Below are positions 1 through 64,000 of a stretch of 64,000 bases of DNA, in pieces. This DNA is from Halosimplex pelagicum. GTDB lineage: Archaea; Halobacteriota; Halobacteria; Halobacteriales; Haloarculaceae. Below the pieces are notes generated by a model. It saw only the letters and a list, made by a program, of their open reading frames with translations. It was not told where the DNA came from and ran no database searches. The DNA is taken from NCBI RefSeq assembly GCF_013415905.1, contig NZ_CP058909.1, positions 248,001-312,000 on the forward strand, in the 5' to 3' direction. Position numbers and translations under genes: made by a program. Within the stretch, counting starts at the first letter, position 1. Each line of letters begins with the position of its first letter.

Positions 1-1109
1 CCCTCGACCGTCGCCGTCCCAGACAGCCTGGTCTGGCTCCCGCTCAGGTCGACCAGCCCCGCGCCGTCCAGCGGCTCGCGCGAGGCCGCGACCGCCCGCT
101 CGCCGTCCTCGGTCCGGAGCCCGACGTACAGCGACTCGCCGGGTTCGAGCGGCGCCGCCAGCGTCACCGTCCGGCGGGTGCCGTCGTGCCGGAACGTCAG
201 TTCCGTGTCGGCGGGCACCGCCGGGCCGCCGGTCAGCGTGACGTTCAGTGCGGTGCCGTCGGGCGTCTTCTCGACGACGCCGCGGGGGACCCGGTCGAAC
301 CACGGTGGCCGCGGCACCGAGTCGACCCCCCACTCGTAGTCGAAGTTGTAGGCCTGGGCGACCGACTCGTTCTCGCCGACCTCGCCGGTCAGCCGGTGGA
401 TACGACCGGAGTCGTCGACGAGCAGCCGTCCGGTGTAGTGGTCCAGCGAGTCGCCGAGCCCCTTCGGACCGGTCATCCGGAGCGCGTGGAGCGTCCGCCC
501 CTCGTGCTCGGTCGTCCCGTTCCAGACGTAGTTGCTCGTGCCCAGCCGGATCCCCAGCGCCAACCTGATCCCGTCGGTCGGCCGGGTCGACCCCATCGAC
601 GTGTTGAACGTCGAGTCCATCTCGTAGGGCGCACCGATGAGCGTCCGGTTCGAGACGAGCACGCCGTCGCGGAACCAGGCGACTCCCTGCTCGTCGCGCT
701 CGTAGCTCGCGGCGCCCGCGCTGTAGAGGACCTGCGTGTCGTTCCCGTTGCGGTGTGCGAGCCGCCAGCCGGTGGCGTTGGCGGCCTCGAAGTGCGCGAC
801 CACCAGCGCCGTCTCGTTGACGCTGCCGTCCGCGTTGACGCCCGGCGGCAGCGACTGTCCCCCGCCCGGCGTCGCACGCGCCACGGGTGTCAGCGTCGGG
901 AACGATGTCTCCGTCCCCGCTCCCGTGGCCGTCTCCGCGTCGGTCGACCCGCCGTCGTCCGCGCTCGCTCCGGGCGTCGGCGCGTCGGTCGATCCGGTCG
1001 TCGGCGCGTCGCCCCCGGCTGGCGTCGCGGTCCCACCGCCGAGCGCCCCGCAGCCCGACAGGACGACCAGCGCCGCCACCACCAGTGTCACTCCCCAGTC
1101 ACGTCGCAT
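1..1109 (-). CDS. Surface lipoprotein, cut by left window edge
   Basis: Reads leftwards from an ATG at 1109 and runs off the window, so only about 369 N-terminal residues are visible. The N-terminus is a short basic stretch, a hydrophobic core and a lipobox (VVLSGC, Cys near residue 20). A Gly/Thr/Ser/Asp-rich linker follows to about residue 80, which is typical of haloarchaeal lipid-anchored surface proteins. The rest contains short beta-type segments with many N-x-T/S sites (for example NGTTEH, NVTLTG) and a possible C-terminal Ig-like part. The architecture resembles haloarchaeal lipoproteins with LppX/LolA-like folds, but I do not recognise a specific family. Inferred location is the outer face of the membrane. 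Confidence 0.8.
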   Translation of the reverse strand, partial: MRRDWGVTLVVAALVVLSGCGALGGGTATPAGGDAPTTGSTDAPTPGASADDGGSTDAETATGAGTETSFPTLTPVARATPGGGQSLPPGVNADGSVNETALVVAHFEAANATGWRLAHRNGNDTQVLYSAGAASYERDEQGVAWFRDGVLVSNRTLIGAPYEMDSTFNTSMGSTRPTDGIRLALGIRLGTSNYVWNGTTEHEGRTLHALRMTGPKGLGDSLDHYTGRLLVDDSGRIHRLTGEVGENESVAQAYNFDYEWGVDSVPRPPWFDRVPRGVVEKTPDGTALNVTLTGGPAVPADTELTFRHDGTRRTVTLAAPLEPGESLYVGLRTEDGERAVAASREPLDGAGLVDLSGSQTRLSGTATVE

Positions 1110-1179
1110 ACCCCGAGTCGGCGCACGGGTCGGTGTAATCCGTTTCGGTTCCCCGGTCGTCCGCCGGGAGACCGGAGTC

Positions 1180-1533
1180 CTATCGGTCTCGGGCTTGACT
1201 CGCGAGGAAGCCGCAGCCGGCGATCAGGACGACGACGCCGCCGAGCAACACCGTCCCGCTCCCGATCGCGGTCCCGAGGACGATCCCCGTCCACGCGAGG
1301 CCGAAGACGCCGTGGGCCAGCGCGAACAGCCGCCGACCCCGTCGGTAGAAGACGACGGCGCCTAGCAGCAGCGCGACCGCGAGGACGGCCGCCGAGAGCG
1401 CGACCGGCCGCACGCGCAGTCCGCCGACCGGGACGGGCCCGACCACCGGTTCGAGCAGGAAGGTCAGCCCCGCGAGGCCGACGAGCGCCCCGACGGCGGC
1501 CGGTCCGGGTTCGAGGTCGAGCGTGTCGGTCAC
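1180..1533 (-). CDS. Hypothetical four-helix membrane protein
   Basis: 117 residues from a GTG start. It is very hydrophobic, with about four predicted membrane segments (residues 10-28, 42-62, 68-88, 92-112) separated by short Arg/Gly loops such as YRRGRR. No catalytic or ligand motif is visible and no family is recognised. It lies 70 bp upstream of the lipoprotein gene on the same strand and may be co-transcribed with it. Start uncertain: GTG at 1533 is the only candidate that keeps the whole first helix. Confidence 0.6.
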   Translation of the reverse strand: MTDTLDLEPGPAAVGALVGLAGLTFLLEPVVGPVPVGGLRVRPVALSAAVLAVALLLGAVVFYRRGRRLFALAHGVFGLAWTGIVLGTAIGSGTVLLGGVVVLIAGCGFLASQARDR

Positions 1534-1632
1534 GGCGCGCCGTTGGGACCAGACCGGCGTGAACGTTCCGACCGGTCCCGGACGTGGGGCACGGCCGCGA
1601 CCGCCGTCTGTGACGCTCTCGCCCCCGGCGAC

Positions 1633-1647
1633 GGTACTTTTATCGCG
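1633..1647 (+). promoter_or_regulatory. TATA-like promoter element upstream of the large sensor kinase
   Basis: ACTTTTATCG at 1636-1645 is an AT-rich box in otherwise about 75% GC DNA. Its centre is 29 nt before the GTG at 1669 and about 120 nt before the kinase ATG at 1761. That spacing would start a transcript at or next to the small ORF at 1669, not at the kinase gene. Confidence 0.5.
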
Positions 1648-1668
1648 TCCGCCCCGCTACGCGCTGTC

Positions 1669-1764
1669 GTGTCAACGATCGGACGAGGGTGTTATCGGGC
1701 GACCCGTGGGCGGCCGCGACAGTGGCCCCCGCCGGTCGCTCGGGGGGTTCGGAACCGACGATGA
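1669..1764 (+). CDS. Possible leaderless 31-codon upstream ORF coupled to the kinase
   Basis: GTG at 1669 opens a 31-codon basic ORF (MSTIGRGCYRATRG...). Its TGA at 1762-1764 overlaps the kinase ATG at 1761 as ATGA. The first codon sits about 29 nt after a TATA-like box, the usual haloarchaeal leaderless distance. The peptide resembles nothing known, and its Arg/Pro content is what any off-frame read of this GC-rich DNA would give, so it may act only as a translational relay. See findings for the two parallel cases at 43479 and 51110. Confidence 0.35.
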   Translation: MSTIGRGCYRATRGRPRQWPPPVARGVRNRR

Positions 1765-4700
1765 CGGACGGGAATTCGGGGAGCGCCGACGGCGGAGCGG
1801 AGCCATCGATCGACGACGGGTCGATCGACGGCGGAGCGACGGAATCCGGGTCGGCGGGTCGCGGAGCGGTCGCCGACGCGGTCCGAGCGCGCCGGTGTGT
1901 CGCCGTGGCGCTCGCGGACGGCCGCGTCGTCGACGCGACGGTCCCGCTCGACGACGCCCTGGGCGTGGACCCGGCGGTCGCGGCCGGCGAAGCGGACTTC
2001 TACGACGGCCTGGCGGCCGCAGCGACCGACGGCGGGCCGGTCGAGCGGGTCGCGGCGGCGGCCGCCGAGGGCGCGGCGACCGACGGGACCGCGGTGGCGG
2101 TCGAGACCGACGCGGGCCGGCGAGTCTTCCGCCACGTCGGCCTGGCGTGTCCCCCCGACTCGGCCGCCGACCGGCTGGCGCTGTTCGAGGACGTGACGCG
2201 GGCCCGCGAGCGGGCCGACCGACTCGACCTGTTCGAGACGCTCGCCGAGCGCGCCCGCGACGGCCTGTTCGCGACCGACGGCGCGGGCCGGATCGCCCAC
2301 TGCAACGAGTCGTTCGCGTCCTGGCTCGGCGCCGACCCGGCGACGCTCGTCGGGCGGCCGGTCGAGCGGTTCGTCGCCGAGCGCGAGCGGCCCGCGTGGG
2401 CGGCCGCGGTCGGCGACCTCGACCCCGAGACCGAGCTGACTCGCGAGTTCGAGTTCCGGTGGCGAGGGCCGCGCGTCGGGCTCTCGGTCGCGCTGACCGG
2501 ACGGCCGGGCGGCGGCGTCCTCGGCGCGGTCCGCCGTCCCGGCCACGAGGCCGAGCGGGCCGACCGCGTCGAGCAGTACCGGACGCTCGTCGAGAACGCC
2601 GCCGACCCGATGTGGGTCGTCGACGCCGACGACCGGATCGCCCTCGCCAACGCGGCGATGGGCGAGTTCCTCGGCGCCGACCCCGCGGACCTGGAGGGGC
2701 TAGCGGTGAGCGACCCGGTCCCGGCCGCGGCGGCCGAACGGATCGACGCGGCCCTGGAGACCGTTCGCGCGGGCGACCGCCGCCGGTGGCACGACACCGA
2801 CCTGCGGCTCCCGGACGCGGAGGGTCGGGACCGCCGGTTCGAGGCCACCTTCGGGCCGGTGCGGGCCGACGGGGCGGTCGTCGGGACGGTCGGGACCTTC
2901 CGGGACGTGACCGAGCGCGAGCGCCGCCGGACGGAACTCGAACGGCTCCGGCGGCTGCTCGCCGGCGTCGTCCGCACGGACATCGCCGACGGCGTCCGCG
3001 AGATCGGCGATCTGGCCGGCCGCCTGGCCGAGACCGTCGACGGCGAGCCCGCGACGCTCGCGGCGGCGATCCGCGACCGCGCCGACGCGCTGGCGGCGCT
3101 GGTCAGCAAGACCGCGGCGGTCGACCGCATCGTCGACACCGACCCCGAGCCGACGACCGTCGCCCTCGACGAAGCCGTCGACCGCGCGGTCGCGTCGGTC
3201 GACGGCGGTGCGGCGGCGACCGTCGACGTGGACGTGCCGTCGGTCGACGTTCGGGCCGTCCCGGTCGTCGACCTGGCGGTCCGCAACCTCCTCGACAACG
3301 CGCTCCGCCACGCCGGCGAGGCGCCGGCCGTCTCGGTGACGGCGGCGGTCGACGAGCGGTCGGTGACCCTCTCGGTCGCCGACGACGGCCCGGGGATCCC
3401 CGACGCGGAGCTCGCGGCGCTCGAACGCGGCGCGGAGACGCCGCTCGAACACGGCAGCGGCGTCGGCCTCTGGCTCGTCGAGTGGGTCGTCGCCAAATCG
3501 GGCGGCGACCTGTCGTTCGCCACCGACGACGGCACCCGCGCGACGGTCCGGTTCGACCGCGCCGACGCGGCCGACGGTCCGCTGAGCGGGTCCGACGACG
3601 AGGGCGCGAGGACGGCCGACCGCGGCGACGCCGACGTGCGCGTCTGTCACCTGGACCCGGACCGCTCGGCGACGGCGCGGATCCGCGAGGCCGCCGCCGG
3701 CGTCGGCTCGACCGTCGCGGTCGAGCGCGCCGGAGGCGTCGACGGCGCCGTCGACGCCCTGGCGACCGGCCGCGTCGACTGCCTGGTGACCGACCGCCTC
3801 GACGACCCCGGCTGGGACCGCCTCGCCGACGCGGCCGCGGCGGCCGACGCCCCCGTGGTCTGCTACGCCGGCGCCGCCCACGCCGGCGACGAGGCGCGCC
3901 TCACCGCCGTCGACAGCCTCGTCGAGAAGGGGACGGGGACCGCCCCGGCCGCGTTTCTCGTCGAGAAAGTCCTCGCACTCGTCGGCGCGGACGGGGACGC
4001 GCGCCGAGAGGGAGACACCGGAGCGGAGGCGGCCGGGAGCGACAGCGAAGCCGCCGCCAGCGCCGCCGGGCCGTCCGCTGTCGAAGTCGACGAAACCGCC
4101 GAGCCGTCCGCCGGTGCGGCGCTCCGCGTCGCGACCGACGCGGGGACGGTGACCCGCGTGCCGGACGGCCATCCCGGGTTCGACGACGCGGCCGACCCGC
4201 CGGCCGACGGGGAGGGCGCGGCGGTCACGACCGCGACCGTCGGGACGAGCCGACGCCGCGTCGGCGAGTGGGCCCCGACGCTGTCGGTCGACGGCGACGA
4301 CCTCCGGGTGCGCTACGCGCGGGACCTGACGCCGGCGGTCGCGCGCGAGCGCCGGTGCGCGCTGCTGTCGGCGCTGGTCGACCACGCCCGCGACCGCGTC
4401 TCGGTCATCGACGCGAACGGCGAGGTGGTGTACCACAACGAGGCGTTCGCCGACGCGCTGGGCCACGAGGACATGGTCGGGGTCCACTCGGCGGAGTTCA
4501 TGGCCCCGGGCGAGCTGGAGAAGGGGCAACTGGCCGTCCAGCGGTTGCTCGCGACGCCGGAGCTGGACAGCGAGGCCCTCGACGTGGCCTTCGAGACGGC
4601 CGACGGCGACCGGGTCACGCTGGCGGTCCACTTCGCGGTCCGGCGCGAGGCCGGCGAGTACGCCGGCGTCGTCAACGTCGCCCGCGACGTGACCGGCGCG

Positions 4701-5888
4701 GCCGCGGACCCGCGGCTCGAACGCTATCGGACGCTCGTCGAGAGCGCCGGCGACCCGATGTTCGTCGTCGACGCCGACGGCCGGCTAGCGCTGGTCAACG
4801 AGGCGCTCGAACGCCTGCTCGGTCGCCCCCGGTCGGCGCTGCGGGGCACCCACGTCGAGGCCGCCTTTCCGACCGTCACCGCGGACGGCAACCGAACCGT
4901 CGACGGGGGCCGGGGCTCGGACGGCAGCTCGGGCAGCGACGACGAGGGGGGCCGCGACCGGGACCCGGACGGCGACGCCGAGGAGTGGTGGCGGCCCGCC
5001 GGCGTCGACCAGACCTTCTGCGCGCGCGTCCGGGGCGCCGACGGCGACCGCCACCGCTACGAGCTGACCGTTGCCGACCCCGACGCCTTCGACGGGGCCG
5101 TCTGCACCTGCCGGGAGGTCACCGCCCGCGAGCGCCGCGCCGCGGAGCTCGCCCGGCTCAAGCGGGTGCTCGGCCGGGTCCTCCGGCACAACCTCCGCAA
5201 CGAGCTCACGCTCGTGACCGGCCACGCCCAGCTCGTCGCCGACGCGCTGGCCGACGGCGACGAGACCGGTGGCGACGGCGCCGAGGATACCGGTGACGGC
5301 ACCGACGACACCGACGACACAGACGACCCGCTCGCGCTGGCGCGGTCGATCCAGCGCGCGAGCGACGACCTCGCGGCGACCGCGACGACCGCCCGCACGG
5401 CCGAGCGGGCGCTCGGACCCGGCGACACGGAGCGAACCCAGTCGCTCTCGGCCGTCGTCGACGCGGCCGCCGAGGCGGCCGCCGAGCGCCGCCGACCGGT
5501 GGCGGTCTCGGCGACCCTTCCGCCCGAGTGCTCCGTCGTCGCCCCGCCGTCGCTCGTGACCGCGCTCGAAGCCCTGTTCGGCGCGCTCGCCCGGGACAGC
5601 GACGCCGACGCCCCGACCGTCCGCGTCCGGGCGAGCGAGGCCGACGGGCGGGTCGACGTCCGCGTCTCGCTCCCGGGCTCGGGGATCGACCGCGAGACCG
5701 TCGACCCGTTCGTCGCGCGCGAAGTGGCTCTCGACCGCCACGGCGACGCCGGCGCCTGGCTGTTCGCCTGGGTCGTCGACCGGGCGGACGGACGCGCGCG
5801 CCTCGACGAGTCCGACGAACCCTCCGCTGTCGTCGTCTCCTTGCCCGCCGCGGACGACGCGCCGGCCGGCGACTCCCCGACGGAGTGA
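1761..5888 (+). CDS. Giant PAS-kinase protein with two complementary degenerate kinase cores
   Basis: 1375 residues, probably cytoplasmic: no signal peptide or membrane segment. Approximate order: acidic N-terminus; PAS 1 (156-270); PAS 2 (270-383); dimerisation helix 1 (397-415) with Thr406 where the phosphoacceptor His should be (VVRTDIADGV); an apparently intact HATPase_c (N-box NLLDNALRHA near 510, DDGPGIP near 541, GSGVGLWLV near 568); a receiver-like domain (625-744); a linker; PAS 3 (868-980); PAS 4 (987-1117); helix 2 with a normal His1143 (VLRHNLRNEL); and a second HATPase-like fold lacking the N-box Asn (FGALARDS) and D-box Asp (LPGSGID). ATG 1761 is preferred to the in-frame TTG at 1689 because the extra residues look non-coding. 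Signal and partner are unknown; no response regulator or transducer gene is adjacent. Confidence 0.9.
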   Translation: MTDGNSGSADGGAEPSIDDGSIDGGATESGSAGRGAVADAVRARRCVAVALADGRVVDATVPLDDALGVDPAVAAGEADFYDGLAAAATDGGPVERVAAAAAEGAATDGTAVAVETDAGRRVFRHVGLACPPDSAADRLALFEDVTRARERADRLDLFETLAERARDGLFATDGAGRIAHCNESFASWLGADPATLVGRPVERFVAERERPAWAAAVGDLDPETELTREFEFRWRGPRVGLSVALTGRPGGGVLGAVRRPGHEAERADRVEQYRTLVENAADPMWVVDADDRIALANAAMGEFLGADPADLEGLAVSDPVPAAAAERIDAALETVRAGDRRRWHDTDLRLPDAEGRDRRFEATFGPVRADGAVVGTVGTFRDVTERERRRTELERLRRLLAGVVRTDIADGVREIGDLAGRLAETVDGEPATLAAAIRDRADALAALVSKTAAVDRIVDTDPEPTTVALDEAVDRAVASVDGGAAATVDVDVPSVDVRAVPVVDLAVRNLLDNALRHAGEAPAVSVTAAVDERSVTLSVADDGPGIPDAELAALERGAETPLEHGSGVGLWLVEWVVAKSGGDLSFATDDGTRATVRFDRADAADGPLSGSDDEGARTADRGDADVRVCHLDPDRSATARIREAAAGVGSTVAVERAGGVDGAVDALATGRVDCLVTDRLDDPGWDRLADAAAAADAPVVCYAGAAHAGDEARLTAVDSLVEKGTGTAPAAFLVEKVLALVGADGDARREGDTGAEAAGSDSEAAASAAGPSAVEVDETAEPSAGAALRVATDAGTVTRVPDGHPGFDDAADPPADGEGAAVTTATVGTSRRRVGEWAPTLSVDGDDLRVRYARDLTPAVARERRCALLSALVDHARDRVSVIDANGEVVYHNEAFADALGHEDMVGVHSAEFMAPGELEKGQLAVQRLLATPELDSEALDVAFETADGDRVTLAVHFAVRREAGEYAGVVNVARDVTGAAADPRLERYRTLVESAGDPMFVVDADGRLALVNEALERLLGRPRSALRGTHVEAAFPTVTADGNRTVDGGRGSDGSSGSDDEGGRDRDPDGDAEEWWRPAGVDQTFCARVRGADGDRHRYELTVADPDAFDGAVCTCREVTARERRAAELARLKRVLGRVLRHNLRNELTLVTGHAQLVADALADGDETGGDGAEDTGDGTDDTDDTDDPLALARSIQRASDDLAATATTARTAERALGPGDTERTQSLSAVVDAAAEAAAERRRPVAVSATLPPECSVVAPPSLVTALEALFGALARDSDADAPTVRVRASEADGRVDVRVSLPGSGIDRETVDPFVAREVALDRHGDAGAWLFAWVVDRADGRARLDESDEPSAVVVSLPAADDAPAGDSPTE

Positions 5889-5900
5889 CGCCGCCCCGAC

Positions 5901-5917
5901 CTATCGGTTCCCGATAG
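5901..5917. repeat. Short perfect hairpin in the kinase/NHL gap
   Basis: CTATCGG-TTC-CCGATAG, a 7-bp perfect inverted repeat 13 nt after the kinase stop and 35 nt before the NHL gene start. It could be part of a terminator or an operator of the following gene. There is no T-tract. Confidence 0.35.
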
Positions 5918-5951
5918 CAACTAACATGGACGTGGCAACTGATCGATCTGT

Positions 5952-8309
5952 ATGGACGGGTTCACCTTCCGTGGGTACTACGGGTCGCGGGCGACGGACC
6001 GGACGGGGCCGGCGGTCCCCGCACGAGCGGGAAACGCTGCGGCGGCGGGCGATGCGGCGACCGGCGGGGTGACCGACGGTGCGGCGACCGACGCGGCGTC
6101 GTCGCTCCCGGCGCCGCTGGAGGCCGTCGGTCCCCGGCTGGCGTCGCCGGTCGGGACCGCCCAGGACCGCGAGGGAAACGTCTGGATCGCCGACGCGGGG
6201 CACAACCGCTTGCTCGTCGTCGACGACGGGCTGGAGCGGCTGCTGGCCGTCGTCGGCGGCGTCGGGACGGAGCCGGGCCGCTTCGACCTCCCGATGCGGC
6301 TCGCCCACCACCCGACCGCTCGCGCGGTGTACGTCGCCGACACCGGCAACGGCCGGCTCCAGCGGCTCGACTACGAGTACGACGGGGCGGCCCCCCGGGT
6401 GACCGCCGCCGAGGCGTTCGCCGCGGACGGCCCGTTTCACCCCAACGGCGTCGTCGCCCACGAGTACTGGGACGGCGTCCGAGTGATCGCGGCCGACGAG
6501 TTCTACCACGAGGGGAGCGACCTCCGGGGGCGGCTGGTCGTCTTCGACGAGGCGGGCGAGCAGGTCCGGTCGTTCCGCGCGGTCGGCGACGACAACCCGA
6601 CGCCGCTGTACTGGCCCCAGGGGCTCGACACCGACGACGAGGGCCGGATCTACGTGGCCAACACCGGCTACGGCGTCCTCCACGACGGCCCGACCGGGCC
6701 GCCGAAGCTCGCGACGGTCGTCCGCTGCGACCGGACCGGCGCGGCGGCGCCCTTCGAGGGACTCGCCGACGAGACCCTCGCCGAGCTGCCGATGCCCCGC
6801 GACGTGGCCGTCGTCGGGTCGGGCGCCGACGCGCAGATATTCGTCCCCGACGCGGCGACCGGGCGTGTCCACACCTACACGAGCGTCGGCATCGCCGACG
6901 GCGTCGTCCCCGAGGACGGTGAAGACATCCGCGCGAACGCCGCCCTCGAAGACGGGATCGGGCTCCCCCACGACGGAGGGATCCCCCACGACGGGCGCGG
7001 GCGGGGGGACGACTCCGACCCGGCCGACGCCGCGGGTCAGGACCGATTCCGGGGCCCGGTCGGGATCGACGACTTCGAGGGGGTCTCGGTGCCGAACTCC
7101 GACGCCGACGACCCGACGCTGGCGGTGCTGACGGCGGAGGCGCTCGCCCAGCGGGTCGGGGCCTACGCCGTCGACATCCACACCGAGTCGGCCCGGCGGC
7201 TCGGGTCGGTCGGCGCCCCGCGCGACGGACCGGGGCAGTTCTCGGCCCCCACTGGTTCGACGGTCGTCGACGACCCCGAGTCGCCGCTCGGTCGCTGCGC
7301 GCTCGTCGGCGACGGCGGGAACGGGCGCCTCCAGCGCGTCGCGTTCGGCGACGCGACCGGCGAGAGCGACGACTCAACCGCCGTGACCGACGGCGGTTCC
7401 GTCGCCGACGCCGACCGCGACGGCGACCGCCCCGGCGGCGACCGCTCCGGCGGTCGCGTCGACCCGGTGGCGCTCCCGGCGACGCGGTTCCCGTTCGGGC
7501 TGGCCTACTGGCCCGCGGGCACCGGCGGCGGGGGTCGGCTGTTCGTGACCGACTACACCGCGCACTACCGCGAGGCCGACAGGACCGGCCAGATCCACGT
7601 CTACGCCGTCGACGAGGCGCCCGCCGGCGGGAGTGGCGAGGACGGCGACGCCGGTACCGGCGCGGGCGCCGGCGTCTCGCTCACCCTCGTCGACTCGTTC
7701 GGTCCCTGGGGGATGGGCGAGGGCGAGGCGAAGCTCCCGCGGGGGATCGCGGTCGACCCGCGGGGCGAGGGGGTGGCCCGGGTCTGGGTCGCCGACTCGG
7801 CGAACGGCCGGATCGGCGTCTGGGACTACGACCGCGTCCTCGACGGCGCGCAGGCGCGCGGGGACCGCGGCTGTTTCGGGTACGTCGACGGCGGCTTCTG
7901 GAACCCCTCGGACGTGGCCGTCGGCGAGCGCGGGGTCTACGTCGCCGACGAGAACAACAACCGCCTCCAGCGGTTCGACGGCGACGACTGGCACCCCGTG
8001 GGTGAGCCGGGCTACGACGGCGACCGCGAGTTCCTCCTGCCCATCTCTGTCGCCGCCCGCGACGACCACCTGTTCGTCCTCGACCTGGTGAGTCGCTCGG
8101 TCCGGGTGTTCGCCGAGGACGCGGCGGCCGACGGCGGGCTACGCCCGGTCGACGAACACCGGGCGTTCGGCGGCGACGCCGCCGCCGGGGAGCTGTGGCT
8201 CCCCTATCTGCTGTCGGTCGGCGACGCCTCGGACGCGGCGGGCGTCGACGTCGTGGTACCGGACTCGACGCTACACGTCGCACAGCACTACGCGTGGAAC
8301 GGCGCGTGA
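5952..8309 (+). CDS. Cytoplasmic NHL-repeat beta-propeller protein
   Basis: 785 residues built from NHL-type blades: recurring units pair a hydrophobic strand with VADxxNxRLQ, for example WIADAGHNRL (near 77), YVADTGNGRLQ (near 132), YVANTGYG (near 235), VGDGGNGRLQ (near 455), WVADSANGRIG (near 615) and YVADENNNRLQ (near 660), with phrases such as GIAVDPRG between them. At least eight or nine blades are visible, enough for one or two propellers, interrupted by Asp/Gly-rich loops near 470-500 and 555-575. There is no signal peptide, so it is probably intracellular. NHL propellers usually bind proteins, RNA or sugars; no enzymatic residue set stands out. It starts 63 bp after the large kinase on the same strand and may share its transcript. 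Confidence 0.8.
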   Translation: MDGFTFRGYYGSRATDRTGPAVPARAGNAAAAGDAATGGVTDGAATDAASSLPAPLEAVGPRLASPVGTAQDREGNVWIADAGHNRLLVVDDGLERLLAVVGGVGTEPGRFDLPMRLAHHPTARAVYVADTGNGRLQRLDYEYDGAAPRVTAAEAFAADGPFHPNGVVAHEYWDGVRVIAADEFYHEGSDLRGRLVVFDEAGEQVRSFRAVGDDNPTPLYWPQGLDTDDEGRIYVANTGYGVLHDGPTGPPKLATVVRCDRTGAAAPFEGLADETLAELPMPRDVAVVGSGADAQIFVPDAATGRVHTYTSVGIADGVVPEDGEDIRANAALEDGIGLPHDGGIPHDGRGRGDDSDPADAAGQDRFRGPVGIDDFEGVSVPNSDADDPTLAVLTAEALAQRVGAYAVDIHTESARRLGSVGAPRDGPGQFSAPTGSTVVDDPESPLGRCALVGDGGNGRLQRVAFGDATGESDDSTAVTDGGSVADADRDGDRPGGDRSGGRVDPVALPATRFPFGLAYWPAGTGGGGRLFVTDYTAHYREADRTGQIHVYAVDEAPAGGSGEDGDAGTGAGAGVSLTLVDSFGPWGMGEGEAKLPRGIAVDPRGEGVARVWVADSANGRIGVWDYDRVLDGAQARGDRGCFGYVDGGFWNPSDVAVGERGVYVADENNNRLQRFDGDDWHPVGEPGYDGDREFLLPISVAARDDHLFVLDLVSRSVRVFAEDAAADGGLRPVDEHRAFGGDAAAGELWLPYLLSVGDASDAAGVDVVVPDSTLHVAQHYAWNGA

Positions 8310-8400
8310 GGTGAGGAGAGCGCGGCCGCTGACGGAGCGGCGACGCGAAAAAGCGAGCGGGCGAATTCGAACGGCGTCGGCTACCAGAGCTTTTCGATGT

Positions 8401-8453
8401 TCTGGCGGCTACGCCGCCAGAGCCCGAGGAACTGGCCTCAGGCCAGTTCCTCG
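8401..8453. terminator. Tandem perfect hairpins at the convergent NHL/icd 3' ends
   Basis: Two perfect inverted repeats lie side by side. TCTGGCGGC-TAC-GCCGCCAGA spans 8401-8421, and a 13-bp stem with loop TCA spans 8425-8453. The second stem includes the last icd codons, with the icd stop codon as its loop. Converging transcription and stacked GC stems suggest a bidirectional 3'-end signal, although no long T-tract is present. Confidence 0.5.
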
Positions 8454-9715
8454 ATGTTGTCGACGATGGCGTCGGCGTACTCGTCGGTGCCGAGCTTCTC
8501 GGCGTCGTCGAGCTGTCGTTCGAGGTCGTAGGTGACCTTGCCCGAGGAGATGGTCTCCTCGACGGCGTCGCGAACGAGGTCGGCGGCGTCCTTCCAGCCC
8601 ATGTAGTCGAACATCAGGCGGCCGGAGAGGGTCATCGCGGTCGGGTTGGCCATGTTCTGGCCGGCTCGCTTCGGCGCGGAGCCGTGGACCGGCTCGGCGA
8701 GCACGCGGGCGTCACCGAAGTTCGCGCCGGGCGCGATACCGAGGCCGCCGATCTGTGCGCCGGCGGCGTCGGAGAGGTAGTCGCCGTTGAGGTTCGGCAT
8801 GGCGAGCACGGAGAACTCGTCGGTGCGCAGCTGCATCCACTGGAGCATCGCGTCGGCGAGTCGCGACTCGACCATGACGGCGTCCTCGGGGATGTCGATC
8901 TCGTCCTGGGTCTCCCACAGGGAGTCGGGGGCGGCGAAGACCTCCTCGTCGGGGTACTCCTCCTCGGCGACCTCCATGCCCCACTCGGTGAACTGCCCCT
9001 CGGTGAACTTCATGATGTTCCCCTTGCCGACGAGCGTGACCTTGTCGCGGTCGTGCTCGATGGCGTAGTCGATGGCCTTCCGGACGAGGCGCTTGGAGCC
9101 GAACTCCGTGATCGGCTTGATACCGATGCCGATCGGGCCGTCGTGCATGACGTCGTCGAAGCCCATCTCGTCTTCGACGAACTCGCGGACCTGTTCGACT
9201 TCCTCGGTGCCCTCTTCCCACTCGATGCCGGCGTAGACGTCTTCCGTGTTCTCACGGAAGGTGACCATGTCCATCTCCTCGGGCGACTTCATCGGCGACG
9301 GGACGCCGTCGAGGTAGTAGGTCGGCCGAACGTTCGAGTAGAAGTCGAGCGTCTGGCGCAGGGCGACGTTCAGCGAGCGGAAGCCGGCGCCGACGGGTGT
9401 CGTCAGCGGGCCCTTGATGGCGACGCGGTGCTCGTCGATGGCGTTGACGGTGTCGTCGGGGAGGTTCTCGTCGTACTTCTCCCGGCCGGACTCGCCGGCG
9501 TAGACGCGCATCCAGGAGATCTCTCGGCCCGTGGCGTTCGCGGCGGCCTCCAGCACCTTCTGTGCGGCCGGCCCCACGTCCTTCCCGATGCCGTCCCCGT
9601 GGATGATCGGGACGATCGGGTTCTCCGGCACGTCGAGTTCGTCGGCGTCCTCGTCGACGACCTGAATCGGCGTTCCGTCAGACGGAACCTCAACCTTGTC
9701 GTACTCGAATCCCAT
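8438..9715 (-). CDS. icd: Isocitrate dehydrogenase (probably NADP-dependent)
   Basis: 425 residues, the usual length for prokaryotic IDH. It oxidises and decarboxylates isocitrate to 2-oxoglutarate in the TCA cycle in the cytoplasm. Family landmarks in order: PIIHGDGIGKDV near residue 33, KGPLTTPVGAGFRSLNV near 100, the isocitrate/phosphoserine-region segment PSPMKSPEEMDMVTFREN near 125, ENTEDVYAGIEW after it, the metal/substrate segment MPNLNGDYLSDAAGAQ near 303, and the cofactor loop EPVHGSAPKRAGQNMANPTA near 338. ATG 9715 is chosen because IDH homology begins there and a TATA-like CCTTTAGG (minus strand, 9738-9745) lies about 26 nt upstream, consistent with a leaderless transcript. It is divergent from the sensor kinase at 9921. 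Confidence 0.97.
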   Translation of the reverse strand: MGFEYDKVEVPSDGTPIQVVDEDADELDVPENPIVPIIHGDGIGKDVGPAAQKVLEAAANATGREISWMRVYAGESGREKYDENLPDDTVNAIDEHRVAIKGPLTTPVGAGFRSLNVALRQTLDFYSNVRPTYYLDGVPSPMKSPEEMDMVTFRENTEDVYAGIEWEEGTEEVEQVREFVEDEMGFDDVMHDGPIGIGIKPITEFGSKRLVRKAIDYAIEHDRDKVTLVGKGNIMKFTEGQFTEWGMEVAEEEYPDEEVFAAPDSLWETQDEIDIPEDAVMVESRLADAMLQWMQLRTDEFSVLAMPNLNGDYLSDAAGAQIGGLGIAPGANFGDARVLAEPVHGSAPKRAGQNMANPTAMTLSGRLMFDYMGWKDAADLVRDAVEETISSGKVTYDLERQLDDAEKLGTDEYADAIVDNIEELA

Positions 9716-9869
9716 AATCCGCCCTTCCACGGTCGGGCCTAAAGGACTGCCGTTTTCTCTGAGGGCGATCCGCCGGAACGAACCCGCCCGCTGCCCGAAT
9801 TTGTTCGGAATCGTCGAACGACATTTCGACGATGCCCGAGGGGTGTGTCGACGATCCCCGCGCCCCGGG

Positions 9870-9882
9870 GGAAGATTTATCA
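9870..9882 (+). promoter_or_regulatory. TATA box of the kinase at 9921
   Basis: GAAGATTTATCAG, an AT-rich box about 45 nt before the GTG at 9921. The distance leaves a leader of roughly 20 nt that contains the SD-like GGGGGTGA at about 9909-9915, so this gene looks Shine-Dalgarno initiated, unlike most neighbours. Confidence 0.5.
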
Positions 9883-9920
9883 GCGAGACTGGGGAACGGG
9901 CGCCTATCGGGGGTGACGCG

Positions 9921-11987
9921 GTGAGCAAGTACCTGCGCGGTCCGTCGACGGTGCTGGTGGTGGCGGGGGACGACGCGTTGCGCGACGCGGTCGCGAGCGC
10001 GGTCGAGCGGTGGTCGTTCCCCTCGCCGGTGACGAGCGACGTCGTCCGCGCGGCGGCGGCGACCGACACCGACCCCGCGGTCGGGGCGGTCGCGGTCGCC
10101 GACCCCGCGAGCGCGCTGGACCGACTCGCCGACGACGAGTCGGTCGGCTGTCTCGTCGTCGACGATACGCTCGCCGACCCGGTCGGCTGCGTCGCCGCCG
10201 TCGCCGACGAGCACCCGGACCTCCCGGTGGTCGTCTACGCCGCCGACGGCGACGAATCGCTCGCCAGCGCGACGACGCGGGCCGGCGCGTTCGCGTACCT
10301 CCCCCATTCAGGCGATCCGGCCGCCTCGACCCACGAGGATCTGCTGGAGACGGTCGCCGAGGCGCTGACCACTCACGACAGGCGCTACCGCGCGGCGACC
10401 GACCGCGACATGCTCGACGCGGTCCTCTCGGAGCTCGAACTGCCGATCTACGTCAAAGACGAGCGGGCGCGCCACCTGAAGATGGCCGACGTACACGGCG
10501 CGCCCAGCCCCGTCGAGGCCGTGGGCAAGACCGACTGGGAGCTGTACTCCTGGGACGAGGCGGCGAAGGTCGAGGCGCTGGGCGACGACCGGCTCGTCAT
10601 CGACGAGGGCGAGGAGATCCGCGACCGCGAGGAGTGCCACGGCCCCCCCGAGGCCGGCCGCTGGCTCCGCACGACGAAAGTGCCCTGGCGCGACGGCGAC
10701 CGGACCCGCGGGCTCGTCGGCGTCACGCTGGACGTGACCGACGAGAAGCGCCAGATACGCGACCTTCGGGCGCAGAACCGCCGGCTCGACGACTTCACGA
10801 GCTTCGTCGCCCACGACCTGCGCAACCCGCTGCACGTCGCGATGGCCTACCAGGAGTTCGCCCGCGAGGGCGACCCCGAGGCCGCCGAGCGGGTGAGCGA
10901 CGCCCTCGACCGGATGGCGGAACTCGTCGAGGACGTGAGCGAACTCGCCGCCTCCAGCGGCACCGCGCCCGCCCCCGTCGGCGGCGTCGAGGTCGGCTCG
11001 TTCCTCCAGGTCGTCTGGGACGAGGTCGCCACCGCCGCGGCGACGCTCGAGGTCGAGCTCCCGCCGGAGACGGTCCTCTACACCAATCGCCTCCAGCTGA
11101 AACCGCTGTTCGAGAACTGCTTCGAGCGCTGTCTGGAGCGCGCCGGCCCCGACGTGACCGTCCGCGTCGGCTCGACCGACGACGGCTTCTTCGTCGCCGA
11201 CGACGGCCCGGCCGTCCCCGACGACGAGCGCGAGGAGCTGCTCGAAGCCGGCTACGACACCGCCGCGACCGGGGCCGATCTGGCCATCGTCTCGGAGGTC
11301 GCCGACACCCACGGCTGGGACCTCCGGATCGACGAGAGCCGCGACGGGGGCGCGCGCTTCGAGTTCGGCAACGTCCTGCTGGTGACCGACCCCGACCCGA
11401 TCCCGGGGACCGGACGGGCGCGGCCGCTGACGACCGGCCGGGACGTGGGACGGGTGCTCAACGCCGGGGAGTCCTCCCACGACGAGTCGGTCGACCGCTG
11501 GACGCTCCGGGCGGCCGGCGACAACCTCCTCGGACGGGTCAACGAGTGTCACTTCCGGTGGGCCTCGATCCGCGGCCCCTGCCGCGTCGAGGCGCGTCTC
11601 GACGAGTTCGCCGCGCCCGCCGACCGGAGCAAGGCCGGGGTGATGCTGCGCGACGACGCCGGCGAGTCGGCGACGTTCGGCTACGTCGGCCGGACCGGCG
11701 ACGGCCGCACGGAGGTGTGCTGGCGGACCGCCGACGGCGAGCCCACCCGCGCGCAACTGCTGGAGAGCGGCGAGCGCAACTTCGAGTGGTTCGCCGTCGA
11801 GCGGACCGGCGACCGCGTCACCGTCTTCGTCTCTCCCGACCGCGAGGAGTGGCACGCCGTCGACCAGCGCTCGGTCGATCTGGACGACCCCGTCTGCGGC
11901 GGCCTCGCCGCCTGCTCGACCATGATCGGCGCCTACTGCGAGGCCACCTTCGACCACGTCTCCGCCGTCGAACTCGACGGGGAGTGA
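9921..11987 (+). CDS. Receiver-like/PAS histidine kinase with C-terminal ConA-like domain
   Basis: 688 residues, probably soluble. Order: receiver-like domain (about 9-130, including CLVVDDTLADPV); a PAS-type domain (about 167-275, starting SELELPIYVKDERARHLKM); dimerisation helix with His298 in FVAHDLRNPLH; HATPase_c (about 390-490, with LFENCFERC and DDGPAVPDD, and a weak G2 box GADLAIVSE); and a C-terminal beta-rich domain (about 524-688). The last resembles the DUF1349/laminin-G-like jelly roll of glycan-related proteins (SKAGVMLRDD, ATFGYVGRTGDG, WFAVERTGDRVTVFVSPD). Such a domain in the cytoplasm on a kinase is odd. GTG 9921 is chosen because an SD-like GGGGGTGA precedes it and the receiver fold begins at once. 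No adjacent response regulator. Confidence 0.85.
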   Translation: MSKYLRGPSTVLVVAGDDALRDAVASAVERWSFPSPVTSDVVRAAAATDTDPAVGAVAVADPASALDRLADDESVGCLVVDDTLADPVGCVAAVADEHPDLPVVVYAADGDESLASATTRAGAFAYLPHSGDPAASTHEDLLETVAEALTTHDRRYRAATDRDMLDAVLSELELPIYVKDERARHLKMADVHGAPSPVEAVGKTDWELYSWDEAAKVEALGDDRLVIDEGEEIRDREECHGPPEAGRWLRTTKVPWRDGDRTRGLVGVTLDVTDEKRQIRDLRAQNRRLDDFTSFVAHDLRNPLHVAMAYQEFAREGDPEAAERVSDALDRMAELVEDVSELAASSGTAPAPVGGVEVGSFLQVVWDEVATAAATLEVELPPETVLYTNRLQLKPLFENCFERCLERAGPDVTVRVGSTDDGFFVADDGPAVPDDEREELLEAGYDTAATGADLAIVSEVADTHGWDLRIDESRDGGARFEFGNVLLVTDPDPIPGTGRARPLTTGRDVGRVLNAGESSHDESVDRWTLRAAGDNLLGRVNECHFRWASIRGPCRVEARLDEFAAPADRSKAGVMLRDDAGESATFGYVGRTGDGRTEVCWRTADGEPTRAQLLESGERNFEWFAVERTGDRVTVFVSPDREEWHAVDQRSVDLDDPVCGGLAACSTMIGAYCEATFDHVSAVELDGE

Positions 11988-12064
11988 GGGTGGAGACGGT
12001 GCGTCTGCTGACCGGCGGCGATCGACTCGATAATGACCACATCCACAGCGACCGAACCGACGGC

Positions 12065-12343
12065 GACCGCAAACAGCGTGAAAGCCCCGACGCGTTCGGC
12101 TCCCGGGGCTCGCTGCGCGCGCTCCCTTCGGTCGCGTGCTAGCGTCGCCCGGGTTCGCCGAACGCGTCGCCCCTTTCATTCCCACCCGTGTCGGCTGACC
12201 GGCCAGTCTGAGCGGGTGGGAATGAAAGGGGCGGCCGTCTCGACGACGGCGGCTGACGCAAGCACCGCAACGAGCGTAGCGAGTGAGGAGCGCAGCGAAG
12301 CCCCCGAGTCGAGACGGGCGGGGCTTTCACGCTGTCTGCGGTC
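12065..12343. repeat. Structured dispersed repeat, subfamily A, copy 1
   Basis: This fills most of the 532-bp gap 11988-12519. The outer arms 12065-12088 and 12320-12343 pair at 23 of 24 positions (core GCGTGAAAGCCCC / GGGGCTTTCACGC). Nested inside are P2, 12089-12100 with 12157-12168 (12 bp perfect); P3, 12170-12187 with 12214-12231 (18 bp perfect, CCCCTTTCATTCCCACCC); and P4, 12234-12244 with 12308-12318 (10 of 11). The P4 interior holds TGACGCAAGCACCGCA and GGAGCGCAGCGAA, which recur in copy 2 at 53654. No convincing protein is encoded; off-frame ORFs across it are shadows. Confidence 0.75.
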
Positions 12344-12519
12344 ACGATCGAGCCGGCGGTGCTGTGGGCTGTTGCGGTCACGGAACCGGTCACTCCGTTC
12401 GCGGCTGCGGTAGCGTCCACACGATTCGCAGTCTCGACTGCGTCGCCGTCGGTTCTCGGGCACACAACTCCTGATCGCGGGACACCGAACTTATGCCGCC
12501 GGGCGCGGCACCACCAGAC

Positions 12520-13440
12520 ATGCAACTCATCGCCCACGGCGGGGCGGGGTCGCCGCCGGACGAGCCCGCCGAGCGCCAGGCAGTGCTGGACGAGGCCGTC
12601 GCCCGCGGCGCCGAGGAATCGGACCCGGTCGCGGCGGTCTGCGCCGCGGTGCGCGTCCTCGAAGTCGACCCGTCGTTCAACGCGGGGGTCGGCAGCGCCG
12701 TCCAGAGCGACGGCATGATCCGCACGGACGCTGGACTGATGACTGCCGACGGCGACGTGGGGGCGGCGGGCGCGATGCCGGAGGTGTGCCACGCCGTCGA
12801 GGTGGCCCGGGCGGTCCTGACCGACACCCCCCACGTCATGCTCGCGGGCGAGCGGGCGGTCGCGTTCGCCCACGCGGTCGGCGTCGAGACGGGCCTGGAC
12901 CTGTGGGCCGACCGCACCCGCGAGCGGTGGGGCGACACCGAACCGCCGACCGGCGACCCCGAGGCTCATCTGCAGTGGGTCCGCGATCGGTTCGCGAGCG
13001 ACGAAAACGCGAGCGGCGACGAGAGCGACGCCGAGGCCGGGGACCACCCGCCGCGAGCTGACCCACACGACCACGACACCGTCGGCGCGGTCGCCCGGGC
13101 GGGCGACGAGATTGCCGCTGCTACCTCCACGGGCGGGCGCTGGTTCGCGCTGGCGGGCCGGGTCGGCGACGTGCCACAGGTCGGCGCGGGCTTCTACGCC
13201 AGCGAGGCGGGCGGGGCGAGCGCGACCGGCGCCGGCGAGGACATCGCCCGCGAGGGGCTGGCCCGGCGGGCGGTCGACCTGCTGGAGCGAGGGGCCGACG
13301 CCGAGGCGGCCGCGCGGCTGGCGATCGACGAGTTCGACGACGCCGCGGAGGGCGACGCGGGGATAATCGTGATGGACGCCGACGGCGGGGCGGGCGAGGC
13401 GTACAACAGCCCGGCGATGCAGACGGCGCGAGAGGGGTGA
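12520..13440 (+). CDS. Ntn-type asparaginase / isoaspartyl peptidase
   Basis: 306 residues. N-terminal nucleophile hydrolase that releases Asp from L-asparagine or from beta-aspartyl dipeptides, self-cleaving to alpha and beta chains. Seen: MQLIAHGGAG at the start; FNAGVGSAVQSDG near 53 and MTADGDVGAAGAM in the alpha chain; the cleavage/nucleophile segment HDTVGAVARA with Thr187; TSTGG near 202; GDVPQVGAGFYAS near 216; and the small glycine loop TGAGEDI near 236. An Asp/Glu/His-rich spacer (160-185) precedes the nucleophile, as is usual for the alpha-chain tail. ATG 12520 is chosen over the ATG nine codons upstream because homology starts there and a TATA-like ACTTATGC lies about 27 nt before it. 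Confidence 0.92.
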   Translation: MQLIAHGGAGSPPDEPAERQAVLDEAVARGAEESDPVAAVCAAVRVLEVDPSFNAGVGSAVQSDGMIRTDAGLMTADGDVGAAGAMPEVCHAVEVARAVLTDTPHVMLAGERAVAFAHAVGVETGLDLWADRTRERWGDTEPPTGDPEAHLQWVRDRFASDENASGDESDAEAGDHPPRADPHDHDTVGAVARAGDEIAAATSTGGRWFALAGRVGDVPQVGAGFYASEAGGASATGAGEDIAREGLARRAVDLLERGADAEAAARLAIDEFDDAAEGDAGIIVMDADGGAGEAYNSPAMQTAREG

Positions 13441-13460
13441 GGGCCGGAGCACCCTCGGGG

Positions 13461-13814
13461 TCAGGTCCGCGTCTCCAGGCGGATCCCGTAGAGGATGGCG
13501 AGCGTGCCGAGCAGCTGACTCACCTCCGAGACGGCGCCGACGGCGAGTTCGAACGGGGGCGAGGAGCCGGCGACCAGCGTGGCGAGAAATCCGAGCCACG
13601 GGACGACCATGATCAGCACGAAACCGACGGCGACGAACGCCATCGCGCGGCTGCCGGTGCGCCGGTACCCCTGGTAGGCGATGTAGCTGATGACGACGCC
13701 GGCCAGCGCCGAGGTCAGGTCGACGCCGAGCAACGCGACTTCGGCCCACGTGAAACTGCTCTGGAGCGGGAGCGACGCGAACGCGGTCGCGGGCGGTGGC
13801 AATAGCGGTGTCAT
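13461..13814 (-). CDS. Small membrane protein coupled to a wHTH regulator
   Basis: 117 residues with about three membrane helices (residues 22-42, 54-76, 87-108). The N-terminus is Pro-rich and precedes the first helix (AEVALLGVDLTSALAGVVISY). Its ATG overlaps the stop of the upstream wHTH gene as ATGA, so the two are translationally coupled. Small multi-helix membrane proteins paired with ArsR-like regulators are common in haloarchaea; the usual inference is that they sense membrane or envelope state, but nothing in the sequence proves this. Confidence 0.75.
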   Translation of the reverse strand: MTPLLPPPATAFASLPLQSSFTWAEVALLGVDLTSALAGVVISYIAYQGYRRTGSRAMAFVAVGFVLIMVVPWLGFLATLVAGSSPPFELAVGAVSEVSQLLGTLAILYGIRLETRT

Positions 13815-14149
13815 AGGTCTTCGATGAGTCGGGTGAACGCGTCGGCCATGCTGTCGCGGCGCTCGACGGCGACCTCGAACCCGTCGTCGGTCACGTCGAC
13901 GGTCACCCGGTCCAGCGTCGCCTCGTAGGTGCTGTGGTGGCCGCCGTCGTCGAGTTCCGTGTGTTCGACCACGAGGTCGCGAGCCGCCAGGTCCTCGATC
14001 CGGCGGTAGACCGTCGTCTCGGAGACGCCGCAGCGGTCGGCGATCTCCGCGGCCGACAGCGGTCCCTCGCGGGTCGCCAGAAGCAGACACCGGACGGTGT
14101 CGTCCGCCAGCAGGGTCGCGACCGACTCGACCTCGTCGTCCGCGCTCAC
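13811..14149 (-). CDS. ArsR-like winged-helix regulator
   Basis: 112 residues from a GTG at 14149. The winged helix occupies roughly residues 8-75: helix LADDTVRCLLLATREGPLS, recognition helix segment CGVSETTVYRRIEDL, and a wing ending HHSTYEATLD. The C-terminal third (VTVDVTDDGFEVAVERR) is likely for dimerisation. The start rests on a clear TATA element (minus strand TATTTAG, 14174-14182) 25-33 nt upstream, which gives a leaderless transcript; longer in-frame starts would lie upstream of that promoter. It overlaps the downstream membrane gene by 4 nt. Inferred role: regulator of its own operon. Confidence 0.85.
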   Translation of the reverse strand: MSADDEVESVATLLADDTVRCLLLATREGPLSAAEIADRCGVSETTVYRRIEDLAARDLVVEHTELDDGGHHSTYEATLDRVTVDVTDDGFEVAVERRDSMADAFTRLIEDL

Positions 14150-14172
14150 GGTCGGGACGTGGGCGGCGGGCT

Positions 14173-14183
14173 CACTAAATACC
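14173..14183 (-). promoter_or_regulatory. TATA box of the wHTH/membrane operon
   Basis: On the minus strand GTATTTAGT (14174-14182), 25-33 nt before the GTG at 14149. It fixes that start codon and implies a leaderless mRNA. Confidence 0.6.
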
Positions 14184-14242
14184 GGGCGCTCACCCGGGTC
14201 GACGGCGACCGCCGACGGCGCTCGGTTCCGGGCACGCACCGG

Positions 14243-14581
14243 TCACGCGCCGTTGCCCTCCGCGCGCTGGCGCGGGAGGACGACGTTCACGCGGTAGAGC
14301 AGCCGCGCGACGACGAGGAGTATCGCCGCGGCGAGCGCGAAGTTGGCCTCGTCCGGCACGTAACCCGCGCCGGTGGCCCCGCCGACGACGGCCACGGCGA
14401 GGCCGACCCGGATGACCGCGTTGCCGACGACGTCGCCGACCGCGTCGGGATCGGCGGCGGACGTGCGGTCGAACCCGGCGATCAGGAACGTCCAGCCGCG
14501 GGCGGCGATCAGGTACCCGACGACGACGAGCGCGCCGCCGAGCGCGACCGATACCGCACCGCTGGGGAGGGCAGGCGTCAT
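14243..14581 (-). CDS. Small membrane protein, DUF3784-like
   Basis: 112 residues with three membrane helices (8-28, 52-74, 84-102). The segment WTFLIAGFDRTS after helix 1 resembles the LIAGYNT signature of DUF3784 membrane proteins; the assignment is tentative. The C-terminus is basic (RRVNVVLPRQR type), so the tail probably faces the cytoplasm. It lies 93 bp upstream of the wHTH gene on the same strand but outside that gene's promoter, so it is probably a separate transcript. Confidence 0.65.
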   Translation of the reverse strand: MTPALPSGAVSVALGGALVVVGYLIAARGWTFLIAGFDRTSAADPDAVGDVVGNAVIRVGLAVAVVGGATGAGYVPDEANFALAAAILLVVARLLYRVNVVLPRQRAEGNGA

Positions 14582-14792
14582 AGCCGGAGGTTCGACCGCC
14601 GAGCGGATAAGCCGTGGCGGCCGACCGCAGGCGATGCGGCCGGCCGTAATCTATTTCAACCGGAATCTCCGGCACGGCCCTCCCGTCGACCCAGTCAACG
14701 TCGACCGCGTCCACGTCGACCGCGTCCGCGGCGACCACCGGGCCGCCCCGCGACACAGAAACCCTTTGACCGCAGGGCGCAAACCGCGAGCC

Positions 14793-15686
14793 ATGAGCGT
14801 CGATCTGGACTCCGAGCAGTACGAGAAGTGCCGGGAAGCCGGCGAGATCCTCGCGCAGGTGCGCGACGAGGCCGCCGAGCGGTGCGAGGTCGGGACGGGC
14901 TACCTGGAGATCAGCGAGTGGGCCGAGGACCGCATCCGCGAACTCGGCGGCGAGCCCGCCTTCCCCGTCAACGTCAGCGTCGACGAGGAGGCCGCCCACG
15001 GCGCCGCCGGCCCCGACGACGACCGCGAGATCGGCGAGGACCTCGTCAAACTCGACATCGGCGTCCATATCGACGGCTGGCTCGCCGACACGGCCGTCAC
15101 CGTCGACCTCGCCGGGGAGTCCGAACTCACCGAGGCGGCCGCCGAGGCGCTCGACGCGGCGCTCGACGTGGTCGAGCCGGGCGTCCGGACGGGCGAACTC
15201 GGCGCCGTCATCGAGGAGACCATCGAGGGGTACGGCTACAACCCGGTCGTCAATCTCACCGGCCACGGGCTGGGCCACTGGGAGCAGCACACGACGCCGA
15301 ACATCCCGAACCGGGCCGTCGAGCAGAGCGTCGAACTCGAAGTCGGCGACGTGGTCGCGGTCGAGCCGTTCGCCACTGACGGCGGCGGCAAGGTCCAGGA
15401 GGGAAGTCAAGAAGAGATCTTCGCGCTGGAACGCGAGGGGTCGGTCCGCGACCGCACCGCCCGGAAGGCCCTCGAACAGATCACCGAGGAGTTCCGGACG
15501 CTGCCCTTTGCCGCCCGCTGGCTCGACGTTCGCCGGCCGAAGATGGCCCTGCGACGGCTCCAGCGCCAGGACATCGTCCACGGCTACCCCGTGCTCAAGG
15601 AGGACGAGGGCCGGATGGTCAGCCAGAAGGAACACACGATCATCGTGACCGAAGACGGCTGCGAAGTGACGACGCGGAGCCGGTAG
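14793..15686 (+). CDS. map: Methionine aminopeptidase, type II
   Basis: 297 residues, the archaeal type II length. It removes the initiator Met from nascent cytoplasmic proteins using a dinuclear metal site. Expected ligands are visible: Asp88 and Asp99 (KLDIGVHIDGWLADTA), His158 (GHGLGHW), Glu191 (AVEPFA) and Glu280 (SQKEHT). Substrate-binding His69 sits in EAAHGAAG. The helical type II insertion covers roughly 215-262. ATG 14793 is the first Met of the conserved region, with a modest AT-rich box about 30 nt upstream. A UspA gene starts 9 bp downstream, probably in the same transcript. Confidence 0.96.
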   Translation: MSVDLDSEQYEKCREAGEILAQVRDEAAERCEVGTGYLEISEWAEDRIRELGGEPAFPVNVSVDEEAAHGAAGPDDDREIGEDLVKLDIGVHIDGWLADTAVTVDLAGESELTEAAAEALDAALDVVEPGVRTGELGAVIEETIEGYGYNPVVNLTGHGLGHWEQHTTPNIPNRAVEQSVELEVGDVVAVEPFATDGGGKVQEGSQEEIFALEREGSVRDRTARKALEQITEEFRTLPFAARWLDVRRPKMALRRLQRQDIVHGYPVLKEDEGRMVSQKEHTIIVTEDGCEVTTRSR

Positions 15687-15695
15687 ACAGGGCAC

Positions 15696-16094
15696 ATGGG
15701 CACGATATTCGTCGCGTACGGTGGCGAGGGCCGAGAATCGGTGCTCGAATTCGCCGCCGAGCGGGCCCGCGAGACCGGCGACGACCTCCACGTCTACCAC
15801 CTCCGGGAACTGGTGGGCGAGTCGATCGACGTGCGCTCGGAGGTCGAGGCGGTGCTCGACCGGACGGCTCCCGGAGTCGACGCGAGCGTCGCCGTCGAGA
15901 GCGCCGACGACGACGAGGCGGGCCCCTCGACGAAGCGTCGGCTCGCCGAGGTGGCCGCCGACGCCGACCGCGACTGGACCTACGTCGTGATGGGCGACGT
16001 CGAGCACGGCGCGGTCGAGGAGTTCGTCCTGCCGAGCATGACCGAGGCGGTGCTGGAGACGCGGGCCGTCCCGGTCCTGCTCGTCCCCGTTTGA
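15696..16094 (+). CDS. UspA-family universal stress protein
   Basis: 132 residues forming one Usp domain: N-terminal beta strand TIFVAYGGEGRESVLEFAAERA, middle helices, then YVVMGDVEHG and a final hydrophobic strand AVPVLLVPV. The canonical ATP-binding G-x2-G-x9-G-S/T loop is not clear (GDVEHGAVEEFVLPSMTEAV has Ser but altered glycines), so nucleotide binding is doubtful. It starts 9 bp after map, with the TAG of map and the ATG only 12 nt apart, implying co-transcription. Confidence 0.8.
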   Translation: MGTIFVAYGGEGRESVLEFAAERARETGDDLHVYHLRELVGESIDVRSEVEAVLDRTAPGVDASVAVESADDDEAGPSTKRRLAEVAADADRDWTYVVMGDVEHGAVEEFVLPSMTEAVLETRAVPVLLVPV

Positions 16095-16139
16095 TCCGCT
16101 TTCTCCGGGTTTATCCCGGGCGAGACCGTCGGATCGGTC

Positions 16140-17009
16140 ATGTCACGAGTACTCGTCACCGGCGGCCTCGGTGGCTCCGGCCGATGGATCGTCGACCGAC
16201 TGGCCGACGACGGCCACGAGGTCATGTGCGTCGACCAGCGCTTCGCCGAGAGCGAGCGCGGGAACGTCGACGTGCGGGTCGCCGACCTCACCGACCGCGG
16301 CGACGTGTTCGACCTCGTCGGCGCGTTCGACCCCGACGCCGTCGTCCACTGGGCGGCGATCCCCGACCCGCTCGACCACCCCGGCGGCGAAGTCTTCGAG
16401 AACAATATCGTCTCGACGTACAACGTCCTCGAAGCGGCGGGCCGGGCCGACGCCCGCGTCGTCTGGGCCTCCTCCGAGAGCGCGCTCGGGTTCCCCTTCG
16501 CAGCCGAGACGCCCGCGCCGGACTATCTCCCCATCGACGAGGAACACCCGCTCCGGCCGGAGGACCCTTACGGCGCGTCCAAGGAGGCCGGCGAGGCGCT
16601 CGCCCGGACGACGGTCCGACGCCACGACGTGCCGGTCGTCTCGATCCGCCCCTCGTGGATCCAGTACCCCGGCGAGTACGTCTGTCTCGGCAACGAACCG
16701 CCGGCGGAGGGCGTCGGAAACTTCTGGAGTTACGTCGACGTGCGCGACATCGCCTCGATCGTCGCGGCCGCGCTGGAGGCCGACGTGGAGGGCCACGAGG
16801 CCGTCTTCGCCGTCGCCGACGAGAACTACGGCGACCGGGAGACGACCGAGCTGTTCGAGGAGCAGTTCGGCTCGGTGCCCGAACCGTGTGACCTGTCGGG
16901 CGACGACGCCTCGATCTCGAACGCGAAGGCCGCCGACCTGCTCGGCTGGGAGCCCGACCACTCCTGGCGCGAGGCCGCCGACGAGGACGTGGACGGACCG
17001 ACGGTCTGA
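16140..17009 (+). CDS. NAD-dependent epimerase/dehydratase (extended SDR)
   Basis: 289 residues. Rossmann N-terminus RVLVTGGLGGSGRWIVDRL with the GxxGxxG loop (residues 8-14), acidic residue after strand 2 (VDQRF), and the catalytic Y-x3-K as YGASK near 145 with Ser upstream (WASSESALG). The C-terminal region (WSYVDVRDIASIVAAALEAD) matches the sugar-epimerase substrate half. The substrate is not deducible; nucleotide-sugar or sugar-acid oxidoreduction is the family norm. ATG 16140 lies about 28 nt after a TATA-like GGTTTATCC, so it is probably leaderless. No sugar-nucleotide cluster surrounds it. Confidence 0.88.
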   Translation: MSRVLVTGGLGGSGRWIVDRLADDGHEVMCVDQRFAESERGNVDVRVADLTDRGDVFDLVGAFDPDAVVHWAAIPDPLDHPGGEVFENNIVSTYNVLEAAGRADARVVWASSESALGFPFAAETPAPDYLPIDEEHPLRPEDPYGASKEAGEALARTTVRRHDVPVVSIRPSWIQYPGEYVCLGNEPPAEGVGNFWSYVDVRDIASIVAAALEADVEGHEAVFAVADENYGDRETTELFEEQFGSVPEPCDLSGDDASISNAKAADLLGWEPDHSWREAADEDVDGPTV

Positions 17010-17120
17010 GATCCGCGACCCCGTCCGACCGACTCCGCCTCCGACCGCCCGCCCGGATCGCCGCCGTCGACCCCCACCCGGTGTCGCGCGTCCGGACGAC
17101 TACGTCCGGCACCGATCGAC

Positions 17121-17150
17121 CCATAGATTTATTGATATCAATTATACACC
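17121..17150 (+). promoter_or_regulatory. AT-rich promoter island before the GDPD gene
   Basis: A 27-nt island of about 80% AT (ATAGATTTATTGATATC followed by AATTATACA) inside very GC-rich DNA. It holds TTTATT and ATTATAC, two TATA-like cores, the second about 40 nt before the ATG at 17184, plus the palindrome TTGATATCAA. It is the most AT-rich spot of the region and may be a regulated promoter. Confidence 0.55.
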
Positions 17151-17183
17151 GTCTTCCGCCGAGCGCTGCACGGTCCGCCTGCA

Positions 17184-18278
17184 ATGGCACACACGGACCG
17201 CGACGGTGGACGCACAGGGCATCCGGACACGACGGCGGCGGGAATGCGGCGGCGGGCGTTCGTGAGCGGCGTCGGCGCGTCGGCCGCGGGGCTGGCCGCC
17301 GGGGTCGCCGCGGCGGGGGGACGGCCCGACGACGAGGACGACGAATCTGACGACGGGGACGAGGAAGGGGAGCGGACCGACGACGGCCGCGGTCGTCGCG
17401 GCGGGCGCAGGGAGGAGTTCCCGGACCTGATCGCCCATCGCGGGTTCGCGGGGATGTACCCCGAGAACACCGTCGGGGCGGTGCGGCGAGCGGCCCGCGG
17501 CGCGCGGTCGCCGCGGTCCCGGTCCCGGGCGGCCGAGAGCATCGAGATCGACGTCATGGCCACCGCGGACGGCGACGTCGTCGTGTTCCACGACGACCGG
17601 CTCGCCGGTCGCGACGGCGGCGAGCGCGGACTCACCGACGCGGAGGGGCTGGTCTGGGAGACCGACACCGAGACCGTCACGGACGCGGAGGTGCTCGAAA
17701 GCGGCGAGACCGTCCCCCTGCTGTCGACCGTGCTCGACGCTATCCCGCGGCACATCGGAGTGAACGTCGAACTCAAGAACCCCGGCTCCGGCGACCTCCG
17801 GTTCGCCGCGAACCTCTCCGGGGCGGACCTGGAGGCCCAGGCCGCGATCTGGCGGCCGTTCGTGAACGACGTCCTCGACATCGTCGACGAGTACCACAAC
17901 GACGTCCTCTTCTCGTCGTTCTACGAGGCCGCGCTGGCGACGACGCGCGAGGCGTCCGACTACCCCGTGGCGCCGCTGCTGTGGGACTCCATCGAGGACG
18001 GGCTGGCCATCGCCGAGGCGTACGACGCCGAGGCGATCCACCCGCCGTACAACATGGTCCAAGGGACGCCCTTCTACGCCGACGAGTACTACACCGAGGG
18101 CTCCGAGTGGTCCGACACGGATCTCCTGGCCGTCGCCCACGACGCCGGCCGGGACGTGAACGTCTACACCATCGGCACCTGGTACCAGGCCGAGCGGCTC
18201 TCGGCCGCCGGCGTCGACGGTCTGATCGCCGACTATCCCGGCCTGCTCCGGTTCGGCGCGGAGCACGGCGACGACTGA
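17184..18278 (+). CDS. Exported glycerophosphodiester phosphodiesterase (Tat substrate)
   Basis: 364 residues. Hydrolyses glycerophosphodiesters to glycerol-3-phosphate (or its archaeal equivalent) and an alcohol. A Tat-type leader (MRRRAFVSG then a weakly hydrophobic Ala/Gly stretch) sits about 20 residues in; ATG at 17244 is an alternative start. After an Asp-rich linker (50-75) comes the GDPD barrel: LIAHRGFAG and PENTVGA (near 84-95), EIDVMATADGDVVVFHDD (catalytic Glu/Asp metal ligands and second His, near 122-140), VELKNP, and the C-terminal DVNVYTIGT and DGLIADYP. All catalytic residues appear present. An AT-rich promoter precedes it. Likely scavenges lipid head groups outside the cell. 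Confidence 0.9.
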   Translation: MAHTDRDGGRTGHPDTTAAGMRRRAFVSGVGASAAGLAAGVAAAGGRPDDEDDESDDGDEEGERTDDGRGRRGGRREEFPDLIAHRGFAGMYPENTVGAVRRAARGARSPRSRSRAAESIEIDVMATADGDVVVFHDDRLAGRDGGERGLTDAEGLVWETDTETVTDAEVLESGETVPLLSTVLDAIPRHIGVNVELKNPGSGDLRFAANLSGADLEAQAAIWRPFVNDVLDIVDEYHNDVLFSSFYEAALATTREASDYPVAPLLWDSIEDGLAIAEAYDAEAIHPPYNMVQGTPFYADEYYTEGSEWSDTDLLAVAHDAGRDVNVYTIGTWYQAERLSAAGVDGLIADYPGLLRFGAEHGDD

Positions 18279-18374
18279 GCCACCGGCCGCCCGGGCGGTG
18301 GATTCGTAGGTGAGCCCCGTCGGCCAGCGTCGGCCGCTGTCGGCCCCCATCGTCGCCGGCCCCCGCTGGCCGCC

Positions 18375-18632
18375 TCAGTCCTCGCTCGTCTCCCCCGCCG
18401 GGTCGTGCGCGATGGCGAACAGAAAGCCCGAGAGGAAGAGTAGTTCGTTGCCCAAGTACACCCCCAGGATCGGGTCGGCGATCCCGACGATCGACGCCGG
18501 GAGCGCGACCCCCAGGATCGCCAGGACGAGCGCCAGGATCGCGGCGACTCCCGCGAAGATACGGGTGACCGCGCCGCAGACGTAACCGACGGCGAACACC
18601 AGGATCGCTTCGAGCAGTCCCATGGGCGACAT
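18375..18632 (-). CDS. Hypothetical small membrane protein
   Basis: 85 residues, with two to three hydrophobic segments (8-30, 32-52, 58-74) and an acidic tail (HDPAGETSED). ATG at 18632; a second Met three codons later is equally possible. No family recognised. It converges with the GDPD gene and diverges from the acetyltransferase. Confidence 0.6.
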   Translation of the reverse strand: MSPMGLLEAILVFAVGYVCGAVTRIFAGVAAILALVLAILGVALPASIVGIADPILGVYLGNELLFLSGFLFAIAHDPAGETSED

Positions 18633-18729
18633 ACTCCCGACCCGTCCAAAGCCGTTCCCCCGGTGATAGCTTGTGTCGCGATAGCACGCCCGAGCAAGCG
18701 TTTTTTCGCGGGCGGGTCACCACCCGCCC

Positions 18730-19185
18730 ATGGCGACCGAGGTCAGGGAACTCGCGACCGACGAGGAGTGGGACGAGGCGGTCCCGATACTCCGGCAGCT
18801 GTGGAACCACGCCGACGACGCGTTCGTCCGCGAGTGGCGCGAGGAGGACGACTACCGGCTGTTCGGACTGTACGAGGTCGACGGTGCCGACGCCGAGTCG
18901 GAGGCGACTGGCGGCGGCGAGACGCTCGTCGCGGTCGCGGGCGTCTCGATCCAGCGGGTGCTCCACCACGAACGGCACCTGTGGGTTCACGACTTCGTCG
19001 TCGACGAGCCCCGGCGCGGCGAGGGGCTCGGCGGCGAGTTGCTCGACCGGCTGGCCGAGTGGGCCAGCGAGCGCGACTGCGCGCACCTGTCGCTGGCGTG
19101 CCGGGCGGGCAACGACGACGGACGGTCGTTCTACGAGTCCGAGGGACTGGACGCGTGGGGGCAGGTGCTGGAACGCGAGCTCTGA
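18730..19185 (+). CDS. GNAT-family N-acetyltransferase
   Basis: 151 residues with the GNAT fold: N-terminal helices, strand LWVHDFVVDEPRRGEGLGGEL carrying the acetyl-CoA pyrophosphate loop (R/Q-x-x-G-x-G/A as RRGEGLGG, near 96-103), and the C-terminal CRAGNDDGRSFYESEGLDAWG (motif B, Tyr as probable general acid). The acceptor substrate cannot be told. ATG 18730 follows an AT-rich GCGTTTTTTCGC box by about 28 nt. Its TGA abuts the stop codon of the convergent gene with no base between (TGATCA). Confidence 0.85.
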   Translation: MATEVRELATDEEWDEAVPILRQLWNHADDAFVREWREEDDYRLFGLYEVDGADAESEATGGGETLVAVAGVSIQRVLHHERHLWVHDFVVDEPRRGEGLGGELLDRLAEWASERDCAHLSLACRAGNDDGRSFYESEGLDAWGQVLEREL

Positions 19186-19377
19186 TCACCAGTCCGGCCC
19201 GGCGTAGGCGATGTAGACGCCGATCGCGCTGCCGACGGCGTAGCCGAGGCTGCCGAGCGCCGCTCGGTCGACGGGGTCGCCGGCGACGAGGACGCCGAAC
19301 AGCGTGACGGCCACGGCACCGGCGACGAACGCCGCCGCGGCCGCCCGGAGGGGTCGCGTCTGGAGGGAGGGCGACAT
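19186..19377 (-). CDS. Hypothetical two-helix membrane protein
   Basis: 63 residues from ATG 19377 (MSPSLQTRPLRAAAAA). Two hydrophobic segments (residues 10-30 and 40-58) are joined by a short loop (GDPVDRAA). A TTG start nine codons upstream is possible, but that codon is nearly on top of a TATA-like AATAAAACC (minus strand, 19405-19416), so the shorter form is favoured. Stop-to-stop contact with the acetyltransferase. Function unknown. Confidence 0.6.
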   Translation of the reverse strand: MSPSLQTRPLRAAAAAFVAGAVAVTLFGVLVAGDPVDRAALGSLGYAVGSAIGVYIAYAGPDW

Positions 19378-19483
19378 ACCTCCCGCATCTTTCGCCCCGG
19401 TCAATAGGTTTTATTATCGGTACGGTCCCGTGCGGTGAACGCGAGCCCGTCGGGGTTTAGTGGGACGGCCCCGCAGGGCCGGC

Positions 19484-20041
19484 ATGGACCAGGTCTTCGC
19501 CCCGTGGCGCATCGAGTGGGTCGAGCGCGAGGGCGGCAACGACGATATCGACGGCTGCGTCTTCTGCGCCTTCGCCGAGGGCGACCCCGCCGAGGACCGC
19601 GACCGGCGGGTCGTCGCCCGCTCGGAGCGCGCGTTCGTCCTCCTGAACAACTACCCGTACAACCCCGGTCACGTGATGGTCATCCCCCACGACCACACCG
19701 GCGACTACCGCGATCTCGACGACGAGACGCTGCTCGACCACGCCCGGCTGAAACAGCGGACCTTCGACGCGCTCGACGACGGGATCGGCCCCGACGCCTA
19801 CAACGCCGGGCTCAACCTCGGCGGCGGCGCCGCCGGCGGCTCCATCGACGACCACCTCCACACCCACGTCGTCCCGCGCTGGGAGGGCGACACCAACTTC
19901 ATGCCCGTCGTCTCCGACACCCAGGTCATCGTCGAGGCCGTCGACGAGACATACGACCGTCTCCGCGAGGCGTTCGCCGATCAGGACGGCGCGACCGTCG
20001 ACGGGGAAGACAGCGCGGTTCGGCTCGCGTTCGGGGAGTGA
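19484..20041 (+). CDS. HIT-family nucleotide hydrolase/transferase
   Basis: 185 residues. The histidine triad HLHTHVV is at 124-130 (His124, His126, His128). The N-terminus begins MDQVFAPWRIEWV and a CVFC pair (25-28) likely binds zinc, as in Ap4A-hydrolase/AP4A-phosphorylase-like HIT proteins. NNYPYNPGHVMVIP (55-68) is the conserved substrate strand region. Likely hydrolyses adenosine dinucleotides or nucleoside phosphoramidates; exact substrate unknown. ATG 19484 is preferred to the Met eight codons upstream: homology starts there and a TATA-like GGTTTAGT lies 25-32 nt before it. Confidence 0.92.
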   Translation: MDQVFAPWRIEWVEREGGNDDIDGCVFCAFAEGDPAEDRDRRVVARSERAFVLLNNYPYNPGHVMVIPHDHTGDYRDLDDETLLDHARLKQRTFDALDDGIGPDAYNAGLNLGGGAAGGSIDDHLHTHVVPRWEGDTNFMPVVSDTQVIVEAVDETYDRLREAFADQDGATVDGEDSAVRLAFGE

Positions 20042-20093
20042 GCCGAGCCCCCGTCCCGACACCGCTTTCACCCGGCGCGGTCAACCACCGACG

Positions 20094-21032
20094 ATGACCG
20101 ACGACAGGTCGCGGGTGCTCCGGCGGGTGGGGATCCTGCTGCTCGTCGCCAACGTCGCCCTCGCGCTGCTGAAAGGCGGCGCGTGGGTCGCGACGGGGAG
20201 CCTCGCCGTCCAGTCCGAGGCGATCAACAGCGCCTCGGACGCCGTCTACTCGCTGGTCACCGTCGCCGGACTCTACCTCACGACGCGGCCGCCGGACTTC
20301 GAACACCCTCACGGCCACGAGCGCATCGAGCCGTTCGTCGGCCTGTTCGTCGCGCTCGGCATCTTCGTCGCCGGCGGCACGGTTCTCTATCAGTCCGCCA
20401 CGGCGCTGCTGTCGGGCGACGTGACGGTCTCGCGGGGGCCGACCGCGGTCGCCGTCCTCGTCGTCGCCGCCGTCGCGAAGTTCGCGCTCTACCGGTACGT
20501 GCTGGCGGCGGCCGACCGGCACAACTCGCCGGCGCTGACCGCGACCGCCGTCGACAACCGCAACGACATCCTCACCGCCTCGGCGGCTATCGTCGGCGTC
20601 CTCGGCGCCGGCGCCGGCTACCCCGTCCTCGATCCGCTGGCCGCGATGGTCGTCGCCGTCGGCATCGTCTACACCGGGATCGAGGTCGTCCGCGACAACC
20701 TCGGCTACCTCCTCGGGCGCGCGCCGCCTGAAGACCTCCGTCGCGAGATCATCCGCCGGGCGCTCGAACACCCCGACGTGGAGGGCGCCCACGACGTGAT
20801 TGCCCACTACGTCGGCCCGGAGATCGACGTGTCGCTCCACATCGAGGTCCAGGGCGAGCGGACGCTCTACGAGGCCCACGACATCGAGTCGGCCGTGGTC
20901 GACTCCATCCGCGACCTCCCGGAGGTCGACGACGTGTTCGTCCACGTCGACCCGCGCGAACTCGACGAGTGGAAGCCCGACGAGGAGGTCGACCAGCTGG
21001 CCGACGACCGCTGGCGCTCTCAGAAGGAGTAG
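20094..21032 (+). CDS. Cation diffusion facilitator (CDF) metal exporter
   Basis: 312 residues: six membrane helices (about 12-30, 38-58, 80-100, 115-135, 160-178, 182-200) then the cytoplasmic metallochaperone-like domain (205-300). Helix 2 has Asn45-x3-Asp49 and helix 5 Asp154-x3-Asp158 (DNRND). Zn exporters normally carry HxxxD in helix 5 and DxxxD-like sets; the NxxxD/DxxxD combination is the one described for Mn-type CDFs, so Mn or Fe export is a reasonable inference. A His-rich loop (EHPHGHERIEP, near 70-80) follows helix 2, as usual. It starts 53 bp after the HIT gene. Confidence 0.9.
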   Translation: MTDDRSRVLRRVGILLLVANVALALLKGGAWVATGSLAVQSEAINSASDAVYSLVTVAGLYLTTRPPDFEHPHGHERIEPFVGLFVALGIFVAGGTVLYQSATALLSGDVTVSRGPTAVAVLVVAAVAKFALYRYVLAAADRHNSPALTATAVDNRNDILTASAAIVGVLGAGAGYPVLDPLAAMVVAVGIVYTGIEVVRDNLGYLLGRAPPEDLRREIIRRALEHPDVEGAHDVIAHYVGPEIDVSLHIEVQGERTLYEAHDIESAVVDSIRDLPEVDDVFVHVDPRELDEWKPDEEVDQLADDRWRSQKE

Positions 21033-21083
21033 CCCCGGGCGTCCCACCGCCAGCCACTACCCCCCGGCGGCCCTACGGCCGGT

Positions 21084-22532
21084 ATGTCGATGCAGGCCGG
21101 CTTCGAACTGGGGTTCTCGACGCTCGACGACGAGGTGAGCGACCGCTCGCTCGCCGTCGAGGGCACGCTACCCGACTGGCTCGACGGCGCGCTGGTCCGC
21201 AACGGCCCCGCCGTCTTTGAGGTCGGCGGCGACCGCGTCGCCCACTGGTTCGACGGGCTGGCGATGGTCCACAGGTTTTCCTTCGAGGGCAGCAGCGACG
21301 CGGTCCGCTACACCAACCGGGCGCTCCGGTCGGAGACCTACCGCCGCGCGATGGCGACCGGCGAGATATCGGGGCAGTTCGCCACCGGCGGCGGCTACCT
21401 CCGGCGGGTGCGCCAGTTGCTGTTCGACGACCCGACGGACAACTGCAACGTCCACGTCGCCCGCGTCGGCGACTCGCTGGTCGCGATGACCGAAGTCCCG
21501 CGATTTCTCAACTGCGACCCCGAGACCCTGGAGACGCTCGGCGAGTTCGCCTTCGCCGACGCGCTCACGGGGCACATCAACTGCGCACACGTCGTCCCCG
21601 ACCCCCACCGCGGCGAGACGGTCGGCCTCCTCACCGCCTTCGGTCGGCCCAGCGAGTACACGCTCTACCGGCTCCCCGACGGCTCGCGCTCGCGCGAGCG
21701 GATCGCGACGCTGCCCGCCAGGGACCCGGCGTACGTCCACAGTTTCGCGCTCACGGAGCGGTACGTCGTCCTCACGGAACACCCGTTCGTCACGAACCCC
21801 GCATCCTTCCTGTTGCCCGGGTCGGAGAGCTTCGTCGACAACTACGATTGGGAGCCCGAGCGAGGCACCCGGTTCCGCGTCGTCGACCGCGACACCGGCG
21901 ACGTGGTCGCGACCCGCGTGGCCGACCCCTGGTTCGTCTTCCACCACGTCAACGCCTTCGAGGCCGGATCGGGGGACGCAGCCGGCGAACCGACCGGCGA
22001 CGCCGACGCCGGCGAACTCGTCGTCGACCTGGTGGCCTACCCGGACGCCGACGTGGTCGACGGGCTCTACCTCTCGGCGGCCGAGGACTGGTTCGAATCG
22101 GGCCAGGACGGCCAGCTCCGGCGGTTCCGGATCCCACTCGGCGGCGGTCGAGTGACGAGCGAGTCGCGCTACGAGGGTCTGGAACTCCCGCGGGTCGCCC
22201 GCGGGGACCGGACGAAGTCGTACCGCTACGCCTACGCCCAGGGCGCCGCCGAGCGCGACGGTAACCACGTCGCGAAGGTCGACGTGCAGTCGGGCGACTC
22301 GCGGCGCTGGGAGGAGTCGGGCCTGTTCGTCGAGGAGCCGGTGTTCGTCCGCGCGCCCGACGCCGAGCGACCCAGCGACGAGGGCGTCGTCCTCGTGACT
22401 GCGCTGAACACGAACGAGGAGCGGACCGATCTCCTGGTGCTCGACGGCGAGACGCTGGGGGAGCGCGCGCGGGCACCGCTGCCCCACGCCGTCCCGTTCG
22501 GCTTCCACGGGCGATACTTTTCGGAGTGGTGA
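21084..22532 (+). CDS. Carotenoid oxygenase (RPE65/CCD family)
   Basis: 482 residues, the normal family length. Non-haem Fe(II) enzyme cleaving carotenoid double bonds to apocarotenals such as retinal. The four iron-binding histidines are identifiable in order: His169 (NCAHVVPD), His219 (YVHSFALTE), His287 (FVFHHVNAFE) and His475 (FGFHGRYF). The N-terminal segment EGTLPDWLDGALVRNGP is the family signature, and DRVAHWFDGLAMVHRF matches too. There is no membrane helix. Haloarchaea often make retinal through Brp/Blh; this soluble enzyme is an alternative or additional route, by inference. It starts 51 bp after the CDF gene, so co-transcription is possible. Confidence 0.92.
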   Translation: MSMQAGFELGFSTLDDEVSDRSLAVEGTLPDWLDGALVRNGPAVFEVGGDRVAHWFDGLAMVHRFSFEGSSDAVRYTNRALRSETYRRAMATGEISGQFATGGGYLRRVRQLLFDDPTDNCNVHVARVGDSLVAMTEVPRFLNCDPETLETLGEFAFADALTGHINCAHVVPDPHRGETVGLLTAFGRPSEYTLYRLPDGSRSRERIATLPARDPAYVHSFALTERYVVLTEHPFVTNPASFLLPGSESFVDNYDWEPERGTRFRVVDRDTGDVVATRVADPWFVFHHVNAFEAGSGDAAGEPTGDADAGELVVDLVAYPDADVVDGLYLSAAEDWFESGQDGQLRRFRIPLGGGRVTSESRYEGLELPRVARGDRTKSYRYAYAQGAAERDGNHVAKVDVQSGDSRRWEESGLFVEEPVFVRAPDAERPSDEGVVLVTALNTNEERTDLLVLDGETLGERARAPLPHAVPFGFHGRYFSEW

Positions 22533-22635
22533 CCCCGGTCCCCCTTCCGCGGCCGTCGCCGTCCCCCGGTCTCGGAACGGACGGCACGCAAATGCCGGGT
22601 CCGCCCCTTTCGGTGTCGCAGCCGAGACGGATCAC

Positions 22636-24291
22636 ATGGAACGCAGGACGGTCGCGACGGTGACGATCGCGGTCGCGGCGCTGCTCGCCGGTTGTTCGGG
22701 CCTCCTGGGCGGGGCGGGTCCCGCCGCGAACCCGGCGTCGCCGACCGAGGGAGCACCGTCGTCGACGGCGGAACCGACATCGCCGACGGGTGGACCGGCA
22801 CCGGCGACGGCGGAACCGACCGACCGGGCGCCGACGACGCGACCGACGGAGACGGCGACGCCGGGGGCCGAAACGGCGACCGCGACACCGCCCGGGACGG
22901 CGCCGAACGGGACGGCCGCCGGCGGTGACGCCGACGACGCGATGGTCGAGAACCGCTCGGACCCCGAGACCGACCGCATCGGGTGGGAAGGGGGCTACTG
23001 GTACAACGAGACGATCGACGTGAACCAGAGCGACGGCCTCTCGGAGCGCGAGCGCGAGACGCTGGTCGCGCGGACGATGGCCCGCGTCGAGCGGGTCCGC
23101 GGCCTGGAGTTCCGGAGCGAGGTCCCGGTGACGGTTATCTCCCAGTCGCGGTTCGCCGGCGCCCAGCGCGGTCGCAGCACCTCCACCGAGCGCCGCGTGC
23201 TCACCAACGCGAAGTTCGAGGCGCTGTTCATGATAAACGAGTCCCGGGACGCGGTCGAAGTCCGCCGGAACGGCACGGCCGCGTCGGTCGGCGGCTTCTA
23301 CTCGTCGATCCGCGGGCGGATCGTCCTCGTCAGCGACGGCGACGGCGTCCGGGTCGACGAGACGACGCTGGCCCACGAGCTCACCCACGCCCTGCAGGAC
23401 CAGCACTTCGACCTCTCGGAGTTCGAGCGGCCGACCCGCGAGGCCCACAACGCCATCGACGGCCTCGTCGAAGGGGACGCGAACCTGGTCAAACACCTGT
23501 ACGAGCGGCGCTGCGGGGGCGCCTGGAACGGGACCTGTCTCGCGCCGCCCGCCCGACCGAACGAGGGCGGCGCCGGCTCGCTCCCGCGGGTCGGGCCGTA
23601 CCTACTGCGCTATCAGCCCTACAGCGACGGCCCCGCGTTCGTGAACGAGTTCCGCCAGCGGGGCGGCTGGGAGCGGGTCAACGACCTCTACGAGGACCCG
23701 CCGGCGAGCACCGAGCAGACGATCCACCCGGAACTGTACGGTGAGGACCGGCCGCGGACGGTCAGTATCGAGGACCGCAGCGGCGCCGGCTGGGAGCGCC
23801 TGCGGGTAGGCGACCGACCGAACTACGCCCGCGTCGGCGAGGCCGGCCTGGCGAGCATGTTCGTCCGCCCCGCGGTCGCCACGCAGGGGCAGGTCTCGGT
23901 CGTCCCCGCGAGCGACTTCTTCGCCTCGAACGACAGCCTCGACCCGTACAACTACAGCACGCCCTACTCGGCGGGCTGGGACGGCGACCGGCTGGTCGTC
24001 TACCGGAACCCGTCGACGCCGGTCACCGAGTTCGGCTACGTCTTCCGGACGGCCTGGGACTCGCCCGCCGAGGCCCGCGAGTTCGCCGACGGCTACCGCG
24101 AACTGCTCGAGATCGAGGGCGCAGAGCGGGTCGACGGCCGCGACCGGACCTGGCGCATCGAGGAGGGGACCGGCTTCGGCGACGCCTTCCGACTGCGGGT
24201 GGACAACGAGACGGTCACGGTCGTCAACGCGCCCTCCGTCGAGGACCTCTCGGACGTGCATCGCGAGGCCGGGAACCGGAGCGAGGGGTAG
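22636..24291 (+). CDS. Surface lipoprotein with HExxH, Hvo_1808-like
   Basis: 551 residues. Signal and lipobox MERRTVATVTIAVAALLAGC (Cys20), then a Thr/Pro/Ala linker to about 95 that anchors the domain away from the membrane. The globular part has a zincin-like HELTH (AHELTHALQDQHFDL, near 250), a following Glu-rich helix (IDGLVEGDANLVKHLYERR, possible third ligand), and conserved phrases such as FVNEFRQRGGW and PPASTEQTIHP. This matches haloarchaeal Hvo_1808-type surface proteins. Peptidase activity is plausible but unproven. Several NxT/S sites suggest glycosylation. It acts at the cell exterior. Confidence 0.85.
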   Translation: MERRTVATVTIAVAALLAGCSGLLGGAGPAANPASPTEGAPSSTAEPTSPTGGPAPATAEPTDRAPTTRPTETATPGAETATATPPGTAPNGTAAGGDADDAMVENRSDPETDRIGWEGGYWYNETIDVNQSDGLSERERETLVARTMARVERVRGLEFRSEVPVTVISQSRFAGAQRGRSTSTERRVLTNAKFEALFMINESRDAVEVRRNGTAASVGGFYSSIRGRIVLVSDGDGVRVDETTLAHELTHALQDQHFDLSEFERPTREAHNAIDGLVEGDANLVKHLYERRCGGAWNGTCLAPPARPNEGGAGSLPRVGPYLLRYQPYSDGPAFVNEFRQRGGWERVNDLYEDPPASTEQTIHPELYGEDRPRTVSIEDRSGAGWERLRVGDRPNYARVGEAGLASMFVRPAVATQGQVSVVPASDFFASNDSLDPYNYSTPYSAGWDGDRLVVYRNPSTPVTEFGYVFRTAWDSPAEAREFADGYRELLEIEGAERVDGRDRTWRIEEGTGFGDAFRLRVDNETVTVVNAPSVEDLSDVHREAGNRSEG

Positions 24292-24396
24292 TCCCTCGCC
24301 GGACGATTCGGCGGGTTCGGCGCCGAGAACGACTGACCCCGCTCGAAAGGCTCTCCGCGCTGCCGTCGACGGGGAGCAGTATCCGTCCGATCACCG

Positions 24397-26328
24397 TCAG
24401 ATCCCCCTGAAGAGGACGAGACCGCCGACGGTCACCGCCGACAGCAGCAGTTGCAGCGGCGCGCCGATACGGACGTAGTCGACGAACTTGTAGCCGCCGG
24501 GGCCGTAGACGAACAGGTTGGTCTGGTAGCCGACGGGGCCGAGAAACGCCGTCGACGCGGCGAAGGTCACCGCGAGCACGAACGAGAACGGCTCGGCACC
24601 GATCGCCGTCGCCGCGGCCGCCGCGACCGGGATCATCAACACGACGCTGGCGTTGTTGCTGATCACCTCGGTGATCAGCCCGGTGACGATGTAGAACAGC
24701 CACAGGACGACCAGCGCCGGGAGGTGGGCGGCGGCCGCGGCCACGCCCGCCCCGAGCAGCGTCGCCGCGCCGGTCTCCTCCAGCGCGATCCCCAGCGGGA
24801 TGACGCCCGCCAGCAGGAAGATCACGTTCCAGTCCACCGAGTCGTACAGCTCGCCCGCGTCGAGGACGCCGGCGAGGACCATCGCCACCACGCCCGCCAG
24901 CGCCGTCACGAGGATGTCCTGCTGGAGGCCGGCCAGCATCGCGAGCCCCCCGACCCCGGTGAGCGCGGCCAGCCACCCCCCGAGCGCGGCCCACGGGACC
25001 GCCACGAACCCGACGACGCCCGCCATGATGGCGACGGCGTGGGGGATCTTCTCGGTCCGGTAGTCGGGCTCGGCGGGTTCGCGGACGGGGACGAACTCCC
25101 GGGACCGACCGAGCCGGTCGAGCGTCCGCGGCGGGGCCTGGACGAGCAGCGTGTCCCCGGCCTGGATGGTCAGGTCCCGGAGCGGCTCGCTGACGGTGTC
25201 ACCCCGGGTGCGCAGCGCCAGGACGGTCGCGTCGTAGCGCCGTCGAAACGACGAACTCCGGATGGTCTCGCCGACGAGGAAGGAGGTCGTCGGCACGACC
25301 ACCTCGACGACCGGGCGGTCCTCGGAGCCGGGCGTCGCCAGCGCCTCGTCGGCGTCGGCCGGTCGCGCGACGGCGAGTTCGTCCGCCGCCGCGAGCGCCG
25401 CGAGCGCCTCGTCGCCGGTCCGGACCAGCAGCGTGTCCCCGGCTTCGAGCCGGTCGTCGACCGCCGGGTTCACCGGCGCCTCGCCGTCGCGGACCAGACG
25501 GACGACCTCCACGGGGTTCCCCGCTCGCTCGGCCACCGCCGAGGGCCGGCGCCCGACGAGGTCCGACCCCGGCTTCACGTCGACCTCGGCGAGATAGTCG
25601 GCCACCCCGTAGCTGTCGACGGGGTCCTCCGCCGGCGGAACCCGCTCGGGGAGCAGCCGGTGGCCCACCGTCAGGAGGTACGCCGACCCGACGAGGAAGA
25701 CGACGACGCCCAGCGCCGTGAACTCGAAGAAGCCGAACGCGCGCAGCGAGGGGTACTGCCCGGAGAGCCGCGCTGCGGTGTCGCTCGCGAGGATGTTCGT
25801 CGAGGTGCCGATCAGCGTGAGCATCCCGCCGAACTGCGAGGCGTACGACAGCGGGATCAGCAGTTTCGACGGCGAGGTGTGCCCCTCGTTGGCGACCTCC
25901 GTCACGACCGGGATCAGCACCGCGACGACGGGCGTGTTGTTGACGAACCCCGACGCCGGCCCCGCCACGCCGATCGTCGCGAGCAACTGTTTATCCAGGC
26001 GGTCGCCCGCGAACGCGGCGATCCGCCGCCCGAGGATCTGGACGAGCCCCGTCCGACTGATCCCCGCGCTCAGGATGAGCATCGCGAGCACGGTGATCGT
26101 CGCCGGGCTCGAGAACCCCGAGATCCCCTGGCTCGGCGAGATCCCCGTCCACGGTTCGAGGAGGATCAGCGTGACCATGACCGCGATCGCGGTCACGTCG
26201 ACCGGGAGCCACTCGGTCACGAACAGGACGACCGCACCGACGACCACCAGCCCCACCACGACCATATCGACGGTGACGCCCGCGGGTGCCACCGGCTGCG
26301 CGTCTGTCAGCGAGGCTGTAAGACCCAC
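24397..26328 (-). CDS. SLC13/DASS-type anion transporter with two TrkA-C domains
   Basis: 643 residues. The N-terminal membrane half has about five helices and includes GFSSPATITVLAMLILSAGISRTG and FVNNTPVVAVLIPVV; the SNNTP-like Na+/anion motif appears as NNTPVV, and the second as ISNNASVVLMIPVAAA near the C-terminus. Between the halves lie two TrkA-C (RCK_C) domains (about 200-280 and 310-400; for example LEAGDTLLVRTGDEAL and IQAGDTLLVQAPP). Such proteins take up dicarboxylates, sulfate or similar anions with Na+; the TrkA-C pair probably senses a ligand. GTG 26328 is preferred because a TTTTGC box lies about 27 nt upstream; Met at 26265 is another option. Confidence 0.88.
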   Translation of the reverse strand: MGLTASLTDAQPVAPAGVTVDMVVVGLVVVGAVVLFVTEWLPVDVTAIAVMVTLILLEPWTGISPSQGISGFSSPATITVLAMLILSAGISRTGLVQILGRRIAAFAGDRLDKQLLATIGVAGPASGFVNNTPVVAVLIPVVTEVANEGHTSPSKLLIPLSYASQFGGMLTLIGTSTNILASDTAARLSGQYPSLRAFGFFEFTALGVVVFLVGSAYLLTVGHRLLPERVPPAEDPVDSYGVADYLAEVDVKPGSDLVGRRPSAVAERAGNPVEVVRLVRDGEAPVNPAVDDRLEAGDTLLVRTGDEALAALAAADELAVARPADADEALATPGSEDRPVVEVVVPTTSFLVGETIRSSSFRRRYDATVLALRTRGDTVSEPLRDLTIQAGDTLLVQAPPRTLDRLGRSREFVPVREPAEPDYRTEKIPHAVAIMAGVVGFVAVPWAALGGWLAALTGVGGLAMLAGLQQDILVTALAGVVAMVLAGVLDAGELYDSVDWNVIFLLAGVIPLGIALEETGAATLLGAGVAAAAAHLPALVVLWLFYIVTGLITEVISNNASVVLMIPVAAAAATAIGAEPFSFVLAVTFAASTAFLGPVGYQTNLFVYGPGGYKFVDYVRIGAPLQLLLSAVTVGGLVLFRGI

Positions 26329-26468
26329 GAAGGCAGGTTCGGACGACCGGTGCAAAAGCGTAGTCCGCAGTTATGTGGCCGCTCCGTGCGGGATAGCTAC
26401 ACTCCCCCGACCGCCCCGCTCGCGCGTCTCCGCCGACCGTCCGCGCGATGGAGGCGGTCACCGGCCGG

Positions 26469-27260
26469 TCAGAGGCGGCGGTCGAGGAAGTCGGCGACCG
26501 TCTCGATCCCTCGCGCTCGCCAGTCCTCGGGTTCGACGACGATGCCGTGGCCGCCGCCGGGGCGGACACCGAGTTCGACCGGCCGCCCCGCCGCGGCGAG
26601 CGTCCGCGCGTACTCGCGGGCCCCGTCGGCGGGCAGGAGGTCGTCGTCGTCGCCGTGCAGGACGAGCGTCGGCGGCGTCGCCTCGTCGACGTGGGCCGCC
26701 GGCGACGCGCGCTCGTAGCGCTCGGGCACCTCGTCGGGACCGCCGCCGAGGAACTGCCGTTCGAGGTCGTTGGCCGTCTCCGGGGTGCGGTCGCGCAGGT
26801 CGTAGACCCCGCTGATCGGCGCGGCCGCCGCCACCGTCGACGAGAGGGTCGCGTCCGCGGGGTCGAACCCGCCGTCGGCGGCGGCGACCAGCGCCGCGAG
26901 GTGCGCGCCCGCCGAGTGGCCGGTCGTCGCGATCCGGTCGGGGTCGATCCCGTACTCCGCGGCGTGGCCCTTCGCGTAGCGGACCGCCGCAGCCACGTCC
27001 TCGGCGGGCGTCGGGAAGGTCGCCTCGCCGCTCAGGCGGTAGTTGGCATCGAAGCAGACGTAGCCCCGCTCGGCGAGGCCGCGTTCGAGCGCTTCGAGCT
27101 GGCCCTTCTCGCCCTCGATCCAGGCGCCGCCGTGGGAGACGACGACGGCCGGGCGGTCCGCGCCGCCGTCGCCCGGTTCGTACACGTCCAGTTCCAGCGG
27201 CGCCGCTCTGTCGGGCGGACGGCGAAAGACCACGTCGCGTTCGACGGTCACGTCGGTCAC
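26469..27260 (-). CDS. Alpha/beta hydrolase (HSL/BD-FAE-like esterase)
   Basis: 263 residues from GTG 27260. The oxyanion motif HGGAW (near 43-47), nucleophile elbow GHSAGAH (Ser near 115), acidic residue in LVLHGDDDDLLP (near 200-205) and C-terminal His in PGGGHGIVVEP (near 238) complete a triad. It resembles hormone-sensitive-lipase-like and kynurenine-formamidase-like esterases; substrate unknown. It lies 70 bp downstream of the tRNA methylthiotransferase gene on the same strand, so it may be read from that promoter. Confidence 0.88.
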   Translation of the reverse strand: MTDVTVERDVVFRRPPDRAAPLELDVYEPGDGGADRPAVVVSHGGAWIEGEKGQLEALERGLAERGYVCFDANYRLSGEATFPTPAEDVAAAVRYAKGHAAEYGIDPDRIATTGHSAGAHLAALVAAADGGFDPADATLSSTVAAAAPISGVYDLRDRTPETANDLERQFLGGGPDEVPERYERASPAAHVDEATPPTLVLHGDDDDLLPADGAREYARTLAAAGRPVELGVRPGGGHGIVVEPEDWRARGIETVADFLDRRL

Positions 27261-27330
27261 GTCACCGGGGTCGACCCGTGTCGGAAAACGGTTTTCGGTC
27301 GCGGCGACTCGGGCCAGTTCGTCCGGCGAC

Positions 27331-28587
27331 TCAGGCCAGTTCGCCCAGCGCGTAGACGGTGTTGTGGCCAGTGACTTCGACGTCGACGGTGTCGCCCAGT
27401 TCGACGCCCTGGTTCTGTGCGTCGGGGATCGCCACCTGCCGGTAGGCGCGGTCGTAGCCCACCAGCGAGTCGTCGGTGCCGTCCTCCGTGAGCAGCACCG
27501 ACCGGACCTCGCCGACCATCGACTCGTACACGTCGTCCATCACGTCCATCTTCAGCTCCGACATCGCCTTCGAGCGCTCCTTCTTGACGGTGCCGCCGAG
27601 CCCCTTCATGTCGGCGGCGTCGGTGCCCGGCCGCTTGGAGAAGCGGGTCACGTTGATCTTCTCCGGGCGGGTCTCGCGCAACAGGGCCATCGACTGCTCG
27701 AAGTCGCGGTCGGTCTCGGTGGGGAAGCCGACGATGAAGTCCGTCGAGAGCGTCCACTCGTCGAGATAGTCGTCGAAGGTCTCGACGACCTCGACGTACT
27801 CGCTGACCTGGTGCTGGCGGCGCATGTCCCCGAGCACGTCGTCGCTCCCGGATTGGACGGGCGCGTGCAGGAAGTTGTACAGTTCGTCGTGCTCGGCGAA
27901 CACTTCGGCGAGTTCCTCGCGGATGCCGTGGACGCCCTTGGGGTTGGCCATGCCCACCCGAACCCGGAACTCCCCGTCGATCTCCGAGCAGATCCGATCC
28001 AGGAGGACGTGGAGCTTGCGCTCGCCCTCGTCCCAGCCGTAGACGCCGGTGTCCTGGCCGGTGACGCGGATCTCCTTGGCGCCGGCGTGGACCAGTGCGC
28101 GGGCCTTCTCCAGGTTCTCCTCGACCGATGGGGAGTCGATCTTTCCGGTGGCGTGCTTGGTGATGCAGTACGAGCAGTCGCTCATACAGCCCCGCGCGAT
28201 GGGGAGGATGCCGACGACGCCGTCGAGGATCGGTTCGGTGTCGGGCGTCGTCGTCGGGCACTCGCCGTTCCGGACGTACTCGGGCACCTCGTCCCAGTGG
28301 AGGACTTCGGCGTCGAGGTCGGCCGCCTCGAACTCCTCGCCCTGGGCCAGCGCCATACAGCCGGTGACGACCAGATCGGCTGGCGTCTCGGCGTCGAGTT
28401 CCTCGGCCCGGCGGAGCATGTTGCGCTCCGTCTTCTCGACCACGGTGCAGGTGTTGAGGATCGCCACGTCGGCCTCCTCGGGGCCGTCGGCGGGGTGGTG
28501 GCCGCCGTCGCGGAGCGACCGCTCGATCTGGCGGCTCTCACCCCGGTTGGCCGTGCAGCCGTAGGTCTCGATGTGATAGCGGGCCAT
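27331..28587 (-). CDS. tRNA threonylcarbamoyladenosine methylthiotransferase (MtaB/CDKAL1-like)
   Basis: 418 residues. Radical-SAM methylthiotransferase converting t6A37 to ms2t6A37 in ANN-decoding tRNAs. Three domains are visible: N-terminal UPF0004 with cluster cysteines (ETYGCTANRGES, LNTCTVVEKTE, VVTGCMALAQ), the radical SAM core with CxxxCxxC (ARGCMSDCSYCITKHA, near 134-145), and a C-terminal TRAM domain (about 355-418, GDTVDVEVTGHNTVYALGEL). The short archaeal/eukaryotic form. ATG 28587 has a TTTTGG box about 27 nt upstream. The first codons lie just past the repeat element B1, which therefore sits upstream of this promoter. Confidence 0.95.
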   Translation of the reverse strand: MARYHIETYGCTANRGESRQIERSLRDGGHHPADGPEEADVAILNTCTVVEKTERNMLRRAEELDAETPADLVVTGCMALAQGEEFEAADLDAEVLHWDEVPEYVRNGECPTTTPDTEPILDGVVGILPIARGCMSDCSYCITKHATGKIDSPSVEENLEKARALVHAGAKEIRVTGQDTGVYGWDEGERKLHVLLDRICSEIDGEFRVRVGMANPKGVHGIREELAEVFAEHDELYNFLHAPVQSGSDDVLGDMRRQHQVSEYVEVVETFDDYLDEWTLSTDFIVGFPTETDRDFEQSMALLRETRPEKINVTRFSKRPGTDAADMKGLGGTVKKERSKAMSELKMDVMDDVYESMVGEVRSVLLTEDGTDDSLVGYDRAYRQVAIPDAQNQGVELGDTVDVEVTGHNTVYALGELA

Positions 28588-28740
28588 CTCGTTAGTTCTC
28601 TCTTGGCGCTCGCGGCCAAAAGCGCGACGGATCGATTCTCACGCTGGAACGGTTTCGATCGTTCATCGGGGTGACACGCGCTGTCAATTCGTTTGCGGTG
28701 GCGCGCGCTGTCGCGAGTCTCGTCTCGCGACGAAGCCGCG

Positions 28741-29016
28741 CGAGGGATGAGCGACCGCAGGGAGCGAATCGGCTGGGGAGGTGTGTGGCCGTCTACGGTG
28801 CTGTGCGGTCGCGGACCCTGGCGGACTGAAAGGGCGAGGCGCGCTCGCGTTTATGTAGTCGTCTGAGCGTCCCCTACCCGAGCGACCGCAGGTCGCGAAG
28901 GTATGTCGCTCCGCGACCGCGAGCGGGCCGAGGGCTTTCAACGCATGCTGTCGTCTGCGGTCGATCCATCCCGTAGCGAGCGGGTCGAGGGCTTTCATCG
29001 CGTAACGTCCGCAACG
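28741..29016. repeat. Structured dispersed repeat, subfamily B, copy 1
   Basis: Fills most of the 494-bp gap 28588-29081. Landmarks on the plus strand: GGACTGAAAGGGCGAG followed by GCGYG-CTCGC (hairpin GCGAG/CTCGC); a local stem at 28875-28903 (TACC...GGTA enclosing GCGACC-GCA-GGTCGC); ATGTCGCTCCGCGAC; and two 25-nt direct repeats ending GAGGGCTTTCAWCG (28919-28943 and 28976-29000, 23 of 25 identical, 57 nt apart). The same order recurs at 44761-45075. A short ORF from 28903 (MSLRDRERAEGFQR...) runs through the direct repeats; it is discussed in the findings and not called as a gene. Confidence 0.7.
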
Positions 29017-29081
29017 GTCGTCGGTCTCCCTGAAGAAGGCCCACAGACTTCGCTGCCATCAGAAACGACTAGAACTGTTCC

Positions 29082-29768
29082 TCAGTCGTCCCACCCGCTC
29101 ACGTCTTCGCGGCTCGCCGTCTCGTGCTGGTCGAGGAACTCGCGGGCGATCACGTCCCCACTCGAAGCCCCGATCCGCTCCGCCCCCGCATCCAGCATCG
29201 CCTCCATCTCGGCCCACGAGCCGACCCCGCCCGACGCCTTGACGGGCAGGTACTCGGCGAGCAGTTCCACGTCGGGGACGGTCGCGCCGCCGTCGGAGAA
29301 GCCCGTCGCGGTCTTGAGGTAGTCGGCGTCAGCCGCCAGCGCGCACTCGGCGGCGCGGCGTTTCTCCGCGTCGGACAGCAGCGGCGTCTCGACGATCACC
29401 TTCACCGGGACCGGGACAGCGGCGACGACCTCCTCGATCTCCTCGGTCACGGCGCCGTCCTCGTCGGCCCGCAGCCGGCCGACGTTGATCACCATGTCGA
29501 GTTCGTCGGCGCCGGCCTCCCAGGCGTCCTCGGCCTCGGCGACCTTCGTCGCGGGCGCGTGCTGGCCGTGGGGGAAGCCCACGACGGTCGACAGCGGCAC
29601 GGTCGGGGCGTAGCCGTCCGCGAGCTCGAGGTAACAGGGCGGGATGCAGGCGCGCAGGCCGTACTCGATGGCGGCGTCGAGCACGGCGATCACGTCGTCC
29701 GGCGTCGTCTCCGGTCCGAGGACCGTGTGCTCGATACGGCCCGTCACGTCCGCGGCGTCCGTGGTCAT
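29082..29768 (-). CDS. deoC: Deoxyribose-phosphate aldolase
   Basis: 228 residues, class I aldolase splitting 2-deoxyribose-5-phosphate into glyceraldehyde-3-phosphate and acetaldehyde in nucleoside breakdown. The Schiff-base lysine is Lys152 in YLKTATGF; Lys177 (VKASGGV) and Asp91 (DMVINVG) complete the catalytic set. GFPHGQ near 64 and KVIVET near 123 are standard barrel strands. A TATA-like CTTTAG (minus strand, about 29789-29797) lies 24-28 nt before the ATG. A nucleoside phosphorylase is 1.3 kb away on the other strand, giving a small nucleoside-salvage neighbourhood. Confidence 0.96.
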
Positions 29769-29930
29769 GGCTCACCTCTCGCACCCCCACCACTAAAGCC
29801 CGCCCGGATCGGCGGCGTCGGGGCGCGCAGCGGCGGTCGCGCCGGCGGTCGTGTCGTCGTCTCGTCGTTCCGCCCGAGCGACACCCCGGCGACCGCAACC
29901 CTTTCGTCGGTCGACGCCGCGCCACAGGGT

Positions 29931-30773
29931 ATGCAGATCCTCCCGAGCGGGCTGGTGATCCCGCCGCTGCCGTACGCCGTCACGCTGGCCGTGCTGACGG
30001 CGGCGTCGGTCGCCGGCCTCTACCTGCTGGACCCGCCGGTCACGTCCCGGCAGGTGCTCGCGCTCGCGCCGTGGATGATCGCCGGCGGCGCCTTCCACGC
30101 CTTCGAGCAGGCCGGGCTCTTCCCGACGGTGCTCAGGCCCTTTTTCGCCGCGCCGGCGGTGTACGTGACGACGTTCCTCCTCGCCGCCGCCGTCTGGCTC
30201 CCCTCGGTCATCCGCGCCCAGATGCTCGACGACACGGGTCGGATCGCCCGCTACCTCGGGTTCTTCGGAACGGCGCTCGTGCTCGCGCTGACGGGCGTCG
30301 CCTACGCCTTCGCCGCGGGACGGGTCGACTCGACGACCGCGCTGGTCTGGCTCCCGGTCGGCTTTCTCGGCGCGGGCGTGCTCACCGCGCCGGTGTACTA
30401 CCTGCTCGCGCTCAAGTGGACGGCCGCCGTCGACCGCGCGGGCGTCGCCGGCCCGCTGGTCGTGTTCGCCCACGCGCTCGACGGCTTCTCGACGGCGATC
30501 GGCGTCGACGTGATCGGCACCGGCGAGCGCACGCCCATCCCCCGCCGGATCATGGACTTCGCCGAGACGCTGCCCACCTATCCGTACGTCGGCAAGGGGT
30601 GGCTGTTCGCCGTCGTCAAGCTCGTCGTCGCCGCCGGCATCGTCGTCCTCCTCGCGGACCTCGTCGAGGACGAGCCCACCCAGGGGAACCTCCTGTTCGC
30701 CTTCGTCGCCGCCGTCGGCATGGGCCCCGCCGCCAACAACCTCTTCCTGTTCCTGATCGGGCCCGCGATCTGA
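29931..30773 (+). CDS. DUF63 family membrane protein
   Basis: 280 residues with about seven to eight membrane helices. It matches the archaeal DUF63 family: early PPLPYAVTLAVLTAASVAGL, the conserved GGAFHAFEQAGLFP near 52-65, FAHALDGFSTAIGVDVIGTG near 183-202 and the C-terminal VGMGPAANNLFLFL. Conserved His, Asp and Asn residues inside helices are a family hallmark; the function is not established. ATG 29931 is preceded by an AT-rich AACCCTTT box about 30 nt upstream. It diverges from deoC, with a shared 160-bp promoter region. Confidence 0.9.
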   Translation: MQILPSGLVIPPLPYAVTLAVLTAASVAGLYLLDPPVTSRQVLALAPWMIAGGAFHAFEQAGLFPTVLRPFFAAPAVYVTTFLLAAAVWLPSVIRAQMLDDTGRIARYLGFFGTALVLALTGVAYAFAAGRVDSTTALVWLPVGFLGAGVLTAPVYYLLALKWTAAVDRAGVAGPLVVFAHALDGFSTAIGVDVIGTGERTPIPRRIMDFAETLPTYPYVGKGWLFAVVKLVVAAGIVVLLADLVEDEPTQGNLLFAFVAAVGMGPAANNLFLFLIGPAI

Positions 30774-30836
30774 CCGACCGCACGGCTCGCCCGCATCCGC
30801 CCGGGCGCCCGCCGAGGCTCCCCCGCCACCACCCCC

Positions 30837-30987
30837 GTTTCGTGTCGAACCGCCGCCCCGCGGCGAACCCCCTCGTTTCGGGTCGAACCCCGCCGGTATC
30901 GTGCGGTTTCCGGGGTTCGAATCGCTCCCGAAACGGTCCCCCGTTCGGCTCCGGAGCGCTCCCCATCGGTGGGGAGGGCTGGGGACC
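30837..30987. repeat. Cluster of inverted repeats upstream of the nucleoside phosphorylase gene
   Basis: The 309-bp gap 30774-31082 holds no gene. GTTTCGNGTCGAACC occurs twice in direct orientation (30837-30851 and 30875-30889) and once, interrupted by ATCGCT, in reverse. The second and third copies form a stem of two 9-bp helices (30874-30882 with 30927-30935; 30883-30891 with 30912-30920). A second hairpin CTCCCCA-TCGG-TGGGGAG is at 30959-30976. The GGTTCGAAT piece mimics a tRNA T-arm, but no acceptor or anticodon stem fits. Confidence 0.45.
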
Positions 30988-31082
30988 GGGAACGGTCCGG
31001 GAAGTGGCCGAGCCGCGGGGCGGCCGCCGGGACGGCCGCTCGAACGGGTACCGTTTTGCCGCCCCCGGACCCACGATCGGCC

Positions 31083-31808
31083 ATGGCGAAACAGCCGCAC
31101 CTGCTGGTCGAAGAGGGCGACGTACACGACATCGCGCTGATCCCCGGCGACCCGGGGCGCGTCGAGCGCATCGCCAACCACTGCGAGAACGTCGAGCACG
31201 TGGCCGAGAACCGCGAGTATCGGCTCGTCAACGCGACCTACGAGGGACGGGACCTGACGATCTGTTCGACGGGGATCGGCTGCCCCTCCGCGACCATCGC
31301 CGTCGAGGAACTGTCGAACGTCGGCGTCGAGACGTTCGTCCGCGTCGGCACGACCGGGGCGCTGCAGTCGGACATCGAGATCGGCGACATGGTCGTCGCG
31401 ACGGGTGCGGCCAAGGACGAGGGCACCACGAAGCGCTACGAGAACGTCGAGTACCCGGCGGTCGCCGACTACGAGACGCTCTCGGCGCTGGTCGACGGCG
31501 CGGAGGAGAACGACGAGGCGGTCCACGTCGGCCCCATCGCGACGGACGACGCCTTCTACGCCGAGACCGACGAGTACGTCGAGGACTGGGAGGCCGCGGG
31601 CCTGCTGGCCGTCGAGATGGAGGCCGCCGCCGTCTTCACGCTCGCCCGGCGGAAGGGGCTGCGCGCCGGCGCCATCTGCACCGTCGACGGTAACCTCGTC
31701 GAGGGCACCCAGAAGGGCGAGACCGACGACGAGGAGCTCCCCGAGAAGGCGAAGAACAACGTCGAACGCGCGATTCGCATCTCTCTGGACGCGGCGACGG
31801 GGCTCTGA
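31083..31808 (+). CDS. udp: Nucleoside phosphorylase (uridine phosphorylase-like)
   Basis: 241 residues, NP-I family: phosphorolysis of a nucleoside to base and (deoxy)ribose-1-phosphate. Seen: phosphate loop IPGDPGRVERIA (near 20-31), RVGTTGALQ (near 92-100), and EMEAAAVFTLA (near 178-188), whose Glu binds the ribose hydroxyl; TGIGCPSATIAVEEL (near 63-77) matches the uridine-phosphorylase branch. ATG 31083 is fixed by homology (MAKQPHLLVEEGDVHDIALIPG) and a TATA-like ACCGTTTTGCC about 30 nt upstream. Together with deoC it suggests breakdown of deoxynucleosides to central metabolism. Confidence 0.93.
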   Translation: MAKQPHLLVEEGDVHDIALIPGDPGRVERIANHCENVEHVAENREYRLVNATYEGRDLTICSTGIGCPSATIAVEELSNVGVETFVRVGTTGALQSDIEIGDMVVATGAAKDEGTTKRYENVEYPAVADYETLSALVDGAEENDEAVHVGPIATDDAFYAETDEYVEDWEAAGLLAVEMEAAAVFTLARRKGLRAGAICTVDGNLVEGTQKGETDDEELPEKAKNNVERAIRISLDAATGL

Positions 31809-31900
31809 GCGGCGAGTCCTCCCGGTCGGCGAGCGTCGGGGCGGCGCAGCCCGACCGGTCGGACGATCCTTTTTGTACCGAGCCGGGGATAGTGGAGCCC

Positions 31901-33454
31901 ATGCGCGGCCCGCTCGGCGACCGGATCTACGCGGCGCTCGCGCGGCTCCGGCGGCTCGAACGCCGGGAGCTGCGGGCCTTGCGTCGCTGGGTCGAGCGGA
32001 CGAGCAACCTCGTTCACCTCTCGGTCCTCGCGTTCGTCCCGCTGTTGATCGCGGTCGTGACGCTGCTGTTCAACAGCATCGAGCAGCTCTCCTTCCTGCT
32101 CTTTCCGCCGCTGGCGTCGGGCACCTACACGCTGTTCGCCGACCCGGAGGGGAAGTACGCCTCGCCGACGCGGTTCGTCGCCGGACTCACCGCCGGCGCG
32201 CTGTGTGGCTGGGCCGCGCTCGGTCTCGCGTCGGCGCTCGGCCTCGGTGGCGGCGGGGCCGTCGCGGGGGCCGCGGCCGAGGGCCTGACCGTCGGCGCGT
32301 TCCAGGCCGCGGTCGCGGTCTTGCTCGCCGGGGCGAGCACCTGGGCGCTCGACGTCGAGGAGCCGTCGGCCTACTCGACGGCGCTGCTGGGGCTGCTGGT
32401 CAGCCCGGGCGACCAGCCGGTGTTCGCGCTGTCGGTCCTGCTGGCCAGCAGCGTCGTCGCGCTGGTGTTCGTCGTCTGGCGCGAGCGCTTCTACGACCGG
32501 CGCGCGCAGTTCCTCTACGAGTCGACCGGGAGCGACGACCACGTCCTCGTCCCGATGCGCGGGGACGACCCCGACGCGACGGCGATGCTCGGCGCCCGAC
32601 TGGCCGCCGCCCACGACGCCGGGAAGGTCGTCCTGCTGGACGTGGTCGACGACGAGGCCGTCGCCAGCGCCGAGCGGGACCTCCTCGACGAGGGGCGGCG
32701 GGCCGACCGGGCCGTCACCGACGGCGGTCGCGACGACCACGGCGACCCCGTCTCGGACGGCGGCGACGCCAGCGGAAACGAGGACGGCCCGTCCGACGAT
32801 ACGTCCGGAGACCGCGCCGAGGAGCGGGCGGTCGCCGCGGCGGCGGCCCACCTCGAAGACCGCGCGAGCGAGATCGAGACGCGGGTCGGGGTGCCCTGCG
32901 AGGTGGTCGTCGCCGTGGGCGGGCGCTCGCGGGCCGCGACGGTGTTGCAGACCGCCCGCGAGACCAACTGTGACCTGGTCGCGGCGGCCTACGAGCAACG
33001 GTACGGCGCGCTCACGCCCTACATCCACGACCTGTTCCGCGGCGATATCGACGTGATCGTCCACCGCTCGGCGGCCGGGCGGACCCGCTGGAAGCGCGTG
33101 CTGGTGCCGGTCCGCCGGGCCAGCGACGTGGCCCACAGCATGCTCGACTTCGCCCGCCGGCTGGTCGGCCGGTCGGGTCGGATCAGCGTCTGTTCGTGCG
33201 TCTCGGGCGAGCGCGAGCGCCGGCGCGCCGAGGCGATGCTCGCCGACCTGGTCGAGGCGTTCGACGGGGGCTTCGAGACGCGCGTCGCCGTCGAGACCAT
33301 CGAGCGCTACCTCGCCGACAACGCCGACGAGTTCGACCTCCTGTTCATGGGCGCCAGCACCGACCGCTCGGCGGCCTCGCGACTGATCTCCCCGCCGACG
33401 TTCGAGCGCATCCAGGATCTGGACGCCGACGTCGTCATCGTCGACCGGTCGTGA
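31901..33454 (+). CDS. HPP-domain membrane protein fused to two Usp-like domains
   Basis: 517 residues. The N-terminal third is an HPP-family membrane domain with four helices (about 45-65, 90-115, 125-148, 170-190), preceded by ERTSNLVHLSVLAFVPLLIA and including FPPLASGTYTLFADPEGKYASP, typical of HPP proteins. After residue 205 two Usp-like cytoplasmic domains follow: YESTGSDDHVLVPMRGDD to about 375, interrupted by a 40-residue acidic insertion, then WKRVLVPVRRASDVAHSMLDFA to the end (LLFMGASTDRS, DADVVIVDRS). HPP membrane modules are implicated in nitrite or other anion transport; Usp domains suggest nucleotide-linked control. ATG 31901 lies about 28 nt after CCTTTTTGTACC. Confidence 0.85.
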   Translation: MRGPLGDRIYAALARLRRLERRELRALRRWVERTSNLVHLSVLAFVPLLIAVVTLLFNSIEQLSFLLFPPLASGTYTLFADPEGKYASPTRFVAGLTAGALCGWAALGLASALGLGGGGAVAGAAAEGLTVGAFQAAVAVLLAGASTWALDVEEPSAYSTALLGLLVSPGDQPVFALSVLLASSVVALVFVVWRERFYDRRAQFLYESTGSDDHVLVPMRGDDPDATAMLGARLAAAHDAGKVVLLDVVDDEAVASAERDLLDEGRRADRAVTDGGRDDHGDPVSDGGDASGNEDGPSDDTSGDRAEERAVAAAAAHLEDRASEIETRVGVPCEVVVAVGGRSRAATVLQTARETNCDLVAAAYEQRYGALTPYIHDLFRGDIDVIVHRSAAGRTRWKRVLVPVRRASDVAHSMLDFARRLVGRSGRISVCSCVSGERERRRAEAMLADLVEAFDGGFETRVAVETIERYLADNADEFDLLFMGASTDRSAASRLISPPTFERIQDLDADVVIVDRS

Positions 33455-33478
33455 GCGGTTCGGCGGTCGGAACGGGTC

Positions 33479-34678
33479 TCAGTCGTCGGCCGCGTCGTCG
33501 CTCGAATCCGCGTCGAGCAGGCGGTCGGCCAACCCCTCCATGTCGCCGCTGCCCAGCGCGGACTCGACGAGGAGGTGGCCGCCGATGACCGCGGGGCTGA
33601 TGACGGCGTCGGCGCCGGCGCGGCGGAGCTTCTCGACGTTCTCGCGGTCGGTGGCGGCGGCGACGATGCGGGCGCCGGGGTGGCACTGTCGGGCGGTGAG
33701 GATCGACAGCGCGTCCTGGGCGTCCTCGTTGGTGGCGGCGATGACGGCGCGGGCGTGTTCGACGCCGGCCTGTCGCTGCGGTTCCTCGTCGCTGGGGTCG
33801 CCGACGACGACGTGCAGGTCCCGGGTTCGCAGCGAGGCCGCCAGGTCGCTGTCGGGCGTTATCACGACGAACTCGGCGGCGTGGGAGAGTTCTTCGAGCA
33901 GCGGTTCGGTCAGGTCGCCGTAGCCCAGGACGACCACGTGGTCGTCCAGGAGTTCCAGGTCGGATTCGTTCATGGTGCCGAGTGCTTGCGAGAGGCGGGC
34001 CTCGATGGCGGGGCCGAGCAGCGACCCCAGCGCGACGGTGAAACTGGCGACGCCGAGCACGAGGACGCTCATCCCGAACAGTTTCGCCTGCTGGCTCGCG
34101 GGCGTCACGTCGCCGTAGCCGACGGTGCTGGCGGTGACGATGGTGTAGTACAGCGCGTCGGTCAGCGTCTCCAGGTTGTTGAACTCCTCGCGGAGCTGGT
34201 AGGCGCCGACGGTGCCGTAGACGAGCGTCCCCGACAGCGCGGCGGCCGCGGCGAGCTGGGTCGTCGACAGGTCCGCCCGCCGGTCGAACCGCCGGTGGTT
34301 CACCAGCACCGTCGGCAGCGACAGCAGCGACAGGGCGATCAGCGGCAGCGAGTACTGGCTCGACTGGGCGAGCCCCTGGACGGCCGTCACCGGCAGGAGC
34401 ACGACCGTCGAGAACCACGCCGCGCGCAGCCGCCGGCGCATCCCCCAGGCGCTCAGCAGCATCAGGAAGCCGGTGAGCGCGCCGGTGAACCCCGCCGCGC
34501 GCTGCACCTCGCGGGGGATCTCGATGTACGTCTCGATGAGGGGGTTGACCGACGTGGCGCTGATGTTGGCCACGCCCGTCCCGAACGAGAGGATGGCGAC
34601 GACGGTCGGCAGCCAGACGGCTGCGCGGGTCCCGACGAACACCGTCTGCGGATGGTGCGCCAGCCGCCTCGGGTCCAT
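33479..34678 (-). CDS. Two-pore-helix potassium channel with RCK (TrkA-N) domain
   Basis: 399 residues. After four N-terminal helices, TDALYYTIVTASTVGYGDVTP carries the K+ selectivity filter TVGYGD (185-190), followed by the inner helix (KLFGMSVLVLGVASFTVALGSLLG). The cytoplasmic part is an RCK/TrkA-N Rossmann domain from about 245 (HVVVLGYGDLTEPLLEEL; glycine motif reduced to GYGDLT), with Asp after strand 2 (VVITPDSD). The tail ends in acidic residues. It resembles bacterial Kch-type channels. ATG 34678 has the box ATTTTAG (minus strand, 34701-34707) 23-29 nt upstream. Divergent from the two RCK_C-type membrane proteins at 34836. Confidence 0.93.
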   Translation of the reverse strand: MDPRRLAHHPQTVFVGTRAAVWLPTVVAILSFGTGVANISATSVNPLIETYIEIPREVQRAAGFTGALTGFLMLLSAWGMRRRLRAAWFSTVVLLPVTAVQGLAQSSQYSLPLIALSLLSLPTVLVNHRRFDRRADLSTTQLAAAAALSGTLVYGTVGAYQLREEFNNLETLTDALYYTIVTASTVGYGDVTPASQQAKLFGMSVLVLGVASFTVALGSLLGPAIEARLSQALGTMNESDLELLDDHVVVLGYGDLTEPLLEELSHAAEFVVITPDSDLAASLRTRDLHVVVGDPSDEEPQRQAGVEHARAVIAATNEDAQDALSILTARQCHPGARIVAAATDRENVEKLRRAGADAVISPAVIGGHLLVESALGSGDMEGLADRLLDADSSDDAADD

Positions 34679-34835
34679 ACCCACCGCAGGTGGCCGAGCG
34701 GCTAAAATCCCACCGACCCGCGGCGGTTCGTGTCACGGGAGACGGACGACCGCTCCCCGCGACCGGGTTCGTCGCCCGGTCTCGCTCGCCACGCCCGCCG
34801 ATACACGTTTACCGGTGGATTCCGTCACACCGCCC

Positions 34836-36083
34836 ATGGCTTCGTTCCCGGTCGAGCTGCTGTTCGGTATCTATCTCGGCATCCTGACGGGGATCATCCC
34901 GGGTCTGGTCGCGTGGTCGCTGGGGTTCGTCTTCAAGTACTTCACCGGCGTCACCATCCCCGGGTTCGGTGTGGTCGTCCTCTCGGTCGCGCTGGCGGGG
35001 GTCAACGGCGGCCTGCTCGCGCTGGCCGACCCGACGATCACCGACTCGGCCAACGCCGTGACGATCACGACCGCGATCCTCGTCGTCCTGATGATCTCGC
35101 TGTACGCCCACTCCCGGGGCGACCAGATGGGCGCGACCTTCCCCAAACGACTGTCGCTGAAGCAACTGCGCGAGCGGACGCTCGCCGCGGACGTGCGCGG
35201 CGCGCTGGCCGGCCGCGACGAGGCGCGGGTCCGCGTCGTCGGCGAGGTCGCCGACATGGAGGGGTACCCGCCGCTCTCGGACGAGTTGCGTGCGGAGATC
35301 CGGGCGAGCGAGTGGACGTTCCCGGCCGACCTGCGCATCTCCGAACTCGAATCCCGCCTCGCGGAACGGCTCAAGACCGAGTACGACCTCGGCGACGCCG
35401 CCGTCACCGTCGACGAGCGCGGCCGCGCGTCGGTCGTCGCCGCGCCGCCCTTTTCGGGGCTCTCCAAGCGCGTCCCCGACGGGAAACGGGCGGTGTCGGT
35501 GAACGCGCTGGTCCCGACGGGGGTCGCCCGCAGCGACGAGGTGACGCTCATCACCCCCGACGCGCAGGTTCGAGGGACCGTCGTCAGCGCGAAGACCCAG
35601 ACGGCGACCGCCGACGCCGGGCCCGACCCCGAGGCGAGCGGCGCCGACGACGAGGACGACGCCGACGGCGACGACGAGGATCGGGTCCCCCAGCCGGTGC
35701 GGGCGCCGACGACGACCGGCGGCGAGGGGCGGATCACGGTCGCGGTCACGCGGACGGACGCCGAGCCGCTGCTGAAGGCCGACCGCGCCCGCGTGGTCGT
35801 CGAGTCCCGCGGCGTCCGCCGGGAGTACGAACTGCTCAGTCTCCTCCGCAGAGCGGGCCGCCGGTTCGGGCGCGTCACGGTCGGCGCCGGCGGGCCGCTC
35901 GACGGCGCGACCGTCGGCGAGGCGAACGTCCGCAACACCTACGGCGTCGCCGTGATGGCGGTGCGGGGCGCGAGCGGCTGGGCCGTCGCGCCGAAGGGGT
36001 CGACGACGCTCACCCCCGGTGACGAGGTGTTCGCCGTCGGGACGCGCGGGGAACTCGACGCGTTCCGGGAGGCGGTGGCGTGA
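34836..36083 (+). CDS. Membrane-anchored TrkA-C (RCK_C) regulatory protein, first of a coupled pair
   Basis: 415 residues. Three N-terminal helices (about 6-30, 42-62, 70-90; no pore or selectivity filter), then a cytoplasmic region. The region 225-265 and the C-terminal 330-415 read as RCK_C/TrkA-C modules (VGAGGPLDGATVGEANVRN, LTPGDEVFAVGTRGELDAF). An acidic low-complexity insert lies near 262-285. No ion path is visible, so a regulator or ligand-sensing subunit is inferred. Its stop overlaps the next gene's GTG (GTGA). It diverges from the K+ channel gene, and the shared 157-bp gap suggests co-regulation. Confidence 0.82.
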   Translation: MASFPVELLFGIYLGILTGIIPGLVAWSLGFVFKYFTGVTIPGFGVVVLSVALAGVNGGLLALADPTITDSANAVTITTAILVVLMISLYAHSRGDQMGATFPKRLSLKQLRERTLAADVRGALAGRDEARVRVVGEVADMEGYPPLSDELRAEIRASEWTFPADLRISELESRLAERLKTEYDLGDAAVTVDERGRASVVAAPPFSGLSKRVPDGKRAVSVNALVPTGVARSDEVTLITPDAQVRGTVVSAKTQTATADAGPDPEASGADDEDDADGDDEDRVPQPVRAPTTTGGEGRITVAVTRTDAEPLLKADRARVVVESRGVRREYELLSLLRRAGRRFGRVTVGAGGPLDGATVGEANVRNTYGVAVMAVRGASGWAVAPKGSTTLTPGDEVFAVGTRGELDAFREAVA

Positions 36084-38023
36084 ACGGCCTCGCGGCGGGC
36101 GTCTGGCCCGCCTTCGCGGCGGTCGGCGACGCGACGCTCGTCGCCGACGCCGCGACGACGGCCGACCTCGCGGCCGGGCCCGTCGCCCAGAGCGGGTCGC
36201 TCACCGAGCGGGCGCTGACGAACGCGGTGCGCGTGCTCGCCCTCGCCGTCCTCGCCGCGGGGACGGCGGCGGCCGTCGCGCTCCTCTATCGCTGGTACGT
36301 CCGCGAGCGCGTCCCCGGTGAACTCCCCGCTCTGTTCGGACTCAGCGCCGTCGCGGTCGTCCTGAACACCGACCAGGCGCTCGGGGAGGTCATCGCGCCG
36401 GACGGGAGCGGCGACCCCCTGGACCAGGCGGGGATCCTGTTCCACGTCGTCACGTTCCTCGTCGCGCTGGCCGCGACCCGCGCGGGCGCCGACGTGGGCG
36501 ACCGCCTCGGCAGCGACGTGGCCGTCGCCACCGGCGAGCGCGCCGTCGAGACGGAGGTCAGCCGCGTCGTCCAGGCCGTCGGCCGCGTCATCACCGTCGA
36601 GCTCCCCGACGAGGTCGAGGACATCGTCGGCTACGACCCCGTCCCCGCCGAGACCAAGGAGAAGCTCGCGGGCAAGACCTTCGTCTTCCCGCGCCGGCTG
36701 ACCGTCGACGAGCTGCGCGACCGGCTCGTGACCCGGCTGAAGGCCGACTACGGCGTCGGCCACGTCGACCTCGAACTGGCCGACGACGGGAGCGTCGAGT
36801 ACCTCGCCGTCGGCTCCCGCGCCGCGGGCATCGGTCCGACCCTGCCCCCCGAGACCTCGGCGGTCGCGGTGAAAGCCGACCCCGCCTTCGCCGCCAGCGC
36901 GGGCGACCTCGTCCAGGTGTGGCGCACGGACCCCTTCGAGCGCGTCGTCACCGCGGAGCTGCGCGGGGTCGTCGACGACGTGGCGACGCTGGCCATCGAC
37001 GCCGCCGACACGCGCAAGCTCGACGCCGAGGGCGAGTACAAACTGGTGACCCTGCCCGTCGAGACGCGCCCCGACCGGGAGTTCGCGTCGGTGCTCCGGG
37101 TCGCCGAGGAGACGATGGCCGCCGTCACCGTCGGCGCGGGGAGCGACCTCGCGGGCCAGCCCGTCGGCGCGATCGACGTGACCGTCGTCGCGATCCGGCC
37201 CGAGTCCGGCCCCGTCGAACCGCTCCCGGCCCGCGACCGGACGCTCGCGCCCGGCGACGCCGTCTACATCGTCGCCGCCCCGGAGGCCATCCGCAAGGTC
37301 GAAGCGGCCGCCACGCCCCGCGACGGCGCGACTCCGGAGGGCACCGGCGTCGCCGGCGCGGCGCTCACCCCCGACGAGCAGATCGACCCCGGGCGGGCGG
37401 TCGGCGAAGGGTCGGACGACGGCGAGACGCCGACGGACGCGTTGGGTGCGGGCGGGAACGGGACGCCGGCGGAGTCGGCCGCCGACCCACTCGTCGACGC
37501 GGACGCCCCCGGTATCGAGGCGCTCGAACCCGACGAGTCGGACCCGTCGTCGAACGGTGAACCGGTCGAGGACGAGACGGCTGAACCGGACGACGGCGCC
37601 GCAGACTCCGACGATGGCGCCGCGGAACCCGACGGTAGCGCCGCGGAACCCGACGAGGGCCCCGAGGCCGACGACCCGTCCCCCGAAGCCGACGGCCGAC
37701 CGGACGAGCCGTCCGCCGAGCCGACGCGCGAGGACCTGGGCGACCTCCCCGGGGCCGACGTGGACGAGTTGACCGGAACCGACGCGTCCGACGAAGCCGC
37801 CGTCGGCGACGACTGGGAGACCATCGCCGGGCCGGACGCCTCCGAGGAGACGGCGGCCGAAGCCGAACCGAGTGACGGGGAAGCCGAATCGGGAGACGAC
37901 ACGGACGAAGCCGAGTCGGGAGACAGTACGGACGACGCCGACGCCGACGGAGACGATTCCGCTGAGTCGAGCGGGAGCGACTGGACAGTGGCGGTCGACC
38001 AGCGCCGCGAGGACGACGAGTAG
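36080..38023 (+). CDS. Second membrane-anchored RCK_C protein with long acidic tail
   Basis: 647 residues from a GTG that overlaps the previous stop by 4 nt. Three helices (about 48-70, 80-100, 115-133) precede cytoplasmic domains. The stretch 160-410 holds two RCK_C-like units (EYLAVGSRAAGIGPTLPPE; GAGSDLAGQPVGAIDVTVV; LAPGDAVYIVAAPEAIRKV). Residues about 425-647 are an Asp/Glu/Ser/Ala-rich, repetitive, disordered tail (units such as EPDDGAADSDDGAAEPDGSA). Same architecture as its upstream neighbour, so probably an ancient duplication forming a heteromer with it. Likely tied to K+ or other ion homeostasis with the divergent channel, by context. Confidence 0.82.
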   Translation: MNGLAAGVWPAFAAVGDATLVADAATTADLAAGPVAQSGSLTERALTNAVRVLALAVLAAGTAAAVALLYRWYVRERVPGELPALFGLSAVAVVLNTDQALGEVIAPDGSGDPLDQAGILFHVVTFLVALAATRAGADVGDRLGSDVAVATGERAVETEVSRVVQAVGRVITVELPDEVEDIVGYDPVPAETKEKLAGKTFVFPRRLTVDELRDRLVTRLKADYGVGHVDLELADDGSVEYLAVGSRAAGIGPTLPPETSAVAVKADPAFAASAGDLVQVWRTDPFERVVTAELRGVVDDVATLAIDAADTRKLDAEGEYKLVTLPVETRPDREFASVLRVAEETMAAVTVGAGSDLAGQPVGAIDVTVVAIRPESGPVEPLPARDRTLAPGDAVYIVAAPEAIRKVEAAATPRDGATPEGTGVAGAALTPDEQIDPGRAVGEGSDDGETPTDALGAGGNGTPAESAADPLVDADAPGIEALEPDESDPSSNGEPVEDETAEPDDGAADSDDGAAEPDGSAAEPDEGPEADDPSPEADGRPDEPSAEPTREDLGDLPGADVDELTGTDASDEAAVGDDWETIAGPDASEETAAEAEPSDGEAESGDDTDEAESGDSTDDADADGDDSAESSGSDWTVAVDQRREDDE

Positions 38024-38092
38024 CGAACCCGTTCGGCCTGGCTGTCGCCCGAGTGCGGAACGCTCTTTGGGTATCGGTGCCCTCTCCCGAGT

Positions 38093-38368
38093 ATGCACTG
38101 GCGACTGTTCGCCACGCTCGCCGAGACGGCCGGCGACACCGAGATCGAGGTCGACACCGGCGCCGAAACCGTCGGCGACGCCTTCGATTCGCTTCTCGAA
38201 ACCTACCCCGCGCTCGAATCCGAAGTGTTGGACGACGAGGGCGATCTGTACGGCCACGTCCGCCTCCTCCACGAGGGTCGTGACCCCTTCGCCGAGGAAG
38301 ACGGTTTCGAGACGACGGTCGACGACGACGACGAACTGGCGCTCTTTCCGCCGGTCAGCGGCGGATAG
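38093..38368 (+). CDS. MoaD/ThiS-family ubiquitin-like protein (SAMP-type)
   Basis: 91 residues, a beta-grasp fold ending in the conjugation/thiocarboxylate diglycine (FPPVSGG). Typical MoaD features: N-terminal strand HWRLFATLAETAG, hydrophobic helix GDAFDSLLETYPAL, and LALFPPVSGG at the end. In haloarchaea such proteins (SAMP1 type) serve both as sulfur carriers for molybdopterin and as protein modifiers activated by an E1-like UbaA; which role applies here cannot be read from sequence. ATG 38093 has a TATA-like CTCTTTGGGTA about 25 nt upstream. No mo-cofactor genes nearby. Confidence 0.9.
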   Translation: MHWRLFATLAETAGDTEIEVDTGAETVGDAFDSLLETYPALESEVLDDEGDLYGHVRLLHEGRDPFAEEDGFETTVDDDDELALFPPVSGG

Positions 38369-38398
38369 AACCCACTTCGTTTCCGTCACAGAGACCGA

Positions 38399-38653
38399 TC
38401 AGTCGGCCGAATCGCTCTCCTGCCGGAGGTGGAGGAACGCGAAGCCGACGAATAGGGACGCGATCCCTGTCTGAAGTCCCCAGTTCGCGGCGAGTTCGAG
38501 AACCGGCGTTATCGCCCCCAGTCCGGTCAGTCGTCCGACGGCGTCCGGACCGCCGAGCAACACGACGAGCAACCAGCCTGCGAACGCGACCTCCGCCAGA
38601 TCCCACCAGTGTCGCCAGTTACCGACCGCCTGGCGGAGTCGCGTCGGACTCAC
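38399..38653 (-). CDS. Hypothetical small membrane protein
   Basis: 84 residues from GTG 38653. Two hydrophobic segments (about 18-36 and 48-70) with a basic start (MSPTRLRQAVGNWRHWWD) and an acidic tail. No family recognised. Convergent with the SAMP gene, 30 bp apart. The 190-bp gap on its upstream side towards alaS (38654-38843) shows nothing recognisable. Confidence 0.5.
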   Translation of the reverse strand: MSPTRLRQAVGNWRHWWDLAEVAFAGWLLVVLLGGPDAVGRLTGLGAITPVLELAANWGLQTGIASLFVGFAFLHLRQESDSAD

Positions 38654-38843
38654 GGCGAAGTGTTACCGTTCCTACCGTTTCAGTCTACCGATGGCGGGTA
38701 GGGAGTGCGCGGATCAGGCGTCCAGCAGCTCCAGCACGCGCAGGACGAGCTGGAATCACAGGACACAGGCTATCGGACGATACAGCCGATTCCGACCGGT
38801 TCGACGGGAAAGCGACTGATTCGGCAGAAAGTCGTGTCGGGAC

Positions 38844-41618
38844 TCAGACGTTCGCGACCTGCTGGAGCACGTCGGGCGCCTCGTCGAGCGCGTCGTCGAG
38901 CGCGTCGGCGTCGGGGCCGCCGCCCTGTGCGAAGTCGGGCGGGCCGCCGCCGCCGCCGCCGACCTTCCCGGCCAGTTGGCTCACGACCTCGCCGGCGTTG
39001 ACCGCCGAACCGTCGGGGACGGCGACGACGAACGTCGCGCCGTCGCGACCCGACCCGAGCACGGCGATCTTGCCTTCCTCGACGAGGGCGTTGGCCGTCG
39101 CCCGGAGTTCGTCCATGTCACCGTCGAGACGCTGGACGACAGCGGTCTCCTCGCCCACGTCGACCTCCTCGCCGTCGCCCGAGCCCGCGGCGCGGACCTC
39201 GGCGAGTTCCTCTTTCAGGTCCTCGATGGTCTTGCCGCGCTCCTTCCACTCGGTGAAGAAGCGCTCGGCGGTCTCGGGCACCTCTTCGGGCGCCACGTCG
39301 AGGGTGTCGGCGGCCTCGTAGAGGGCGTCCTCGGTGTCCTGGGTGGACTGGATCGCCGCGTCGCCCGCGGCGAACTCGATGCGGATGACGCCGTCCTGGA
39401 CGCGCTCGGTGCCGAGGATTTTGATCGTGCCGATGTCGCCGGTGCGGGCGACGTGGGTGCCGCCGCAGGCCTGCACGTCCTCGGCGACGTGGATGAGCCG
39501 GATGTTCTCGCCGGCAGGGATACCTCCTTGATAGAGGTCGAAGCCGTGCTCGTCCTCGGCCTCGTGGCGGTCGGGCCACTCCTGTTTGACCGGGCCGTTC
39601 GACCGGACGATGTCGTTGGCGCGGTGCTCGATCTCCTCGACCTCCGCGCGGGAGACCGACTCGTAGTGGCTCACGTCGATGCGCGACGACTCCGTGCCCT
39701 TCTGGGCGCCGGCCTGGCGGACGTGCTCGCCGAGCACCTGCCGGGCGGCGTGGATGACGATGTGGGTCGCGGTGTGGTGGGCCATCAGCCGGCGCCGTCG
39801 CGCGCCGTCGATCTGGCCGCGGACGAACTCGCCCTTGCCGGGGTCGGCGTCGGCCGTGTGGAGGATGACGCCGTCGACGATCTGGGCGTCGGTGACCTCC
39901 GCGGTCACGTCGTCGGTCGACAGGGTCCCGTGGTCCGGCGGCTGGCCGCCGCCCTCGGGGTAGAACATCGTCTGGTCGAGCACCACGTCGTAGCGGTCGT
40001 CGTCGCGCTCGAAGACCTCCAGCACGACCGCTTCGAACTCCGTGCGCTGCTGGTCCTCGTAGTACAGCCGGTCCGTGTCGGGCAGCTCTTCGAGGCGGTC
40101 GGCGTAGGGCCGCTCGTCCACCTCGTCGAAGGCCTGGCCGCCGCCGTGGCGGTCGGCGACGAGGGCGTAGAAGTCGTCGGGCGTCTCGACGGCGACGCCC
40201 TTCTCGGCGGCGATCTCCTCGACCATGTCCGGCTGGATGCCGTGCGAATCGTACAGCTCGATGAGTTCGCGGACCGGGATCGGTTCGCCCTGCTGGGCGT
40301 AGTCGTCGGCGAGGCGGCGGACGCGACGGCCGCCCTGGTCGAGCGTCTCGCGGTACTTCTCGACCTCGGTGCGGACGATATCCCTGATGGTGTCGCGGTT
40401 CTCGTAGCCCAGCCGCTCGGCCTGCATGTCGACGAGTTCGTCCAGCGGCGCGTCGACGCCGACGTTGTCCACGAGGCGCTTGGTCCGGCGGAGGACCATC
40501 CGGGCGAGATAGCCCGTGCCGACGTTCGACGGGACGATGTTGTCGCCGAGCATGTACGCGAGCGTCCGGCAGTGGTCGGCGATGGCGTAGATATCCTCCA
40601 GCGGTTCGAGCAGGTCGACGAGTTCGCCGGTGCCCACGTCGAGCTGGTCGGCGATGTTGTCGCGGGCCGACTCCATATCTTCGGCCTCGTCGATGTCCAT
40701 GTGGCCCGCGAGCTTGGCGGCGCGGTGGACGATCTCCGCTTCCCGCTCGGAGTAGTCGAGACCGGCGTTCTCTTTCAGGAAGTCGATGGTCTCGGGGTAG
40801 ACGGCCTCGTAGACGGTGGGGGTGCCCTGGGCCATCCACGTCCAGCGCTCGATGCCGTAGCCGGTGTCGATGACCCGGCGGTCCATCCGGCTGTACGTGT
40901 TGCCGTCTTTCATCTCGAAGTCGCCGTCGGGGTCCTGCTCGAACTGCATGAAGACGAGCGTCGCGAGTTCGAGCCCGCGGTAGATGACCTCGAAGGCGGG
41001 GCCGGCGTTGCCGCCGCCGACCCACGGGTCCTCGATGAGGGTGAGGTCTTCCACGTCGGCGCCGACCGAATCGAGCAGGTCGACGCAGTGCTCGACGCAC
41101 TGGTCCTTCCAGTAGACCTCGCCCTCGTAGGCGTAGTCGGTGCCCTCGTCGGCGTTGAACGCGTGGTGGCCGCCCATCTCGAAGGCCATGGTGTGGCGGC
41201 CGGTCTTGCCGACGTTGTCGATGTCCTGCATGCGGATACAGGGCTGGGAGACGACGAGCGGGTTGGCGGGCGGCGGGGACTCGCCGCTGGTGACGTGGGG
41301 CTGGAAGTCGTAGATAGAAGCCTGCGTGAGAAGCACGTCGTCGCGCCAGCGGTTGGCCGCGACCGGGTAGGGGTCGATGCGCTCGTGGCCCCGCTCCTCG
41401 AAGAAGGAGAGGAACGTCTCGCGGGTCTCCTCCAGGGACATCTCCTCGCCGAAGCCGGGGTCGTCGATGAAGCCGTACTCTTCGCATGGCGGCTCGCCGC
41501 AGGTCGCCCGGTCCCCGTCGAGCGTCCAGAAGTGGGCCCCACACTCGGAGCACTCCTTCCGGTGGAAGCCGTGCTCCTCGAAGTAGTCGAGTCGATACTC
41601 CTGTTCGAGGTCGCTCAT
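38844..41618 (-). CDS. alaS: Alanyl-tRNA synthetase
   Basis: 924 residues, archaeal AlaRS. Charges tRNA-Ala and edits Ser/Gly mischarging. Archaeal N-terminal extension with a zinc-like set ([20 protein letters not shown] and GEPPC), class II catalytic core ([39 protein letters not shown]), C-Ala linker, editing domain HxxxH ([13 protein letters not shown], near 640) with the partner CxxxH ([14 protein letters not shown], near 735), and the C-terminal DHHA1 part ending with a Gly-rich [16 protein letters not shown] 41618 has a TTTTAGG box 27-35 nt upstream (minus strand, about 41645-41653). Confidence 0.98.
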
Positions 41619-41763
41619 TCGTTGCTAGGTCTTGGCCCAGCGGCGCCTAAAACAGTTCCGAAGGTGCGGTCGCCGCTCTCACGGGTCTCGCGGACACTCG
41701 CGCCCGATTGCGGTCGACGCGTCGGTGACAAGACACATATCGGTCCCGCGTCACGGCCGAGGT

Positions 41764-42285
41764 ATGCGCCGCTTCGCTATCGCCGGGTTCGTCCTGCTGT
41801 TCGCCGTCGTCGCCGGTGGTGCGGCCGGACTCTCCGCGCTCACGACCGAGGACCGCCCCGCGAACGCCGCCGTCTCGGCCTTCGAGCCGCGGGTGGCGGT
41901 CGGCAACCAGTCCGACGACCCCTATCCCGAGTCGAACGGGGTCGTCACCTGCAACGACCGGGGGCCCATGCCGGGCGACGCCGGCCTGGAGGGGTCGCTC
42001 CTCGTCGAACGCCCGATCGGCGACGACGGCCCGCCGGAGGCGTCGTTCCGAGTGAACGTGTCCGTCGACGACGGGGCGCTCGTCGAGACCCGCACCGTCG
42101 ACCTCTCGACCGGCGGCTCCGAGCGGCTGGTCATCCTGCGCACCGCCGAGCGGCCGCCGTCGCTGGACGGCGGCGATACCGTCCCCGTCCGCGCGGCCGT
42201 CACGACGGAGAACACCACCGTCGCCACGGCCTCGCGCACGGTCGAAGTCGCCGAGCGCGACGTGCCGTGCGCGGACGAGAACTGA
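41764..42285 (+). CDS. Exported or membrane-anchored hypothetical protein
   Basis: 173 residues. An N-terminal helix MRRFAIAGFVLLFAVVAGGAAG looks like an uncleaved anchor or signal peptide. The exterior part has an Ig-like beta pattern (SFRVNVSVDDGALVETRTVDL, TVPVRAAVTTENTTVATAS), two cysteines (VVTCNDRG and DVPCADEN) that could form a disulfide, and several NxT/S sites. No family recognised. ATG 41764 follows a TATA-like ACACATATCGG by about 27 nt. Divergent from alaS. Confidence 0.75.
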   Translation: MRRFAIAGFVLLFAVVAGGAAGLSALTTEDRPANAAVSAFEPRVAVGNQSDDPYPESNGVVTCNDRGPMPGDAGLEGSLLVERPIGDDGPPEASFRVNVSVDDGALVETRTVDLSTGGSERLVILRTAERPPSLDGGDTVPVRAAVTTENTTVATASRTVEVAERDVPCADEN

Positions 42286-42318
42286 CCGCGGTCGCCGTTC
42301 GCTCCGCTCCTCGCGGAG

Positions 42319-43482
42319 TCAGTCGCCCTGGCCGTTCCCGGCGCCCTCGCCGGGTCCGCCGTCACCGGGGCGGTCGTCGTCCCCGCCCGATTCGAACTCG
42401 GCTTCGAGTTCGGCCTCGGCGTCGCCGTCCGCGACCTCAACTTCGAGTTCCTCGGCGTCGCTCGGGACCTCGACGACGAGCTCGCCGTCGGCGTCGGTCG
42501 TCCCGACGGGCTCGCCGTCGACGCTCACCGTCGCGTTCGCGAGCGCCGAGCCGTTCTCGGTGACGGCGAGGGTGACGTTCTCGCCGGCGGTGAGGTTGCC
42601 GGCGAACGACGCCGCGATGGAGCGCTCGTCGTCGTCTCGGTCCTCGTCGTCACCGCGCTCGTCGTCGACTCGCTCGATGGGCACTTCGGTGCCGGACTCG
42701 CTGACGACCGGCTTGAGGATGTACTTCCCGCTGTTGCCCGCCTCGTGGACGGTCACGTCGTAGACGAAGTCCACCTCGGAGCCGTTCTCGACGGTGAAAT
42801 CGCTGTTGAGCTGGAGCTTCTGGCTGGGAAGCTTGACCCGCTGTTCCTCGCCGTTGGTCAGCGTCGCGTCGATGTCGCTCACTTCCATGTGGACCTTGTC
42901 GTACTCGCCCGCCGGGAGGTCGAACTGTTCGAGCAGCGTCGCGTTCGCGCCCCGCAGCTGCGAGAGGTCGACCGACGTGGCGTTCACGTCGCGGGTGACC
43001 CAGCGACCGTCACCGTCGCCGGCCTCGTCGTCTTCCTCGCGTTCGTCGTCCATCTCCTCGCTTTCGGCTTCCGCTCCGTCCTCGTCGTCGGCCTCGGTCT
43101 CGGTGCCGTCGTCCGCGACGGTACCGTTCGCGACGGTGGCCGTCGCGTTGGCCGTCGCGTTGGCCGTCCCCGTCGCGTTGGTCGGCGTCGCGGTCGACGC
43201 GTTCCCGGCCTCGCCGGCCGAGCCGTTCGCGGCGGCGTCGACGAGGTGGAACTTGACCGTCGTGATCGTGACGTTCAGGTGCGCGAAGTCGTCCATGTCG
43301 TTGGGCTGGTCGCTCACGTAGAAGTTGACCGTCCCGGAGTCGGCGGTGTTCGCGCCGCCACCGCTCGCGGCGCCGTCGCCGCCCGCCCCGCCCGCTCCGG
43401 GCGTCGCCGTACCGGCCATCCCGGCACAGCCGGCGGTCACGACCAGCAGCGCCGTCGCCACCGCGACGACCGCTCGCCTCAT
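42319..43482 (-). CDS. DUF4382-domain surface lipoprotein
   Basis: 387 residues. Signal plus lipobox (VAVATALLVVTAGC, Cys near 19), Gly/Ala spacer, then the DUF4382 start TVNFYVSDQPNDMDDFAHLNVTITTVKFHLV. A roughly 65-residue low-complexity insert rich in Asn/Ala/Thr, then Glu/Asp, splits the domain (95-165) before TSVDLSQLRGANATLLEQFDLPAGEYDKVHMEVS, another DUF4382 hallmark. The C-terminal 310-370 forms a DUF1416/CarboxypepD_reg-like strand set (NATVSVDGEPVGTTDADGEL). ATG 43482 is supported by a strong Shine-Dalgarno GGAGGTG eight bases upstream, unusual in this mostly leaderless region. About 80 nt of leader separates it from the TATA box at 43590. Confidence 0.85.
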   Translation of the reverse strand: MRRAVVAVATALLVVTAGCAGMAGTATPGAGGAGGDGAASGGGANTADSGTVNFYVSDQPNDMDDFAHLNVTITTVKFHLVDAAANGSAGEAGNASTATPTNATGTANATANATATVANGTVADDGTETEADDEDGAEAESEEMDDEREEDDEAGDGDGRWVTRDVNATSVDLSQLRGANATLLEQFDLPAGEYDKVHMEVSDIDATLTNGEEQRVKLPSQKLQLNSDFTVENGSEVDFVYDVTVHEAGNSGKYILKPVVSESGTEVPIERVDDERGDDEDRDDDERSIAASFAGNLTAGENVTLAVTENGSALANATVSVDGEPVGTTDADGELVVEVPSDAEELEVEVADGDAEAELEAEFESGGDDDRPGDGGPGEGAGNGQGD

Positions 43483-43559
43483 GCCGACACCTCCGCTCGC
43501 GGACCCGTTCGTCGACTCTGTCGCGTCGTGGTCGCAGTCGGTCGGTGCATCCGTGACAT
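43479..43559 (-). CDS. Possible 26-codon leader ORF overlapping the DUF4382 gene
   Basis: ATG 43559 begins MSRMHRPTATTTRQSRRTGP and stops at 43479-43481, overlapping the lipoprotein start as ATGA. It starts within a few bases of the transcription start predicted from the TATA box at 43585-43596. Its 3' part contains the SD sequence of the downstream gene. No homology is recognised; basic composition is expected from an off-frame read. Confidence 0.3.
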   Translation of the reverse strand: MSRMHRPTATTTRQSRRTGPRAEVSA

Positions 43560-43584
43560 CGTACTCCCCTCTTCCGGGGCGATA

Positions 43585-43596
43585 CCCATATAAAAG
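43585..43596 (-). promoter_or_regulatory. TATA box of the DUF4382 lipoprotein
   Basis: CTTTTATATGGG on the minus strand, a near-ideal haloarchaeal TATA element. It predicts a start of transcription near 43563, about 80 nt upstream of the lipoprotein ATG. Confidence 0.6.
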
Positions 43597-43690
43597 TGAG
43601 TCGCCGAAGCCGAATTTCGGCGGATTAAGTCGGATTTCGGGGCGTACGGAACCGCTCTCACGCCCGATCTCGCCGAACGCGCCTGAACGG

Positions 43691-43706
43691 ACGAAACGGT
43701 TAAATA
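43691..43706. promoter_or_regulatory. Additional BRE/TATA-like element in the DUF4382/rnz gap
   Basis: ACGAAACGGTTAAATA: an A-rich BRE-like stretch followed by TTAAATA (43700-43706). It is about 95 nt before the rnz ATG, and rnz has its own box at about 43770. It could give rnz a longer leader, drive a small RNA, or on the other strand act as a distal lipoprotein promoter. The rest of the 316-bp gap 43483-43798 holds nothing recognisable beyond the leader ORF. Confidence 0.35.
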
Positions 43707-43798
43707 GTGGAATAGAGGCCGTCGAGGGGCGGGTCGCGCGGGAGCGTGCGGGGCGGGGATCCGACACGCGTTTACCGGGCGCCCGCCGAGGGGCGGAC

Positions 43799-44743
43799 AT
43801 GCGCGTGACGTTTCTCGGAACGAGCGGCGCGGTCCCGACCACCCGGCGCAACACGAGCGCGCTGCTGGTCAACCGCGACGGCGACCGCCTGCTGTTCGAC
43901 TGCGGCGAGGGCACCCAGCGCCAGATGATGCGCTTCTCCACCGGCTTCGCCGTCGACCACGTCTTCGTCACGCACTGCCACGGCGACCACGTCCTCGGCA
44001 TCCCCGGTCTCGTCCAGACCTTCGACTTCAACGACCGCGAACGCCCGCTCGCGATCCACGCCCCCCACGGCACCCGCGGGGGGATCGAGGACCTGGTTCA
44101 CGCCGCCGGCAACGACCCATCTTTCCCCGTCCGGATCAACCAGGTCGGCCCCGACGAGGTCGTCCTCGACCGCGACGAGTACGAGGTACGGGCCGTCCGC
44201 ACGGACCACCGCACCAACGCCGTCGGCTACGCCGTCGTCGAGGACGACCGCAAGGGCCGCTTCGACCGCGAGAAGGCCGAGGAGGAGCTCGGCATCTCCC
44301 CCGGGCCGAAGTACTCGAAGCTCCACCGCGGCGAGCCCGTCGAACACGACGGGCGAACCGTCGAACCGGAGGAGGTCGTCGGCCCGCCGCGACCCGGCCG
44401 CCGATTCGTCTACACCGGTGACACCCGCCCGACCGACGCCGTCGCCGCCGCCGCCGAGGACGCCGACCTGCTCGTCCACGACGCTACCTTCGCCAGCGAC
44501 TGGGCCGACCGCGCGAAGGAGACCGCCCACTCCACCGCCCGCGAGGCCGCCGCCATCGCCGACCGCGCCGGCGCGAAGCGGCTCGCGCTCACCCACATCT
44601 CGACGCGCTACGCCGGCGACCACTCGCCCATCGAGCGCGAGGCCCGCGAGCACTTCGACGGCGACGCCTGGATCCCCGACGACGGCGACCGGTTCGACGT
44701 GCCGTTCCCCGACGACGGAACCGGCGACGAGTCCGCGGACTGA
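43799..44743 (+). CDS. rnz: Ribonuclease Z
   Basis: 314 residues, short-form tRNase Z that trims tRNA 3' trailers. Metallo-beta-lactamase core: HCHGDH with His59, His61, Asp63 and His64; FLGTSGAVPTTRRN at the N-terminus; Asp in VYTGDTRP; and the final ALTHISTRY histidine. The exosite-like insertion is replaced by a charged segment (about 148-190). ATG 43799 is fixed by homology and a TTTACC box about 28 nt upstream. Confidence 0.95.
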   Translation: MRVTFLGTSGAVPTTRRNTSALLVNRDGDRLLFDCGEGTQRQMMRFSTGFAVDHVFVTHCHGDHVLGIPGLVQTFDFNDRERPLAIHAPHGTRGGIEDLVHAAGNDPSFPVRINQVGPDEVVLDRDEYEVRAVRTDHRTNAVGYAVVEDDRKGRFDREKAEEELGISPGPKYSKLHRGEPVEHDGRTVEPEEVVGPPRPGRRFVYTGDTRPTDAVAAAAEDADLLVHDATFASDWADRAKETAHSTAREAAAIADRAGAKRLALTHISTRYAGDHSPIEREAREHFDGDAWIPDDGDRFDVPFPDDGTGDESAD

Positions 44744-44760
44744 CGCGCCGGACGACACCG

Positions 44761-45075
44761 TGGGAGGGGAGAGCGAGGGAGCGAAGCGACCGAGCGGATC
44801 GGTCCGGGTGGGTCGTGGCCGTCTGCGGTCGCGATCGCGGTGCGGTTGCTGCTGTGGTTGCAGTCGCGGTGCCTGGTGGACTGAAAGGGCGAGGCGTGCT
44901 CGCGTGCAGTTCAGTCGTCTGAGTGACCTCTATCCGCGCGGGCGGTGCCGAGAGCGCGGATATGTCGCTCAGCGACCGCGAGCGCGTCGAGGGCTTTCAT
45001 CGCTTGCTGTCTCCGGCGGTCACTTCCCCGGCTAGCGAGCGCGTCGAGGGCTTTCATCGTCTGCGGTCTCCGTCG
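44761..45075. repeat. Structured dispersed repeat, subfamily B, copy 2
   Basis: Fills the 387-bp gap 44744-45130 between convergent genes. Same order as 28741-29016: GTGGCCGTCTGCGG; GGACTGAAAGGGCGAG with the GCGAG/CTCGC hairpin; GACTGAA (from 44879) pairing with TTCAGTC (44910-44916); a 9-bp stem TATCCGCGC/GCGCGGATA (44931-44939 with 44954-44962); GTCGCT-C-AGCGAC; and a 25-nt perfect direct repeat ending GAGGGCTTTCATCG (44978-45002 and 45035-45059, 57 nt apart). No gene is supported. Confidence 0.7.
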
Positions 45076-45130
45076 AGTGCGGTCGCTGTCTCGTCAGTTC
45101 CTCTGGAGTCAACTCGACCGGAAACAACGC

Positions 45131-46279
45131 CTAGTCGCCGCCCTCGCGGCCGTGGGCGAACTCCTGTTCGACGGTCGTCCCGCTGAAGTAGGCGGCGAAC
45201 CGGACGCCGGCGAGGCTCACGAGGACGCCGGCGAGGATGAACAGGGCGAGCCGGGTGCCCGGGGGTTCGAGGGTGGCCCCTTCGAAGGCGATGGGACCGA
45301 CGTCGATGGGTTGGACCCGGTAGGGCTCGAACACGTCGGCGAGTTCGAGGAAGTACGCGGAGAACCCGCGGACGACGAGGCCGACGGCGACGGCGCCGAA
45401 CGGGAGGTTGAGATACGCCGAACGGACGCTCTCGCGGCGGATGAGTTCGTCGAGTAGCCGGCCGGTGCTGGCGGCGAGGGCGGCGCCGGTGAGCCAGGGG
45501 ATGGCGTCGAAGGCGAAGCGGCTGGCGAGGATGAGCGGGGTCCCCGATCCGAGGTCCGAGACGCCGATAGCGCCGTCGAAGACGCCGACGAGCGAGAGGC
45601 CGGCGGCGACGACGTAGGTGACCAGCGCGACCTGGCCCGAGTAGAGGGCCTCCTGGACCTGGCCGGGGAGGGAGGCGAGGTAGGTGTCGATGCCGAGGCC
45701 CTTGTAGAGGAAGAAGAGGCCGACGACGGCGACGATGGCGCCGGTCGCGACGCCGGGGCTGACGGCCCACCAGAGGACGGGGTAGGCGATGAGGGCGACG
45801 CCGATGGGGACGAGGACGGTCTTGCGCAGCTCCTCGTCGGCGAGGAACTGCTTGAGCAGGTAGTAGGTCGACTCGATGTCGCGGGCCTGGCGGACGACGA
45901 CGCGGTCGACGGCGTCGACGGTCAGGCGGGATTCGACGATGGGGACGAGCCGCTCGTCCTCGGCGCTGTCGACGACGACCACGGCCGAGTCGGGGTCGTG
46001 GTCGTCGATGAGCTCCTCGACCTGGCGGGCGATGGCGCGGTCGGCGCCGATGGTGTCGTCGGTCCCCGCGAGCACCGCGACGACGGTCTCGTCGCCGGCC
46101 TCCGAGAGGTCGCGGGAGACGCGGAGGGCTTCGAGCAGGCAGTTGACCTGGCTGTCTTCGGGGTCCTCGACGCCCACGTCGACGACGAGCGACTCGACGG
46201 CATCGCGCCCTACCATCGGCGGGTCCGTCCCAGCCACGAGGTCGCCCGCGCGGTCGATACAGACGACCAGCGTTGTCAC
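45131..46279 (-). CDS. DUF373 family membrane protein
   Basis: 382 residues. The N-terminal soluble part (1-145) starts TTLVVCIDRAGDL and has an alternating beta/alpha pattern (VVAVLAGTDD, VVVVDSAEDER); the C-terminal part carries about six to seven helices (150-375). This matches the archaeal DUF373 family, of unknown function. GTG 46279 is supported by a clear TATA box GGATTTTTATCCC on the minus strand (46298-46310), 20-30 nt upstream, so the mRNA is leaderless. Confidence 0.88.
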   Translation of the reverse strand: MTTLVVCIDRAGDLVAGTDPPMVGRDAVESLVVDVGVEDPEDSQVNCLLEALRVSRDLSEAGDETVVAVLAGTDDTIGADRAIARQVEELIDDHDPDSAVVVVDSAEDERLVPIVESRLTVDAVDRVVVRQARDIESTYYLLKQFLADEELRKTVLVPIGVALIAYPVLWWAVSPGVATGAIVAVVGLFFLYKGLGIDTYLASLPGQVQEALYSGQVALVTYVVAAGLSLVGVFDGAIGVSDLGSGTPLILASRFAFDAIPWLTGAALAASTGRLLDELIRRESVRSAYLNLPFGAVAVGLVVRGFSAYFLELADVFEPYRVQPIDVGPIAFEGATLEPPGTRLALFILAGVLVSLAGVRFAAYFSGTTVEQEFAHGREGGD

Positions 46280-46414
46280 GGATCGACCGAGGCGGTCACG
46301 GGATAAAAATCCTCGCGACCGTTTCCGCCCGCGGCGCCGCTCGAATCGCCCGAGAGCGCCGCTCCGGACGGTGGATGTGAGGCCCCCCGTCCCCGGCCGG
46401 ACCGCGGCGGACGG

Positions 46415-47443
46415 CTACCGGCGGAACCGGAGCCCGTCGGCGTCGCCGTCGAAGGCGCTCGCGAGTCCGGCACCGAAGGCGTAGGTGGCCCGCTGGGCGC
46501 CCAGGCTGACCCGCTCGCGCAGCGAGTGGGCGGGCTCGAACTCGCGGACTGCGACGGCTTCGCCGAGTCGGTCTTCGAGGGCGTCGGTCACCGCCCGGCG
46601 GGTGCCGAGTTCGTCGACGAGGCCGCGCTCGCGGGCCTCGCTCCCGAGGAACACGCGGGCCTCGGTCTCCTCGACGGCGTCGGGCGCCATGTCGCGGCCC
46701 TCGGCGACGGTCTCGACGAACTGGTCGTAGTAGTCGTCGACGAGGCCCTGGAGGTAGGCCCGCTCGTCGGGGCGCAGCTCCTTCAGCGGCGTCCCGGCGT
46801 CCTTGTACTCGCCGGCGGTGAACCCCTCGTAGGACAGGCCCAGCCGCTCGGCCAGATCGTTGGCGTTGACCCGGGAGCCGACGACGCCGATGGAGCCGAC
46901 CAGCGACCCCTCGCGGGCCCAGATCTCGTCGCAACCGCTGGCGATGTCGTAGCCGCCGCTGGCGCACACGTCGGTCGCGTAGGCGACGGTCGGGCCGTCG
47001 AAGCGCTCGGCGGCGATGCGGATGTCCTCGCTCGGGACGATCTCCCCGCCCGGCGTGTTGAGCTTCACCAGCAGCGCCTCGGCCGCGGGGTCGGCGTCGG
47101 CGAGCTCGATCTGTTCGACCACGTCGTCGGCGCCGATGCCGGTCGCCGAGCCGGGGACGCCGCCAGCGCGCTCGCGCGCGATCGGCCCTTCGACCGCGAC
47201 CTCGGCGACGTTGTACGGCGAGACGAGCGACCCGGCGATCCGGCTCCCGACCCACAGCGCGAGGAGCGCGACCGCGGCGACCACCAGGAGACCGAGGAGG
47301 TCGACCAGCGAGTCGGTGCTGCGGACGAACACGTACCAGGCGGCGGCGACGCCGATCAGGCCGACGAGGGCGGTCACGACCAGCGGGACGACGGTCCCCT
47401 CGACGGTCCCGACCGCGTCGTCGTCGGATGGCAAACTGCTCAT
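46415..47443 (-). CDS. sppA: Signal peptide peptidase SppA (S49)
   Basis: 342 residues, single-domain archaeal SppA that degrades cleaved signal peptides at the membrane. Two N-terminal helices (18-40 and 46-72), then the S49 domain: nucleophile Ser162 in DVCASGGYDIAS and general-base Lys214 in GEYKDAGTPL; LNTPGGE near 128 forms the oxyanion side. The tail (TYAFGAGLASAF) is hydrophobic. A TTTTCCC box about 28 nt upstream supports ATG 47443. The DUF373 gene lies downstream on the same strand, but its own promoter separates it. Confidence 0.93.
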   Translation of the reverse strand: MSSLPSDDDAVGTVEGTVVPLVVTALVGLIGVAAAWYVFVRSTDSLVDLLGLLVVAAVALLALWVGSRIAGSLVSPYNVAEVAVEGPIARERAGGVPGSATGIGADDVVEQIELADADPAAEALLVKLNTPGGEIVPSEDIRIAAERFDGPTVAYATDVCASGGYDIASGCDEIWAREGSLVGSIGVVGSRVNANDLAERLGLSYEGFTAGEYKDAGTPLKELRPDERAYLQGLVDDYYDQFVETVAEGRDMAPDAVEETEARVFLGSEARERGLVDELGTRRAVTDALEDRLGEAVAVREFEPAHSLRERVSLGAQRATYAFGAGLASAFDGDADGLRFRR

Positions 47444-47526
47444 GACCTCTAGAAGTTGCGGTCGGCGGGAAAACCTATCGGCGAGGCGCGGGCGCTGGCA
47501 GTGCCGGTGGTCGGGCGAACGGACGG

Positions 47527-48309
47527 CTACAGCGCGACCCGGTCGAAGTCGTTCCAGACCTCGAAGTCGCTCAGTTCGTCGAGGTCGTCGGTGTGGCGTT
47601 CGAGCATGTGCTCGGAGACGTTCGTGGCGACGACGCGGTCGGCGTCGAACCGACGGGCGTCGGCGCGCAGTTCCTCGGCGTCGCCGTGGAACTCGGCGCC
47701 CAGGACGGAGCCGTCGAAGAAGAGCAGGTCCGCGCCGGTGCAGAAGTCGGGGACGGCGTCGACGCCGTCCACGTCGGGGGCGTAGACGACGGTCGCCCCC
47801 TCGGCGGAGACGGCGTACCCCTGGGTCGGGAAGGCGTGTGTGCCGTGGTCGACGTCGAACGCCCGCACGTCGAACTCGTCGGTCCGGAGCGCCTCGTCGG
47901 CGTCGAGCGGGACGTACTCCACGTGGTCGAGGATGTGCGGGAAGGTGTCCTCCGTGAACGTCCTGACCGGACGACTCCCGTAGACGGTGATCTCCTTGCC
48001 GAACGTGGAGTGGTCGAACTCGCCCTCGTTTTGCACGTGGGTGGTCATCGCGGCCTGGTTCAGCTCGTTGATCCCCCAGTAGTTGTCGAAGTGGGCGTGG
48101 GTCGCGAAGAAGGCGTCCACGTCGTAGACCTCCATCTCGTGGAGCTGGTCGGCGATGTCGGGGCCGATGTCGAGGACGAGCCGCCGCCCGGCGGCCTCGA
48201 CGAGCACGGCCGGCCGGCGGCGGCGCTCGCTGGCGGCGCAGTACTCGCAGTCACAGAGCGGGGCGGGCACGCCGACCGCGTCGCCGGTCCCCATGAGCGT
48301 GACGCGCAT
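47527..48309 (-). CDS. Metallo-beta-lactamase-fold hydrolase, PhnP-like, altered metal motif
   Basis: 260 residues. N-terminus RVTLMGTGDAVGVPAPLCDCEYC resembles PhnP-type phosphodiesterases, in which such a Cys set holds a structural zinc. The metal motif reads THAHFDNYWG: HxHxD is kept but the final His of HxHxDH is Asn. Further candidate ligands are DVDHGTHAFP and VVYAPDVDG. The end (VVATNVSEHMLERHTDD) has the late His. With one ligand changed, activity or metal use may differ; the substrate is unknown but cyclic phosphates or phosphodiesters would fit the family. Confidence 0.85.
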   Translation of the reverse strand: MRVTLMGTGDAVGVPAPLCDCEYCAASERRRRPAVLVEAAGRRLVLDIGPDIADQLHEMEVYDVDAFFATHAHFDNYWGINELNQAAMTTHVQNEGEFDHSTFGKEITVYGSRPVRTFTEDTFPHILDHVEYVPLDADEALRTDEFDVRAFDVDHGTHAFPTQGYAVSAEGATVVYAPDVDGVDAVPDFCTGADLLFFDGSVLGAEFHGDAEELRADARRFDADRVVATNVSEHMLERHTDDLDELSDFEVWNDFDRVAL

Positions 48310-48426
48310 GGCACCGTTTGGGCCGACCCACCGTTACCCGTTTCGTGTATCAGATCCCGAACCGGTTCGGGCCGCGCGAGGCGGACCGCGATACCGACCG
48401 GGGAGACGGAACCGAGCCGGGGAGAA

Positions 48427-49833
48427 TCAGCCGAACGGGCCGCCACCGCCGCCCATGCCACCCATCCCGCCCATGCCGCCGCCACCGCCGCCGCCCTGCA
48501 TCTGCTTCATCATCCGCTCCATGTCGGCGTCGCCCATGCCCTGGAACTGGTCTAACATCTGGCGCATCGCGTTGTACTGTTCGAGCAGTTCGCGGATGCG
48601 CTCCTCGGGCTTGCCCGAGCCGCGGGCGATGCGCTCGATGCGGCTCTTGCCGACGGTCCGGGGGTTCTCCAGCTCCTCGTCGGTCATCGAGTCCATGACG
48701 ACCTCGAAGTCGTGCAGGCGCTCCTGGGTCACGTCCATCGCGTCGTCGGGCAACTGGTCCATGAGCCCGCCGCCCATCCCCGGGATCATGTCCATCACCT
48801 GATCCAGGGGCCCCATCTTGTTCATCGTCTCCATCTGCTTGCGCATGTCGTGGAGGGTGAACTTCCCCTCCATCATGTCCTCGGGGTCCCAGTCCTCTTC
48901 CTCCTCGCCCGTCTCGTCCATCGCCCGCTCGACGCGCTCGGTGAGCTGTTTGAGGTCGCCCATGCCGAGCAGCCGCGAGATGAACCCGGAGGGCTCGAAC
49001 CGCTCGATGTCGGAGACGGTCTCGCCGGTCCCGAGGAAGGCGATCGACGAGCCGGTCTCGTTGACGGCGGCCAGCGCGCCCCCACCCTTCGCCGTCCCGT
49101 CGAGCTTCGTGATGACGACGCCGTCGATGCCGATGGAGTCCTCGAACTCCTGGGCCTGGTCCTTCGCCGACTGGCCCATCGCCGCGTCCAGCACCAGCAG
49201 GTCCCGGTCCGGCTGGACCTCTTCCTCGATGTCCTCGATCTGGTCGATGAGCTCCTCGTTGAGCCCGTCGCGACCGGCGGTGTCGACGATGCGCACGTCG
49301 GCGTCCTCGGTCGCTTCGAGTCCCTCGCGGGCGATCCGGACGGGGTCGTCGGCGTCGGGGTCGCCGTAGAAGTCCACCTCCGCGCGCTCGGCCATCTCCT
49401 TGGACTGGTCGTAGGCGCCGGGCCGGTCGGTGTCCGTCTGGATGATCGCCGGGCGCAGGCCCTTCTTCGAGAACCACCACGCCATCTTGGCGGCCGTGGT
49501 GGTCTTCCCCGAGCCGTAGAGGCCGGCGAGCATGATCGTCTGCGATTCGAGCGGGAGGTCGGTGGAGTCGCCGACGAGGCCGACGAGCTCGTCGTAGACG
49601 ACCCGGAGCACCCAGTCGTGGGCGGAGGTGCCCGCGGGCGGCTCCTCCTCTAAGGCGCGGGTCTTGATGGAGTCCGACAGCTCCATCACCAGGTCCACGT
49701 CCACGTCGGCCTGCAGCAGCGACCGCTGGATGTCCTTGACGACCTCCTCGACGTCCTCCTCGGAGATGCGGGACTGGCCCCGGAGGTCGTTGAGGGTGCT
49801 CCGGAGCGACGTTCCCAGATCGTCGAGTACCAT
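48427..49833 (-). CDS. srp54: Signal recognition particle protein SRP54
   Basis: 468 residues. N domain (1-90), GTPase G domain with P-loop [15 protein letters not shown] (near 108), [17 protein letters not shown] and [13 protein letters not shown], then the Met-rich M domain (about 300-440) with [12 protein letters not shown] and [17 protein letters not shown]. It ends in a Gly/Met-rich tail. Binds 7S RNA and signal sequences and docks with FtsY. A TTTAAC-type box about 26 nt upstream of ATG 49833 suggests a leaderless mRNA. Confidence 0.97.
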
Positions 49834-49891
49834 TTGCCGCGGAGTACGCGGCCGGCCCGTTAAAGACTTTGTACTCCGCCGGTCGGTGCGG

Positions 49892-50971
49892 TCACGGCGC
49901 CGCGATCAACCGGGGGTCGGCGCGAACCAGTTCTTGGCCCACCGGCGACCGCAGCGCGTCGAGCACCGCGGCCTCTCGGGGATCGGGCGACCCCGAGGCG
50001 TACAGCGCCACGTCCCGCGTCGTCGGGTAGCCCGGGTCGCGGTAGCCGTGGGTCGTCCCGTCGGCGGTGACCTCGACCGCGGGTGGCCCGCGTTCGACGA
50101 CGCCGACCGCCAGATCCGCGATCGCGTCGTCGCGGTCGGCGACGGCGGCGGCGCGCGCCCTGTGCCGTCCGATACGCGCGTCGAGACCGTCCAGCGGAGC
50201 CCGCCGGAAGAACTCGTCGCGAATCGGCCGGTTCGGCGTCCCGCTCGCGCCGGTGACGACGTAGATATCCCGGTCGGGCCCGCCCAGCACGGACCAGTTC
50301 TCGATCTCCCCCTCGTAGATCCCGCGGATCGTCCCGACCGAGAGCGTCTCGACCCCGGCCGCCGCGACCGCCGGGCTGACGACGAACGCCGAGCCGTCGC
50401 GGGCGAGGACGTGCGAGGTCAGCGCCGACGCGTCCGCGGACGGCAGTCCGTCGACCCCGCCGGGACCCGTCTCGCCGAGGTCGATACGGCCGGCCGCCAG
50501 ATCGGCGGCTATCCGCGCGGGGCCGGACACCGAGGTGACGAGTTCGAAGGGCGGCCGCGAGCGCTCGCCGGTCGGCTCGATCCCGCGGTCGGCGGCGAAG
50601 CGGTCGGCGAGTCGGGCGTCCGCGTCGGCCACCGCGGGACCGACGACCGGGAACGCCTCGCTCGACGGGCGCAGGTTCGCGTTCCAGGCGGTCGCCAGCG
50701 GGGCGACGACGCGCCGGAGCGTCCCGGTGGTCTGGAGGTGGAGCGGCTCGACCGACCGGGCCGTGGCGGTGGGCGTCGGCGCGGAGGTGCTCGGGTCGAG
50801 CGGACCGCCGTCCGTGGCCGCGGACGGCGTGGTCGACCGGTCAGGCGGCGTCCGCGTGTCGGCCCCGTCGGTTCCGGTGAGGCCCGAACAGCCCGCGAGC
50901 GACGCGAGGAGGGCGGCGCCGGACCCGAGCACCGCGCGTCTGTTCGGGTCCGGCACGTCGTTCGCTGTCAT
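49892..50971 (-). CDS. PstS-like phosphate-binding lipoprotein (Tat-type)
   Basis: 359 residues. Tat motif NRRAVLGSG with a lipobox (ASLAGC, Cys near 28), then a Thr/Ser/Pro linker to about 75. The binding-protein part shows family hallmarks: [29 protein letters not shown] (near 225-250), [15 protein letters not shown], and early [19 protein letters not shown]. Phosphate-contact residues cannot be assigned with confidence. No pstCAB genes are present; instead it diverges from a gene with PhoU-like domains at 51142. Phosphate or another oxyanion is the likely ligand, by family. Confidence 0.82.
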
Positions 50972-51109
50972 CGCCGGATCGCTGGGCGGCCGCCCCCTTG
51001 TAACCCGCTACGCACAGCTATCGAGGGCTATTGAGCCGAGACCGGTCCGGAGCCGCGCGGGACCGACCGCCGGCGTGGAACTAAGGGGGCCGCGGGCGGA
51101 GACGGAGGT

Positions 51110-51145
51110 ATGTATCGGGCCCGCAGGCGCCGCGGTCGGCCGTGA
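51110..51145 (+). CDS. Possible 11-codon leader ORF overlapping the PhoU/TrkA-C gene
   Basis: ATG 51110 opens [11 protein letters not shown] and stops with TGA at 51143-51145, overlapping the next gene's GTG at 51142 as GTGA. A weak TATA-like AACTAAGG lies about 27 nt before this ATG. The downstream GTG has no SD sequence, so the leader ORF would explain how it is reached. Confidence 0.3.
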   Translation: MYRARRRRGRP

Positions 51146-52449
51146 ACCGCGACGGCCGGGAGGGCGTGGACGACCGCGTCGAGTACGAGCCGGTCAGCGT
51201 CAAGGAGCTGCTGGGCGAGATGAAAGACATCGCCGAGCTGCTCGTCGACCTGTCGTACTCTTCGGTCCTCTTCGACGACCCGGCGCTGGCCGAGGAGGTG
51301 CTCGAACTGGAGTCGGAGATGGACGTGCTCCAGCTGCGCGCGCGGATGAGCCTCGTGATGGCCGGCCGCTCGCCGGAGGAAGCCGAGGAGCTGGCGCCCA
51401 TCTTCGGCATCGTCGGCGCCGCGGAGACGATCAGCGACGCCGCCGGCGACATCGCGAAGGTCGTCCTCGACGACGTGGGCCTGCCGGCGTCGCTGCGGGC
51501 CGGCCTCCCCGACCCCGTCGAGACGCTCGCCCGGGCGGAACTCGCCGGGTACTCGGCCTACGCGGGGCGGACGCTCGGCGACATCAACCTGGAGACGGAG
51601 ACCGGCGTCCGCGTGCTCGCGGTCCGTCGCGGCGACGAGTGGCTGCTCGATCCCGGTCGCGAGACGGCGCTGCGACCCGGCGACGTGTCGTTCTGTCGCG
51701 GCCCCGACGACGGTATCCAGGGGGTCTTCGAGACGATGACCGGCGAGCCCTACGAGCGGCCGGCGGTCCCCGAGTCGGACATCGAGGACCTGGACCGCGC
51801 GGTCGAGACGGTCGTGTTGATGCGCAACGTGAGCGAACTCGCGGTGGACCTGGCCTACGGGAGCGTGCTGTTCGACGACCCCGAGCTCGCCCGCGAGGTG
51901 AGCGAGCTCGAAGTGGAGGTCGACGCGCTGAAGGAGCGCTTCGAGGCGTGGGCGCTCCGCGGGGCCGCCGAGGTGGCGGAGCCGGTGACGATCCGCGGGC
52001 TGCTCCACATCGCGGCGAGCACGGAGGTGATCAGCGACGCCGCCCTGGAGATCAGCGAGGGCGTGCTCCGCGGGCTGGGGAGCCACCCGGTCGTCCAGGC
52101 CGCCGTCGAGGAGTCAGACGAGATCCTCGTCAGCGTTCCCGTCGCGGCCGGCAGCGACCTCGACGGCACGAGCATCGGCGAACAGGCGCTCCGGGCGACC
52201 ACGGGGACCCTCGTCATCGCGGTCCGCCGCGAACGCGAGCCGGCGGAGGGGACGGACAGGGCGAACGGTGACGAGGACGCGGGCACCGCCCGCGCCGAGG
52301 GCGACACGGAGTGGGTCCTGACGCCGTCGCCCGAGACGCGGCTGCGCGCCGGCGACACCCTCATCGCGAAGGGGACCCGGGCCGGCGCCGAGCGTCTGCG
52401 GGCGCTGGCCGGTGGGGAGGGGGCCGGAGCCGGAACCGGGTCGCGGTGA
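51142..52449 (+). CDS. Duplicated PhoU-TrkA-C regulatory protein
   Basis: 435 residues made of two repeats, each a PhoU-like helical domain followed by a TrkA-C domain. PhoU halves: LLGEMKDIAELLVDLSYSSVLFDDPALAEEVLELE (near 12-100) and LMRNVSELAVDLAYGSVLFDDPELAREVSELE (near 225-310). TrkA-C halves: VRVLAVRRGDEWLLDPGRETALRPGDV (near 153-185) and TGTLVIAVRRERE ... RAGDTLIAKGTRAGAERL (near 350-425). Soluble. GTG 51142 overlaps a leader ORF and its own stop overlaps the next MgtE gene, so three genes are coupled. Likely gates or senses ion or phosphate status for the MgtE proteins. Confidence 0.88.
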   Translation: MNRDGREGVDDRVEYEPVSVKELLGEMKDIAELLVDLSYSSVLFDDPALAEEVLELESEMDVLQLRARMSLVMAGRSPEEAEELAPIFGIVGAAETISDAAGDIAKVVLDDVGLPASLRAGLPDPVETLARAELAGYSAYAGRTLGDINLETETGVRVLAVRRGDEWLLDPGRETALRPGDVSFCRGPDDGIQGVFETMTGEPYERPAVPESDIEDLDRAVETVVLMRNVSELAVDLAYGSVLFDDPELAREVSELEVEVDALKERFEAWALRGAAEVAEPVTIRGLLHIAASTEVISDAALEISEGVLRGLGSHPVVQAAVEESDEILVSVPVAAGSDLDGTSIGEQALRATTGTLVIAVRREREPAEGTDRANGDEDAGTARAEGDTEWVLTPSPETRLRAGDTLIAKGTRAGAERLRALAGGEGAGAGTGSR

Positions 52450-53012
52450 CGATGACCGGCGACTGGACGGTCCGCGGGATCACCCGCCGGCTGTTCCCGT
52501 TGCTGGTCGCGCTCACGCTGCTGGAGCTGCTCGGCGGGCTCACCCTCGACGGCTTCGAGGCGACGCTGACCCGTTACCCCTCCCTGCTCGTGCTCGTCCC
52601 GGCCACCATCGGGACGGCGGGCAACCTCGGGAGCGTCCTCTCGGCGCGGCTCTCGACGGCCTTCCACCTCGGGCTGCTCACCTTCGAGCCGACCGACGAG
52701 CGCCTCGGCGGCAACGCCCTCGCGACCGTCCTGCTCGCGGTGACGGTGTTCCCGCTGGTCGGCGCCGGCGCCTGGGTCGTCGCCCGGGCGACCGGGACGG
52801 CGGCGCTGCCGGCCCGGACCGTCGTCGCGGTCGCGCTCCTGAGCGGCGTGGTGCTCTCGGTCCTGGCAGTCCTCGTGACCGTCGTCACTGCCTACGCCGC
52901 CTACCGCTTCGAGGCCGACCCGGACGACGTGGTGATCCCCGTCGTCACGAACGTCTGCGACGTGCTCGGCGTGCTCGTCCTGTTCGGCGCCGTCCGGGTG
53001 GTGGTCGGGTGA
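52446..53012 (+). CDS. MgtE-like (SLC41) divalent cation transporter, first half
   Basis: 188 residues, about five helices, equal to one MgtE membrane domain without CBS regions. The signature P-x3-G-x2-GN-x-GS-x-L-S-x-RLS appears as PATIGTAGNLGSVLSARLST (near 39-58), and the C-terminal VIPVVTNVCDVLG carries the conserved Asp. GTG 52446 overlaps the previous TGA (GTGA); ATG 52452 is the alternative start. Forms a pair with the next gene, together equal to a full two-repeat SLC41 unit. Substrate probably Mg2+. Confidence 0.85.
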   Translation: MTMTGDWTVRGITRRLFPLLVALTLLELLGGLTLDGFEATLTRYPSLLVLVPATIGTAGNLGSVLSARLSTAFHLGLLTFEPTDERLGGNALATVLLAVTVFPLVGAGAWVVARATGTAALPARTVVAVALLSGVVLSVLAVLVTVVTAYAAYRFEADPDDVVIPVVTNVCDVLGVLVLFGAVRVVVG

Positions 53013-53578
53013 CGCTCCGCTCGGTCGTCGTCGAGACCTACCGCGGCGCGCTGCCCGCGCTGCTGGTCAGCGCCCTCGGCGGGCTGCTCGCGGGCGCCAT
53101 CCTCGGCGGGATGGAGGGCGAACTCGCCGCGGTCCCGGGCCTGCTGGTCGTCGTCCCGGCGTTCCTGGCGATCCGCGGGAGCGTCTACGGCTCGCTGGGC
53201 TCGCGGCTGTCCAGCGCCCTCCATCAGGGGCTCGTCGAGCCGCGACTGGCCTACGACGAGCGCCTCGCCAGGGCGGTCGCCGCCGCCCTCCTCAACGGGC
53301 TGGCGGCGAGTCTCGTCGCGGCGACGCTGGCCGTCGGATTGCTCCGCGCGCTCGGGCGACCGGTCGCGCCGTGGCCGACGCTCGCGCTGGTCGCGCTCGC
53401 AGGCGCCGCGATGGCCGGCGTCGCCCTCGTCGGGACCATCCTGGTCGTCGTCTTCGTCGGCTACCGCCGCGGCGCCAACCCCGACGATCTCGTGGGGCCG
53501 GCCGTGACGACCGCCGGCGACGTGTTCGGCATGGCCGCGCTCTTTCTCGCCACCCGGCTCGCCCTCGCCGTGAGTTGA
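53009..53578 (+). CDS. MgtE-like (SLC41) divalent cation transporter, second half
   Basis: 189 residues, again about five helices with the same signature (PAFLAIRGSVYGSLGSRLSS near 43-62; SALHQGL) and late DLVGPAVTTAGDVFGM with the conserved Asp. GTG 53009 overlaps the previous stop (GTGA). The two halves are about as different as SLC41 repeats and probably assemble as a heterodimer with the PhoU/TrkA-C protein as regulator. Repeat element A2 begins 76 bp downstream. Confidence 0.85.
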   Translation: MTLRSVVVETYRGALPALLVSALGGLLAGAILGGMEGELAAVPGLLVVVPAFLAIRGSVYGSLGSRLSSALHQGLVEPRLAYDERLARAVAAALLNGLAASLVAATLAVGLLRALGRPVAPWPTLALVALAGAAMAGVALVGTILVVVFVGYRRGANPDDLVGPAVTTAGDVFGMAALFLATRLALAVS

Positions 53579-53653
53579 GCGGGGAGCAAGCGCGGGTGAA
53601 ACCGCTGTATCTCTCGGAACGACCGCCGACACAGCGACCGCGACCGCCGACTC

Positions 53654-53854
53654 GACCGCGAACAGCGTGAAAGCCCCTCTCCTTTCATTCCCACCCGCGT
53701 CGGCTGATCGGCCGGTCTGTGCGGGCGGGAATGAAAGGGGCCGTCCGCTCCGGGAAGACGGGTGACGCAAGCACCGCAGCCGAGCGAAGCGAGGCGAGGA
53801 GCGCAGCGAACCCCTCGACCGGAGCGGACGGGGGCTTTCACGCTGTTTGCGGTT
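53654..53854. repeat. Structured dispersed repeat, subfamily A, copy 2
   Basis: Occupies the 429-bp gap 53579-54007. Outer arms 53654-53677 and 53831-53854 pair over 24 positions (22 Watson-Crick, two G-U as RNA). P3: 53679-53698 with 53721-53740 (18 of 20 plus one G-U). P4: 53741-53752 with 53820-53831 (12 bp perfect). It lacks the P2 hairpin found in copy 1. The remainder of the gap (53855-54007) is a degenerate TGCGGTTTC-type tract with no gene. Confidence 0.75.
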
Positions 53855-54007
53855 TCTGCAGTCCGTGTGGTTTCTGCGGTCCTCGCGGTTCCTGCGGTCG
53901 CGACGGTCTCGGGGCCAGCGGTGCCGACTGCGGAACGTCCGAGCGACACACATCGCCAGCGGCTCGCACACGAAACCTCGAAGTAGGACGGATGCAAAGC
54001 CCCGCGT

Positions 54008-54229
54008 ATGGTAACTCTCGCAGAGTCGGCGACGCAGCTCGTCGACAGTATCGTCCAGATGCCGGGCGAGTTCGCGGAAGTCGCGGCCCACGACCCGATC
54101 AACTACGTCCTGATCGCCTTCGGCGCCCTGTTCGTCGCCGGTGCCTCGGCGGTGTTCGGCTACCTCTCGCTGGGTGCCGTCCTCTCGCTGTTCACCGCCG
54201 GTAGCTCGCCGCCGCCGGAAGCGCGGTAG
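54008..54229 (+). CDS. Hypothetical small membrane protein
   Basis: 73 residues. Amphipathic N-terminus (MVTLAESATQLVDSIVQM) and one long or two short hydrophobic segments (32-62). Ends PPPEAR. No family recognised. ATG 54008 immediately follows AAAGCCCCGCGT; no clear TATA box is visible. Converges with the LLM reductase gene, 37 bp apart. Confidence 0.5.
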   Translation: MVTLAESATQLVDSIVQMPGEFAEVAAHDPINYVLIAFGALFVAGASAVFGYLSLGAVLSLFTAGSSPPPEAR

Positions 54230-54266
54230 TTCGACGACGCGTCACGACCGCCCGAATTCTCCCCCG

Positions 54267-55229
54267 TCAATCCATCTCGCCGAGCAGCTCGATAGCCCGC
54301 TCGGCGTCGGGGCCGAGCGGCGACGCGGCGACGAAGCTATCGGCGTACTCCAGCACGGCGTCGATGTCGGCCTGAACTTCCGCCGGCGAGCCGGCGATGC
54401 AGAAGGCGTCGAGCATCGCTTCCGTGACTCTCCCGGCCGCTTCGCGGAACTCCCCGGCCGACACCGCGTCGCCCACCTCGCTGGCGGCCTCGCGGTCGAT
54501 GTCGTGCCGTTCCAGTACGGGCGGGGGCGCGCCGCCGGCGACGAACGCGACCGGGAAACGGGCTTCCTCGCGGGCGGCGTCGCCGTCCTCGGCGACGCTG
54601 ACCGAGGCGTAGGCGGCGAAGTCGAAGTCGCCGCGCTCGTCGGGCCGCTCGTCCAGCCCCTCGGCGACCCGGTCGCCCGCCCAGGCGTAGTCGCGGGGGT
54701 GGGCGCCGTTGTAGAGGACGCCGTCGGCGTGTTTGGCGGCCATGCGGGTCATGTGCGGGCCCTGCGCGCCGACGTAGACCGGGATCGGCCCGGCGTCGTA
54801 GTTGAGGCCGGCGTCGTCGGCGGTGAAGGTGCCGTCGTGGTCGACGCGCTCGCCGTCCCACAGGCGCTGGGCGACCTTGAACGTCTCCAGCACCCGCCGC
54901 AGCGGGCTGTCGGGGTCGATGCCGAGGTTGGCGAGCGTCGAGGCGTCGCCGGGACCGACACCGAAGACGCCGCGGCCGCCGCTGTACTCGTCGAGGGTGG
55001 CCATCCGCGAGGCCAGCGTGACGGGATGGGTCTCGTAGGGGTTGGCGACGCCAGGGCCCACGCCGATGTCGCCGGTCTCGCCGGCGATGGCGGTCAGGGC
55101 CGCGAACTGGTCGCGGTTGTTGTAGTGGTGGCTGACGAACGCGGTATCGAAACCGACCGACTCCGCGGTCGCGCCGAGCTGTGCCATCGTCGAGACCGGA
55201 CGCTCCGGCGTGAGTTCTATCGCTCTCAT
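54267..55229 (-). CDS. F420-dependent LLM-family reductase (Mer-like)
   Basis: 320 residues, luciferase-like monooxygenase superfamily: TIM barrel with early ELTPERPVSTMAQLGATAESVGFDTAFVSHHYNNRD, GVGPGVANPYETHPVTLASRMATLDEYSGGRGVFGVGPGD (residues about 60-100) and PVYVGAQGPHMTRMAAKHADG. This pattern fits F420-dependent 5,10-methylenetetrahydromethanopterin reductase-like enzymes; in a non-methanogen the C1 carrier or substrate is uncertain. ATG 55229 overlaps the cofE stop (ATGA), so the flavin-like cofactor enzyme is translated with the gene that finishes F420, supporting F420 use. Confidence 0.88.
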   Translation of the reverse strand: MRAIELTPERPVSTMAQLGATAESVGFDTAFVSHHYNNRDQFAALTAIAGETGDIGVGPGVANPYETHPVTLASRMATLDEYSGGRGVFGVGPGDASTLANLGIDPDSPLRRVLETFKVAQRLWDGERVDHDGTFTADDAGLNYDAGPIPVYVGAQGPHMTRMAAKHADGVLYNGAHPRDYAWAGDRVAEGLDERPDERGDFDFAAYASVSVAEDGDAAREEARFPVAFVAGGAPPPVLERHDIDREAASEVGDAVSAGEFREAAGRVTEAMLDAFCIAGSPAEVQADIDAVLEYADSFVAASPLGPDAERAIELLGEMD

Positions 55230-56002
55230 TCGGAGTTCTCCCGCAGTCGCTGTTTGTCGTACTCCCACTCCCGCAAGGCGTCGCGGACGTAGTCGCCCTC
55301 GGGCGACCGGAAGAGACCGTCGTGGGGCTCGTGGTCGCCGAACTCGAAGCCTCGAACGACGACGACGGGGAGGCCGTCGTCGCCCTCGCCGGTCAGCAGG
55401 TTCGCGGCGGCGGCGAGTTCGTCGACGACGGCCTCGACGGTGACGCCGAGCTCGCGGCCGTCGCGGTCGGACTCGCCGCGCCAGTCGCGGGCCGCGGGCA
55501 CGCCCGCCCAGCCGATCGCGACGCCGCGCTGGCCCTGGCGGAAGGGCCGTCCCGAGGTGTCGGTGACGACCACCGGCGCGTCCAGCGTCTCGCTGATCCG
55601 CTCGGCGCTCGCGGAGGGGTCCTCGGGGAGGAGGAGCAGATCCGATCCGGGGACGTTCGAGCGGTCGATACCGGCGTTGACGGAGATGTGGCCGAACCGG
55701 GTCACGGCGAGCATGAGCGGCTCCTCGGTCAGCAGTTCCGCGCTCTCTTCGAGGACCGCCTGGGCGAAGCGGGGGTCTTTCTCCTCGCCGGCGAGTTCGC
55801 CGATGCGCTCGGCGATGTCTCGGGCCCGTGAGCCGGGGTCGAACTCGGCCAGGTCGGCGCCGCGGTCCTCGGCCTTCGAGACGATGGAGTGGGAGACACA
55901 GACCACGTCGCCCTCCCGGAGGTCGACGCGCTCGGCGACGAGTTCGCCCACGTCGTCGCCGGGGCGCACCTCGGGCAGCCCGTCGACCGCGAACAGTTCC
56001 AT
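55226..56002 (-). CDS. cofE: Coenzyme F420-0:L-glutamate ligase
   Basis: 258 residues, the usual CofE length. Adds L-glutamates to the F420-0 side chain using GTP. Seen: PEVRPGDDVGELV near the start, VVCVSHSIVSKAEDR (near 34-48), RFGHISVNAGIDRSNVPG (near 105-122), and VVTDTSGRPFRQGQRGVAIGWAGVPA (near 145-170). ATG 56002 has a CTTTTGCC box about 22 nt upstream. It overlaps the downstream reductase by 4 nt. Confidence 0.95.
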   Translation of the reverse strand: MELFAVDGLPEVRPGDDVGELVAERVDLREGDVVCVSHSIVSKAEDRGADLAEFDPGSRARDIAERIGELAGEEKDPRFAQAVLEESAELLTEEPLMLAVTRFGHISVNAGIDRSNVPGSDLLLLPEDPSASAERISETLDAPVVVTDTSGRPFRQGQRGVAIGWAGVPAARDWRGESDRDGRELGVTVEAVVDELAAAANLLTGEGDDGLPVVVVRGFEFGDHEPHDGLFRSPEGDYVRDALREWEYDKQRLRENSE

Positions 56003-56116
56003 ACCCGCTCTGGGTGGTGGCCCGGCAAAAGCGCCCCGCTACGAGCAGGCCTCGCCCGGGTCGGTGACGGACGCCGATCCGAAACCCTGGTAGGCCGCCG
56101 CTGCACAGGCCAGCCT

Positions 56117-56932
56117 ATGCCCGACGACCCCGCAGCCGACGCCGCGACGCTGGCCGACACCGCCGTCCGCGCGGTCGAGGCCGGCGGCGACTACCTCCGC
56201 GAGGCCTTCGAGAACGGCACCACGCCCGCCGACTACACCGCCGAGGACGTGACAGCCGAGGCCGACCGCGAGGCCGAGCGGCGCGTCCTCGACGCCATCG
56301 CCGACGAACACCCCGACCACCGAGTCTCCGCCGAGGAATCCGGCGACTACGACGGCGACGGCGAGTACCGCTGGGTGGTCGACGCCCTCGACGGCACGAA
56401 CAACTTCGCCGCCGGCATCCCCACGTTCGGCGTCGCCGCGACGGCCTGCGAGCGGGCCGGTCCGGGCGGCCCCGAGAACGAGCCGGTCGCCACCGCCGTC
56501 CACGTGCCGGTCCTCGACGACACCTACGTCGCCGAGCGCGGCAACGGCGTCCGGTACGACGGCGATCCCGTCGCGGTGACCGACGGGCCGACGCTCCCGG
56601 TCGAGAAGGCGACCGTCGCGATGATAATCGGCCCCGAGGTGGTCTCCGGCGGCGCCGAGCGCCGCGAGTGGGACGCCATCGCCGACGCCGTCGGGGAGGT
56701 CCCCAAACGGGCGATCCAGACGTGGGCGCCGGTGGTCTACTGGGGGTTGCTCGCCCGCGGGAAACTGGAGGGGTTCGTCTGTTACTACCCCGCCGAGCGC
56801 GAGCAGGTCGCCGGATCGCTGCTCGCCCTGGAGGCCGGTGCGGTCGCGCGTGCGGAGGGACCGCTCACCGTGTTCGGCGCTGATCGGGAGATCCGCGACG
56901 CGCTGTTCGACGCCGCGACGAGCGCGCTCTGA
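56117..56932 (+). CDS. suhB: Inositol monophosphatase-family phosphatase
   Basis: 271 residues. Metal-site signatures: EES (ISAEESGDYDG-like, near 75), WVVDALDGTNNF (Asp-x-Leu-Asp-Gly-Thr, near 86-97), and the late ALEAGAVAR. In the usual WDxAAG third-metal motif the Asp position reads Glu (REQVAGSLLALEAGA), a conservative but notable change. WAPVVYWGLLARGKLEGFV precedes it. Acts on inositol phosphate or, in archaea, also fructose-1,6-bisphosphate; which cannot be told. ATG 56117 is fixed by homology. Confidence 0.88.
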   Translation: MPDDPAADAATLADTAVRAVEAGGDYLREAFENGTTPADYTAEDVTAEADREAERRVLDAIADEHPDHRVSAEESGDYDGDGEYRWVVDALDGTNNFAAGIPTFGVAATACERAGPGGPENEPVATAVHVPVLDDTYVAERGNGVRYDGDPVAVTDGPTLPVEKATVAMIIGPEVVSGGAERREWDAIADAVGEVPKRAIQTWAPVVYWGLLARGKLEGFVCYYPAEREQVAGSLLALEAGAVARAEGPLTVFGADREIRDALFDAATSAL

Positions 56933-56962
56933 CGCCACCCTCCGCTCCGGACGGCACCCCGC

Positions 56963-57451
56963 TCAGGCCTCGTGGACGGTCACGTCGATCTCGCCGTCGG
57001 CCGCCTCGACGGTCAGCATCGTCGCCCGGTCCGCCGGCGCGGCGCCCGTCGCGCTCCCCGGATTCAACACGCGAGCGCCGCCGATCTCCTCGTCGAAGAC
57101 CTTGTGCGTGTGGCCGGCGACGCCGACGCGTGGCTCGTCGGCCTCCTCGCGGACGGCGGCCGCGACGCGGTCCGCCCAGCCGCGCTTGGAGCCGGTGCCG
57201 TGGAGGACGACGAAGGTGACGCCGCCGAACTCGACGGTCACCCGCTCGGGCAGGCCGACCCGGGGGTCGGTGTTGCCGGCGACGGCTGTCAGCTCCGGTG
57301 CCAGGTCCCGCACGTCGGCGAGCGTCCCCTCCGAGTCGAAGTCGCCGGCGTGGACGACGTGGTCGGCCGAGCGGATCCGCTCGCGGAACGCCTCGGGGAT
57401 GCGGCTGGCCCGCGAGGGGATGTGCGTGTCGCTGATGACGGCGAGTTCCAT
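56963..57451 (-). CDS. MJ0936-type metallophosphodiesterase
   Basis: 162 residues, calcineurin-like fold: metal motifs ISDTHIPSR (D-x-H), HAGDFDS (GD), VAGNTDPR (GN-x-D), VVLHGTGSKRGW and GHTHKVF (GHTH). Hydrolyses simple phosphodiesters in vitro in its family; the natural substrate is unknown. ATG 57451 starts at the family's MELAVISDTH. Faces the Nudix-eIF2B gene divergently, with 130 bp between. Confidence 0.92.
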   Translation of the reverse strand: MELAVISDTHIPSRASRIPEAFRERIRSADHVVHAGDFDSEGTLADVRDLAPELTAVAGNTDPRVGLPERVTVEFGGVTFVVLHGTGSKRGWADRVAAAVREEADEPRVGVAGHTHKVFDEEIGGARVLNPGSATGAAPADRATMLTVEAADGEIDVTVHEA

Positions 57452-57581
57452 GGGGGCGAGTTCGGCCGGGACGCCCAAGTCGGTTCCCCTCGTGGCGCCG
57501 TCGGTCGCGGCTCCCGGCTCCCGTCTTCCGCGCTCGCGGCGACCCCGCCGCTGATACGACCCGCGGCCCAACGTCCGACCG

Positions 57582-58916
57582 ATGACCGAGGACGACGAAG
57601 CGTCCGTCGAGGGAGGGGCCGACGGACTCGCGGAGACCCGCGTCGTGACGGTCTTCCTCCGCGACGACGGGGACGTGCTCCTCCTCCGTCGGAGCGACGC
57701 GGTCGGCTCGTACAGCGGCCGGTGGGGCGCCGTGGCGGGCCACGCCGAGGGCGACCCCGACGCCGCCGCGCGCGAGGAGATCCGAGAGGAGACCGGGATC
57801 GACCCCGACGCCGAAACCACCCTGGTCCGGCGGGGCGACCCCTTCGAAGTCGTCGACGGCGACCTCGAGACGCGGTGGGTCGTCCACCCCTATCTCTTCG
57901 ACTGCGACACCCGGGCCGTCGAGCCGAACGAGGAGACCAGCGGGTTCGAGTGGGTCCCGCCCACGGCGATCCTCCGGCGGGAGACGGTGCCCGACCTCTG
58001 GCGGTCCTACGACCGGGTGCGGCCGACCGTCGGGACCGTCGCCGCCGACGCCGAACACGGGTCGGCCTGGATCTCGCTGCGCGCGCTGGAGGTCCTCCGC
58101 GACGAGGCCGCGCTGGCGGCCGAACGCCCCGACGACGGCGACCAGTGGTCGGCGCTCGCGACCCTCGCCCGCGACCTGCTCGACGCCCGCCCGTCGATGG
58201 CCGTCGTCGCCAATCGCGTCGACCGAGCGATGGACGCCGCGGCCGAGGCGGCCACACCGGCAGTGCTCGAAGCCGCTGCCCTCGAAGGTATCGAACGAGC
58301 GACGGCTGCAGACGCCGATGCGGCGCGGGTCGCGGCCGATCGACTCCCCGACCGGATCGCCACGCTCTCGCGGTCGGGGACGGTCGCGGCGGCGGTCGAG
58401 CGGGCCGACCCCGACGAGGTGCTGGTCGCCGAGTCCCGGCCCGGTCGGGAAGGCGTCGGGACGGCCGAGCGCTTCGCCGAGGCGACCGACGCGGCGGTGA
58501 CGCTGACGACCGACGCCGCGCTGGCCGACCGGCTGGTCGCGACGGGGGTCGGGGCGGTCGTCGTCGGCGCCGACACGGTGTTGCCGGACGGTCGGGTCCT
58601 CAACAAGGTCGGCACGCGAGCGGCCGCAGCAGCGGCCGCGACCGAGGGGATCGACTGCTACGTCGTCGCCGCGAGCGACAAGATCGCGGCGGCCGCCGGC
58701 GACGACGAAGCGGGCGCACCCGTCGTCGACCGCGAGGAGCGCGACGCCAGAGAGGTGTACGACGGCGACGCCGCCGTCGCGGTCGCGAATCCGACCTTCG
58801 ACGTGACACCTCCCGACCTGATCGACGCGGTCGTCACCGAGCGCGGCGCGCTGGACCCGGACGGGGTCCGCGCCGTGGCCGAGGACCACCGCGCGCTGGC
58901 CGAGTGGGACCGGTGA
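57582..58916 (+). CDS. Nudix hydrolase fused to an eIF2B/ribose-1,5-bisphosphate-isomerase-like domain
   Basis: 444 residues. Nudix domain (15-150): VFLRDDGDVLLLRRSD, then the box GHAEGDPDAAAREEIREETG, which is two residues shorter than the norm and has E in place of the box Arg. The C-terminal part (about 195-444) matches the eIF2B alpha/beta/delta superfamily: GVGTAERFAEA, VVVGADTVLPDGRVLNKVGT (near 325-345, catalytic-type Asp and Asn-Lys), and VVAASDKIAAA. In haloarchaea such fusions have been annotated as eIF2B-like; the domain is closer to ribose-1,5-bisphosphate isomerases, hinting at nucleotide or pentose-phosphate recycling. Phosphorylated-pentose chemistry is inference. Confidence 0.85.
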   Translation: MTEDDEASVEGGADGLAETRVVTVFLRDDGDVLLLRRSDAVGSYSGRWGAVAGHAEGDPDAAAREEIREETGIDPDAETTLVRRGDPFEVVDGDLETRWVVHPYLFDCDTRAVEPNEETSGFEWVPPTAILRRETVPDLWRSYDRVRPTVGTVAADAEHGSAWISLRALEVLRDEAALAAERPDDGDQWSALATLARDLLDARPSMAVVANRVDRAMDAAAEAATPAVLEAAALEGIERATAADADAARVAADRLPDRIATLSRSGTVAAAVERADPDEVLVAESRPGREGVGTAERFAEATDAAVTLTTDAALADRLVATGVGAVVVGADTVLPDGRVLNKVGTRAAAAAAATEGIDCYVVAASDKIAAAAGDDEAGAPVVDREERDAREVYDGDAAVAVANPTFDVTPPDLIDAVVTERGALDPDGVRAVAEDHRALAEWDR

Positions 58917-59000
58917 GGCCGTAGCCGAGCGGGACCGCCCTGCCGGCGGTCGCGCCACAGCGCACAACGGTTTTCACCCCGAGTCGCGTCCGATCGACCA

Positions 59001-59312
59001 GTGACAGCCGACGCCACAGCCGACGGGACCGCCGAGCGGGTCGTCGTCCGGTACGCGCCGGTGACCGACCAGATCACCGAGGAACTGAACACCTCGCGCT
59101 ACGGCGCCTACCTCCGACGGACGGAGGCGGGACCGGTCGCCGCCGGCGACGAGTGGGAGGAGTTCGTCAGCCGGGGTTGCGGCGCCACCGCGGACGTGAC
59201 GCTCGCCGTCGAAGCCGTCGAGGGCGGCGACCGCGTGGGCGAGGCGACCGAGTTCGCGTTCGTCCCGGGAGCGGGCGACGAGGGCGAGTCCGGGGCCGGG
59301 GACGGCGACTGA
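59001..59312 (+). CDS. Hypothetical haloarchaeal protein
   Basis: 103 residues from GTG 59001. Soluble, acidic, with an alpha/beta look: VVVRYAPVTDQITEELNTSRYGAYLRR, WEEFVSRGCGATADVTLAVEAVEG, and an Asp/Gly tail. No family recognised. A CGGTTTTCACC box about 30 nt upstream supports the start. Converges with the MBL gene. Confidence 0.6.
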   Translation: MTADATADGTAERVVVRYAPVTDQITEELNTSRYGAYLRRTEAGPVAAGDEWEEFVSRGCGATADVTLAVEAVEGGDRVGEATEFAFVPGAGDEGESGAGDGD

Positions 59313-59324
59313 TCGAGTCGCCGC

Positions 59325-60071
59325 TCAGCGTTCGTCGAGCGCGACGGGGACGCCGGATTCGGCCACGTCGGCGGCGAACTCGCGGGAGTCGGTTTCGAGG
59401 GTGGAGAAGGTGTTGTAGTGGACCGGGACGACGAGCTCCGGTTCCATCGCGGCGGCGAGCGCGGCGGCCTCGCGGCGGTCCATCGTGAACCGCGGGCCGA
59501 TCGGCGGGCAGAACACCGACACCTCGACGTTCTGGTGGGGACCGAGCGCGTCCGTGTCGCCGGGGTAGAGGACGCGCTTGCCTTCCACGTCGACGACGAA
59601 CCCGCAGCCGAAGCCCTCGGGGTGGAACGGCGTCCCGTCCGGCCTGGTGTGGGGGCCGTTCTCCTCGTTGTACGCCGGGACCGTCCAGATCGGCACGTCG
59701 TCGACGGTCAGCGACTCCGTGTCGCCGACCGTCACCACGTCGTAGGGCAGCGAGGCGAGCGGCGGGAGTTCGCGGTCTTCGACGCCGTCCTCGATGGCCT
59801 CGAACGCGACGATCGTCGTGTCGGGACCGGCCACCCGCTCGACGCCGTCGGGGTCGTAGTGGTGAACGTGGGTGAGACAGACCACGTCGGCGTCTTCGGG
59901 GCGGTAGTCCTGCGCCGGCGGGTGGCCGACCCCCTCGGTGTCCGGCTCCCATTCGCCGGTGAGCACGCCGTACCGGCCGGGATCGGTGTAGACGACGGTG
60001 TCCTCGCCGGCGAACCGCAACGTGGCGTAGCCCAGCCACTCGACGGTGATCCCGTCGTGGCGCACGGTCAT
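59325..60071 (-). CDS. Metallo-beta-lactamase-fold hydrolase (UlaG-like)
   Basis: 248 residues. Motif CLTHVHHYDPDG corresponds to HxHxDH-type metal binding (with HHYD spacing, as in UlaG-like lactonases); VEWLGYATLRFAGEDTVVYTDPGRYG at the start and RVLYPGDTDAL near 170 and VVPVHYNTFST near 215 complete the metal set. Substrate unknown; sugar lactones or phosphodiesters are typical. ATG 60071 has an AT-rich CTTATGTGGG about 20-25 nt upstream. Confidence 0.85.
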   Translation of the reverse strand: MTVRHDGITVEWLGYATLRFAGEDTVVYTDPGRYGVLTGEWEPDTEGVGHPPAQDYRPEDADVVCLTHVHHYDPDGVERVAGPDTTIVAFEAIEDGVEDRELPPLASLPYDVVTVGDTESLTVDDVPIWTVPAYNEENGPHTRPDGTPFHPEGFGCGFVVDVEGKRVLYPGDTDALGPHQNVEVSVFCPPIGPRFTMDRREAAALAAAMEPELVVPVHYNTFSTLETDSREFAADVAESGVPVALDER

Positions 60072-60333
60072 TGGTCCCTCTACGCCACCGAGCCCACATA
60101 AGTCGGGTGCTTGTCGACCGAACGTGTGCGTATACGCTGTCGTGTATTGGATACAGGTCGAATACGTGGACTTTTCAGGGATGGTGGCGAACCGGCTGAC
60201 GGTGGCGATGACGAGCAGTTACCCCCACTGAGCCCCTTGTGACGAGGACTTTCACCGAGCCACCGTCTCACGCCCGCGAGCGGCGGCGCTGTGGCGGATC
60301 GACGATAGTACCCGGAGAAAAGCGACAGCGACC

Positions 60334-60705
60334 TCAGAACGGCGCCGCAGATCCGTCGCCGTCGTCGGTCGCGTCGGCGGACTCCAGCGGACCCTCCCAG
60401 TCGTTCAGCCCGCCGTGGAGGCTCTCGACCGGGCCGTCGACGCCCTCGTAGGAGCCGACGAGGCGGGCCGCCTGGACGCTGGATTTGCCCTTCGGACAGA
60501 CCGTCACGACGCGCTCGGCGCCGTCGAGTTCCTCGACGCGGTCGGTCAGCCGGTTCGCCGGGATGTTCTCGCTGCCGGGGATGTGCCCGCGCTCGAACGA
60601 GCCGGGGTTGCGGATATCGACGATCCGGAGGTCGTCGGTCGCGTCCTCGGTCGACCCGTCGTCCAGTAGCTCCTGCAGTTCCTCGCCGGAGATCTCGCCG
60701 TCCAT
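60334..60705 (-). CDS. Single-domain rhodanese
   Basis: 123 residues. Active-site loop VTVCPKGKSSVQAA (Cys near 78, CPKGKS), helix WEGPLESAD end, and start RIVDIRNPGSFERGHIPGSENIP, the standard rhodanese pattern. Transfers sulfane sulfur or binds persulfide. ATG 60705 is preferred to the longer form starting 30 nt upstream. The gap to the MBL gene (60072-60333) holds no gene; it is slightly AT-rich with no clear signal. Confidence 0.9.
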   Translation of the reverse strand: MDGEISGEELQELLDDGSTEDATDDLRIVDIRNPGSFERGHIPGSENIPANRLTDRVEELDGAERVVTVCPKGKSSVQAARLVGSYEGVDGPVESLHGGLNDWEGPLESADATDDGDGSAAPF

Positions 60706-60774
60706 CGTTGGTCGCGATCGGGAGGCAGACGGCATATGTTCGTCGGAGTCCGCCGAGTGTGCGGCGGTCCCGGG

Positions 60775-61374
60775 CTACAGCAGCCCCTCCTCGCGGGCGA
60801 GCAGTAGCGGCGTCAGCGAGATGCCGTTCGCTGGCCCCTCGCGGTCGCGCAGGCGGTCGATCGCCTCGTCGGCCGGGAACGTCTCCCACTCGACGAACTC
60901 GGCGTCGTCGAGGTCGCGCTCGCCGCGGTCGAGATCGCGAGCGACGAAGACGTGACGGGTGTAGCGCGTCCACGGCGTCGGGACGTAGGCGTCGAGCTTC
61001 CGGAGGTCGCCGGCGACGAAGCCGGTCTCCTCCCGGAGTTCGCGCGCCGCGGCGACCGCGGGGTCCTCTCCGTCCTCGACGCCGCCGCCGGGGAGCCCCA
61101 GCGAGTAGCGGCGCAGGCGCGGGCGGTACTGTTCGACGAGGACGACCTCCCCGTCGTCGGTGAACGCCACGACGACCGCCGCGTCGCCCGGTTCGAGCCA
61201 GTAGTACTCGGCGCGCTCGCCGGTCGGTCGCTCGACCACGTCGTGGCCCGCCTCGAAGAAGTCCGTCTCCCAGGTGACCTCCCGGCCGTGGACGGGCCAC
61301 GCGGGGTCCTCGCGCTCCCAGGGGTGCGTCGCGGAGTCGTCCGCCGGATCGGCGCCCTCCTCGTCCCCGGTCAC
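60775..61374 (-). CDS. Nudix hydrolase, ADP-ribose pyrophosphatase-like (second of tandem pair)
   Basis: 199 residues. Canonical Nudix box GVEDGEDPAVAAARELREETGF (G-x5-E-x7-REUxEExGU). Upstream EYYWLEPGDAAVVVAFTDDGEVVLVEQYRPRLRRYSLGLPGG is the ADP-ribose-pyrophosphatase pattern. GTG 61374 overlaps the preceding gene's stop (GTGA). Probable role: hydrolysis of nucleoside-diphosphate sugars or damaged nucleotides. Third gene of the coupled operon 62326-60775. Confidence 0.88.
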   Translation of the reverse strand: MTGDEEGADPADDSATHPWEREDPAWPVHGREVTWETDFFEAGHDVVERPTGERAEYYWLEPGDAAVVVAFTDDGEVVLVEQYRPRLRRYSLGLPGGGVEDGEDPAVAAARELREETGFVAGDLRKLDAYVPTPWTRYTRHVFVARDLDRGERDLDDAEFVEWETFPADEAIDRLRDREGPANGISLTPLLLAREEGLL

Positions 61375-61910
61375 AGCAGCCCGTCCTCCTTCGCGAGCAA
61401 CACTCCTTCGATGGTGGCGTCGTTGGCGGGCTGGCGCCGCGCCACGTCCAGCGCGTCGTCGATCGGGACCGTCGTCACCGAGAGGAACTCGTTGCCGTCC
61501 AGGTCGCGCTCGACGGGTTCGAGCCCCTCGGCGAAGACGATGCCCCGGCGGTGACGGAGGACGCCGGTCGAACACCAGAAGTCCTCGATCAGGGAGACGC
61601 CGGCGGGGTCGAAGCCGGTCTCCTCTCGCAACTCGCGGGCGCCGGCGGTCGTGAACGACTCGCCGTCCTCGACGATACCGGCGGGGAGTTCGAGACACTG
61701 CTCGCCGATGACCGGCCGGTACTGGTCGACGAGGACGAGGTCGTCGCCGGACCGCGCGACGACGACCACCGCGTCGGGGAGTTCGGCCCAGTAGTACTCT
61801 TTCTCGGTGCCGTCCGGTTGCTCGACGCGGTCGTAGCCGCCGGTGTACCAGCCGGTCTCGTACTCGACCGCGCGGTCGGTGACTCGCCAGTCGTGGTCGG
61901 GGTCGCTCAT
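61371..61910 (-). CDS. Nudix hydrolase, ADP-ribose pyrophosphatase-like (first of tandem pair)
   Basis: 179 residues, the same fold as its neighbour: KEYYWAELPDAVVVVARSGDDLVLVDQYRPVIGEQCLELPAG then the box GIVEDGESFTTAGARELREETG, all catalytic residues present. It starts MSDPDHDWRVTDRAVEYETGWY. ATG 61910 overlaps the stop of the membrane gene (ATGA), and its stop overlaps the next Nudix start (GTGA). Likely a paralog of the downstream copy after tandem duplication, now diverged. Confidence 0.88.
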   Translation of the reverse strand: MSDPDHDWRVTDRAVEYETGWYTGGYDRVEQPDGTEKEYYWAELPDAVVVVARSGDDLVLVDQYRPVIGEQCLELPAGIVEDGESFTTAGARELREETGFDPAGVSLIEDFWCSTGVLRHRRGIVFAEGLEPVERDLDGNEFLSVTTVPIDDALDVARRQPANDATIEGVLLAKEDGLL

Positions 61911-62326
61911 GGTCGCTGTCCGACCGCGACCCGGTAAAGCGTGCCGTTGTACGAGACGAGTACGCCCGACTCGGAGACGGCGGTCGCGTTGCGCGCGGTC
62001 AGCGCCGACCGCTCGTCGAACGGCGAGTGGGTGAACGCCTCCTTGAACCCCCACGGCCCCTCCCGGTAGGGGTCGGAGGTTCCGTTACGGAGCGCCTGCG
62101 TGGTGTACGGGTACTGTCGCTCCGAGAGCGCCGACCCGTTGACTGCGGCGCTGGCGTTGATCGCCGCCGCGCCGGATCCGTCGGCGGACCCGTTCCCGGC
62201 GACGGGCTCGGCCGTGACGTAGTAGGGGTCGCCGCTCGCGAGCAGCGACGGGAGGGCACCGAGCGCGAGCAGTGCGACCATCACTCCGAGGATCAACAGA
62301 ACGGCGTTGCGAGTGACCCGACGCAT
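61907..62326 (-). CDS. Membrane-anchored hypothetical protein coupled to the Nudix pair
   Basis: 139 residues. Uncleaved anchor or signal helix (NAVLLILGVMVALLALGALPSL, residues 7-28), then an exterior domain with NxT/S sites and PYYVTAEPVAGNGSADG. No family recognised. First gene of a three-gene coupled set with the two Nudix enzymes; the link between a membrane protein and Nudix hydrolases is not obvious. Confidence 0.75.
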   Translation of the reverse strand: MRRVTRNAVLLILGVMVALLALGALPSLLASGDPYYVTAEPVAGNGSADGSGAAAINASAAVNGSALSERQYPYTTQALRNGTSDPYREGPWGFKEAFTHSPFDERSALTARNATAVSESGVLVSYNGTLYRVAVGQRP

Positions 62327-62402
62327 ACCCCTCGCTACGGCCGAGCGCGTGAAAACGACACGGATACGCGGACGAGCCGTCGGTCGGTCGATTCCCGGCC
62401 GC

Positions 62403-62897
62403 TCACTCGGTCCCGGACTCGGCGGCGTCCCCGTCCGTCTCGTCGGCCTCGTCGGCCTCGTCCGCGCTCGCGCCGCCGTCGGTCACCATCTCGCGGTAGA
62501 TCCGGCCGAACGCCTGCCGGCGGAGGGTGCCGACGGCGGCCTCCCGTTCCTCGTGGAAGGTCGCGGCGACGACGGTGTCGGCGGCCGGCGCGGCGTGCCA
62601 GACGACGCTGTCGACGTTCTCGCTGCCGACCTCGCGGACCTCGTAGCCGTCGTTGTCGGCGACCCACTCGTCGAACGCCTCGCGCGAGCCGACGCGGACC
62701 TCCAGCAGGGAGGCGAACAGCGCGTCGCGGGCGGTCTCGACGACCTCGCCCGTCACGCGGTCGCGGTACTCCTCGGCGTCCATCTCCATGGCCTTCGCGG
62801 TCTCCTTGACGACGACCTGGGCCGTCGACCCGAGCGCCTCGTAGCGCTCGCGGGCCGCGGCGGCGGTCGTCGGCGCGATCGTCCCCTCTGTGTCCAT
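62403..62897 (-). CDS. DUF5809 family protein
   Basis: 164 residues, soluble. Start MDTEGTIAPTTAAAARERYEALGSTAQVVVKETAKAM matches the haloarchaeal DUF5809 pattern. The C-terminal 20 residues are an Asp/Glu/Ala tail. Function unknown. It lies 24 bp from a DUF5810 gene on the same strand, the usual pairing. Confidence 0.85.
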   Translation of the reverse strand: MDTEGTIAPTTAAAARERYEALGSTAQVVVKETAKAMEMDAEEYRDRVTGEVVETARDALFASLLEVRVGSREAFDEWVADNDGYEVREVGSENVDSVVWHAAPAADTVVAATFHEEREAAVGTLRRQAFGRIYREMVTDGGASADEADEADETDGDAAESGTE

Positions 62898-62921
62898 GCC
62901 CGCCGGTTCGGCCGCCGCGCC

Positions 62922-63434
62922 TTAGGAGTCCCCGGTTTCGTCGCCGGCGGCCTCGGCCGTGTCCGCGCCGTCGCCGTCGTCGGTGTCACCGTCGGCAGCG
63001 CCGTCGTCGCCGGCGTTCTCCCGACGCCGGCGCGTCAGCTCTTTGGCTTCGGCGAGCACGTCGTCGGTTTCGCCCTCGAAGTCGTCGAGGTCGGCGACGC
63101 CGCCCGGTGCCGCGTTCTCGACGGCGTCGGGAGCGCCAGAGGGTCGGCCGCCGGTGTGGTTGCCGTCGCCGTGCTGGTGTCCGTGGTCGTGACCGCTGCC
63201 CTGGTCGTGACCGCCGGTGGTGTCCTCGAAGACCTGCGGGAACTCCGCCTCGTCGGCGTGGTCGACGACGCGCTCGGCGAGTTCCGGCGGGTCCATCTCC
63301 GCCCAGCCGTCGACGCGGTCGTCGAGCCACGCCTCGTGGTCGGCCCCGCGGAGCATGGCCGTGAACGCGAGGTGGTTGGCGAGGTGCTCGGCGTCGGTCT
63401 GGGGGTCGCCGCAGACGGGACACGCGTAGCCCAT
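62922..63434 (-). CDS. DUF5810 family zinc-binding protein
   Basis: 170 residues. A C2H2-like zinc motif at the start: MGYACPVCGDPQTDAEHLANHLAFTAML (CxxC...HxxxH). Then WAEMDPPELAERVVDHA, a His/Asp/Gly-rich stretch (HDHGHQHGDGNH) and a charged tail. This matches DUF5810, found next to DUF5809. ATG 63434 is preferred over the Met nine codons upstream: an AT-rich GGCATATGCG lies about 27 nt before it. Confidence 0.85.
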   Translation of the reverse strand: MGYACPVCGDPQTDAEHLANHLAFTAMLRGADHEAWLDDRVDGWAEMDPPELAERVVDHADEAEFPQVFEDTTGGHDQGSGHDHGHQHGDGNHTGGRPSGAPDAVENAAPGGVADLDDFEGETDDVLAEAKELTRRRRENAGDDGAADGDTDDGDGADTAEAAGDETGDS

Positions 63435-63586
63435 ACCCGCTCCGAGGGCCGCGAGGCGCATATGCCTTTCAGAACCGACCGAGTGGGGCGGGCGAGGGGC
63501 CCAGCCGTGCGACTCGGCGTTGCGCTCCGTCGGCGCGACCGGGGGAGCCGACACACGTAAGGACCGGACGGCCGTCCAATCGGGTG

Positions 63587-64000
63587 ATGTGGCCCTGGGG
63601 ACACCTCGCGATGGCGTATCTCGTCTACAGTTGCTACTCGCGGCTCGGACGGGGCCATCGCCCGACCGCGGCGACCGCGCTGGTCGTCGTCTTCGCCTCG
63701 CAGTTCCCCGACCTGGTGGACAAACCGCTCGCGTGGACGCTGTCGGTCCTGCCGACGGGGCGGTCGCTGGCCCACTCGCTGCTCGTGCTGGTGCCGCTCG
63801 CGGCCCTGCTGTACTCGGTCGCCCGGGTCCGCGACGAGGGCGAGGAGCCGCTGGCGGTCGCGTTCGGGATCGGCGCGCTCGCCCACACGTTCGGCGACGC
63901 CCTGTACTCGCTGGTCGCCCTGGAGTTCCGCGACGCCGGGTTCATGCTGTGGCCGGCCGTCCCGCCGCTGGAGTACGAGGTCAATCAGAGCTTCATGGCC
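63587..64000 (+). CDS. Membrane metal-dependent hydrolase (DUF457/YdjM-like), cut by right edge
   Basis: At least 138 residues before the window ends. Start WPWGHLAMAYLVYSCYSRLG with an early His, helix VVVFASQFPDLVDKPLAW (acidic pair), LAHSLLVLVPLAALLYSVA, and AFGIGALAHTFGDALYS: the His/Asp-in-helix pattern of DUF457-type membrane hydrolases such as YdjM. ATG 63587 is preceded by GGGTG. C-terminus missing. Confidence 0.85.
   Translation, partial: MWPWGHLAMAYLVYSCYSRLGRGHRPTAATALVVVFASQFPDLVDKPLAWTLSVLPTGRSLAHSLLVLVPLAALLYSVARVRDEGEEPLAVAFGIGALAHTFGDALYSLVALEFRDAGFMLWPAVPPLEYEVNQSFMA

Follow-up and report, generated by a model that had tools for sequence, protein, structure and literature searches.

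The analysed window, a stretch of 64,000 nt from Halosimplex pelagicum, contains two copies of a dispersed, tightly folded repeat, copy 1 at 12065-12343 and copy 2 at 53655-53853. Sequence inspection and an inverted-repeat search reveal near-perfect outer arms common to both copies, and the first-pass annotation placed these arms and the inner hairpin correctly, in coordinates and in sequence. The stems of the two copies differ in their bases while pairing is kept. The next gene after copy 1 encodes an Asparaginase_2 protein at 12520, and copy 2 is followed by a 73-aa ORF at 54008 with no Pfam match. The features are as follows, with scores from covariance model R1.

11988-12474, no strand: block without a same-site counterpart in G004 (to 12477 in G005), comprising the element and its flanks
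12040-12075 and 12333-12450: GCGACC / GCGGTC repeats flanking copy 1
12065-12088, plus strand: left outer arm of copy 1, GACCGCAAACAGCGTGAAAGCCCC, inverted repeat
12074-12187, minus strand: unit 1 of copy 1, 117 bits, E 5.8e-21, one of the 100 sequences from which R1 was built
12076-12088 / 12320-12332: outer-arm core GCGTGAAAGCCCC of copy 1
12089-12100 / 12157-12168: P2 stem, in unit 1 of copy 1
12170-12231, plus strand: inner hairpin of copy 1, CCCCTTTCATTCCCACCCG ... CGGGTGGGAATGAAAGGGG, stem 12170-12188 / 12213-12231
12188-12213, no strand: centre separating the two units of copy 1, the loop of the inner hairpin
12214-12334, plus strand: unit 2 of copy 1, 132.4 bits, E 6.1e-24, in the training set
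12234-12244 / 12308-12318: P4 stem, in unit 2 of copy 1
12320-12343, plus strand: right outer arm of copy 1, inverted repeat
53594-53958, no strand: block without a same-site counterpart in G005 (53582-53967 for G004), comprising the element and its flanks
53620-53655 and 53850-53900: GCGACC / GCGGTC repeats flanking copy 2
53655-53677, plus strand: left outer arm of copy 2, inverted repeat
53663-53696, minus strand: unit 1 of copy 2, hairpin missing, 32.1 bits
53681-53698 / 53721-53738: inner hairpin of copy 2
53723-53845, plus strand: unit 2 of copy 2, intact, with hairpin P4 (from 53740), 129 bits, E 2.8e-23, in the training set
53831-53853, plus strand: right outer arm of copy 2, inverted repeat

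Copy 1 is composed of two homologous units of ~115 nt that are inverted relative to each other. Specifically, P2 is an inverted relative of P4, a homology absent from the first-pass annotation; because of it the element matches itself on both strands, and the basic unit is half of copy 1, about 115-121 nt. The window pair measures 279 bp, and single units elsewhere ~121 bp plus ends. The inner hairpin consists of the conserved flanks of both units, mutually paired; in other genera its TTTCATTCCC is replaced by TTTCAGTCCC and the partner side has changed to match. The arm core GCGTGAAAGCCCC is near-invariant throughout the window's genus, where imperfect GCGACC / GCGGTC repeats also flank the element and extend its outer arms; at one locus (L042) the right flank carries a tandem array of GCGGTGGCTGGGTTC. 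In single-stranded DNA folding, copy 1 reaches a z-score of -12.9 and copy 2 one of -9.6, with none of 200 shuffles as stable in either case. At the P2 position copy 2 holds just TCT between GTGAAAGCCCC and CCTTTCATTCCC. This absence had been noted before, but P2 had been taken as an addition to copy 1; same-site copies in G007 (L077) and G006 have a hairpin at the copy-2 site, so a loss from copy 2 is more likely than a gain by copy 1.

The repeat had been described as a pair of copies, and far more exist. In the window's own genome (G000, a single contig of 5.2 Mb), searching with copy 1 returns 28 matching stretches at 12 places (40 of 175 candidates scored), ten of them beyond the window; ten larger copies match on both strands, and two of the 12 places are fragments. 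The covariance model gives at least 17 matches in this genome (150 of 10552 candidates scored). Solitary remnants lie at G000:C1:967493-967523 and G000:C1:558373-558428, where congeners have fuller copies (L093; L065, L053). Across the order, the covariance-model search that the first-pass annotation had proposed finds matches in 80 of the 117 genomes drawn, and eight chosen unit-rich genomes contain at least 137, 95, 93, 90, 73, 67, 39 and 34 units (150 candidates scored in each). A pattern scan of named genomes adds at least 120 stretches, those listed including Haloarcula, Natrinema, Natronococcus, Halorussus, Halobaculum and Halosimplex. Matches also occur in 28 plasmid records, all of the twenty listed being haloarchaeal. 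A blastn search with copy 1 finds none in 50,697 phage records, and the exact pattern is without a match in viral contigs. Rfam yields no match in the window at its gathering threshold; a lax search of three loci returns six sub-threshold miRNA-hairpin matches, none credible. A search of the literature on such a repeat and on the triloop, with ISfinder outside its scope, found no description of the repeat.

The 60 genus loci follow one grammar, namely arm GCGTGAAAGCCCC, hairpin, CCCTTTCATTCCC, centre, GGGAATGAAAGGG, hairpin, GGGGCTTTCACGC, several of them lacking a part or being remnants. Their hairpin stems are of two types (G[AG]C... and CG...), one of each being present in 32 of 57 loci. 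In other genera the unit also occurs singly: among 128 units at 96 loci, counted after 8 of 136 matches were dropped, 84 are single and 44 paired, and a partner remnant adjoins 7 of the 84. The orientation seen in the window recurs in 21 of 22 pairs, the sole exception (+-) being L131:691-952. Some cassettes carry extra nested near-perfect hairpins (L045, L049 and L096 in the genus; L276 at the copy-2 site of G001), many of whose loops, judged by eye, are GNA or complementary; it is as if small palindromes had been repeatedly inserted or generated there. At L056 (~2922-3042) and L088 (~2907-3022) the hairpin interior is inverted between its own stem arms.

Synteny, which the first-pass annotation had put forward as a check for empty sites, reveals that both window sites are empty in the congeners G004 and G005, with boundaries that cannot be fixed to the base. 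Within the genus, 60 loci were fetched because they bear the element, and the flanks of 51 of these allow grouping with another locus. The hairpins at such shared sites are seldom alike. Clustering of the 104 cassettes at no less than 90% identity gives 16 groups, 11 of which span different sites; only 2 of 100 orthologous same-side cassette pairs reach 90% identity, and the median identity of such pairs is 0.73, against 0.72 for unrelated pairs. Five more near-identical cassette pairs lie on opposite sides. Moreover, whole elements are turned around. Between L044 (G000) and L052 (G003) the region is colinear at 85% identity, and the 288-bp element within it is 97.9% identical and in the opposite orientation; the excess of the element's identity over that of its region points, as far as sequence comparison goes, to a recent exchange of the element alone. 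The elements of L064/L089 (91.9%) and L062/L074 (89.2%) are likewise inverted relative to colinear flanks, and L051/L063 share one orientation.

The fold is strongly conserved. The consensus structure comprises 29 pairs and was derived from the same alignment of 100 units on which it is scored; in that alignment 96.9% of cells are paired, compared with 71.8% after shuffling, an excess of the kind the first-pass annotation had expected from many copies. Its observation that P4 keeps its pairing while its bases change extends to the family, as 24 of the 29 pairs have changed on both sides (667 cells versus 209 shuffled) and none of 500 shuffles, which ignore relatedness, attains any observed covariation value. 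Slid versions of the structure drop to 30-45% paired cells. The outer stem TGAAAG/CTTTCA also covaries in distant genera, becoming CAAAG/CTTTG (L122) and TGGAAG/CTTCCA (L123). Within the stem 79 of 100 units keep a C.C mismatch, and 97 of 100 keep a mismatch of A.A or A.C; these mismatches speak against palindromes merely perfected by template switching and favour the selected structure that had been suggested. A reading of the double changes as compensatory point mutations only was dropped, since copies differ by the replacement of entire hairpin cassettes. On the G-rich strand, G.T outnumbers A.C by 46 to 20 in alignment A1 and by 56 to 8 in A2, a set of 85 units from named genomes whose alignment was fitted to the model. 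Such a bias suggests that the molecule that folds is the G-rich strand.

Covarying pairs above chance, by shuffles that ignore relatedness, are what a structured RNA would show, and covariation alone cannot tell RNA and single-stranded DNA apart. The element could be a family of structured small RNAs, or an RNA element, whose transcript comes from the G-rich strand and is retained for a function of its own, the transposon ends described below being a mere vehicle. The very strong covariation, the one-strand G.T excess, the conserved mismatches and the persistence of units without transposon ends all agree with such a reading. The loops, however, count against it. Of the 155 units in which the terminal loop could be called (51 of 206 were uncallable, and the script slightly favours short loops), 104 have a GNA triloop and one a GNRA tetraloop, and C(GNA)G loops are especially stable in, and typical of, DNA. 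Upstream of single units no AT-rich box is marked, the maximum being 0.44 AT against 0.68 before start codons, and the upstream side, with 43 gene ends and 37 gene starts, shows no fixed relation to the neighbouring gene. The AT-rich box of the downstream genes follows the unit, which would place the unit outside any leader made from that promoter. The evidence for RNA as opposed to DNA is thus mixed, and on balance we find an RNA family quite unlikely.

The genomic setting is intergenic. With a home-made gene caller, none of 106 elements elsewhere and none of the 60 genus loci lies inside a called gene; a cruder caller had drawn an ORF across 7 of the 60 genus elements. Flanking gene orientations at the 60 genus loci are ++ 21, -- 20, -+ 14 and +- 5 with the better caller (-- 18, +- 17, ++ 13 and -+ 12 with the cruder one), and a terminator or 3'-end element was rejected on the former distribution. 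Single units are placed with a preferred orientation, their CTTTC end (the A end) facing a gene start in 53 of 83 cases. These A-end gene starts lie 75-125 nt away in 39 of 53 cases, as against 12 of 37 on the other side (p 0.0002), or in 38 of 51 against 12 of 34 (p 0.0006) once the seven singles with a partner remnant are removed, the gene starts coming from a home-made script and orthologous loci not being independent. Start codons of the downstream genes are preceded, at 26-30 nt, by an AT-rich box (n=57), which locates single units upstream of promoters. Additionally, 64 of 77 single units retain the first G-tracts, GGG.GGG, intact; the search pattern demanded the second tract and left the first free. 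A shared regulon was rejected, as 20 downstream proteins chosen from 56 fall in many families; a tRNA-intron endonuclease appears twice among them, at apparently orthologous sites, and one protein is without a match.

The facing of gene starts, the preferred distance, the intact G-tracts and the near-invariant arms of the genus loci would suit an element maintained by the host just outside promoters, a cruciform or G-quadruplex hairpin kept for its effect on supercoiling or transcription. Such an upstream or chromatin element seems doubtful to us, given that both window sites are empty in two congeners and that the genes adjoining the units are of many kinds. The distance peak may also arise because promoter-breaking insertions are lost, and the scripted gene starts and non-independent loci weigh on it as well.

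Outside the window's genus, the element carries the marks of a transposon. In several genera, a GGTAGTGTTCAG-like motif starts typically 47 nt before a single unit and a CTGAACACTACC-like motif ends typically 46 nt after it; in a first screen just 25 of 84 single units have at least one such IS6-like end. Among 14 single units with both ends, two have an exact 8-bp duplication (0.14 expected by permutation), one matches at 7/8 and one at 6/8, and the remaining ten at 0-5/8. For other genera as a whole, 7 of 107 elements (two loci being entered twice, L019/L136 and L020/L135) combine ends of at least 8/12 on both sides with a duplication of at least 7/8, compared with 0 in all 20 repeats of a mismatched-flank control. 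A second setting (ends 7/12, duplication 8/8) gives 5 of 107, with a control mean of 0.2 and a maximum of 2. These anchored searches followed IS6-like ends seen by eye, the motif being chosen after looking, and an unanchored search for ends plus duplication gives 1 of 100, with controls of up to 1. The duplication is exact at the first setting in four elements, namely the singles L134 and L200 and the inverted pairs L207 (Halonotius roseus) and L023 (G028, from the window's family). In the window's genus, IS6-type ends or duplications occur in 0 of 57 copies. Some inverted pairs (L135, L215, L169 and L170) seem, by eye, to have CTAGC-like motifs near their outer ends in place of IS6-type ones, including CCTAGCC in L135 and L215.

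A candidate source of transposase is present in several of these genomes. Of 20 PF13610 loci, drawn from four genomes, nine (in G136, G065 and G000) are elements that measure 693-698 bp, terminate in sequences of this type (GGTAGTGTTCAGATAAG, GGTAGTGTTTAGTTAG or variants of them) and are flanked by exact 8-bp duplications. Three of their ORFs score as IS6 family transposases, a name that follows NCBIfam (NF033587, 189.7-193.2 bits, cut-off 125). PF13610 has no match in four of eight genomes searched (G025, G058, G059 and G129); G025 nevertheless holds a copy with an exact duplication, and the other three hold at least 39 units each. G000 contains four IS6-family copies, each 696 bp long and equal in score (L295, L297, L300, L303), flanked by exact, mutually different 8-bp target duplications, a combination that suggests recent activity of an IS6 element in this genome.

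Collectively, the element is short, has no transposase gene inside, and in some copies of other genera ends in terminal inverted repeats with 8-bp duplications, a combination that most likely reflects placement by an IS6-family DDE transposase. Relatives thereby show what the first-pass annotation had set against its own proposal, a MITE and its transposase partner, in the form of ends, duplications and IS6-family elements; in the window's genus the count stays at 0 of 57, and there the MITE assignment rests on homology of the core. The statement that no named RNA or repeat fits holds for Rfam at threshold and fails for repeats, as the IS6-type ends and 8-bp duplications of relatives place the family within a known kind.

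A further reading takes the units for REP singlets and the inverted pairs for REPINs, mobilised by a Y1 transposase (RAYT or IS200). The layout is the same as in REP, BIME and REPIN sequences of bacteria, with intergenic palindromic units that are single or in inverted pairs and number from tens to more than 100 per genome, and a Y1 transposase is present in some unit-rich genomes, for example G136 and G129. Unlike those repeats, however, the present element is abundant in genomes with no Y1 match, such as G037 (at least 90 units), G058 (at least 93) and G041 (at least 30), and some copies have IS6-type ends with 8-bp duplications; Y1 elements, to our knowledge, make no target duplications. 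A REP-like origin is therefore very improbable. The main text of the RepRanger paper contains no word beginning with 'halo' (PMC12306157).

The best explanation, to which we assign a probability of roughly 0.78, is that the repeat is an ancient haloarchaeal transposable element of MITE type, non-autonomous, with probable IS6-family mobilisation and later cassette exchange and inversion in the genus. Its basic unit would be a ~115-nt core, existing alone or as an inverted pair, whose G-rich strand is predicted to form a single long hairpin in which certain mismatches are conserved. In other genera, some copies were probably placed in trans by an IS6-family DDE transposase. In the window's genus, where terminal repeats are absent and most fetched copies occupy orthologous intergenic sites, comparison of loci indicates that inverted pairs swap hairpin cassettes among sites and flip orientation, most likely through gene conversion and inversion by way of the inverted arms; haloarchaeal cells are polyploid, which would supply the setting. 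Copy 1 would represent a complete inverted pair and copy 2 a pair minus one hairpin. The two repeats in the window are fixed copies of a compactly folded, short DNA element that occurs throughout salt-loving archaea, most likely related to transposons rather than demonstrably a new RNA.

A MITE and nothing more leaves the order-wide conservation of the core, its survival without ends and the excess of G.T over A.C (56 versus 8) unexplained. The core might instead be a haloarchaea-wide nucleic-acid module, a strand-specific hairpin with four G-tracts and possibly a duplex-quadruplex hybrid, that rides transposon ends and, after their loss, remains near promoters at fixed positions, invertible, with hairpins swapped between sites and a host function as DNA or RNA; we hold this extension to be unlikely. 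The element accounts for many intergenic repeats of haloarchaea that had gone unannotated, and R1 allows these to be masked or counted. On the MITE reading it also shows that an intergenic element may covary strongly and still descend from a transposon. Orthologous sites with replaced hairpins and inverted elements make ectopic gene conversion in archaea testable.

Compared with known systems, the closest resemblance is to IS6-family MITEs, of which two, of 227 and 336 bp, have been described (PMC7986276), and MITEBth2 and the ISfinder entry MITEHarch3 have been named (PMC6807381). Like the present element, these are non-autonomous and a few hundred bp long, and they share the IS6-type ends and 8-bp duplications of some of its copies; the passages describing them mention neither a structured core nor a paired layout, and neither inversion nor a wide spread (PMC6807381, PMC7986276). 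MITEHarch3, whose haloarchaeal origin is a guess from its name, may be a member of the present family, the two being compared by description. IS6-family insertion sequences of Halobacteria share the ends, GGTAGTGTT(C/T)AG(A/T)TA(A/G)..., and the 8-bp duplications; the present element differs in having no transposase, and its core is absent from them. MITEHsal2 of Halobacterium salinarum, a haloarchaeal MITE of similar size likened here by its partial description, measures 411-413 bp and has duplications of 8 and 6 bp (PMC10264941). The PATEs of Haloquadratum are likewise non-autonomous and haloarchaeal with near-terminal palindromes, but as described they end like IS605 elements and lack both inverted terminal repeats and a target duplication, the last being stated there for IS605 types (PMC3119063). 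G000 has 21 matches to the TnpB C-terminal family and just two to the Y1 transposase family. An IS200/IS605 or PATE origin was rejected, there being no credible match in the 21 TnpB and two TnpA loci of G000 and duplications being present in relatives. The known kind is most likely the IS6-family MITE, and what is new is most likely the unusually conserved core, with parts swapped and flipped between species.
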